A DNA stretch of 64,000 bases from positions 828,501 through 892,500 of the forward strand of contig NC_092563.1 in NCBI RefSeq assembly GCF_037975245.1. Reading direction: 5' to 3'. Numbering within the stretch: position 1 is the first letter of the stretch; each line of letters begins with the position of its first letter. Positions 1 to 64,000 of this stretch are shown here, piece by piece. Both the position numbers and the translations under genes were made by a program. The notes under the pieces are model-generated. The model was not told the DNA's origin. It searched no databases and worked only from the letters and a program-made list of their open reading frames with translations. This stretch comes from Apostichopus japonicus (lineage: Eukaryota > Echinodermata > Holothuroidea > Aspidochirotida > Stichopodidae).

Positions 1-599
1 AATAGAAGCTACATTTGTTGAATTAATGTGTGCATGACCCCGACTCCTTTCTTGTCCTTCTCGTTTTCGCACATTATCTATTAAGATGTAACAGGTTCCA
101 GCATCGTTATTGGCTCCTATCAGGGATCTCACCATGCAATCCAAAGTTTGATCACACATTGAGTATGGCTCAGTATGCAGGTGTGAACATTCGCCATTTG
201 TTCCTACAAGCATCTGACCTCAAATGACCTCTGCACCCCTTACACAACAGGGTTAATATATGGGTCCACAAATATAGGCAAGTATGGTGCCTGCGGACCC
301 TCACATTCTCACATTTCGTCAGCTCCTAACCTGTCAACCTCAGACCAAGGCAACATATTGCAGTACCCTCCCTTGTATATATATGGACTTGTATATCCGC
401 TGGTATGGCGTGAGCACTGACACATTCAATGTAAATATCGACACCTGTTGTGATGGCGCGGGTTACGACTTCGATACCCGACGTTCAAGGATAAACTTGT
501 TAATTTTTTCGCAGCTCATTTGAAGAAAATACGAATTACTGTGCTTCTTTGTCCTTATGTAAAACCAACTCAGATGATGGGAGTTGAATATAACAAAAT

Positions 600-715
600 A
601 TATATATATTTTTTTACCAACCCAAATCTCAGATGGGGGGGCACCCGGGGGGGCACTAGGTTTTCCAGGGGGGCACGTGCCCCCCCTGGCCCCCCCTTGG
701 CGACGCCACTGGTTA
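600..715. mobile_element. G-run miniature element, one end only
   Basis: A G-rich/C-rich palindromic stretch around GGCACGTGCC ends in a GGCGACGCCACTGG terminus near 713. This resembles the GGCTACGCC-type ends of the other short elements in the window. No matching left terminus or target duplication was found, so it looks truncated. The rest of 1-1469 holds no exon I can support; the missing anoctamin exons are not visible there. Confidence 0.5.
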
Positions 716-1469
716 CCTTGTGCACCCACAATGCTCAAACTCTCAACACTTGTGTTCTTGTTAACGAGTCATATTAAAGGACTACTCTTTGTGTGAAGGG
801 TAACTTTGTTTTCCCAAATTATATTCTTATGGATTGGTGTACTGTATAAATCTCATGTTAACTCGGAGTTTATCAGACAGTTATAATAAAATTTGCACAG
901 GTCTGGTTAATGGGAATACGAATATGACTACGCAAATCTGAACTGCAAGTGAGCAACCGCTCCCAACTACTGCTGCCCCCCCCCCCGCACCCCACCCACC
1001 TAAATTCACAAGAATGTACTTGCAATAAACATTACCAGCTTATGTAAAATGAAAGACACCTTAAGGAGACGCTATCTCATTTCTGGTGTTAGTCTGTAGT
1101 AATGCCTCAACCTGGGAACCATGGACTTTAGGGACAAATTAAAGGGGTTTGGGGATTTTATGTGAGGGTGGGGGGTTGGATTGGGGGAAGGAGGGATTGT
1201 GTGTGAAAGTGGCCACAAGTTTTCACCATTATAACAGTGAACACAAAATTTGTTTGAGAGAGAACCATGGACTGCTTCTCAAGCTTGAGTAAATTATAAT
1301 TTAGGATTTGTGGTGAAAGTGAAAGACTTCCTTTAGTCAATATAGAAACCAGCCTGTTAGACAATATTCTTGGTTTATTTGGCAAGCTATTGGAGTCGAT
1401 TAAAGCACAATAAAGATGTTGATGTCTCTGACTCCTGGTTAGGAGAGGAGTCGTTCACTAAGTTCTTAC

Positions 1470-4400
1470 CTTCTTGAGTCTTCCCATGTCTTGCATGTAA
1501 AACGCGATGTAGAACAAACACATGAAACAATTAGCAAAGTCAAACTGAAGAGAGAAAGAGAAATAAAACAAGTTAGAGATATAAACAAGAGCCCCATGGG
1601 CACTATGATTCCTTGCTTAGTGGAATATTAAAGTGCTGTATGTCAACATCCAATATCATAATATTTATACCCACATGTACCAGCTATTAACCAACAACTG
1701 TATTCCAAGTTTGGATACAATTAGATTTTAAGGTGGAGTTATCACAATTTTAAAATTTGACCACTCCCCAAAAAATTTGGTCTGATAAAATTTTGCGCCC
1801 AAACAAAAGTGGCTCAAAAATATATTTGACCCAAAATTTTGAACCCCCAAAATGTGGGCCCAAATGGTCCTAAAAATATTGGGCACCACAGATTTGGGTC
1901 AAAAGAATGTATCCCAAGATTTGAGGTGGAAATGAAAACTTGGGCCTCTTTTGAGGAAAAGATAAAGGAAAAGCAAGAAAACAGAACAAAAACACAGAAA
2001 CTTACCACAACCAACTTCAGGATAAGGCTGTTTTCATAATCGGATTGCAGCCGATGGTTTTCTGTACAGGATTGAGAGAGTAAAGACTAAAATTCAGAAA
2101 ATTCAACAGAGGTTTCGTAATAATCTCCTTCAAACATATAATACATTCTAATTCACAAAGGAAACCCCTCAGTCTAAGAGATCAACAGTTCTACTTATAA
2201 TTTTCATGTTTTATCTTCAATTTTTCATACTGTAATGGATTTTACTTTTACTAGATGTAAATTAAATTACTATGTTACATTTCATAATACAATTCTTATA
2301 CACCACAATCCTCCAAAATTACTTCACTTTGAAACAAAGGTATGAAAACTCTTCATAATCACATTCATTAATCTCAATATTATGCACAAAATCAAGATAT
2401 GACCTAAATGAGTTAACTTTCTGGTGTCTTTGGACTTGCTTTTCTCTAAATCACCCTCATTACCAACTCTTCACATGTGACCATAATGGATGTGTGGCAC
2501 CTTAATTACTGGGCCATCATAATAATATGTAATTAAGAGAATATCTTATGATAAAAGACAGGCCATCTATAGAAAAGGATGGTAATTTTACAACAAATAC
2601 TGATTTTATTGCTTATAGTATTCATTCATCTAGTCGGACAGGGTCATTTCATAATGATCTCTGGAAACTTAAAAGCAACTGGTCATGCTTTATAATAATA
2701 TACCACTTCTCATTTAATAACCATCTACAAAACTAAACAAATATAAAACTTCAGTTTTATTACCTCTTTTTTCAAACATTTATGAGATATGCTTTTCTTT
2801 TTTGTTGTGCATCCCTCTCCCTAATCAATATATAACAAAGGTTACCATGACAACCAATTTTCATAAAGAAACATTTTGTAAGGAAAGTTATATGATTTCC
2901 AGTATAAATCCCTTGTGCTATTGCATTTAAAAAATAAATATAATTGCAGTAAAATGACAAAGCTATGTGATCACTGCATGAACTTAAAATGATATGATAT
3001 AAAGGGTGTAGCAAACAAAATGGCTGACTACTGCATGGCAACGAAGCAGACATTCAAACCACAGCAAACAACACAAAACAAAAGAAGAAGATTGGTTTTG
3101 CATGCAGTGAGCTTGGCTGATAAAATCTAATATGCAGATTTACTATGTAGTATGTGAGTAAGAGCGATTTAAAACATGTGATGCCTGTTGTATGAAATGT
3201 GTCAAGAAGTAAGAAGAGCTGTGATAAATTAATTGAAGCAATACATAATTATAAATGACAAACGAAGCACTTTAAGAAAATTATTGTTCACACAAATAAC
3301 TTGTATAAGGATAGTAACTTGCAAGAGCATTTACTTTCTTCTTTGATTCCTAACGAGGGTGGGAGAGGGGTGACAGGTGGGTGGGTGGCAGGGGAGGGGT
3401 CTGGATGGTGGGGATTAAACAGCAAGACTGATGTAAAATATTTGAAATTTAACCTGAGAACTACCAGAATACATTTTGAATCTTCAGAATTAATGGTAAA
3501 TTTTCTGAAACTTAAGAGAATTTATAAAAAGAATACATACAACAGGACACCTTAAATAACTCTCTCCAAACTTAGAATGATAAAACTTTGTGCCATAACA
3601 ATACTTAGACACCAGGCATGCAAACTAAAAGTAGACATGGACTTAGACATTCCACATGAATCATAAAATATTAATTTATAGATATGCACATTCAATACTG
3701 ACACTTAACTGAAGTTTTGCTATCAATCAGCCTCACTAGTTTGTGAAAGGTTTTATTCATCAATTCTGTACTTAATATTTAATCCAACCCTATGATGAAT
3801 ACCCTATCAGTGGCGTAGGAAGTTACTTTTGAGTGGGGGGGCTGAAGACTGATGGCCGGCCTGGGGGAGGGGTCTAAGGGGAGGGGGTGTCCCCCTCCCC
3901 TTTGGATTTTTTTTGCATTTCCAGGTGGCCTCAGATGCAATTTGGTGCAATATAGCACACTTCAACACCCACTCCATTTTGTAAACTTAATTTTGTATTT
4001 TCACCTGGCCTTAGATGCAATTTGGTGCTCCAAATGAGATTTTTTTCTCATTTGGAAATGAAAAAGGGGTTTTTTGACTTGCGAAGTGGGGGGGCGGAAT
4101 GATACTTCCGCCCCTCCACATTTTTCACTGGGGGGCTGGCGCCCCCCCCAGCCCCCCCGGTTCCTACGCCCTTGTACCCTATTAACTACCAACTACGCTA
4201 GTTTAAAGAAAACTGCTTTTTGACATTTTTCACTCACAGAGTAGTTTTACTCGATGAGTCATTTATTTATATCTAATTTGATATTTTGGAATAATTTGGT
4301 GAATTAGAACCTGTGAGCAATTTCTACACAAACAAATTTCAAATCTAGAAACTAGATTTCTGTCTGTAATATTAATCCTTTTAAGCCTTGAACAAATGGG

Positions 4401-7400
4401 ATGCCGTTAGATAAACTTTCAAGATACAGAAGGTTTTTCAACTTTTTGATCCATCTCATTTTTCAGGTTTTCCCTTATTATACAGTATACACCTCCTACA
4501 TACAGTTCCAATTGTAGGGTCACAAAGTTTTACTTTAAGCTGAACAATTTCAGATCCTGAACTCTGTTGAAACCTGATAACTATTGTAAAATTTGAGAAT
4601 GGAAAATTGAGTTAAAACAAAAGTTTCACAACATACCTTACTTATTCCTAAACCACAAATTTATGATTCGAGCAAAAATTCATTCACAGATATTTTGAAT
4701 CGTTCCGTCTCAATTTCAAATTTAGAAAAATTGTCTCACATCCAGGTTACCTTTAAATTCTTGACAGTTATTAATTTGCATATCAATTGATGTTATTCAT
4801 TCGATCCTATTGGACAATTAACAAGAAGATAATAGAATCAGATGCTTTATGGCAAAGCAAAACCATTCTATCAAACACACACACCAACATACCCTAACAC
4901 TGCTGCTCTCACTGGCTTGTGTATATCTCTCAGCCTGTGAAAAATATAATTGGCAAGTTTTCTTGGTTTTCATTGGAAATACTTTGAATTTCTTATTTTG
5001 CAAAACTTCAGTTGCAGGAAAGGGAGGTGCACTACTGCTAAAATAAAATGTGATATTTCATGAAATTCCTCCTTAAAGTTGACTGCCCTGAAAAATAATT
5101 TCTAAGAAAAGTCACTCAAAGATTGAGCCTGGGTGTGATAACCAAACAACTTTAACTGATCCACTCTCCGCCGCAGTCCCATTTCATCGAGACTGTGATC
5201 GTGATGATGTTACGTCTTATGTGTATCGCGAGTCCCTTGGAAAGAGAATACATCTACACATGATCATTAGCCACAAGACAGAGTAGCTGACAACAGAGTG
5301 GAAAGGGAGTATATACTACAGATGGTCTTAATAGCCAAAAGACTGAGCTGCTTGAACCCCCCTTAAAGGTACAGTCTACATCATTTTAATATCTAGTGTC
5401 TGTGGTATCTTTCTTTGAAGCACAGACTTGTGAACTTGTGACATGTCCTTTAATAACATTTTTCTGACGACTGATCAAATCCACCTAGAAAAGTTAAAAA
5501 TCTCCTAGCCTCACCAGATATCCCAAAATCTGAAAAGAAATCGACAATTTTGAAGGAAAGAATGGTCACAATGGGATCAATCAATTCTTGTCTTTGATTT
5601 TCTTGATACTTCCAATGCTTTTCTTCTCATTCAAAACTCTATTCTTATATTTTGATCCCACAGATGGCTACAAAATAATTTGGCAGTTTAGAATCCATAG
5701 GAAGAAATGTTTGGAAAACTTTCTAGTAATTTTATCCTGATGAAATACTGCCTCTAATATAGCTTTGTAGTAAAAAAAACCCATCTTTTCTATCCAAAAT
5801 TGTTGTTTTCTGTTTCAATTTTCAATTCAGCAGACAATGATATGTGAGTGAGCTTTTAGCGTGTGATTTTGCAGACACTTACCCCAGTCATTGAGATGAG
5901 CCGCTACTTTACGATAAAAGGAATTCATGACAATGATGACAATGGCATAGACGGAGCTTGGAAGGAGCATCACCATTCGGCCAAGAGACGATTCGATATC
6001 AAATCGAGTCTTGAGCCAATCTTCAAACCAAAAGCTTGCAAGCATGACAAAAAACGCAACAACGAGGAATACCAAGATAATCGGCCAGGAGACTCCGAAC
6101 ATCTTCAGTTGACGGGTGGACTTCGGGGAAGATGGCTCCCTCCGCTGCGTGACAGGGTTGATGGTGATCTGTCCGACAAACTCGGGTCTGGCTTCCTCAA
6201 ACTTGACTGCGCCGTAGGTGCCCCAGTTGAAGGCCATGGCGTTGCAGTGTCGTTTCCACATCTCCAGAAAGACTGTGGTCCATATGAGGTTGAAAATGGC
6301 AAAAAAGGCATACATGTATCCCAGACGATAAATGAATGTATCCACCAGGAAGTAGACCAGACCAATGGTGGCAGGCAGTATCAGTCCAACGGTGTAAAAA
6401 CCCAGGAACGAGAAGTAGATAGCCACGGCCTCACCAAAATACTTACGGATTGCCTCTGTAAACAAAAAAATAGAACACAATCTTTATAACTTCAAAAGGA
6501 CAATACTGCATGACCCATACAAAGGCATGACATCATTGAATAGGTAAGAAACTTCAACATTAGAATAAACAAATGACTTTATGCATGACACACACAAAAG
6601 CATCGTTGCATAGGTAAGAAACTTTCCACATTAGGATAAACAATGACTTTATGCATGACCCATATATAGGCATCATTGTATAGGTAAGAAACTGTCCACA
6701 TTAGAATAAACAAATGACATTATGCATGACACATACAAAGGCATGACATCATTGTATAGGTAAGAAACTTTACACATTAGAATACACAAATGACTTTATG
6801 CATGACCCATACAAAGGCATGACATCATTGTATATGTAAGAAACTTCCACATTGGCATAAACGACTTTATGCATGACCCATACAAAGATATCATTGTATA
6901 GGAAAGAAACTTTACACATTAGAATACACAAATGACTTTATGCATGACCCATGCAAATGCATCATTGTATCTAGGTAAGAAACTTTACACAAAGACATGA
7001 CATGCCTAATTACAACTGATAATGGTAATAATATCATTAAGAAGCCTTCCTAGACTCTCTTGTTTCAGGCACAACTTACAACTGGCCATTACGTATTAAA
7101 TGATAGGTGATGAGAAATTTGAAGCCTACTGTATGTTGTGGATTTGTGTCTGCCTGTAGCCACAGCTGGATGCAAAGGAAACTTCTGATAGAAGGAAGAC
7201 TTGCCTGGCATCACACTTATATCGGTATACTCATCGTTATGCTATAGTTTGTAAACAATTTTCCATTTCTTTCAAAGAACTCAAGACTCACCAATAGGCT
7301 GGGTGGCAAAGGAACCAAGGTTGGAATACCATCCTCTAATCAGGTTTTTGAGTTCATCCTCTTCGTGTAAGGGATACACCTCCTCAATGATCTTCTTACT

Positions 7401-10400
7401 AAGGCATCTCGGAACTGACAAAACATGAAACACAAAATAACGCTGAAGTTAGTTAAGGGTAAGACAGTATAATCACCACTGTTCTAGTGCTCTGAAACTT
7501 GATTGTGTTTGCAATATATATACATATATGTTTATTTATAATATGGAATCAGGACCAAGTCTTGCTACTTAAGGTTTCAATCACTACAGTGACCTTCAGG
7601 CAAGAGATTCCCTAAAACCTGAAAAACTCTCTTTCTAACAACCTCACGGCTTTCTCCGTCCTTGGTTCAGTTCTATGTCTGCATTTGGACACACAATTGC
7701 TTCCTTTGTTGAGTGTGTTTTCTTTCTGCGAGTGAGCGGTGCTAATCGCAAGTTTTTCTTCTAGGCACAAGTTGCACTACGCAGCAATCTTTTTGTTGGT
7801 GCTGGTGTTTTTCAAGATTGACCATGTTATTGAGAAATCTTGCTTGTTCTCTTTGAGGTCCCAGACAAACTTACATAATTCAGTTTCATTTGTGCAGATT
7901 TTGTTGCAGACAGATTTGGTGTTTGCCACCAGGAAATCCATCTAAGTGATGAAAATGCAACAAACCAGGGACAGACTGACAGTGATCTGAGCCCTCAGGC
8001 AAACATGGTCATTGTGCCTTACTTTCACCAGTGGCATACCAGTACCAAGAAAGTGAGGTCATGCAGTCCACACTCCCCCCCCCCTCCCTCCTATGACAAA
8101 ATGTAAAGATTAAGCCAACTTCTGAATGCAGCCAATCTTACGTGGGTTAGTCCCTCAATAGTGGTACACAAGCCTAGTAAAATAACAGATTCCATAAGGA
8201 GGCTATGGAGACTATAGTGGCCCCCCATTGCTCTGGTTTCTCGGGCACTGTTGATTTACTGACCGGTCAGTCCACCCCTGTGAACAACTATTAAAGTACA
8301 TCAGTACCACTCCTTAGTATGCTAGAAACACAGTAAATGGTCAGGTAACCTAGGATCAAATGATGACACTTTACTTTGTGTCTCCTTTAAAGCATCATTT
8401 TCACAATGTAGCCCACATATCATGTGTCAATTGAGCAATTGCATATTATCTTGGGATAATATGAAAATTACTGCAAGCAATAAACTTTTAGGAACATTCA
8501 AGAAGGTGTGACCTTTAAACTCAATTTGAAATAAGCTCTCATTTGAAATTCTCTAAATAACTTATTCCATGCTGTATTCCACATAAATGCCTCTTCCTTG
8601 GCACTGCAATACATAATTCATCATCATGTTTTTACAAATATCTCAGCCACTAGTTATTTCACAACCAAATACCATAATCAAGCAATTGCATATTAAATCT
8701 ACACACAAAAACTCACAAAACCATTTATAGCACCGTACTGCACAATTAATACTAAAATAAAGACAAATACTTTCTAAATATGCATCTGATATTTTGTCAA
8801 AAGATTGACATAAATTTCCAAAAATTTGTTTAATTTCCCTTTAAAATAATTTAAAGTAGAAAATATTATTACAATGCAATTATCAAGTCAAAAGATAGTG
8901 TAAAACAATGAGACAAGCCCCCCACTTATAATACTAAATGGTTCTACTGCAGTGAGATGTCATCAATTGTTACGTCTGATTATGTAATACACTTTTACAG
9001 CGTGTCCTTACCATACATTGCTCAAAACCTGCTGGTTTCTATTTCATACACACAGCATCATATAGATTTACAGACAGTGTTGCTTGTGAGCATACATTAC
9101 ATTGATACCGGATATGGACTGAGAATACAACTGATCTGCTTCAGTCATCAATATATACCGAAATATGCTAGAGAGACAAATATGCAAATCAGTCTCTCAT
9201 ATGTAACTGTGGGGGCTTCTTTTTTTTTTATAATCTCAAAGCAACAATAAAAATATAAATTTTACATGCAACCTTGTTGCTGCATGAATTGCCCCAGGAC
9301 ATTTGCAGCCTGGGCACTTTCTATCTTGTACAAATGTAAATATTTCAACAAAACGGAACCAGCTGGTGAAGGTATAAATCCAAGCGTGAAGTATCTAAAT
9401 ATGACCATTAAAAGACTCACTGATTCTTTGTTCTTTGTAAAGGCTGATATCGGTTCCTGGGATCTGTTCTGCCTCTTGGCTGCGTATGTGCATGAGGTGG
9501 TAGTAAATGATGCGTTGCTTCTCATTGCTCGTCAGGAAGCTTGTAGCTTTAACAGGAGAAATGGTGACAGTTGGAGACAATAAATATATGGACCATACAT
9601 TCTCATTAACTACTGAAGGGAGATTAAATACAAAATAAAAGCAAATAAATACTTGTAAAATGACAACAGAATCAAAATGTTTTGCTTTTGCAGTCAAGCG
9701 ATCATAGACACACAGTTAACTCTAACATGCACTTAGTAGTTATGTGCAGAGTTATCACTGGTTTAAATGAGATGTATAAGGTTCATCAAAAAGAAAGGTT
9801 TGATCAATTTGGATCTCCAAGCCACGCCCTAATCAACGAAAGGCCTTTCATATGTCAGTCTTCTCTTATTCCACAAAAGTCGCAGTCTCTAAAATCACTG
9901 AGAATTCCTTTGAGGAATCTCTGATTGGCACTTCTGGGCAGACTACCAGCACATTCCCTAATTCACACATACTGTAACTAGTGACATACTGTAGTTGAGC
10001 TATTAGTTGGTTTGTACCACTCATAGATTAGCATATAGTTTCTTCATTAGATCAGGTGAACTAGTTTTCAGTACACGATATTTTACACCACAATATGATC
10101 CATAAATTACATTGATTTTCTCTGGTACTGTATTCTTTTAAAATGAATGAAACTCTACACGCCATGATGGTTTAATTGCGCTAACAATACTATACATGCT
10201 GAATTAGCCTTGACTGTGATTGATTTCTACATTAATCCACTGAACCTGTACAACTGGATGGAACATGAAACCATTCAGAGTCTTTATAGTAACAGGCTAC
10301 ATAACAAACAAATACAAAATATCAATACACACCTGTGTTTACATATCCACTTCATTGATCAATTTTCCAGGTTAAACAATTGATTATCACACCTTCTTTG

Positions 10401-13400
10401 CTGTGAACTTATTAAGCCTATTTACATCATATGAAAAGTAGTTTATGTTGTTCAGATTCTTTTGTGAGTAATTTGATTTGAAAAGAAACAGGTTTTATTT
10501 TACATTGATGAATAGCCACAGACAAGGGTTGCACTGTAGCTAGTTCTGACTTAGTGGTGGCACTAGGACGATGGTCGTGGGAGTCATAAAGTAATGGTAA
10601 TTTCAGAGGATGATAACCCAAACAACATCACATCTTGCATAAATAAATTGCAACTTCTCCTCTTTGAACACTACATAGCAGAGACCAGAACCATGACTTG
10701 GTTAAAAATCAAAATTAAGCTCCATCAGTGTTCTTTGAAAATGTTAATTTGCACCATCATGCCCTGTGAATGATCTTTAGATTATTTTTAATTATAATTA
10801 TTTTTATAAACTTCTAAATTTTACGTAATAAACATGTAGCATGTGTCTGATGCAATGCCGCGCGCAGCTGAGTGCTATGTAGCGAGTAGAACATGTGGAA
10901 TGTGATTCAATCTTAATGCAGTATGCTCGGTACCCAACTATTCTTGACATTAGTAAATCGGATGCAACAAATTCATGTATTTTTCCCCTCCCCTTTACTC
11001 TTTCCCTCTGCTTTCTTCCTTTCCAATATTAGCTGATGTAATATTAGGTAGATACTGAAGTAATGTTTTTGAGAAATTTGATGTTAATTTGTTCATATTT
11101 GATAATATGATGTACTGATCCAGATGTACTGAATCAGATGTACGGATTAACATCTTATATTAAATCATTCTGCGTTGTTTGAATTTGGCATGACAAGGAT
11201 TTGCAATGCCTGTTAACTTACTCATATATGCGCAATCAAAGTCACCTTAACTGCTGCGCTGCATCCACACATGTGCCATGCCTTTGTCCAATAAATTACG
11301 TCAAGACCTGCTGTATTACAAAACTACTGTGAACACATAGCTACACACAAAATGCAAACACAAATTTATTTTAAAGCAGTCTACATAGTGCTTAAAGAGT
11401 GAACATTGCATGTTTTATAGCGAATTCATTCTATTTTATTGGCTAATGTAAGGTTCCCACATATGGATCCTTCAGTTGGAACGACTGCACCAGGTAGCTT
11501 CAATGAACTGCTTAAATTAGAACAGGTTCCACGGTTCCTTGACAACCCATTAAATCTAGATCACCTATTGATTTTACCAATTTGCTACATGTGCAGCCCA
11601 AAGGCCTCTGAAGAGGGATGAAAAGTTCAGCTCTCCTTCACAGAGAGTAATTACCATTGGTGTTTCTGCTCAACTTCCTCATAGGAAATAGAGCTATGAC
11701 TCATACAATGCACACACATAGCATTCCTGCCTGTGTACATACTACTTCATTATTACGATTCAAGATATGTACATAGATGAAACTTATCACAATTAACAAC
11801 ACCTCCATGCCTGTGCATCCTCTTCTAGAAGTTCAATCAAAATCCTTCATTCCTATATAATCATTTATGCAACAATTGTGGGTTATAACTGTGTAAAGTT
11901 TTCAAAAAGCAAAAACATTTAAGAATTACATCCAATCTGCCTGTTGAAAACATTTGCATTCATCAGAACAAGTAGGCACTACCTTAGTACTTTACTCATA
12001 CATTTGCATTCAGCAAAACAAGCAGGCACTTGCTTAGTACTTTATGCATACAAACCATCTGAGGTATTACTTTTGACCATACTATTCATGATTACTGAGG
12101 TGTGAGATGTCTATATAAAGACCTTTTGTGTGGATTAAACTCTGAAGTCAATTTACAATACCAAACACAGCTACTATTTATTTATTATATTAACACTTTC
12201 TTTATTCAAGGGTAACTTGGTAAGTCATAGTTTATCCTCCCCAAGGCCCTTGCTTACAAATCTGGATAAAAAATTGGCATAAAAAAACAAATTTTCTGTC
12301 TATAAATTTACTTCCACACTAAGACCTTTGGATACTATTCATAATGAAATTCTACTTCTGTTATTGTGCAAGTTTAGGACTTCATTTAACAGAAGATTAA
12401 TACTACCAAAGGAAGTGAAACCCAACTTGACTGAGTCTATTCTCAGTTTTCAACCATGAGATGAGTGTAGAGAGATAAACACAGACTGAATAAAACAACC
12501 CATTTCTCTACATCATGTAATACAATTGATACAATGACAGAATGTTTTAATTGGTTAAATGATTGGAAGAGTAATTAAATATGAAGATATTCCATTATAC
12601 TTACATTCACAATCAAACTGTGTCCTGACTGCACGATCAAAGTCTCTGATAGACCCATCTATACATTTCTTCCTCAGGGCCATGCTCTCTGCACCTTCGA
12701 GGAGCCTCTCATACTCTGCAGCGATGTACAGGTGACGATCCTCAATTCCAGTGGCACCGCTGGACCATACCTCAAGGCCTGCACCCCCATCGGTTGGTGA
12801 AGCCTAGAAGAAGATACAAATTACCTCTGGATTACTCAGACTGACTTTTAAATGTGATTCCAAAGGACATTTTAAACCACATATATGAAAATACTCTTGC
12901 ATATGATGACCAAACATGCTCTGACAAAACATGCTCTGGCCAAACATGACCAAACATGATGACCAAACCTTTTTCTGAATCAATCCACAATCTGACATTC
13001 TCCCTATTTTTGGCATTCACATTTTCACTATTTGGAAACTGATATTAAGCTTCTTTATCTGTGCATAAAGGCTCATACTGTTCAATTTAAGTAACCAGAA
13101 AATGGAAACGTTTACTGGTTCGGATGCCTAAACATATTCATAGTGTGGTAAGCCATACATGTTAATATTCATGAACTAATCCACACCAAAATGAAGAGGG
13201 ATTATGTATTGACTAATGCCGCAACATATAAAAGAAGGTACCAGGGATCAGTCATCATGTTTGCCAAAGTCTATTTAGTGACATGTATAAAAACAGATAC
13301 ATGAATGCTTATTAATGAAGTCAAATGTTATGATCTCATAAGCATGTATCTATATATACTTACATTGTATTTTCCAAGTACATGTAAAAAGCTAATTAGA

Positions 13401-13845
13401 CATACTATGTCAGAGATATGTGATTAAGAATGTTTTGGTCACTGATTAATATTCATGATATGCACACAATAAACAACACAGATGATTGTTGATTCTTATA
13501 TCATACAATCACAAATATAAAAAAAAACTTATATACATACGTTTCCAAAGAACCCTTTTAAGGTATCTGCAATAAAAAGATATTACCACTCGTGTTCATG
13601 GACCTATCTAGTATCTTAAGTTCATAAATCATCCACAACTCCAATCAAACATAAGAAAATTCTTATCAAAGGAGCTGTTCTGCAATAGGCCAGCCAAGAG
13701 CTATGTATGCATTTACTTTAAATACCTCAATTAGCTGTAGAAGCCACTCCTTGGTGTCTTTAGCAATGTCTTGTGGAAGTTCAATGATGCACAATGGTTC
13801 TGGGTGGCACTGGCTGGTATCTTGTCCCAAATGGATGGACTCCAT
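1470..13845 (-). CDS. ANO10: Anoctamin-10-like membrane protein (TMEM16K), 3'-partial
   Basis: Seven coding exons on the minus strand, phases matching at every junction: 13726-13846 (ATG at 13845-13843), 12605-12803, 9421-9546, 7292-7414, 5883-6455, 2006-2061, 1470-1544. They give 424 codons; the vertebrate protein is about 660 aa, so the C-terminal third lies beyond base 1. Family signatures seen: an N-terminal 'IIELPQDIAKDTKEWL' block, 'YPLHEEDELKNL' just before the membrane core, 'YFGEAVAIYF' opening the first membrane segment, 'EMWKRHCNAMAFNWGT', 'FEEARPEF', 'PSSVYAIVIIVMN', then 'NHRLQSDYENSLILK' and 'FYIAFYMQDM'. About five hydrophobic segments are visible. Known for the family: ER-located TMEM16 protein, in mammals a Ca2+-dependent scramblase. 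The codon spanning exons 5883-6455 and 2006-2061 completes 'DWENHR', which supports that small exon. The start lies one base inside the exon, so an upstream non-coding exon is needed. ANO8 fits less well. Confidence 0.93.
1740..1935. repeat. Low-complexity AAATTT/GGGCCC-rich stretch
   Basis: Self-similar runs such as CCAAAATTTTG and TGGGCCCAAAT recur over about 200 bases inside an anoctamin intron. There is no coding signal and no terminal repeats. The rest of that intron (2062-5882) is plain AT-rich DNA apart from the 3808-4174 element. Confidence 0.35.
3808..4174. mobile_element. Non-autonomous hAT-like MITE with 8-bp target duplication
   Basis: The element is 367 bp, flanked by a perfect 8-bp direct repeat TACCCTAT (3800-3807 and 4175-4182). 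Its ends are 14-bp imperfect inverted repeats: CAGTGGCGTAGGAA on the left and the complement of CAAGGGCGTAGGAA on the right, two mismatches. The inside carries poly-G/poly-C runs and a duplicated 'TGGCCT.AGATGCAATTTGGTGC' segment, and no transposase. An 8-bp duplication is typical of hAT elements; the superfamily is inferred. It sits in an anoctamin intron. Confidence 0.88.
6500..7000. repeat. Minisatellite, about 75-80 bp unit, in an anoctamin intron
   Basis: Roughly six to seven diverged tandem copies of a unit containing GACTTTATGCATGACC, ATACAAAGGCATGACATC and ATTGTATAGGTAAGAAAC. Each unit carries 'GGTAAGAAA', which resembles a 5' splice site on the plus strand but is antisense to the gene. 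Confidence 0.9.
7966..8280. mobile_element. Short hAT-like MITE
   Basis: The 315 bp segment has imperfect inverted ends: CAGGGACAGACTGAC on the left and the complement of CAGGGGTGGACTGAC on the right, two mismatches. 'GAGCCCTCAGGCA' near the left and 'TCTCGGGCACTG' near the right continue the inverted similarity. The flanks (CAACAAAC and TGAACAAC) resemble a decayed 8-bp duplication but do not match exactly. There is no coding capacity. It lies in the anoctamin intron between 7414 and 9421. Confidence 0.65.
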
Positions 13846-15631
13846 ACTGCCATAAAATGTTATAACAAATGATCAAAAACTCATCTGAAAGCAAACAGGT
13901 TCAATGTTACTTGCCATAACCAGTAAGGCATGTTGGAGGGGCCTGCCACATATCCCTTTCAAAGCCTCCGCCATCACTCTTATGAGCGATAAAAATCATT
14001 TGAAGTGAGGAAAGAGGATTAAACGCAACAGGGAGAAGGGAGACGGAAGGAGATTGAGGGGGGGGGGACAAGCTATTTGGAAATCCACACTACACAATAC
14101 CTCTTACAAAATTTCACATGGAAAATAGACCCAAACCAAGAGCGTACGGAACTGTTAACATATTTCATAAATTTCTTTCAATTTAATGCATTTTCAAACG
14201 AAACATTTATCTGATAGGAAAGAACTCACAAAACACAGATCTCTTGCAACAATTTTTTGATCATGAAGAAAACTCCTTGGCCTTTTGTACCTCATTGTCA
14301 TTAACAGGCCATTCACATTGGCATTTTTAATCAGGTGAAGCATTCTAGATCAACCCTGCTTGGTGCCAGGAGTGTCACCCTACTGGCAGAATACTGAAAT
14401 GGCTTGTGAAATACTGAAATTTTCTAAATATTTCACTGATATGGAATTTTCTACTATTTTGTAAGGTAATTACACAAATTTAGCAAGAGAAGAAACTTGT
14501 ATGTCAGGATACAGAGTTTCATTTCCAACTTGATAGCTACTTCATAATGTTGCAGATAAATCTGAGCAAACTTAATTAAATTGACACATGGCAGAACTTG
14601 CTAAGCACTATTTTAACTAGATAGATGTATGAGTTCCTGTAGTTAGCCCAATAACGGAGGCCTTTATGCTTTGGACTACTCCTACTTCAGTTGTCATCCA
14701 ACCTCTGCTGATCAATTTATCCCCCAAAAAGAATTGTATAAGCCAGAATAAAGTGTCTTCTTTTGAGTTGAACTCAGTTTTACAGACAGGTCAATAAGTA
14801 TGAATCATTGGTACTTGATAGGCCGACCCTTTTAAGTTTAAGTCCTCTTAGTCTTCTTGAACCTTCCATTGGGTATGTATGCCTTTAACTGTTTCCATGT
14901 GGTGAATTTAGAAATTTACTTTTGAATGCATCAAGAAGAGTTTCTATAAGAAGTTTACCTGATTTAATTGATTTATGGATAAGGAAAAGGGCTCAGGAAA
15001 TTTCCCACCTGTGAATATGTATCCAAAAACAACCTGGTAATTAGTCATTTTTACTGATATGTCTCTGTGTCACTATGTAACGTTACAAATAGGCCTACTC
15101 CTTATTTAACCACAATCGGGTACATAAGCATGAGTGCATCGCTTATGTTAATGATGATCCAGTAGAGAAGCACCAGTGCATTGCTTATTTAACCAATGTG
15201 AAGAGTGCCATAATTATTGAACTGTGATATGCCTAAGGTAAGTAAGCATTAGTGCAATGCTACTTCAGTTCTTGAACCGACAATCGGGTAAATATGCAAG
15301 AGCGTCATAGGCCTAGGGTGAATAGCTTCCTGAATCACTTTATAAACTATAACTAAGGCTAAGTTTGAACCTCTATCCCAACAACTAGTACTTGGACCTC
15401 CTCCTACCACTATCAGTTCTACTTCTAGTTTAACGTTATGCTCCAGCCGCTACAAAATACAATCTTCTCTCGTCTGTTACTTAGTGTAATCCAACGTAGC
15501 CTAAGCATGTATGTAAGGCCAACATTTTTGTCCACGTTACCTACGTTAGGAATAAAAGTTACTTTCCCTGATTTGCTAAACAATCGCTTTCGTGCTATAA
15601 CCCAAGAATAGATAAAACTGTCGGTACTAAC

Positions 15632-15790
15632 CTATGCAGTTTCTTGTGCCGACAATATAAACAGATGGACCACCATGTAACTGTAGACCGCTAAATTTTA
15701 AGTAAAGCCACCTGTACGCCGTGACTTAGGAAGTTTGCAACCTGTTAATTGGAAACGCTGTACATCCACACCTATCACTTTGCATTCCGT
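15632..15790 (-). other. Possible 5' non-coding exon/promoter of the anoctamin gene
   Basis: The first coding exon of the anoctamin gene starts one base before its ATG, so transcription must begin further upstream. On the minus strand a donor-like GTTAGT (15631-15626) follows a GC-balanced stretch with no long open frame. The upper boundary is a guess. Nothing else between 13847 and 15630 looks coding. Confidence 0.25.
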
Positions 15791-16205
15791 CTGACAGTAG
15801 AACGAGTGGGTTCCGTGGTTCATTCATATAAGTCAATGCACCTATTATATGCTGGTACAGTCCTTAACTTTTAGTTTTCTGTGTAGTTGTGTACTGTTAA
15901 TTTTGTTAATTTTTGCTCTGTTATGTTAGGCGAAAAAAAATCGGTTTCACCAAATTGACAACAAACTGGAAAGTGGATATTTTATCTATCTACAGCTAGC
16001 ACAGCAGGTTTAGATAGAAATGGGCGGAACATGGAAAGCTTTGGTGCCCTGTAATAACTATTTTGTAATCATTACACATCCCTGCACCCTCGGTATAACA
16101 TGTGGTAGCTTATGAATATTGATATCACCATAGCGATTTGAACACGTTCCATAGAACACGCTGTCGATTATTCAATTATTTATTTGAAGCCCTCATATAT
16201 CATGT

Positions 16206-16211
16206 GCCGAA

Positions 16212-16261
<50 letters not shown>

Positions 16262-16311
16262 AAATTCTCCGGAGAACTCGCATGAGTTCTGAACTTTCCC
16301 GGGTTTCGGCA
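16206..16311 (+). tRNA. tRNA-Phe (GAA) with a 33-bp insertion in the T arm
   Basis: Acceptor GCCGAAA pairs with TTTCGGC, followed by A73. The D arm is GCTC/GAGC, the anticodon stem TCAGA/TCTGA, and the loop CTGAAGA has anticodon GAA at 16239-16241. The T stem CCTGG (ending in the B box GGTTCAAAT) pairs with CCGGG at 16299-16303, but 33 bases (16266-16298) lie between the T loop and the 3' T-stem strand. Removing them restores a normal 73-nt tRNA. The inserted piece contains a GAACTC-GCAT-GAGTTC hairpin. T runs at 16316-16319 and 16321-16324 could end Pol III transcription. It may be a broken gene, a precursor with an unusual intron, or a variable T-arm form. The identity is firm; function is uncertain. 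Confidence 0.8.
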
Positions 16312-16562
16312 TTCCTTTTCTTTTATTTCAATCACCACACGAAAACAGAGCAATTTTCTTTTTCCTTTCCATTCAGTCACTTTGAAGTATCCACATTCTC
16401 ATAATTAGTAGATGGAATAAAATAAGGGAAAATGTAACATATGGATTGGCTGATTATCTATAACGTTTAGATATTTCTATTAAATAGTCATTTGTCATAA
16501 ACTTATTTCATGGGCTTAGGAAAATTTTAAACATGGGAAGGTGGGGGGGGGGGGCTGAGATC

Positions 16563-17181
16563 ATCCGCGTAGCCAGGGCTTTATCATGGGGTGTGTGTTC
16601 CAGGTTGTAATGACCTTAGCGCATCTGGTGGTTTCAGGGCAATATTGTGGGCATTAGAATGAAGTATTAAACCATCTTCAAATGGCATTGGATGCGCACT
16701 AAACAGTCCACAAAAATCACCATTTTGCTACCATTTTATATTTATCAAAATAAAATAAAACTGTTAGCAAACTGCTTATCCACTAGAGAGCCTGTGTAGG
16801 AGAATGTGTAAAAGTATGTTGGCCTGACGTTTCGATCCTAGCAGGATCTTCTTCAAAGGCTAAGTGCCATTTAGCCTTTGAAGAAGATCCGGCTAGGAAC
16901 GAAACGTCAGGCCAACTTACTTTTACACATTTTATATTTATAATAGCCGAATTCAGACTAACGGTCAGTCTTTGAGTGTGCGCGAATCGCGCCTTCAAAT
17001 AACACTTTATAAGAAATTTTAGTAATGTTTGACTTCATTTACATTGAAAAAGTTATCCATTATATTTAACCCCCCCCCCTTATTTCTATCGTCTCCTTTC
17101 TTTCCTTTCTTTTCATTTTTTCGACCCACTAATGGGATGGATTTGGACCCCTTCCCCCCCCCCCCTTGGCTACACGCCTAG
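16563..17181. mobile_element. Non-autonomous element with 8-9 bp target duplication, host to a nested retroposon
   Basis: Direct repeats CTGAGATC flank the segment (16555-16562 and 17182-17189; both are also preceded by G). The ends are inverted-related: CCGCGTAGCCAGGG on the left and GGCTACACGCC on the right, joined to G/C runs. The 182-bp hairpin retroposon at 16746-16927 is inserted inside, so this element is the older one. No coding sequence. Confidence 0.75.
16746..16927 (-). mobile_element. SINE-like hairpin retroposon, copy 1 (full length)
   Basis: A 14-bp direct repeat CATTTTATATTTAT (16732-16745 and 16928-16941) flanks the copy. The core is a near-perfect inverted repeat of about 55 bp per arm, with the arms CCTGACGTTTCGATCC and its complement. 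On the minus strand the copy ends in an AGTTTTATTTTATTTTG tail. A long target duplication and a simple A/T-rich tail point to target-primed retroposition. Related copies lie at 26215-26330, 33091-33138, 52199-52390 and 54893-54953. Confidence 0.85.
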
Positions 17182-17189
17182 CTGAGATC

Positions 17190-18105
17190 GAAGGCCTCAC
17201 CAAATCGCAAAGTGCCAAGAGGGACTGCGTGAGAGAGCTTTTAAACCAGTCTTCGGCAGGGGGTGTGAGATCTATTATGATTAGGATGGTCGTCGTGGGG
17301 GAGGGGTCGAAGTGAAGGGGTCCCCCTACCCTCTGGGAAAGTTGGTCTTTTGGAAGGGGACTTAGATACAAAATGGTGCAACCGTTATCATCTACTTACA
17401 TATATTTATGTACTGAAATTTACTAATATTTGTAACAGGATGCTGACGGCGATAGGGGAGGAGGCACAATGCTCCCCTATTTCCGTCAGTCGGAGGGGGA
17501 GGACTATGAAAACCTAAAATCACTTCGGATAAATAAAGGGTAGATCATTCAACTAAAATTCTCCAATCAGTGCACTATATTTTGCGTAAGTGTATTCACC
17601 CATTAAAAGAAAAGATATGAAAAAAGGTTACAGCGAGCGAAGCCACCCAAGGTTTTTCCGAATCATATTTTAGGGAAAATATAAAGAGTAAGAATATTAA
17701 GTATATGGATGTAGGCTCCTTTGTGTGCTTCTGTGACCAAAGTAAAGTGTGCAATAGAAACGATGATTTGTACAGCCCACGGAGCGCGCGAAATTTTTAT
17801 GACCTGACTAAAGTCAAACAACGAAGAAAAGGAATAGGTCTTTTTGTCTTCTGTTAAAATGACGATACTTGCTTTAATCAATTGAGCAACACACAAGTTT
17901 ATACCATAATCCGAAGGATGGTTTGAATTTCTCTCATACGCGTTATTTGTTCATGTAAATTTGCAAATATCAGCAGAGATTACACATCTGACAGCTTTTA
18001 TCTCCAACATTGCACCCAAAACCCACCCATACAGTAAACATAGCACCTCAAATCATGAAGCTTACAATATCTCACATAGACCATATATACAGACTTCGAT
18101 AATCA
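17190..18105. other. Non-genic stretch with transposon debris
   Basis: Contains G/C-run fragments (17270-17340) and a short inverted repeat, GATAGGGGAG against CTCCCCTATT, near 17450-17483. No exon, RNA gene or complete element was recognised. Confidence 0.4.
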
Positions 18106-18113
18106 CATACATA

Positions 18114-18949
18114 CATGGGCGGCGATCCGTTCTTAAGAGTGGGGGGGATATGACCTTGTTGACTATCTAAGCGTAGCGCCACCATAGTTGGCGCGAAGCG
18201 TACAAGAAAATTTTGGGATTTACAAACCCTCTAGATGGTCGGAAACGGCACTTCCCGAGGTTTCCAAGCGGCATATACCCAACTTTAAAATAGGGATATC
18301 ATGTCCGAAATATCTCATAATCAGGATCCAAAATCCTTCTTTTTCTTTAATTTCGGGTGTTATTTTGGGGAAATTGCCCCTGTCAATCTGGTTTCAGGCG
18401 CTACGTTAGAATGTTCGAGAGCTCTTTTATATTATTCGATGAAGAAAATGGCCTCATGCAGGCTATTATAGGCCTATATACATGCAATACACAATTACAC
18501 ATAGTTACATTCCTAGGTACCGATTGCTAGGGCATCCAGGTGACACGTGTATTAAGCATTACCCTGGTAACATGAGATTCTCAGCGGTTCGAGGGAACAT
18601 GTACGTGTGTAGGCCATATAGGGCCTATATGAATACTATGAGGGTGCATATATGTACTATATCAATACCGTGGGCGCAATAATACATTTTGTTGTTAAAG
18701 GGCCAATGAAGCCTAGAGTCAACTATTCTTGCTTTATAACGGCGGTTTATTTGAAAAGATCGCACTGCGTTTATGGTAGGCGAGAAATGAAGCTAAAAAA
18801 GAGTCGTACATTCACGATGATGCATATAAAGGCATGAAAATATTCTTATCCCTGGCATTTGGTGGGGGGGATATGGTGTATTACATCCCCTCCACCCATT
18901 TTCATGGGGGGGATATATCCCCCCTTCCCCCCCAGGATCGCCGCCCATG
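18114..18949. mobile_element. 836-bp non-autonomous element with perfect 15-bp inverted ends
   Basis: The ends CATGGGCGGCGATCC and GGATCGCCGCCCATG are perfect complements, flanked by a perfect 8-bp duplication CATACATA (18106-18113 and 18950-18957). Internal AACTATCTAAGCGTAGCG and GCGAAGCGTACAA recur in the element at 48585-48853, so both belong to one family. No transposase frame is visible. The 8-bp duplication suggests the hAT superfamily. Confidence 0.88.
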
Positions 18950-19259
18950 CATACATATGTATATGTAAGCAGGGAGTTGTTATGTAAGGTTATAAATCCG
19001 CGCGCTTGAAAAAGAGTTTATGTTTGTAATTATAGAAAAAGTTCAAAATATGATGATTATTTCGAAGCCTCTTTGTATACATGTTGAAACATTTTCACCC
19101 TCAAATTATTGGGGGGGGGGTGGGGCTGAAAATTATCTCACCGCAGTCAAGTTATTGGGCCTCAACCCTAGCCCCCCCCCCCCCCGCCTGATTTCTAAAC
19201 CTTTGCATTCCAAGATAGTTTCTCTTCTTCCGTGTAAAGCTGTTACATCCACTACGTAG

Positions 19260-20020
19260 CTATGACATTAAAACACTACTTGTTTAACAGAACTACACAT
19301 AACAGACTGGCAGAAAGGTTATTCCAATCCCTTACAGTGTTCGGCAATTAACCACATTTATAACAACTGGTCCTAGCAAATGACAGAAGTGCATATCATG
19401 AATAATTCGAGTCTTACAAATAGGTTCCGAAGAGTCTGCAGGGACAGTTACCTGACCAGAAACACTTTTAGTAAAGAGGATCAGCCTACTATGCTTGCAA
19501 CGCTCGGTCAGCAGGGCTAGGTCTAGTCTATAAGAAGGGACGTCATAGATCCAGATTTACAATAATTAGGAAATAAACCTAGCAGATCTCCTCTGGATAC
19601 TTTCCCGTTTATCCTGTAAGCTATCTGGTGGATCTCAGACATAACTAGAGTACTCCAGTACTGGCCTACAGGGACCTTTGTAGACAGACAGACGTCTCTA
19701 GAACAAAGAATCAAATTTCTGAGTATACCCAGAAACAACGATTCAGTTCCCTTTATTACAGATACTTAGAGCCGTATATCTAAATATACAGATCTGCAGA
19801 TACTCTGAATATGCCGCCCCCAATTGAGATCATGTGTAATAGAAACACCCATATATTTAATACAGTCAACTTTGGTTAGATAGACTTCGATTTCGGCATA
19901 CTTGAAAGAAATCAGTTTTTTTCCCTGGTAATTGTCATTATGTTACATTTAGTAGGCTGGAATCTCATGCCCCAAATTTAGACCAATGTCCTAAGTTTGT
20001 CAATTTTTTGGTGATTAAGT
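19260..20020 (-). pseudogene. Decayed non-LTR retrotransposon, reverse-transcriptase 3' part
   Basis: Read on the minus strand across several broken frames, typical RT C-terminal landmarks appear in order: 'MRFQPTKCNIM' near 19970, 'KYMGVSITHDLNW' near 19850, an 'SIQRRSARFISN' tract near 19580, and 'TVRDWNNL' at 19337-19314. These match the Jockey/CR1-type RT tail ('F.P.KC', 'YLGV....L.W', 'R.VR.WN.LP'). Frameshifts and stops separate them, and the catalytic part is missing, so the copy is 5'-truncated and inactive. Clade assignment is inference. Confidence 0.75.
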
Positions 20021-20895
20021 TAACATTACAGTATCTGAAAGAGGAAACTGAACATTACAAGAATACTGTTGCAAAATTGCCAACCAGTTTCAATTTTTGG
20101 TGAACTTGTAGTGGTCCAATGAGCTGTTATATTTGTTTGCTGTTTGAGTGCTTGCTGAACTGAAGAGGCATCTACATCTCATCAGTTGGAATATCAGAAT
20201 GAATTTGTCCTGTCATTTTTATTTCAGATCAATGTTTGTGTTCAAATTTGAGTCAAATACTTTATTTTAATGTTAGACAAATAAACCAGCAGGCTTAGTG
20301 ATTCATTGCCTTATAAGTTTATATATGGGTTCACCTGATTGATAGGGCAACTGAGGAAAATGTGTCCAAAAGTAGAGTACAAGAACATCAGAACATGTTC
20401 CAGATAACTTGACCATTGCAAAGGTACTAGCCTTCTGAAAGTTGATGACAGGTCATTAGTGGCAGTGGAAAACCCTTTCAGCCACATAACAGAGCAACAG
20501 TCAAATCCTGTGACAGTTATAGACATAGAAATGCCATTCATCAATGAATAGGTGTGAGTTTGAGAGGTTTACAAGGGTACCAGACTTGAACTGCTATTTT
20601 GACCATCACAGAAAACATCAAGTCTCTCAGGGGATTCAATCAAAGAAATCTTTAAAATTTAGAGTGATAATCATCCAAGTAGGACATGGTTAAATTACTT
20701 TATTGCTAAACCTGTCACTTTGTCTCTTAAATTTGGCTTGCTCGGCAGATACATGCATACTTGGCACAGAACTGCAACACCAAAATCCAATATATTTTAT
20801 TGAAATTAGATCTACATAAACCAGTAACGAAAACTACATAAGAATTCAAACAAACACAAAAAACATGAAATAATTCTTTAATTGTTTTTCTTCTT

Positions 20896-20901
20896 TTTAT
20901 T
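20896..20901 (-). promoter_or_regulatory. Polyadenylation signal of RPL13
   Basis: AATAAA on the minus strand, 39 bases after the RPL13 stop codon. A short 3' UTR is usual for ribosomal protein genes. The stretch 20021-20890 shows no gene. Confidence 0.6.
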
Positions 20902-20939
20902 TCATTATTTTGGGCTTTACATTCACAGATTCACTGTTC

Positions 20940-23763
20940 TCACTTCCTTGGCTTAGCATTTGCAGCTGCCTCAGCCTTTTCTGCAGCCTTCTTCTTCCTG
21001 ATTCCGAACAGCCTTGCGTTAGCTCGTGCCATCCTCATGTCATTAAAGACGCTGGTCTTCTTCTCCTCTTCTGTCACTGCCCTGGCCTTTTCTGGCTTGT
21101 AGATTTGTTTGATTGGCATCACCTTTCCTTCGAGTTGGGTAGCCATCTTCAATTCTGCCTCCTGCATCAAACAAACAAACCACATCATGAATTATTTCTT
21201 TGTCAAAAGTTTAGTTTTTTAAAATTTGAAACAAAATATATTATGCCTAATGCCAAATACCAATGACCCCTCATACCATGGTGTCACATCTACCATATTC
21301 CCATTTTGAGAAATTTCAACAGCGCAATGCAGACGTAAAAACAGAATAGGAAATACTCTCTAGTTTTACAACACTGTTGAAATAACGAAGTAGAATTGAG
21401 GGGCATTTTGCATCATTTAGGTGATTAAGTTTACCAAATCTAGCAAGTATTTCTCAAATGAGATTGCAATTGATCAAACTAATGAACTCTTATAAATATT
21501 TTGCACAAATATGGTATAAATATTGCACAAATATTGCAAAATGTTAGTTGTCTAGTTTTGCATAATTGTAGTTTTGAAGTCTCTGAACTTTGTCCCTTAT
21601 GAAATAATATGGTTCCCTGTGTACAAAACTTGCAATACACCTGTGCACTTGTATAGCAATTTGAACATTTTGCATAGTATTTGCGATGCTGGATAAATAA
21701 TTCCCTGCAAATGAAGGTTATTGAGTGAGTATCCAATTTGATATGCTCGTTAACTTGTCCTGGCTGACAACTTGCGAATATGTCAAAATCTGAGACTCTT
21801 ACTTTACTTTTTCTTACTTGTTATCTAAAATGAATCTTGACCATTGAAGCTAACAACTACATTGATATGAGTCTTTTATATGCAAAAACATCTAAAACTT
21901 TGTTCCCTTTTGACATCTGTTCACAAGTAGCTTATTTTATTTGCAGCAAAATCTCTCCCTACCTCCTACTTTGCATGTAAGAAAGAAAGAGGACTGATGT
22001 TGTACTTGCTACTTTCATTTCTCTTATTTCTCTTAATTTCCAGTTTTCTGCGGGAGAAATGCTTACCCATTCATTTGGATTTCTTACAAACATAACTTTT
22101 GACCTGTTTGCTATTTTAATACAGAAATGCTTACAAAACATGGCAAATTGTAGGTTTTTTATGATTTGAACATCTAATTGGACATTTCCCTGCATAAACC
22201 TTAATAGGTAACAGCATTTAAGTTTGGACCATCTAACAAGAAGTTAAAATACAAAGGAAACATTCTAAATAGTTAGATACAAATACATACCTCACTGTCG
22301 CCCTCCTTAGGCTTGCCTGGCTTTCGTGGGAAGAGGATCAACCTAGACTTGTATTCCTTAAGGCGCTGCACATTTGCTTGTAAGCCCTCAACTGACAGGT
22401 TCCTGCGTCTGTGGTCCACAGAGATACCGATGGTACGTGCATGCTTCTTGGAGATTCCTGCAGACTATTGAATAATAGAACACAAATGGTTTGCCGATCA
22501 CTACATGTCAAATGAAATCTTGTATTCATGCTTTCACTATAAAAATGGACATAGGGCACACTCAATGCCAATTTTCCATGACAAATGATATTCTTTTTTT
22601 CTTTCTAGTTTCATCATTAGGGTAGTTTTCTTTTCTTTCTACAATATGTTTCTATAATGACATTATACTGGCATGGGTTTCAGTGTCAACAATGTTGACC
22701 TTGAAAATGTGAACGAATAAAAGAAGGAAAAGTAAAACATTTCACTTCCTAGCAGCACCACTGACATCAAAATATTGACAAAATGGCAGCTCCCTGACAT
22801 GAACTTTAATATTTCCTAAACAATGTTAAAACTTCCTTATATATTCTGTGCAGTTGTTTATCAAAGAGACATGTGATCACAGAGACCTATATATATGCAG
22901 CCTTCCCATATAAATCAGTTTTATATATACGTGACTAGTGACAAACGAAAATCGAATCCAAATCGGGCCGATTATTGCATAATCGGAACATAATCAGAAT
23001 CGGTAAAAAATTACGTGGCATACCAGAGATGTCATACCAATTATTCAAAAACTTATGGAAGGTGAAAATATCAACTGATGTTCAAGGTTTGTTCTTTTAC
23101 TACAAAACTTTAAAGAAAGACACCCTCTACAAATAAAAGACATTGAATTACAAATTAGTGCATCAAATACTGCACTACGGAGCATTTGATGCCTAAACAT
23201 CACCTATACTCAGCTAGTCAACATAGGCCTTATATATCCAGCACATTCGTTAATACACGAAATTGGTATTGTTACCATGATGCTTACTGTGCCGAGAAAT
23301 ATAAAGTCACTTACCACGAGGTAAGCAAAATCGGAGACCCTGGCAGCCTAATTTGATGAAATTACATTGTGAAAGACGCATAGAGGGTGCTCTGGTTTGA
23401 ATCAATTTTTTAGCTAACTCAAGTGGAGAGACATCTAGGAAGATACGAACATGGTCACTCACTCTATGCTAAATAAGAGTGACAGGATGCAAATGGACAT
23501 TTGAATAATGATATTACCTTAAGCTCTGCCAGACTGAATCCCCTTCCAGCCCTAATTTTTGTGTGGTACTTGAAGGTTGGGCACCTGACGATTGGTCGAA
23601 GAAGTCCACCAACTGGTTTGGGGGCAATCTTTCGTGCTTTGATGACTCTAGTACGTCTTCTGCGCTTCTTTCGCATCGGCTGGTTGAACCATGTTTTTAC
23701 ATGAGTTAGGTAACCCTTACTGTAGTGGGCATTGGGTATTTGCCCATTTCCTAAGCGAGTCAT
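20940..23763 (-). CDS. RPL13: 60S ribosomal protein L13 (eL13)
   Basis: Three coding exons on the minus strand: 23518-23771 (ATG at 23763-23761), 22291-22464 and 20940-21161 (stop TGA at 20942-20940). All junctions are phase 0. The product is 213 aa; the human protein is 211 aa. Hallmarks seen: 'TWFNQP' then a basic block '[10 protein letters not shown]', '[11 protein letters not shown]', '[12 protein letters not shown]', '[14 protein letters not shown]', '[12 protein letters not shown]', 'LILFPRKPG', '[10 protein letters not shown]' and '[15 protein letters not shown]' with a Lys/Ala-rich tail. It is a structural protein of the large cytosolic ribosomal subunit. An acceptor site lies 8 bp before the ATG, so a non-coding first exon is expected upstream. 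The gene is head-to-head with LARS2. No C/D-box snoRNA was recognised in its introns. Confidence 0.97.
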
Positions 23764-24399
23764 CTTGAAACCTATTAAGAAAAAATAAGGAAAGGTTGAA
23801 TGAATTCTGTACAAACTTACCTAACAGGTTTTCATGAACCAAGGATGTAATTAAGGTTCTTGGGGATGAATTAAGATTCTTTCTTTCAGTTGAAAAACTC
23901 TATCAAGTGGTAACATTAAAATTGGTCACAAAAATAATTTAATTTTAACTGGACTTCTTTCTATTCCACATTCATAAGTACATGTTGAAGATACGAACTA
24001 GCCTAGGCATGTGTATTCATGATATAATATCAAAATCATGTATGAAAATATGAAGCACATGCTAGCCTACTTGAAAACTGTCTACTAGATACACAGGCAT
24101 TGGACCCAAAATGATTCAAACAAACCCTTGTATTATTGGCACCTCTATAGGGTTAAGCTTCATGCAGTTATAATACACATCTGTTGTTGTCTAGCATACT
24201 GTACATGTCATGGTCACTGCTATTGGCATTGTAAGTAAGATAGGCCTAGCCTAAGCTAGTTCATATAATTGCAAGAACTTTGTTCTACATAGTTTGAAAA
24301 TTCTCATGGTCATATTGTATATAATGTTCACGAACTGGTTCAATGAAATTGAATTTCACATTGTATCAAAGTTAAGAATACAATTTTAACACCTAACCT

Positions 24400-24948
24400 A
24401 CACAACCTGCGTATATAGCCTGTAATATCAGTGTGTGCAGGGATGTGATTTTGCGAGACAAGTTCTACAACAGTGTGAGTCAGTCCGAATGTTGTCAGAA
24501 AATGACAGCAAGAGGACGGTTCTAAGTCTAAAATGTTGCCTATGTTACTAGAACTCCATCTTAAACATTTTCTTTTTAGTGAAATAATGAATTTGAAACT
24601 GATTCAAGTGATTCAAGGAGATATAAATCTTCGTCAAATAACTACCATGTAAAGGGTACTGGTTTCCAAAAAAAGAGGGCGCTAAAGTAAGATGCAAAGT
24701 TTAATTTAAATTTGTAAAAAGAAATATATTCCAAGATTAACTGTTGTATTAATCTCAATTTATTAATTTTACTACTAATAAAAATAATTTTGTATATTTT
24801 AAGTCTCATATAGTGTTTTATAATATCAATTTAATCTGATACCATTTTTCCTCGAGTAAACAAAATGGCAGCCTCCATGAAACAGACGTGAAATGACATG
24901 GAATTAAATGTATGTAGCATACTCTAGATCCATCGTAAAGAAGACGCA
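24400..24948. promoter_or_regulatory. Likely divergent promoter region, RPL13 / LARS2
   Basis: RPL13 (minus) and LARS2 (plus) start codons face away from each other, 1186 bp apart. On the minus strand a pyrimidine tract CTCTTTTTTTGG (24677-24666) could be a TOP-type transcription start for RPL13. On the plus strand AAAATGGCAGCC (about 24862) resembles a YY1 site. Neither start site can be fixed from sequence alone. Confidence 0.4.
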
Positions 24949-37248
<12,300 letters not shown>

Positions 37249-37825
37249 CAAAGATTGACTGAATATTTCATATTGACAGGCTTAGTTCTCCTCCCAGCAA
37301 GAGAAATTTTGACTTGATCATTCTTCAGGTCTTGTTTAGCAGACAACTGGAAAAACTGGCATCTTGCTGATACTAGTTCAAAGATATTAGGTGTTTGTAT
37401 TTTAGGTCAAATGAGTGGTAGCTGCCATGGTAATGGAATTTAACCTACGTTACCTAACCAGTAGGACCCATAGAAAACTCCCATGTTGCTTGCCTTACTT
37501 AGACCCTCTTTGCATGAATTCCTATGATCAACTTGAGCTAAACTGACATGATACCCATGTCTCGTGATTTGCTTGCCTTACTGAGTGTCTTTACAGTCTC
37601 AGAATCTTTTTGTTGGGCTAATGAAAATGAACATATGTTATATGAGCAGTCCAGCTCAGCATGCCTTACTAAGACTGTCTTTGTGGCTCTACACCCCCCC
37701 CCCACCCTCACTTTTGGTCTATTGAACATTTGTTGCATCTGCAGTAGGGACCAAGATAGTTCTCCATTTTGCTTATAGTTGCTTGTTGGGCTAATGGAAC
37801 TTAATAAACTCATTATTTGAGTAGC
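37249..37825 (+). other. LARS2 3' untranslated region
   Basis: Follows the LARS2 stop codon. AATAAA at 37803-37808 is the first good polyadenylation signal downstream. It includes a C-run at 37693-37702. The true 3' end needs transcript data. Confidence 0.6.
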
Positions 37826-39050
37826 AGCAGATTTCTGTTATTTTCACTTTCAGTCACCTTGCATTTTACAAGATGCATATATTTCCAACAAGCCTGTTGC
37901 CTGCTCTTATTACAACATGGTTGTGAGAAATCAACAATCAGTGTTTTTATTGCACTTGTAACAATATTTGGGAGGTTATCTGTATGTGTTTGGTAGAAAT
38001 AGCTGCAAAAAAACCCATCAAAACCATTTTAGTTTAACTTTATTTATATGTTTTTTACACAAGCTTGTTTGTTATCAAAGGAAAGCACTTCCATCATTTT
38101 AATGAAGGTATTCAACTAAAACGTAAATGTCTTATGGGCAGAACACAGCTGGACAATAAATAAAAAAATATAAACATTTTGAAGATATGTTAATTAGTTA
38201 TTCCTTGCATATGTTTTGACTTTAATATTACATCTTTGTTATGTAATATGCAAATTTACAGGTAGACATACAAATATAGATTTACAGTTACTCCCAATAT
38301 GAAATATTGAAGCAAATATATACTATAATCCAACCATATACCTGTATATCAGAATCAAAATCAGTGAAAAAATGCCAAATATTAAACAATTGACATACTC
38401 AACATAGAAATCAATTTTCAACAAATGGTTTCAACTTTAACAATAGAGTGCTTGTTCTCAATTGTAATTATTTTTGCTAATGAACAAAGAACATTGTTCA
38501 TGAATTTCCTTCAAAATAATTTCATACAGAATTTCAAGGATGTTTTCACCATGTGATCAAATGACATATATCGTTGATATATAAATAAAATGTGATGTCT
38601 TTACAGCCTCATGTTTTCAATCTCGACAATCTAACCCTGTTTTTTGATACTAGTGTACCTGTAGTACATAATCACACAGACATGATGATGTACTTTGTCC
38701 CAAGAATTTTGTTCAAAAAGAGTGCAGGGATAGGGATCAGTATGTTTGTGTGTATAATAGAATGTATAATAGGGCTTAAAAGGTGACCAGTGTGGTTAAG
38801 TTTCCCTTTAATGTGTGCCATAAAATGTTGTCATATTTACCAGGGAGTTGTTATGGAACAACTCCCTGTATTAACTCCAATTTTTTATAAAACATTAAAT
38901 ATGTTATGTTATTAAATTTGTTATGTACAACACAATTCTTTGTATGATCTTGTTGTCTGAGGAAATAACATTTCCCATTGCCCCTCAATGTTTGTGCCTC
39001 CCCACCCCCTCCCATGCCCTTCCCCCAATGCAACCCTCTTCCATCATGCT
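37826..39050. other. Intergenic DNA between convergent LARS2 and zinc-finger gene
   Basis: AT-rich. I see no exon, RNA gene or transposon ends. On the minus strand AATAAA (39089-39084) lies about 195 bp past the zinc-finger stop codon and is the likely polyadenylation signal for that gene. Confidence 0.5.
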
Positions 39051-39282
39051 TGGAGGAAGGTATTGACGATGAAAATGGTTTACTTTATTTCCTGCAAATT
39101 AACATTTGAAAGGTTATAAATTATATCAGTTAGCTTTTCCCTGTTTTGACATAAGTAGTATAGGAGTTGGATGGCCTGTAGAAATCTTGGTTTGATACTC
39201 CTCAACCTCAGCAATAGTCCTTCCAAAAAGTATGCTTCTAAGAATTCAGTCCTTCCAAACAGTATGTTTCTAAGAATTCAGC

Positions 39283-41467
39283 TTAGGGATGAAGTTCTTC
39301 CACCATATCTAGGTGATGCTGATCCACAACGTGGAATTCTTCTATAACTGCCTTTGCTGCTGCTTCTTCTACATGATCGACATGAAATGTTTCAACTAAC
39401 GAATTGCTCAACGATTCCGCAAAGGCATTGCAATTGTTCTCTTGAGCTTCAATGGAGTCTCCATGAACTTTGACCTGGTGTCTCAGTAAATGATGTTTCC
39501 TTGGGAAGCGGTTATTGCACTTTGAACAAGCAAATCGCTGTCCCTGAGTGGTGTGTGCTTGGTAATGTATTTTGCAAGGAACCTCCGACGTGAACCTGAA
39601 AGTGCACCCCTTGAACGGGCACGGATAGGGTCTGTCCAAAGAGTGGACTTTGACATGTTTCCTCAGAGAGGAATACATATTACCACAGATGTGGCAGAGG
39701 TGAGATTGTTTTGGATGGATTCTGTAATGTTTATTCAGTGCTTGTGTGTCACCTGACTGGAAGCTACAGAGAGAACATTTGATTTTACCGTACGATGCAT
39801 TCAGATGGTCCTTTTTATGACTCCACAGTAGATGCCAGCTCCTGAACGATCTCCCACACTCTTCGCACAGAAACCTCTTCACGTTCAGATGCTTATCTGT
39901 ATGAGCTTGAAGCTTGCTGTGCGTCGCAAATTGCTTGGAACAGTAAAGACAAGGCAGTCCGATTACGGCGCCACCAGTGGTGAGAGTCTTCTCTCGCACC
40001 CGTCTAGACCTTCTCTCTTTGTCTTTTATCTTTTGCTCTAAAAGCTTTGACCTGTACTCCTGGAAGGAAGTAATACCTGGCTCTGTGACACCAGAGATTG
40101 TCTTTATTCGCACACTTTTCATCTTCTCAGATGAACACCTGTCCATGATTTCGGACTGGTGAGAGTCCATCATGTGTACAATGAGGCGATCCAAACAGTA
40201 CTTTTCAAAAGCTTCACAATACAAACAGATGTAGACTTCCCGTAAGTACCTAATGTTCTTCCCTGAGCTCTCTTTCATTCCAACTTGAAAAAGGAAATCT
40301 TTCTCATACTTTGTTACATCCACAGAACTGTCCAGGATTGAGGAAAACCTTCGTTCCTCCAGGGAGACACCATCTCCTTTCTCACCGGTGAAATTGTTCA
40401 CCTCCGAATGAATCATTTCTTGCGTCTCATTTTGGGTACATGCTGTCTCTTGCAGGTTGTGTTGCATACTAATTGCATCCCTCCCCTGAAGGTTGTCATT
40501 CATCCCTTGAGCACATATTATTATGACCTTCCTGTGTCCGTCACGGGCAGTCGATGAAGCCACTGCCGTCGATGCAAATCTCTTAATCTGCGTAAGAGCC
40601 GTTGAACTTAACACTGGATTTCTTTTAGGGAGGCAACTTTCAGGAGGTTTAAAAGAAGCCGGAAAATGTGAATATAAAGCAGACTTTTGTGTCTCGTCTT
40701 TATCACTCCCTTCAACACAACTTTCATCACTTCTAATTAAAACGTTTCCAATGTTAGATATGTTCTCCATGCCATTGTACTTACAACTCTCAAGGACAGG
40801 TAAGGTCTGGTTTACAGATTGAGCGGGATCAGAGGGGTTCCCCTTTAAGCAATGTTCCCTGCCTTCGGTAGCCCTCTCCTTTCCTGTACAAACAAACGGA
40901 CTAATCTTCGATTCTGAAGAGGTCGATGTAGATGCATCTCTATCGCATGATAAAATAATATGTTCTGGAGCTCCCATATCTTTGCTATGAAGGTTAACAG
41001 CTTCGTCCAAGCCTTGCTGGGTAACACTATGTGGCTTGGAAGAGAGGCAAGAAACTTCATCCAGGTTATCTGGTAGGATCTCCTCAGAGGTTAAAGTCTG
41101 CACATTATGGAAGTAGAGGTAGTGGTGATGAATGGATTCTTGTGAAAGTTCCTTTGTCTTGCATAACAGACAAAAATATATCCCATTCCAAGTGTCATCT
41201 GACATGAAAGGAAAAGAGATCACATATCAGGTGAAATATAATACATATATTTTATTTGAAAAACTAATTTATACAGGAGAACAGTGAGTGAGTAACCAAG
41301 TAAGTTTCCTTACGAGATATTTTGTGCCGCAGAAAATCCCCAGCCTCGTTACAAGCAATGTCGCATAGTCCACAGACGAAAATATCTAACTTGGTCTGCT
41401 GCACGCTGCTGAGTGGAGTAGTCTCATCAAGACCCTGTTCTGTAGTTTCCTTACTGCCTTCATTCAT
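39283..41467 (-). CDS. Nine-finger C2H2 zinc-finger protein
   Basis: Two exons on the minus strand: 41314-41467 (ATG at 41467) and 39283-41198, 689 aa. The codon split by the intron encodes His52, which is the fourth ligand of finger 1 (C32, C35, H48, H52, spacing C-x2-C-x12-H-x3-H). The splice therefore completes a finger, strong support for the join. Further C2H2 sets: 61/64/77/82, 376/379/393/398, 468/471/484/488, 496/499/512/516, 526/529/542/546, 553/556/566/570 (a short finger), 578/583/596/600 and 609/612/625/630. Fingers 4-9 form a tandem C-terminal array with some linkers unlike TGEKP. Residues 90-370 are Ser/Thr/acid-rich and probably disordered; a basic 'KDKERRSRRVREK' precedes the array. 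No BTB, KRAB or SCAN domain. Likely a nuclear DNA-binding regulator; no orthologue recognised. Confidence 0.9.
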
Positions 41468-41599
41468 CTTTTACTTGTCACTTTGAATCTAAATGAAGAA
41501 ATTGAAAAGAGTAATTCACAGTCAATATTATTTGAAACAAATTTCATGAAGAACAACACTGTAACTGTAAACCTGCAAAGAAAAGTCATATTTTATTTG

Positions 41600-42900
41600 C
41601 TCATGAGAAAATTACACAAAGCAAACACAGATTTACATGCCAAACCTTTTCAAGTAAAGGATTAGAAAGATAATAATACCCCATCAGCCAGGAACTGATC
41701 TTAAAGTGGAAGTAACATAAAACAAATGTGAAATCTGAGCATTTGTTGCATTTGTTTATTGGGATGTGGTCACATCCTGTATTAATCCAACCTCATGCAG
41801 TTTCAACACATCCCTACATCAATACTTGTTTCTAGTATTCTACTTCGACTGACCATGAATGATACAGTATATATCATGTAATGTTGCATTCAAAATCATT
41901 CAAGATCAAGTATGGTTTCTCTGGTTCAATACGCTTGGATATCAGTTGTGGCAGGGTTATCAAGCAATATTTATACATAATATGTATACGTCCATTGGTG
42001 AATCCCATATGCCCTTTTACTAATATCAGAAATTTCTGTTTGTTGGGGAGCTGGTTGCGGAAGTAAATTGTAGCGAATCTGGTGCCTACACAAAGTTTGG
42101 GCATATGTCCATGGCAATACATCTCCACTCAAATTGCGGTGAAATAATCAAGTTAAAGGAAAGTTACAATAGCTTAGCAAACCTTTATCTCATTCTGTTA
42201 AGCAAGCGGTCAAATGGATTTTGCGTCTGAAATCTACATTTCTACACTCTTTTGACATAAGTCGGTAGCAGCATACTGGTTACCGTGATTGGGATCGAAC
42301 GGTGCAAAGTTACTACGTTTGGGAACGATAATGAAATTACACGTTCAGACCTATTGAGCGCAGAAAGCGCATAAACAAAATCATCGCTGATGCATCAAGA
42401 AGTTGCCATCGCATGAAAAACTCGCATGAACAGCGATCGCAGCACCAAAATCAATCGCAGCATAAAAACAATCATGTTACAAAACTCATTCTCAGCAGGA
42501 AAATAATCGTGTTATCGTAAACGATCATAGCATCAAAAATGTTCTTCCATATTTTGAAAAGTTCCATTTAGATCAAAATATTTCATAAATATAATTTATC
42601 TCAAAATATTTCCAAGCTATCTCCAAACAATGTTACTGTTAGGTGTCTTAAATGGAAATTTCTATATAAAATATGACATTGATATTAAAACAGACATCAT
42701 AAATTTAATATGGTCAATTTATAACTGTAAACTTTGAATACAAGTTGGGATTTTGTTCCTTACGGTTATCTCTATCACAATTAAGTCATTTTATGATGAC
42801 TTTCGGATGTACACCGTTTTTTCAACCTCACACAGATTATTTATTAGCAAAACCATTGCGTTTAGAGCTATAGACCTAATGTAAAGTCTAGCTACTATGC
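41600..42900. other. Upstream region of zinc-finger gene, no gene seen
   Basis: AT-rich. Around 42370-42540 short words ATCGCAGCA/ATCATAGCATCAAAAA recur in degenerate tandem. No first exon or promoter element could be fixed for the zinc-finger gene. Confidence 0.35.
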
Positions 42901-42939
42901 CTCGGAATGCACCTTTTTATGTTTTTTTCTTCTTTTTCT

Positions 42940-43105
42940 GAGGATGATCCCCGAGCCCCCTTGTGGGAGTCGGCTTCAAATTTCATATAATCATTGGTTC
43001 GCCTACGGCCCTTCCTCAAATGTTTATAGGCCCCTATCTAAATCAGGGTGGAATGTTGAATTCTCCTGCCCCACCTAAACATGAAATCCTGTGCACGCCA
43101 CCGGG
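42940..43105. mobile_element. Right end of a short GGCGTGCAC-terminus element
   Basis: 'CGCCTACGGCCC...' and a terminal 'ATCCTGTGCACGCCACCGG' resemble the outer ends of the other miniature elements here. No left end or target duplication was found. It abuts the LARS2-like duplication. Confidence 0.4.
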
Positions 43106-43109
43106 GAAT

Positions 43110-43365
43110 AGTTAACCCTGCGGCAATGCCCGATTACATGCTCATCACTATATATGTCTACCTCTACAATTTAATAACAAAACGTTGCAAAGAAATGTGG
43201 AACTACCATTCAATTTCTTTGGGAACTAAAACTGTGAGAGCCGCGGTCGAAATACAAAGATAGCCCTACTTGCAAATGCAAATTAGTTAAAAGACTACAT
43301 ATCATTAAGATGCCCATTGGGAAAGAATAGCTGGTTGAAACGACAGCTGATTCAACTAGGGTACG
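43110..43365 (+). pseudogene. Decayed duplicate of LARS2 intron 17 end plus last exon
   Basis: Order and wording match LARS2 at 37003-37213: CCCTGCGGCAATGCC (there CCCTGTGGCAATGCC), GATTACATG, TTAATAACAAAAC, then GCAAATGCAAATTAG and TAAAAGACTAC, TTGGGAAAGAA and finally TAGGG. The copy includes the end of the preceding intron, so it arose by DNA duplication and not retroposition. An insertion of about 40 bp, frameshifts and in-frame stops make it non-coding. The parent is about 6 kb away on the same strand. Confidence 0.8.
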
Positions 43366-43369
43366 TGTA

Positions 43370-44905
43370 CACCTTCACACTTGATATAGGATTCTATCCC
43401 AGTTTGCCTATTATTTCCGTGGTTTACATGTATACGTAATGTACTATGCGGTTAATGTTCATATTAACAGTACAAACTGAAGCCTCGCGATTTGGTGTTG
43501 CGTATTCGTGAACTCGAGGGTACCGCATTATAATAAAGATGATATCGTCGGCAACTTTTAATCACTTATCTTGCCTTTGAAAGCAGACCTCCTACCTTTG
43601 ATGCGCATATTTGATTGCTTATTGTACAGAAAATAGCAAAGAAATTCGAATGACCTTGCGGCTCTGAATAGGAATTAGAATTTGAAAATAGTCAGGTAGC
43701 ACCATGATACTTGATACTGATAGAGCAGAATATTCTGCTCTATGGGTGGCACCAGGCCTAACCTAGACCTAGCTACTGCAGTAGCGCAGAGTGAAGGCTG
43801 AGAAGCCTTTGCTACTTCCGGTGGGTTGGTTTTTCAACATTCATAAACATTACTGGTAATCCATGGCATTCAGTTCATGGATACTAGAAATCATCTTTGT
43901 TTTTTGTTCAACATGTTTTCTTTTATACCGCAGTTAGTTAGTAGGCCTAACGTACTAAGTTATAGTAGGTACTAGCAGTAGTAGTAGGCTAGTACTGGCC
44001 TAGTTTAGTAACTTGGAAGTAATCAATATGGCCCTAAGGTAAGGGGCCTGGTCAAGGTCAGAACAGTTTTTACTATGACTAACTTGTCAGAGTGAACTAC
44101 TAGGCTGGGCCTGTGACCAGATATTGATGTAATGTTACCAAATCCTTGAACCTACACCTTGATGGTACAGGCTTGTTCTGACAGTCTTCACAATCACAGC
44201 ATGCATATGCCTAGGCCTAAATCAGAAAAAAAAAATCAGCATGTTGACAGAACTGATGTTTTTATGGACACAAATCTTTCAGGTTTCCCCAAACCTCAAA
44301 TGTTGATCTGCATTATATATCTTTTCTGTTTTGTCAATTGTTTATGTAGATTTATTTCCGATCTTCTGAGATTTTTGACAAACATCTATCCACACTTCAC
44401 ACAACTTCTTTTGGAGCCCATCCACCTATACTAGGTGATTTAATGTGTGCTCAGATGTATAACTCAAGAGACCAAGTTTGGACAGCCTTTGTATGGTGTT
44501 TGCTTTTCTTCAAACCAGGAGACTAACACTACTGTGGCTTATATTCCTTGATTTAAAACTACTATTAGCCCTGCAATATAGTTATTTGTTTAAAACAAAC
44601 TTAACCTAGTAAATGGTTTACAGTGTAGTATCAAGTCAAGGCCTTCTCACACAACTTTTACAAAATTTAACCCCTTGTGATTGGTAACTTGCCACACCCA
44701 AGCAACCAAGTGTGCACAATTCAAAAAAGTTGCTCCCATGCAGGGCATTACAGAGCATCACATCAAAGTAGGCTATATGCCAGATTTTTCTTTCTTTTCC
44801 CATCTTTTTGGAACCACCTTATGAGGAGAAACAAATCCAGTCATCACCATTAACAAATTTGATAAGAGTTCAATGCCTTTAAAGGCATTGCATCATAATT
44901 ATGAT
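43370..44905. other. Mostly empty stretch with a possible two-exon short ORF
   Basis: An ATGGCCCTAAG followed by GTAAGG (44028-44038) can join in frame to an acceptor at 44349, giving a 31-codon frame that ends TAG at 44434. It is too short to be trusted. 'TAGGCCT'-type words are common. Nothing else is recognised. Confidence 0.2.
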
Positions 44906-44908
44906 GAA

Positions 44909-45550
44909 CAATTTTTGGGTGTTACTAAAACGAATGACAATTGCGTTACACATAACGAATGACAATATGTTGTACACACTAAAAAATTGCGTTGACTAAA
45001 ACGAATGACAGTAATGACAGAACAGACATTTGCTTCAACCGGATATCACAGTTCAGACTTCGTGGGCATCTAGATCTAGTAAAGTACGGACAAGATAAAA
45101 ACGCACCTTATAGTAAGCGAAATTGTAAGTCTGATTTAAAAAAAAAAATTTAACGTCATTTTTCCGATATTAATTGTTAGAAACTAACAATACTATAATC
45201 TTGAAACGGCTTCAGATATATTTCTATATAAATCTACAGAGGTAAAAAGCACAGCACTCAAGCGCATTCTCACACACAAACTTTCCCCGTAGTTTCTATC
45301 CGTAAATTACACCAAAACCCTGCAACCACGTAACATGCGATTTCCTCAAATCATTTTTGCGCAGAAAACCAATAACCGCATTTACTCCTCTCCGTTAATC
45401 ATTCTATCTCCACTCAACACTTTCCTTCGTTGTCCTTCGTTGTCATTCGTTGTCATTCGCTGTCATTCGCTGTCATTCGCAAAGGATAATTAACCCTGTA
45501 CAAAGTCAATTGTCATTCGCTGTCATTCGTTTTAGTTTGTCCCCAATTTT
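44909..45550. mobile_element. Inverted-terminus element with 10-bp subterminal repeats
   Basis: Left end ACTAAAACGAATGACA (44924-44939) and right end TGTCATTCGTTTTAGT (45521-45536) are perfect complements, and looser similarity extends outward to a GGG trinucleotide on each side. Inside the left end ACGAATGACA recurs two more times. Near the right end the 10-bp word TGTCATTCGY repeats head-to-tail (about six copies at 45421-45480, two more at 45511-45530). There is no coding frame. No clear target duplication was found, so the superfamily is unknown. Confidence 0.75.
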
Positions 45551-45559
45551 TCCATATGT

Positions 45560-48457
45560 ACCTGTACATACAAGATCCATTTGGGAGGTAGCATGTTTTA
45601 CATGTTCCTTCATATACTAGACTGAAGGTTTGAGTCAGTCTAAAGATGTAATCACACAGTCACAAGTGTTTAAGGTTTTAACCTTTTACCGTTGCATATT
45701 TTATTTTTTTTGGTCAATATATTGAAAAGAATACACAATGTATGAGATTGTTCAGGTATTTGAATAATATTTATCCTCTGTGCATTTTATGTGATTGTTA
45801 CCCATGAACAAACGTTTGCATCCTTTGCCAAAATCATTAAAACAATCAAATGCTTTTGTCATATATCATTGCTATTTATCATATATGTCTAAGTTTTCCT
45901 GTCTATCAGCTCACCATATTTTGTTGTTGTTCTAGCTTTCCTTTTATATTTTATTTCCTCTTCTAAACAAAGTGAAGAATATTTGATCTTATCTTCCACC
46001 TACACTCAGAGAACTATGACCTAGGTGTGTCCAAACAAAATGTTGACTTTTAGTGATATGTTACCTAGGTGTACACATCTAGACTCAATATTTAATCTTC
46101 CTCATTTAGCTGATGATAGACACTCTGTGACAACATTGTTGACCTTCAGATACCATCAAGTTAAGAAGAATTGTTTTGAAAGCCCTTTCCCAACTTTTGA
46201 AGTACATATCTGTACTGTCAGGAAGTAACAGTTACATGAACTGTGTACCAATTACTTTTGATATTCACAAGAGATTTGAACTCTTTTCTTGAGTTGAATT
46301 TTATATGTATGCACCTGTTTATCTTTCAGCTTCCCCACCCCCTTCCCCCCACATCATTCCCTTCCTCTCCCTCATGCACATATATGACTATAAAATAATC
46401 CATTATTAATCAATACTGTGATGCAACAGATGTTTTTATACTTGACTTGTAATGAGCCCATACTCATACATGTATTTGTTGTGTACTATGTAACCCCCCA
46501 CCCCTCCCCTTCCCCTAATGAAGTTTTCAACATACTCAGGGCATGTTGAAAATCTATTGTATTGCAGATACTAGTTCAAGGCCAACTGCTGGTACTCTGA
46601 CTTAGAGCCTTGTACTCAAACTCTTACTCATAACAAGGGGAATTCTACCTGTACTTGTAATCTGTGTTTTTCCTATTTCCAGTTTTAAGTTTGTTTAGTA
46701 CCTCAAGAAAGACTCTCAATTATGTAGGCCCCAGTTATATCCTGAAACCATAAGATCATTAAAATTTTGAAATATAATATTTTACCTCTTCACATGAAAA
46801 TTTCCACGTAAGTGCATTAATTACAGGACAGTGATTACACAACCTAAATGAAACATTTCAATTCATGCAGACAACCTAACAGGCAACTGAAAAAAAGGTT
46901 AACACAATTAGAAGGACTTGTATCGATTTCCAACTAGATGTACCCTGTATGGACAAAAACAATCAGAGCATAACAAGCTGTCACTTATGCACTTATTTCT
47001 GTAATAACTTAAAAGTTGTTTAAATATCTCTGACAAATTTCACATTAGAAAATTCTCTTTGTCTTGTTAGGCGTATACATGCATTACCGTTGATGTCATG
47101 ATGTATAGCAGGGCTCTGTGTCAAAAAGTCCTTCATTTCATCAAACTGAAAAATTAGTTTTGACATTGATAGAGATAAGAAGATTAGAGAGCAGTAGGTT
47201 TGTTTTTGATGGGTGATGTTTGCTCACCTTGTTCTTAACAGCAATTTGTTATTCCAAGTTTATGATTTATGATGGCTGTATGTCATTTATCTTTTACTTC
47301 CTTTTACTAGAATGACTGAGTATAGATTAGCACATCTTAATTCTTGTAAGAGTCTGTTATATTAATTGTATTTGCTGTTGAAACCTCAATTGAGTAGTTA
47401 AGATTATCAAATTGACTGATGTGTAATTATGTCCTATGGTTGTGGCTACATATGAACTCATCAAGTGAGGGTTTGATAGATGTTTTGTGCTTTAAATTTG
47501 GTTTTTACAGTAGTTTCAACATTTTAGGTTATCCAGGCCCTGAAATTCAGGCTATTAACTGGCTGTAAAACACCATTAGATTTCAGTAGAAAGCAAAATG
47601 CACTGGAACTTTTTTTGCCATTAGATATTAAGAACAATAACACACAATAACTTGGGTAACATTCATCTGTACAAACTTGGCATGATTTCTGTACCAAACT
47701 TAAGCCCAATTTCACTGTTTACTATCAGCAAGTTGAAGTGTGCTATTGAAGTAATATGTTTGCTGCAGTTCAGGCAAATGAATGCCAGTGTGAAATTAAT
47801 TTAAGCCGTTTACATTTCTTCGGGAAGAAACTGAAAATCTAAGCCTGTGATCACTATTTTCAAATGAACTCTTCTTTTGAAGTATGAAATCAAGCAGCCA
47901 TGTGTTTTTGTGTTTGTCAAAGAAATAACAATACATAATTCAGAATGATAGTTTGGAAAACCATATTATTCTCCCAAACACTACACCATTATAATAAAGT
48001 TATCTCAACTGAAAAGCATGGTAAATTTCCTCCAATTAACACACTCCAAAGTTCATGAGCTTGTTAATCAATTTGGCAGTCATGGGCTAAAATGATGTGC
48101 AAAAGTCAATTATTTTGAAATTTTCTGCTTGCTTGACCTCTTTTGGATGTGCTTAAATAACTATATGACAAACTGTCTGTGCAAGTGTATGCATTGATTA
48201 AAATCAGATTCATGAATCATTTCTTCATTATTCTTAACTTAATTGGTGGAACAAATCTGTGGAGATTTTGTCATATAACAGTCAAAATACATTTTCTGAA
48301 TGTGTTTAATTCTTTTATCAGAGTTATTCATGCAGTCTAAAGCTCAAGTAATGTTTGTTTTGAATTTATGATTTTTTTCTGTCTCCACTTCCCTGTATAT
48401 TGCACAATTTTATATTTTTATGATAATCTTTACCTCAGGATTTATTTTCCTTTGCAG
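45560..48457. other. Gene-poor stretch
   Basis: AT-rich with scattered splice-like sites (for example CTAG|GTGTGT at 46024 and CAC|GTAAGT at 46805) that do not join into an open chain. No RNA gene or complete element was seen. Confidence 0.4.
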
Positions 48458-49610
48458 AGTACATTTTTACATCATTCCACAGGGCAGATTGCACAACTTG
48501 TGGAATTGCTGAAAATGGGAAACAGAGGGAACATTCATCTTCTGCTGTGGAAGATTCAGGGCAATGCAAGTCCAAAGTCAGTGGCAGGTGCGTACAGTAG
48601 CTAGGAATTTGCCAAGGGAGGGGTGAACCTGTAGGCAAACTACCGGAGCCGTAGATACGGCATTGCAAACTATCTAAGCGTAGCGCCACCATGGATTGGG
48701 GCGAAGCGTACAAAAAAAATTCCTCCCAGATCTCTGGAAATGGCACTTCCCAGGCCTGGTGAGTTGCATATTAGCATTTTCTCTTTTGAAATTACTAGCG
48801 ATATCAAGAATACATACAATAAAAAATATGCTCAAGGGGGGGCTACACGCCTGGTTAGTAGCCTGAAACACTCGTCATTCCTAAGTTTTTTATCTGACTA
48901 CAGCCCATCTGTATAGGCTCATGGCCTAAAACAAATCAGTCCAGGGAAACTTTGAATAACCCCCACCCCCCTCACTAGTGACAGTAGTAATTATGTGACT
49001 ATTTGAAAAGAGCAAAGCATACATGTCCACAAGGTTTCCCATTACGCCTCATTACATTTAATTAAAGAAAAACAACTTACAAATCCATGGAAATCCTTGA
49101 GCCGATTAAAGTTACATGGAAATTCATCTAATTGTTTCACATTACAGAATGTTCCTGATTGGATCCTGTATTGGGCGTCTAACTTCAGGAGGTGTCATGA
49201 AACAACTGATTAACGAGGTAAAAATATGAAATGATCAGTTCTTGGTTTCACAGTTTATCATCAAGCAATCGTCGTTTCACTGATTTTTTTTTTTTTTTTT
49301 TTTTTTAGAGGGGGGGGGGGGGAAGTGCGATTGGAATTAGGAAATTATGAATCTGAGTTTGTCCTTATCTAACCATGAAACAAGATATAGATACCAATTT
49401 ATAGCCTTGGCATTATTGTTGAACATATATTGGTACATGTAGGAGTTTCTTAGGGCAATGTTAAACCTTGACAAAGGCTTGAAGAATATCCCTTTGAGGT
49501 GTTAGCAAGTATTGTTTTAAAATGATTAGAGAAGCCGGCATGCGAATCTACTGCAAAAACAAGTGGCAAAAAGGACTTTCACACCTGTGGCAGTCCCCAC
49601 CAAAGAATAA
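48458..49610 (+). CDS. Candidate 3' coding exons of an unrecognised gene
   Basis: Three segments with good splice borders keep one open frame: 48458-48587 (acceptor CCTTTGCAG, donor CAG|GTGCGTA), 49148-49217 (TTACAG / GAG|GTAAAA) and 49530-49610 (ATTAG acceptor, stop TAA 49608-49610). The frame runs about 92 codons, with 'FLIGSCIGRLTSGGVMKQ' in the middle and a basic C-terminus ending 'TFTPVAVPTKE'. No domain recognised. A competing frame in the first segment ('IAQLVELLKMG') would stop early in the second. Upstream exons were not found. AATAAA at 50643-50648 could end the transcript. The first donor lies in the terminus of the transposon at 48585. It could equally be a non-coding RNA. Confidence 0.25.
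48585..48853. mobile_element. Short hAT-like element related to the one at 18114
   Basis: Ends CAGGTGCGTA on the left and the complement of CAGGCGTGTAGCCCCCCC on the right. The flanks GTCAGTGG and GTTAGTAG form an 8-bp duplication with two transitions. Internal AACTATCTAAGCGTAGCG, GCCACCAT and GCGAAGCGTACAA match the 18114-18949 element. Confidence 0.7.
49285..49323. repeat. Poly-T followed by poly-G
   Basis: About 22 T, then AGA, then about 14 G. It is low-complexity, and the lengths may be unreliable in an assembly. Confidence 0.85.
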
Positions 49611-50660
49611 GTTATGAAAATGTTGGCAGTCTCTTACCAAAGCTTTTGCGAGTATCACAGCAGGAAGGAGTGATGATGTTTGACCTCGAGTTTACTGTCC
49701 ACTCCCGACCCTCAACCTCAAACGTCAAGTGGTTGGTCAATCACGGAGGGCCTAAGGTTACGACCTGCCAGATATCACTGCCCGCTATCATATGAGGCTG
49801 ACATTCTCTGGAGAGTCGCAAACAAACAAGGCAGATTGTCCATTTTGGATCGCTCCCTGATAGGCTCGCTGGTTCTTAGCACTCTTTGCATTCTTTCACG
49901 AACGGTTATTATTGGTTCCGTGACTTATCATCCAATTCGCAGTGAATTGACGGGAGCCTTGACCTGGCAGAGGGTCCTTATGGTTCTCTTTAGTGACCCA
50001 TCGACGTGTTTAGCTTTGCAAGGAGCCATTTTTATGGGATGTGACATGCTCCATACTTCCCGCTGGTGTGGGAGGAAAACGTTTAACGCCAGTCTCAAAG
50101 TTCTTGCAAAAATTTTCTGAATCTTTCCAAGAGTTTCGTAATGAGCATGTCAGCCGGAGTATTTAAAACATTTCATTTGTTTCCATTATAAAGGGATACC
50201 AAAGTTACATTACTTAACAGCTGATCCCTGTTACAAACCCCATTTGAAGCTATTAGTAACAGACGCACCCCGTGGCGCTTCGACTCACGTAAGTTTTGAC
50301 GTATTTACTACTGCTTCCCGGCATCCAATGATAGATACTGTAAACATATATATGTATATTTGCTACTTGAGTCATATGGCACAACAATTGTGTCTAAAGT
50401 TGATATTTCCAACTGTTTATACATTTTTTAGTCCCTTTTTGTCTTTCTTGTCTGCAGTTTCTTAGATGAATATATGCACTTTATATCAGACAAATCAAAC
50501 TTGTGTGGATTTTATGTTAAGTCAAGTCTCTTTGTTCTGCTTAAGAATTCAGTATGCTAGTTTGATTAATGACATACATATAGTCAATACTGTATTGGAT
50601 TATTATAACCAAAAGGTGTGTCCTTTATACTACGTTTAACATAATAAAGGTTAGGTTAGG
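49611..50660. other. Possible 3' UTR, or non-genic
   Basis: The 49.65-50.12 kb part is richer in GC than its surroundings and has one 146-codon open frame. That frame has no recognisable domain and starts inside what would be the 3' UTR of the candidate above. AATAAA lies at 50643-50648. Confidence 0.3.
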
Positions 50661-52190
50661 TTTTCTCATGAATTATTTATGAATAAGTAGGAAGTCGATC
50701 CCCTCCTGTAAATTTGTAGAAAGTTGGGATTTGACCTGTAGAAATCAAGCAATCCAGTAGCACGTGTCATGAGGAAGAAGACAATTATAAATTGACCAAT
50801 AGAAAAATAATCAATGAGTTTGGAGCGGGTGGGATGGGGGTGGGTGGGACCTTGATGGGTCGTGGGAGTGGGAATGACCGGTATGGCAAAAAGAAAAATT
50901 GATAGGGTCACCATGCCATTGTTTTTCATGTATTTGGTTTCTGGAAGCCCTAAATGAATTAAAATACTGGTCATTGGTGAAACTGATGAATTAAGAAAAA
51001 AAATGCTTGAGTTCACTGAAGTGAAACTCGCTTTATTTACTACTCTTTGGCCATGTTTACATGAATCTGCCAGTACAAAGTGCATTTGCAAGCATTTCTA
51101 TTAACCACACTTACTCACCCCCACCCCCTAACTCACCATTCCCTTACTCACACCCCCTACGTAACCCACCTTTGTACATGCCACTTGACACAGTTCCAAA
51201 ACAAACAGCATTGCTGTCAAAGTTGCTGTCTAATGTGAAAAATTGAAATTACATGTCTTAACATGGACCTTTTGATTCTTCAATCATTCAACATTGTTTA
51301 TCATCAAACTCTCGTTGCATGTTTGTTTTAATTAATCACCTACAACCTCCTCTTTGTTGAATATTTGCAGATGAGACAAACACATCTTTTCAGTTTGTCT
51401 ATCAACTGATCCTAATTGTTTACTACACTCGTTCTTCGTCTGTTTTGTCAGACTGTTCTATCCCTTCTTAAATGCTGCCCTCATGTCATTCTTTAGGCCT
51501 ACGTATCATAACAGACATGTTGTACCTAAATGGTGCAATGTCCTGTCCAAAACAGTTACTTCATTCCACCCAAACTATGAAATATATGTTTAAAAGTATG
51601 TTGTGTTTATTCCTGTATGATTTTAATTTTTGGGTGGAGGTATGATGGGTTAGTAAGATTCAAAACAAAGTTTTGGTTCATTTATTATTTATAATCATAG
51701 CTGGCTTATAAATAACAATATTTAATTTGTCAAAGTGTGCCCTGCTTGTGAGTAATGATGAGTCTGCCATACATTCTGTGCATACCATTCATTTTTTATC
51801 CTGCAATAAAAAAGGAAATGAAAAACATGAATACTACAATGTGCACACAACGTGGAATTTGTTAGCATTGTTTAAAATAAATAAAATTAAACTTTGGTAT
51901 GAGTATTGAGTACAATATACAGGAAATACATGATACTACAGGCAAATAGTCAAAGCATTAATCATCAACCATCGGGTAGACATGTTTATGTTTAAGAAGT
52001 ATATAGATTTGTTTAGTCTTTTCAGTGTATTTATAACCATTTTCTATAATGAAGACCCACACAATGGAAGCAGGATATGTTTCTTCTGCGGTTTTGCAAT
52101 GTATTACCTTCACACCACTTGTGCAATATATTTACAAATGGTTTCCAAAATGATTATATGTAAAAGGAAGTCACTATTGCTGCCAAATGT
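50660..52190. other. Non-genic stretch
   Basis: AT-rich with C/A-rich low-complexity patches (50820-50870, 51110-51170). No gene or mobile element was recognised. Confidence 0.4.
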
Positions 52191-52198
52191 ACTAGGAA

Positions 52199-52390
52199 TC
52201 AAAATAAAACAAAACTGTTAGCAAACTGCTTATCCACTAAAGAGCCTGTGTAAGAGAATGTGTAAAAGTAAGAGGGCCTGAAGTTTTGATCCTAGCAGGA
52301 TCTTCTTTAGAGGCTGAAGAAGATCCTTCAGCCTCTGAAGAAGATCCTGCTAGGATCGAATCGTCACGCCCTCTTACTTTTACCCCAGTA
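52199..52390 (-). mobile_element. SINE-like hairpin retroposon, copy with intact palindrome
   Basis: A 9-bp direct repeat TACTAGGAA (52190-52198 and 52391-52399) flanks the copy. It has the same architecture as copy 1: an A/T-rich end CAAAATAAAACAAAACTG, then 'AGCAAACTGCTTATCC', then a long inverted repeat around GAGGCTGAAGAAGATCC and its complement. The differing target-duplication lengths (9 and 14 bp) favour retroposition over a cut-and-paste element. Confidence 0.85.
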
Positions 52391-52399
52391 TACTAGGAA

Positions 52400-53780
52400 G
52401 AAAGAAAATCGTTTGAATCCTCTTGTTCACACTTGAGATGGTCAGTGTGGCCAATAATATATCAGTAAGTATGCCAGATCTAGAAATTCAGGCTATGAAC
52501 TGGTTAAATACCAAGGTGTTATTTGTCATTTGCCAGTAAAAAACAAAAGGGCACTTTGTATTTCTGACAGTTCAAAATTAATTTTGCTTTGGTATTAATG
52601 CAACAAAAGTGAAAATGAGAATTTAATTTTTAGCCCAGCAGATTATTTTTATGCAATGGCATCTTTAAGCAAGTGGTTAAAACTTGTAAAAGTTTTGGCC
52701 TGCAATTTGGCATATCATATCAAATTCTAGGCCTACATGCTAAACAATTAGTGAGATTTCCAAGTGTTCATACCTTCCAAAATGTTTCTAGACATTGAAG
52801 AGTGTAGTAATTTACAAACATATATTTCAGGGATCCTGATAAGTGCTTTGTTGAAATTTGAGTATAGCAACCATAATTTAAAGGCATTGAAGACTCGCTC
52901 CAAACCGCGTTCCGCGCTTTGAAAAGTTAACTTTCCGTTGCTTGCAAATGACATTTTCTTCTTGACGCTACAAAATGCAGACAGTAATGAAACGTGATAC
53001 CTTGTTATCTTTTATCTAGACCTGAGATGTCCACGCTGCTATGTACAATGTGTTGTGGGTATTGACCGTAGCTGTATGTATTGACTGTACACTAGTGTCT
53101 AATTACCGACGGTAGCAAGCTGTGTGTGTATTTTCTGGGATCGATGGTGGTGCCTAACACTTCTGTTACACCTCATTCGAAACTAGGTCAGATTACTGGC
53201 ATGAGACGTTTCTTTGTGCCGGAGTCTTCACACCCTTTAACTATCTAGTATAAGTAGGAGAAAAACCAATGACTTACCTCCCTCTTTGGCTTCAGTAGTT
53301 CTAACCACCCCCTCCCCTCCCCCCCTCCCTCCCCACACAAGTATATTAAACGTTGCTGTGAATGCCACTAAGAAAGGTAGTAAGCTCACACTGATCACTG
53401 TTGGATTTTATCTATCATGAAACGTATCATGTATTCTTTGTTCTTTGGTATACATATTTATATGGACTAACAGAGATATATTCTGTCTGCTTACCAGAGC
53501 ATCTCTGTTGAATTGAACTTATTTTTTTTTTTTTCATTTATTTCACACAAATTTTGCCCCCTTCTAACAATAGTATTAATAATAATAATATGTGAGTCAA
53601 TTGTTAATATGTCCAGGCTTGTACCTTGCTTACAACTTGGAATAGTGGAATACCATATACTAGTCCAAGAATTATTATCCAAACACAATTTGATGAATAA
53701 ATAAATATTACAATAAGTGAAAATGACTTTCACACTGTACCAAGTTACAAATGCCTCCATATTCATATGAGGTAACATGT
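52400..53780. other. Non-genic stretch
   Basis: No exon or RNA gene recognised. A C-rich patch lies at 53308-53335. Confidence 0.4.
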
Positions 53781-53789
53781 ACAATGACT

Positions 53790-53855
53790 TAATAATAATA
53801 AAAATAATAATAATAATAATTATAATTATGATAATAATAATAATAATAATGATCA
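53790..53855. repeat. (AAT)n microsatellite
   Basis: Imperfect AAT/TAA trinucleotide array, about 65 bp, with single-base interruptions. It explains the poly-Ile frame on the minus strand. Confidence 0.95.
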
Positions 53856-54892
53856 ATGATGATGTTTTAGAAACAATTGAGGGGGTGGGGGAGGGGGAAT
53901 GAGAACATTTGTTATCCACATGTTATACTATACGTCAGCCAGCAATGCAGTCTTCACACTGCTATTATGTCTGTTGTGGTAACTTCTTAAAAATGTAAAA
54001 CAAACTGCCATTGCTTTGACAATCTAAAGAGAAAAATGAAAGTTGTAGGCTTCTAAAAATGAGCACATCATCTCCATTGAATTTTGTATTGCTTGTTATT
54101 GGTTTTCAGTACTGTTATGAAATTTCTGTCACAGAGAGATGCATTGCTCTTGATATATATGTAGCAGGCTACTCCTGGAATGGTGAGATGAAAGTACTGG
54201 CAGTACTTCAAATGCATTGGCTCAAAAGAAAAAATCCCTCTCCCCTCCCCCTCCCCCACCCCTACCTTTCTGAGAGGTGCCATAGTTTTTCTTAGTTTAT
54301 TTCATCTTAACATGAATTGTTACATATTTGCTTTATCTCAGAGCCCTCAGCCTTCTGTCTAAACTTGTTCATTTGATGGTCATATTGTTTAATAACCAAC
54401 AAAAATATATCATAAACTTCTACCCTTTTAATATTTAACAATTACTTCTTAAATGGTTGGTCGTAAATGTCATCTTTTTTTATTTTATTTTTTTACTTCA
54501 GATATGTTCAAAATGACTTGATTCCATTAGTTCAGTGTCAAGCTGAACAAATGCCGACACATGTCAGTTTCATTTTGTGGAGATATTTTTTGGTGAAAAT
54601 GTACTTTCCTTGGAGATTCTGAACCTGCAGTTACATTTAAGGAGTATTTCATTAGGGGACAAATTTTGCGAAAATTTGTAGTAGTAAAAGTTGTCCAAAT
54701 AATTTTCAACTTCAGTGACCATTTTTAAACTTTCTAGCATATATGTGAGGGCAGGATGGATATCCTATAAATGGTGACATTGTTCAGTTAATGTTTTTTT
54801 TTACTCCTCTCTTTGTTCATTGCTCCAATGTTTATAGTTATCTGTCCACCTGTCTAGTTCTAACACTTCATTAAATCTGTTTTCGTTTTCGG

Positions 54893-54953
54893 TTTGCATT
54901 CGAAGAAGATCCTGCACGCCTAGGATCAAAACGTCAGGCCCTCTAACTTTTAC
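54893..54953 (+). mobile_element. SINE-like hairpin retroposon fragment
   Basis: 'CGAAGAAGATCCTGC', 'CTAGGATCAAAACGTCAGG' and 'CCCTCTAACTTTTACA' match one arm of the family. No flanking duplication seen. Confidence 0.65.
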
Positions 54954-55505
54954 ATTAACATAAATCTGGTTAAAAATGGCGTACATGACTACACAAGGTT
55001 TTAGTTAGGTCCATGATTTCCTACCAGCTTAATTGACCAATCAGTTTTGAAGTTGCTCTCGAACGACCTTCGCAAATATGTCTTTTATTAATCCCCCAAA
55101 AAAGCAAACACTTATAACAGTTGCTCTCTTTTCAGATAGGTACTCTTTGCAGTATCAAAGAATCCAAGTATTACAACTGTCATTGCAAAGAATGCTACCA
55201 GCAAATATGTTATCATTGGACTGTACTAAATAGATATCACATGAGCTTCATGAATTTGGAAAGCATTTCCTTTTATGAGCTTGTAACCAGTTGGTGTCAT
55301 GTTGGATTGCTGCAAATCATCCAGTATTATCCCGTTATTATCCCATTATTTTCTTGTTGCCGTGGCAATTTAAGTAGACTGGTGGTAATTACTTCCTTGA
55401 CATTTACCACAATGTATATTACATACATATTGTTGACGACGTGTAATGTACCAGGTCAATATTCACAGAATAAAGACATTATAGAATCATGATGTATTTT
55501 AACAA

Positions 55506-55552
55506 ATGGGGGGGGGGGGGGGGATTTGATGTCGGTTGTGTGTGTGTGTGTG
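55506..55552. repeat. Poly-G run and (GT)n microsatellite
   Basis: About 17 G at 55507-55523, then nine GT units ending near 55552. Confidence 0.9.
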
Positions 55553-55700
55553 TCATGTGAGTCTCTGGCACAGGAATACACAAAATACTCTGTGAAAGAA
55601 GTACAATTGCTGAAAGCCTAAAAATAATGTGTTTGAGAATCAAAAAATATGGTTTGAATACTGCAAATGTTGGTGGATATGAAAAGAACAGGGAAGGGAA

Positions 55701-55880
55701 CAGTACCGTAGCCAGAGAAACCAATTTGGGGAGCACATCAGTGGTGTCCCCTCCCCTGAGGAATGTTTGCTTTTCTCAGGGGGATTAAATGCCAAATGTT
55801 ACACAATTAGGCTATTGTAGGCCTAGGTCATAAAACAAAGAAAATTGATGAAAAACAAAAATTGGGGGGCTATGTGCCTG
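55701..55880. mobile_element. 180-bp miniature hAT-like element
   Basis: Left end CAGTACCGTAGCCAG, right end complement CAGGCACATAGCCCCCCA. The flanks GAAGGGAA and AAAGGGGA look like an 8-bp duplication with two transitions. No coding content. Confidence 0.6.
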
Positions 55881-56043
55881 AAAGGGGAATGGGCCATCAA
55901 GAAAACCCACTACTCAGGCTCATAATTTGGACATAACATTGTGTCAAGGTTGACTGCATACAAAATTTAGAAGTCCATAAGAGTCTAGTGCTATATACTA
56001 TTCTGTTGTTGACTATTTTAATTGGCTGTAATCATGGCACAAA

Positions 56044-56330
56044 GTAGGGGTGGCTTCAGGGGTGTTAGGGTATGTCCTCCCTGCCCACCTCCCTTTTCAA
56101 TCTCATTTCAAACAAATAGAAGTATCGTTGAAAGCACAAACCTGCATGTAAACTTAATTGTAGTGCACCTAATTTATAACCAAAGCATCCATCAAAATAC
56201 ACCATTTCACATCAGAATGTTTTTTTTTCAATTTCTGTTCCCCCTGTGATTCGAACCTAGACCCCCTCTACATGGGAGTTGGAACCTCAAATGCTCTCCT
56301 ATTTAAAATTGTGGATCCGCCTGTGCAAGC
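56044..56330. mobile_element. Probable miniature element
   Basis: The left part 'GTAGGGGTGGCTTCAGGGG' and the right end 'GTGGATCCGCCTGTG' resemble inverted element ends. No target duplication was identified. Confidence 0.4.
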
Positions 56331-56857
56331 TATGTTATAATGTGAAATACAGTATAATGTGAAATACAACGTGACTATTTCTATGCTTGACTCAAATATT
56401 TCTGATGTTTTGAGCTGTGACAATTAGAAAATGTTGATCAAAGTAGTAACATCTAAAATTTAATAAGTATAGCAATGCATATGCAGTGGAATTAATACAG
56501 TAAACATAATGGTTTAAAATGAGATGATCTGGATAATCCAAGATTAAGATAATAGAACTCTGGATAATGCAGAACTGCTGTATACTCTGTTGTCATATGT
56601 CAATACTTCAATAGTTACATTAGTTACACAGTAAAGATTGCCAGATTAAACCTTGGAAGTAGCTATATTTCTTTCAAAGATAATACATACCATATAATCT
56701 ATGGTTGCTTTTTGCTGATAATGGTATTTATATTACTGTTATCTAAGCCTACTGATTAAAGAAACAAAGGGACTGTTTTTGAGCCTTGAACCAACTGCAG
56801 TTCTTGAAGGTTATCATGATCAAGCGATGACATTGTGGATGGGAATATTAAATGGGA

Positions 56858-56859
56858 TA

Positions 56860-56906
<47 letters not shown>

Positions 56907-56912
56907 TTATTA
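56858..56912. repeat. (AT)n microsatellite
   Basis: About 18 consecutive AT units with short flanking TATATTTAT words. Confidence 0.95.
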
Positions 56913-57114
56913 TTTATGATATTTTCTGTCACCAACATAATTTGTTAATTCATACTAGTCATTCACATGCAAAAGCAAAATGTGCACTTTTTCCTTTTCA
57001 AAATAACTTGAAATAGAGACAGCCAAGTTTCAATAATAAATAATAAATAACGTTACGTAAATCACTTCAGATAGCTGCTTTTACTGTTTCATGGAGGTAC
57101 AAATTTCTTGTGTT

Positions 57115-58120
57115 GGAACACTAATGTGGATCCTATTGTTGTAACACTAATGAAACAGTCATGGAAATCAATGCAACATTGTTATAACACTAATGCAGTA
57201 ATCTGGCACACTTGTAACACTAATGCAAGACAATGGAAGACACACTTCTGATGCAAACTGTTCCAACACAAATGAAACAGAATGGAACACAAAGTTGTAA
57301 CACTAATTTAACACTAATGGAACACACTGTTGCAAGAATTACATGTAATAAAAGATAATGCACTACACTTTTTCGTTAACACCAATGGAATACTCTGTTG
57401 TATTAAAACTAATGGAACACTGTTGTTTTAATGGTAATGGATCAAACTGTTGTATTAATGGTTATGAAACACAATGTGGTAACACTGATGGAACCGAATG
57501 GAGCTACAGTATTATAACTATGGGACACGCTAATGGAATCACTTTTGTCTTACACTATTACTATAAAGCACAGTGTTGTAACACTGCTTATTGAACACAC
57601 CTTTGTTTGATCACCTAATGAACATAAATGGAACACTAATGAAATGTACACTGTTGTAACAATCAAATGTAACATGCTGCCGTAACACTCAAATGGAACA
57701 CTGTTGTAACACTCAAATGTAACACACTGTTGTAACATTCAAATGTAACACTGCTATAACACTTAAATGTAACACTGTTGTAACACTCAAATCTAACATG
57801 CTGTTGTAACATTCAAATGTAACACTGTTGTAACACTCAAATGTAACACAATGTTGTTACACTCAAATGTAACACTGTTGTAACACTATAATGTAATTCA
57901 TTGTTGTAGCACTAAAATGAACACATTGTTGTAATACTAAGGAACACTATATACTGGACATTGTAACATAAATGGATTGCAATAAACACAATGGACATTG
58001 TAACATTAATGGATTGCAATTAAACACACTGGATGTTGTAACATTAATGGATTGCAGTGAAACGCACTGGATGTTGTAACATTAATGGATCGCAATTTAA
58101 CACACTGTGGTAACACCAAC
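57115..58120. repeat. About 1-kb degenerate minisatellite, 20-24 bp unit
   Basis: Tandem words TGTTGTAACACTCAAATG and TAACACTAATGGAACACA recur throughout. The central part (57640-57900) is the most regular, while the right end (57955-58100) shifts to a longer unit with 'GTAACATTAATGGATTGCA'. No stable coding frame. Confidence 0.9.
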
Positions 58121-58129
58121 AGTATGCTT

Positions 58130-59590
58130 TCTCTCAAAGTAAATGCAACCATGAGGGGTACCACATTGCAAAGACAATAAGCTGTAAGCCCTTATCCATT
58201 GAAACGGTCTACTAGATGGCTAATGTGGCTTAGCATTGTTTTTATAACATATGTTTGCGTGTTCATGACTTTGCCACACGTTAACCAGAACCGGCCTAAC
58301 TGGTATCAGCAAAGCGTTCTTCTATTTCTCTCTCTGCATAAATTTCCAAACAGCTAGTGGTGGTTTATGATAGCAAAGAGAATATTTCCCTTTCTATATC
58401 GGTGTAGCTCATCTAACAGTCATCAGCTAAAATCGTTAGGCAGCCTGAAACGTCTCATCAACATGTTACAATTGCCAGCGTACCGTCACGTCCGGAAGTT
58501 TCAAAACTTTTTTAGTTGAAAAAAGGAGTCCAATAGAAACAGGAAGTGGGCTATTAAGTGACATTGAAGTTCAAAAATTTCTTCCTGTGTCGCCGCTAAA
58601 GGAACAAAACTTTGCAAGATAGGAAATACTTGGACCTGGGGAAGTGCTTAAAATGATACACATATTGTTTGATTGTATTTACAAGGCCACGACGAACCAG
58701 GAAAACTAGATGTTTTAACTGAGCTTTGGCGCTTCCGACATTTTGAAAGCTTCTGAGGCTCAGAGTTTTTTTTCCTCTCTCTCTCAATTGTAGTACCACA
58801 GCTTGGCTTAATTTCAGGGTCTTCGTCTTGTGAATACTTACAGTGTTATATTTTTTCAACGGAATATAAGGTAACCAAAAAATGTTTTTTTTTTTTCTTC
58901 CTCAATGTATTGGAGAGATTGAAATTTTAATTTCATAATTTACTCAGGAATGTTAATAAATAACTGGTATATATTTAGCAAAAGCCTATCCATGTCAAAA
59001 GCAAGCGCTGAATTGTGGCCAACTATACAGTTTTTGGATATTTTCAAAGATTTTGGATGACAATATTGTCACTTTATCCTTGTTTGAATTATACCAGGAC
59101 ATATGAGGTGTAGAAATTCAGCTGGAATGTAAATTGCACTGCAGGAGAGAAAGAAAGAAAAAAGTACAAATTTTGAACTTGTCTTTGCTTCCTATCATGA
59201 GTTTTGAGTGACATTTTTTTGCTTTCGATCTGCAAGTTAAAACATGTGGTATAGTTGAAGATCTCTCATTTTTCTTCTCAATTTCTCAATAACTAAATCC
59301 AAAGAACAGAGGAATTTTTTTGGTGGGGGGGAGTGCTGGAAAGGGGAAAGGAGGAGGAGAGAGTCAGATCAGAATTGCAATTTTGGGATTGTCTTATTCA
59401 ATTACATATATTTTTATCAACTTAACAGACATAATTTATAGTCCCCGGCCACGGCCATCCCCTTTTGCAATGAGAACATTACAATGTAGTCTTCAGTACC
59501 ATGTATATATGTGTCCGTTAGGTACTATGTAACCTTCATGTCAAGGCATGATACATATTTCTGTCATGTTTGCACACAATGTTATTTTCT
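58130..59590. other. Non-genic stretch
   Basis: No exon, RNA gene or element ends recognised. A poly-T run lies near 58886-58897. Confidence 0.4.
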
Positions 59591-59597
59591 TCTGTAG

Positions 59598-60061
59598 ATT
59601 AGGTCAGGTCATGGGGAAAATGAAATTGGAAGAGAAAAGAAAAAAATTGATGAGCACTTATATTAGATCAGAGCACTTAACTGATACTATTCATTTTACT
59701 TGTAACAATCTTTTACTGCACAAACAGGTAACCCTCACAATTTTGTTCTTCCGTGTGGCTACATTTAAAGTGAGAGAGTAGTGGTGGTACGTGGTCATGC
59801 ACAACAAAACCAACCGGGAACTACCCACAGTGGACAGTGATCGGTGAAAAGAATGATATTATTCCATATGTCTTCATTTTTCTTGGCCTATATATGGTGA
59901 TTGTGGGAGTTTTGAGTCCAGCATTATCATGGGGAAAAATACTGTGGATGAAAAGATTAAAAAGTTATTTTGTGGTGTTCACTTCCAGTTCACGAAGGAG
60001 AGGGCATTATAAAGGGGGCGAAGAAGGTGTCATTATTCCTAATATACTAGGAGAAGGTTAA
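59598..60061 (+). CDS. Candidate last two exons of a small membrane protein
   Basis: Segment 59598-59727 (acceptor TTCTTCTGTAG, donor CAAACAG|GTAACC) gives 43 open codons with a basic 'KMKLEEKRKKLM' patch. It can join in phase to 59831-60061 (acceptor CCCACAG), whose 76 codons carry a strong hydrophobic segment 'YVFIFLGLYMVIVGVL' and a basic tail, stopping at TAA 60059-60061. AATAAA at 60740-60745 could be the polyadenylation signal. The second acceptor has a poor pyrimidine tract, the intron would be only 103 bp, no family was recognised and no upstream exon was found. This is a hypothesis to test, not a firm gene. Confidence 0.2.
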
Positions 60062-60769
60062 TGTGTGCTATATTTCAGACACGAATGTGTTGTTACCCTT
60101 TAAGATTCTCAGAACACTTTTGATACACATTCCCAGTCACAGTGCATGGTAACAGGACACCGTTCTTTCTGTTCTTTACTGCGGTTATAGAAGTCAAAAA
60201 GAAAGGAAGAAAGAAAGAAAGAAGGTAAAGACCACTGTGAGACATATGTATGGCCATGTTGCAAGGAGTGAAGGAATTAAACGGTTCAACATTTTTCGTG
60301 ATAGCTTCGATATTTTCACCTGGAAAATTGCTGTGTACTTTTACCAAGGATATTAACCTCTCTCTACGTTGTGGTAAGTTTTGAAAAGGTTTTGTAAAGC
60401 TTTAACTATAACAATTTGGTTAATGAAAGGGCATGTTGAAATTTTATGGCTAGGATATCATATGAATAATCTTTTGTTCAGACTTGTGAATACACCTGTG
60501 AACAATAGCTGTTTGTTAGCAACTGAAGAAGTAGTGGCTTTGCACCAGCACTTTAAGATAATGTGCTCGTTGGCCCGTATTTCTTTTCTTCGCTGTCTTT
60601 TTCCTCGTAGACTAAACTTGTTTGGTTTTTCTGTCCAATTTTAAGCTGACTATGCTTTCTTTTATGTTGCTGTGGCAGGTATAACAGAGAGTCTGCATGC
60701 ATGCATATATATATATCCCCTGTTGTCGTTATAACTTATAATAAAGATTATGTGTATATAACTGTAAGT

Positions 60770-63700
60770 TGTTTGTGATCAGTAAATATTTGCTTGGGTT
60801 TTACAACCACAGAAATTCAATGAATAAATATATCCAGATAAAGTGCTTTGTGCAAGATCTGGTCTCTCTCTGTACATGACTGGATTTATGAGAGGGTTTA
60901 AGGGCGGGCAATAAATTAAATTGTGGCAATTTATAGGTGAAGAATAGATTGTATATATCTGCACTTTGTAAAAACTTTTTTCTTTTTTTTTGCTGTCAGT
61001 ATAATTTTTTTTGTACATGACAACAGGATGTAAATCCACATTCTTTTTTATTATTTTCATTTCCCACTCCCACTCCTCTTCATTCTATTGTCACCCCTTG
61101 ATCCTCGTTCTCTTCTCTTCCCCTGTCTTCCTCCTACCCTACCCTCTCCCTCCTCTCCCCCTCCTCTCCTCCTCCTCTCCCCCTTCCCCTCTCACGAATG
61201 CATACTTTTAGACAATATATAGAGAGCGGATCCGTAGCGATGTCTCCGGTTATAAATCAGTTATTTGCCCTCTGCTTAATTTTTAAGATCCAACTTTTTT
61301 TCATAAATCTTTAGTCTGTAAACATTCTTTCTCTTCAATCTTTCGTGACAGCTGCATGCATTGGCTGAGGAACTTCACGAATGCCTCACTACATGTGCCA
61401 AATGCATCATTTAGGGAAGTAAATGTAGGAAGAAATATCTGAGATTTGGTATATGTGATTCTTGGTTAATGATATAGACCGTACAAGCCCATCTAAGTAA
61501 GACGTATGATTCTCACAGGTGGAGTAGCTACTTGCTATTACCATGGCAACTGTGTGTCTTTTTATCTATCTGTATTAGTGTTTGATTTGTCATCTTCCTA
61601 TTAACAATTACAAACAAAGTGGAATAGTTTAAGGATATGTGTGAGGATTGCAGGTCATCGATATTAGCCCCATATGCCAAAGATTTGCTGAGAGTTTTCG
61701 ACAGAATTCTTCCTTTTGGTCTCGGCCAGACCCCTTCAGGTAGCTCGCAAATTGTGCAGAATGTTGAATCGGACGATTTTGGCAGTGATCAAGGCAAAGT
61801 GCTTTGAGGAGTGATAGTTAAGAATTGTTTTAACATTGTTATCTCCAGTGACCATTTATTTGACTTTCTTAAGCATATTTTAGGGACGACCTAGCTAGGT
61901 GCTGAAGAAGTATCTTAACTAGATCCTGGTAATATTAATAAAAGAGATATCATGAAAAGAGCCTTCTTTATTCATGAAAGAGACAGGATATCTTACTTCA
62001 TACTTTTATGTTGGAACTCTCACTTCTGGACAATAATTAGCATGGTTAGAATTTAAGCACTGTGATGAGTTTATTGAACAATTTTATATTGCACGTTTTG
62101 ACAACTTTTTTCTTCTTGCCAATAGCAACGAATTCATGCAGAGGGGACTTCATGATACCATACATGTGTTTTATGTGCTCATTTTAATATATAGGTTTCT
62201 TTTACACTGATTGGTCTAATCCCCTTTCGCCTGTCCTTCCCATGATATTTAGTCAGATTTGCACTTCCATGTTTTGCCAAGAAATCGCTCATTTTACATC
62301 ATATTGTAATATATATGCAATTATGCATGTGTTAATGTTACAGTTGAAAGCCGTGGGTGTCTCTCTGAAGGTTTTTCTGTTTGTGACAGAAGATATGTTA
62401 AGCTTGCATTCCTTAATAAACATTTTCAAGCACCTAACATTGTCTTTCAACAATGTACAGTCATGAAAACAGCTGACTTGAAGCACCACAATTTGCACAG
62501 TTTAAACAGTAAACCCTTTATTTCCTCTCTGTTTTTTGGGGGTTGGGGGAAGGGGGGGCTGTAGGAAGGGGGTTGGAACCCAAGTATCATTAGATCATTG
62601 GTTAAAGCTTTCAGTCAACAAAATGTCTACCATTCTATCAGGAACATCACTATATACTTTTAAATTCTTTATGTTTTATAAATTTTTTTGGACCAATATC
62701 TGAGGGTTTTAGAAATAATGCACTTTATAGCCTTATTTATCATGGCAACTTCTGAAATTCAAAGGTGCAGATTCCACTGAGGCTAAGGAACAATGGATTT
62801 AAAAAGCAAAATGTTAACTGCTGTCCAAGTGGGTGATATATTTTCTTTTTATTGCACACTTCCACATGATTTGTTATGTAAAGAAACAACACCAATGTTG
62901 GCAACTTCCTGTATTTTGAGAAACCAAACTATACCACGATACAAGTATGTCCAGGCCATTATCTGTTGTTACTATTGGTTATCATGCATCGTGGACTATC
63001 AACAGCAGGGATATATATATATATGTATGTATATGTATTAGGCTAATATAGAGATTGTTGGGACTTTGGGTACAGATCTATATCAAAATGTCAATACCAG
63101 TACTTAGCTAAAAAATAATATCTGTGTAAACAGAAGGATTCTATTTAGTTTGTTGTGTGCTAGACAACCTTAAACCTGGTAACAAGCTTGCTATGACTTC
63201 AGACTTTGGATTATGACCTTTCTCTAGATGACGAACAAAAAAACTGGCTCAATGCAAACTGGGAAACAAATGTCCAAAACATGTTGTGTAATAAGGAAAA
63301 AAAAAAATTATTTGGTTTGCATTGGTAGTGTGATGATTAAAGGTCAAGTGTTTGGGTCACTTTCAAGATTTGAGTCATTTTTTTTCTTTATCTTAGTGAT
63401 GCAGTAAATAAGTAAAGTGGCTTAGGTAAACTTTTTATCTCGTTTGGTTTTATACTGTTTGCGAAGATAGCTCGTAAATGATACCAAAGTCCATCCTATA
63501 TAGATTGCACTTGATAGTAACATCTGCATAACTTTATATCTTTATATATTTTCACTCATGAATAACCTTCCATCGGCTTTGAAGACTTGCCTCAAACTTT
63601 TCATTGAGAGTGCTTTGAAATGTTTCCTAGTTTTTTTGTTTGGGTTTTTTTTGTTTGTTAACCTTTTGATGCAAGTAAACACTTTCAATTTGGGGGATTT

Positions 63701-64000
63701 TATTTCTGATATTTTGTTTCCGTTTTGATTGGCATGGAGAAGGACGCTGTTTCTAGATAAGTTCGGCTGGTAAGTAAAGTATTGATTATATTAAACATTA
63801 CAACGTCGTAAATCTTGATATGTCTTCCGTTAAGTGCTGCTTGTTTTAATTCTAGACTAGGAACTCATTTTTTTCTGGTTTTTTTTCCCTTTCTCACAAA
63901 AGCTCTTTTTCTTCTTTTGGTATAAATTTTGTAATGTTCTGGTCCACTCATATTCTGTGCTGTTGTTGCTCCATGTATCAGTCTGAAAGTAAGAAATGTT
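60770..64000. other. Non-genic right end
   Basis: AT-rich with a C/T-rich patch (61060-61195), a G-rich patch (62538-62575) and poly-T runs. No exon chain, RNA gene or element with flanking duplications was recognised. Confidence 0.4.

Follow-up and report, generated by a model that had tools for sequence, protein, structure and literature searches.

T-arm introns in tRNA genes have been described from a red alga, from a nucleomorph and from archaea. In the red alga Cyanidioschyzon merolae, a bulge-helix-bulge (BHB) is thought to guide the endonuclease to such introns, according to parts of PMC9602550 and PMC4090602. The section of PMC4090602 on the nucleomorph of Guillardia theta reports 3-nt T-arm tRNA introns whose excision was shown by RT-PCR, and its section on archaea places non-canonical tRNA introns with BHB or relaxed hBH/HBh′ motifs at positions such as 53/54, 56/57, and 59/60. 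As stated in the relevant passages of three further papers, the yeast endonuclease is strict for position 37/38 (PMC4033280), eukaryal enzymes failed to cut a minimal BHB in the conditions that were compared (PMC8707768), and the human tRNA splicing endonuclease (TSEN) requires the pair between anticodon and intron for cutting at the 3′ site (PMC8479045). In the literature that we searched, with few subscription papers within reach, no nuclear tRNA gene of an animal was reported to carry an intron in its T arm, and a search on echinoderm tRNA introns likewise yielded nothing of that kind.

Here, we describe a tRNA-Phe(GAA) gene of Apostichopus japonicus whose T arm holds 33 extra bases. The gene (106 nt) lies at positions 16206–16311 on the forward strand of a 64,000-nt stretch of DNA, hereafter the window, which occupies 828501–892500 of contig C3 in the 671.6-Mb assembly of 35 contigs that was searched for related sequences. 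Pairing is possible in all four stems (acceptor, D, anticodon, and T), the anticodon is GAA, the anticodon loop is uninterrupted, and the insert comes after the T loop and before the 3′ half of the T stem; what is left without the 33 nt is a standard 73-nt tRNA-Phe. The initial annotation, which had read a tRNA-Phe(GAA) with all helices intact and 33 bases separating the T loop from the 3′ half of the T stem, was accurate on these points, as it was on the complementarity between T-arm bases and the end of the insert, which it had given as GTTCA with TGAAC. The hairpin it had recognized in the insert is also present, with a length of 7 bp (AGAACTC/GAGTTCT) instead of the 6 bp given there (GAACTC/GAGTTC). 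The features of the gene are collected in Table 1.

Table 1. Features of the tRNA-Phe(GAA) gene, in window coordinates
Feature	Position	Strand	Basis and remarks
5′ exon, tRNA nt 1–58: acceptor 5′ strand, D arm, anticodon arm (GAA), T stem 5′ strand, T-loop nt 54–58	16206..16263	+	Sequence; 58/58 nt identical to the C17 copy
Presumed internal promoter A box, TAGCTCAGTTGG	16213..16224	+	Intact against the consensus
Presumed internal promoter B box, GGTTCAAATTC, extending into the insert	16257..16267	+	One mismatch (C3) to the consensus GGTTCRANYCC
Exon strand G53 U54 U55 C56 of the proposed 4-bp exon–intron helix	16258..16261	+	Sequence; energy folding unfavourable
Putative 33-nt intron at junction 58/59 of the tRNA	16264..16296	+	ARAGORN without the insert; T loop TTCAATC in C3, C17, and C8 copies
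TCCGGAG, invariant in five aligned T arms	16268..16274	+	Alignment
Intron hairpin AGAACTC-GCAT-GAGTTCT, 7 bp	16273..16290	+	Pairing probability; kept at C17
Intron strand GAAC of the proposed helix, −6 to −3 from the putative 3′ splice site	16291..16294	+	Sequence; energy folding unfavourable
3′ exon, tRNA nt 59–73: T-loop end, T stem 3′ strand, acceptor 3′ strand, discriminator A	16297..16311	+	Sequence; identical to the C17 copy
TTTT, likely RNA polymerase III terminator	16316..16319	+	Sequence; begins 5 nt past the gene

ARAGORN did not call a tRNA gene at 16206–16311 when run on the window, and recognized a 73-nt tRNA-Phe(gaa) only with the insert left out, the C17 copy then giving the identical 73-mer. 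Since the program made this call at all three junctions tried for the window gene, it cannot choose among them. The Rfam tRNA model scored the window gene above the gathering score (32.1 against 29 bits) but matched only part of the model (positions 8–63 of 71), and in its alignment a CCGG of the insert filled the place of the T stem's 3′ strand. The TCCGGAG of the insert could indeed pair with CTGG of the T stem in an alternative fold, which is the one used by both the Rfam alignment and the unconstrained fold. A TTTT also stands within 10 nt of the gene end at the C17, C4, and C8 copies.

Other features of the window were identified by eye. Exon-like ORFs at 25522–35643 (+) resemble a leucyl-tRNA synthetase, probably a mitochondrial one, and their distance of about 9 kb from the tRNA-Phe gene is probably a coincidence. 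On the reverse strand, an ORF at 5827–6480 is similar to a membrane protein of the anoctamin family, and a 646-aa ORF at 39283–41223 contains several C2H2 zinc-finger motifs. Elsewhere in the assembly, the mitochondrial contig C35 carries a COX1 for which, judged by eye, translation with the echinoderm code (table 9) works best, the letters within COX1 being no different with table 14; its gene order, taken from ORFs and tRNAs, is COX1, R, ND4L, COX2, K, ATP8, ATP6, COX3 and so on, in keeping with sea urchins or sea cucumbers. Contig C29 (31219 bp) holds pieces of COX1 at two places and is probably a misassembled or multimeric mitochondrial contig.

Several placements of the insert with the same net length are possible. 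With junction 58/59, five T-loop bases stay with the 5′ exon and two with the 3′ exon; the resulting T loop is TTCAATC in the C3 gene, the C17 copy, and the tabulated C8 unit, a normal loop with A57 and A58 shared by the three families whose T arms are readable. Junctions that keep three or four loop bases were rejected, as R57 or A58 is then lost although the loops of the copies compared are identical; with six bases kept, the loops are normal but unlike between copies and the −6/−3 pair disappears, and with seven, the C17 copy loses Y60. Because 58/59 yields the same normal T loop across copies, it fits better than the position of about 60/61 first proposed for the insert, and we prefer 16264–16296 to the original boundaries of 16266–16298.

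Under the 58/59 junction, the GAAC near the end of the insert and its complement, G53 U54 U55 C56 of the T arm, could pair, each strand occupying −6 to −3 relative to its splice site, which is also the register of the helix in the archaeal BHB. The intron strand of this helix is GAAC in C3 and C8 and GAAU, with a G-U wobble, in C17; GUUC/GAAC pairing is available in C3 and in the C8 rows with GGTTC, as opposed to a C-C mismatch in the row with G53C. The possible −6/−3 pair resembles the anticodon–intron pair of human TSEN substrates. At the proposed splice sites, the unpaired stretches would span 10–13 nt (5′ side) and 5 nt (3′ side), and since both stretches exceed the ideal 3 nt, the tRNA-Phe insert does not form a strict BHB with two 3-nt bulges, which leaves a relaxed motif as the only option. 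Among 20,000 mononucleotide shuffles of the insert, a hairpin of at least six Watson-Crick pairs with a 3–5-nt loop arose in 1.6%, the exon–intron helix in register (G-U allowed) in 2.3%, and helix and hairpin together in 0.04%.

Energy folding favoured neither a cloverleaf precursor nor the proposed helix. The latter was absent from all six folds of three precursors (free and with the T stem forced), its pairing probability was about 0.003 in C3 and about 0.0003 in C17, and the full proposed structure had −29.9 (C3) and −30.5 kcal/mol (C17) versus free minima of −36.6 and −38.0 kcal/mol. The insert hairpin reached pairing probabilities of 0.90–0.98 in C3 and 0.42–0.45 in C17, and the free fold of C3 contained a second stem-loop, CTGG/CCGG, beside it. 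The T arm is imperfect in the free fold of the plain 73-mer too, so that energy folding is a weak judge here. It is from the complementarity of the two strands that we infer the exon–intron helix.

The window gene is a member of a conserved family and no lone oddity. A DNA search with it gave at least 40 matches (40 of 40 scored, of 96 candidates), and a pattern spanning insert and acceptor matched 94 times in the genome versus once for the reversed control, with one match on C3 (the window gene), one on C4, two on C17, and 90 on C8. The insert is hence common to tRNA-Phe sequences at four genomic places, namely C3, C4, C17, and a tandem array on C8, and the idea of a single broken copy was rejected on these grounds. 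The same pattern had no match among the viral contigs of IMG/VR, where few were expected. Units measure 106 nt in C3, 105 nt in C17, and 108 nt in C8 (39 of the 42 readable units), with inserts of 33, 32, and 35 nt and a remainder of 73 nt in each case. Only the 3′ half of the C4 copy was used in comparisons, one of the two C17 copies is truncated at the 5′ end, and a copy on C8 outside the array is internally deleted. ARAGORN called no genes on pieces of the C8 array and of C17.

The C8 array comprises 88 units within a 49-kb stretch, spaced by 283 or 291 bp in 62 of 87 intervals. Hairpin, GAAC, T stem, and acceptor are all unchanged in the 3′ halves of 77 of the 88 units. The 5′ half was readable in 42 units, which form a biased sample because unreadable bases occur in the other 46; none of the 42 gave a flawless predicted tRNA, the exon changes being G53C in 30 units, T54C in six, and others in the remaining six. 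Much of the array may therefore be degenerate. Decay of stems, loops, or promoters, present in all 42 readable array units, is absent in C3 and C17.

The insert motif by itself, allowing up to three mismatches, occurred 195 times in the genome versus 121 times for the reversed control. Among the first 100 of these matches, all places with no or one mismatch were within the tRNA-Phe family, and 8 of the 12 with two mismatches fell outside it. A freely mobile insert motif was rejected, as there is no clear excess outside the family.

The 73 exon nucleotides are identical between C3 and C17, whereas 5 of 32 aligned insert bases differ and one gap is present (Fisher p = 0.002, or 0.0006 with the gap counted). 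Of the 50 positions in each adjoining flank, only 18 and 17 agree between C3 and C17, 23 and 18 between C3 and C8, and 14 and 16 between C17 and C8. The best BLAST hit among 300-nt flanks, 28 nt at 89% identity between the 3′ flanks of C17 and C8 (E 1.7e-5), is the family matching itself, since it falls on the truncated copy of C17 and on the array unit that follows; C3 and C17 shared 14 nt (E 2.7e-4) at runs of G in both. In the anticodon stem, C28-G42 of C3 and C17 stands against U28-A42 in C8 units, a change on both sides of the pair. Such exon identity next to a diverged insert and unrelated flanks, together with the paired change at 28:42, is not the behaviour expected of dead copies. The hairpin of the C17 insert is retained through one two-sided change (A-U to G-C) and one one-sided change (A-U to G-U); for five aligned rows, the observed two-sided change was reached in 105 of 500 shuffles and may have arisen by chance. 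The hairpin structure pairs 98.7% of cells, compared with at most 53.3% when it is slid by 1 to 3 columns. The initial annotation had argued for either a recent event or continued use. An insert found at four places with unrelated flanks, where these were compared, gives the former no support, and the latter draws support from the exon conservation, the 28:42 change, and the single predicted mature T loop within this genome.

An uninterrupted tRNA-Phe(GAA) gene was not recognized by pattern searches in the readable part of the assembly, other parts being outside their reach. A pattern for the 5′ half of tRNA-Phe had 41 matches, every one in the insert family. An anticodon-to-T-arm pattern with three mismatches matched 13 times, corresponding to six tRNA-Cys genes called by ARAGORN, five members of the insert family, and two other sequences. 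The uninterrupted stretch from T loop to acceptor, with at most one mismatch, had 88 matches versus 10 for the reversed control, 85 of them in the family; the three outside it (C3:6571811, C8:34099171, and C16:29864361) do not coincide with any tRNA-Phe 5′ half found by pattern. A T-arm–acceptor pattern matched five times, always on C12 and with three mismatches each, and the three of these matches that were inspected look like tRNA-derived repeats. The positive control, a pattern for the canonical tRNA-Tyr intron, had no matches and is uninformative, being an exact pattern.

Some sequences encountered in these searches are of separate interest. Three tRNA-like sequences on C12 have an intact B box and no ARAGORN call, and probably represent a tRNA-derived repeat; of the five C12 matches, three are 165 bp apart. 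On C2, four tRNA-Cys(GCA) genes form a cluster with a spacing of about 165 bp and are called by ARAGORN without T-arm inserts. A tRNA-like sequence at C8:35639862 (−) combines GGTTCGATACC with extra bases in the anticodon region and is perhaps a tRNA with an intron at the canonical position.

The reading that we find best supported, and to which we give moderate confidence, is that the T-loop insert is a real non-canonical intron (58/59) of a nuclear tRNA-Phe(GAA) and that the tRNA splicing endonuclease takes it out. In this reading, the entire 106-nt unit would be transcribed by RNA polymerase III, the intron would fold into its 7-bp hairpin, and the end of the intron would pair with T-arm bases 53–56 (GUUC/GAAC), so that the two splice sites would lie unpaired next to a helix of 4 bp, an arrangement like that of a relaxed bulge-helix-bulge. 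TSEN could then cut after A58 and before U59, and a 3′-phosphate (RtcB-type) ligase could seal the two exons to yield a standard tRNA-Phe whose T loop is UUCAAUC and which would be available for translation. A candidate splicing endonuclease appears to be encoded in the genome: the domain PF01974 had two matches over the cut-off on C17, both fragments and one with an internal stop. The strictness of the yeast enzyme for 37/38 and the failure of eukaryal enzymes on a minimal BHB count against an intron at this place. A conserved insert of 32–35 bases at a position for which introns of animal tRNA genes are not known, and whose omission leaves a normal tRNA, suggests a kind of animal tRNA splicing that has not been recorded.

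The main rival of an excised intron is a dead or dying tRNA-Phe family, in which an insertion into one gene was amplified like a satellite and left a few dispersed copies, with plain genes at work elsewhere in the genome. The 42 readable array units without a flawless member, the truncated and the deleted copy on C17 and C8, and the unfavourable folding of the proposed splice helix would all be accounted for, and plain genes could reside in parts of the assembly beyond the readable sequence. Part of PMC4090602 adds that eukaryotic T-arm insertions mostly affect one of many synonymous genes and are supposed pseudogenes. That argument is not directly transferable, since all 41 tRNA-Phe 5′ halves found belong to the insert family and no plain copy was recognized in readable sequence. 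Decay also sits poorly with the differences between C3 and C17, which spare the exons and are confined to the insert amid unrelated flanks, with the paired change at 28:42, and with the 77 array units whose 3′ halves are unchanged. We consider a degenerate family beside hidden plain genes unlikely. Still less probable is a functional RNA that is never spliced, a small non-coding tRNA-like molecule outside translation in which the hairpin would persist as an additional arm. The five aligned T arms all retain the hairpin and show no variation in TCCGGAG, and the free fold of C3 puts the CTGG/CCGG stem-loop beside the hairpin, but the acceptor, anticodon, and T-stem bases of C3 and C17 are those of a translating tRNA, 73 nt lie outside the insert, and nothing would explain why an unspliced RNA preserves a junction that leads back to a normal T loop.

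The initial annotation had expected many genomic copies to indicate a tRNA-derived repeat. Copies number over 90, yet nearly all stand in one tandem array without a common tail or flank. The 94 matches of the insert–acceptor pattern are what a mobile SINE headed by tRNA-Phe with its insert might produce, but only five lie outside the array, two of these defective, the 300-nt flanks compared share neither tail nor flank beyond the family members themselves, and the insert motif shows no clear excess outside the tRNA-Phe family. With most copies in one array, a few at other places, and nothing shared around them, the set looks like a tRNA gene family and not like a SINE, which we reject as very improbable from the distribution of copies over four places and from the flanks. 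An artefact of assembly or sequencing is harder still to credit: tandem arrays may be assembled wrongly, and nothing more specific points to it, but the insert occurs at four separate places with unlike flanks and insert variants.

That all cytosolic tRNA-Phe of the animal is made from genes interrupted in this way is possible, although we lean against it; if true, phenylalanine codons would be untranslatable without non-canonical tRNA splicing, the first such step known in an animal nucleus. A T-loop intron conserved in an animal tRNA gene family would show that animal TSEN can act in vivo away from 37/38; such an intron would split the T loop as well as the B-box promoter, and tRNA finders would overlook genes of this kind, as ARAGORN does.

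Canonical animal introns removed by TSEN resemble the case described here in the possible −6/−3 pair between exon and intron beside the splice sites (compare the relevant part of PMC8479045). They differ in their position at 37/38, against about 58/59 for the tRNA-Phe insert, where the enzyme would need to work around the ruler set by the mature tRNA body. Archaeal introns share with it the position in the T arm and possibly a 4-bp helix beside the splice sites, but their ideal bulge measures 3 nt, whereas here both unpaired stretches are larger and the helix is disfavoured by folding. The G. theta nucleomorph offers the same T-arm position in a nucleus of eukaryotic derivation, with introns of 3 nt in a reduced relict nucleus in place of 32–35 nt with a hairpin. 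C. merolae is a unicellular alga with many odd tRNA genes, in contrast to an animal in which a single isoacceptor is so far concerned and known from its sequence; it nevertheless provides, for example in its tRNA-Ile (UAU), a eukaryotic nuclear tRNA with an intron in the T arm, and in the alga this intron is removed.
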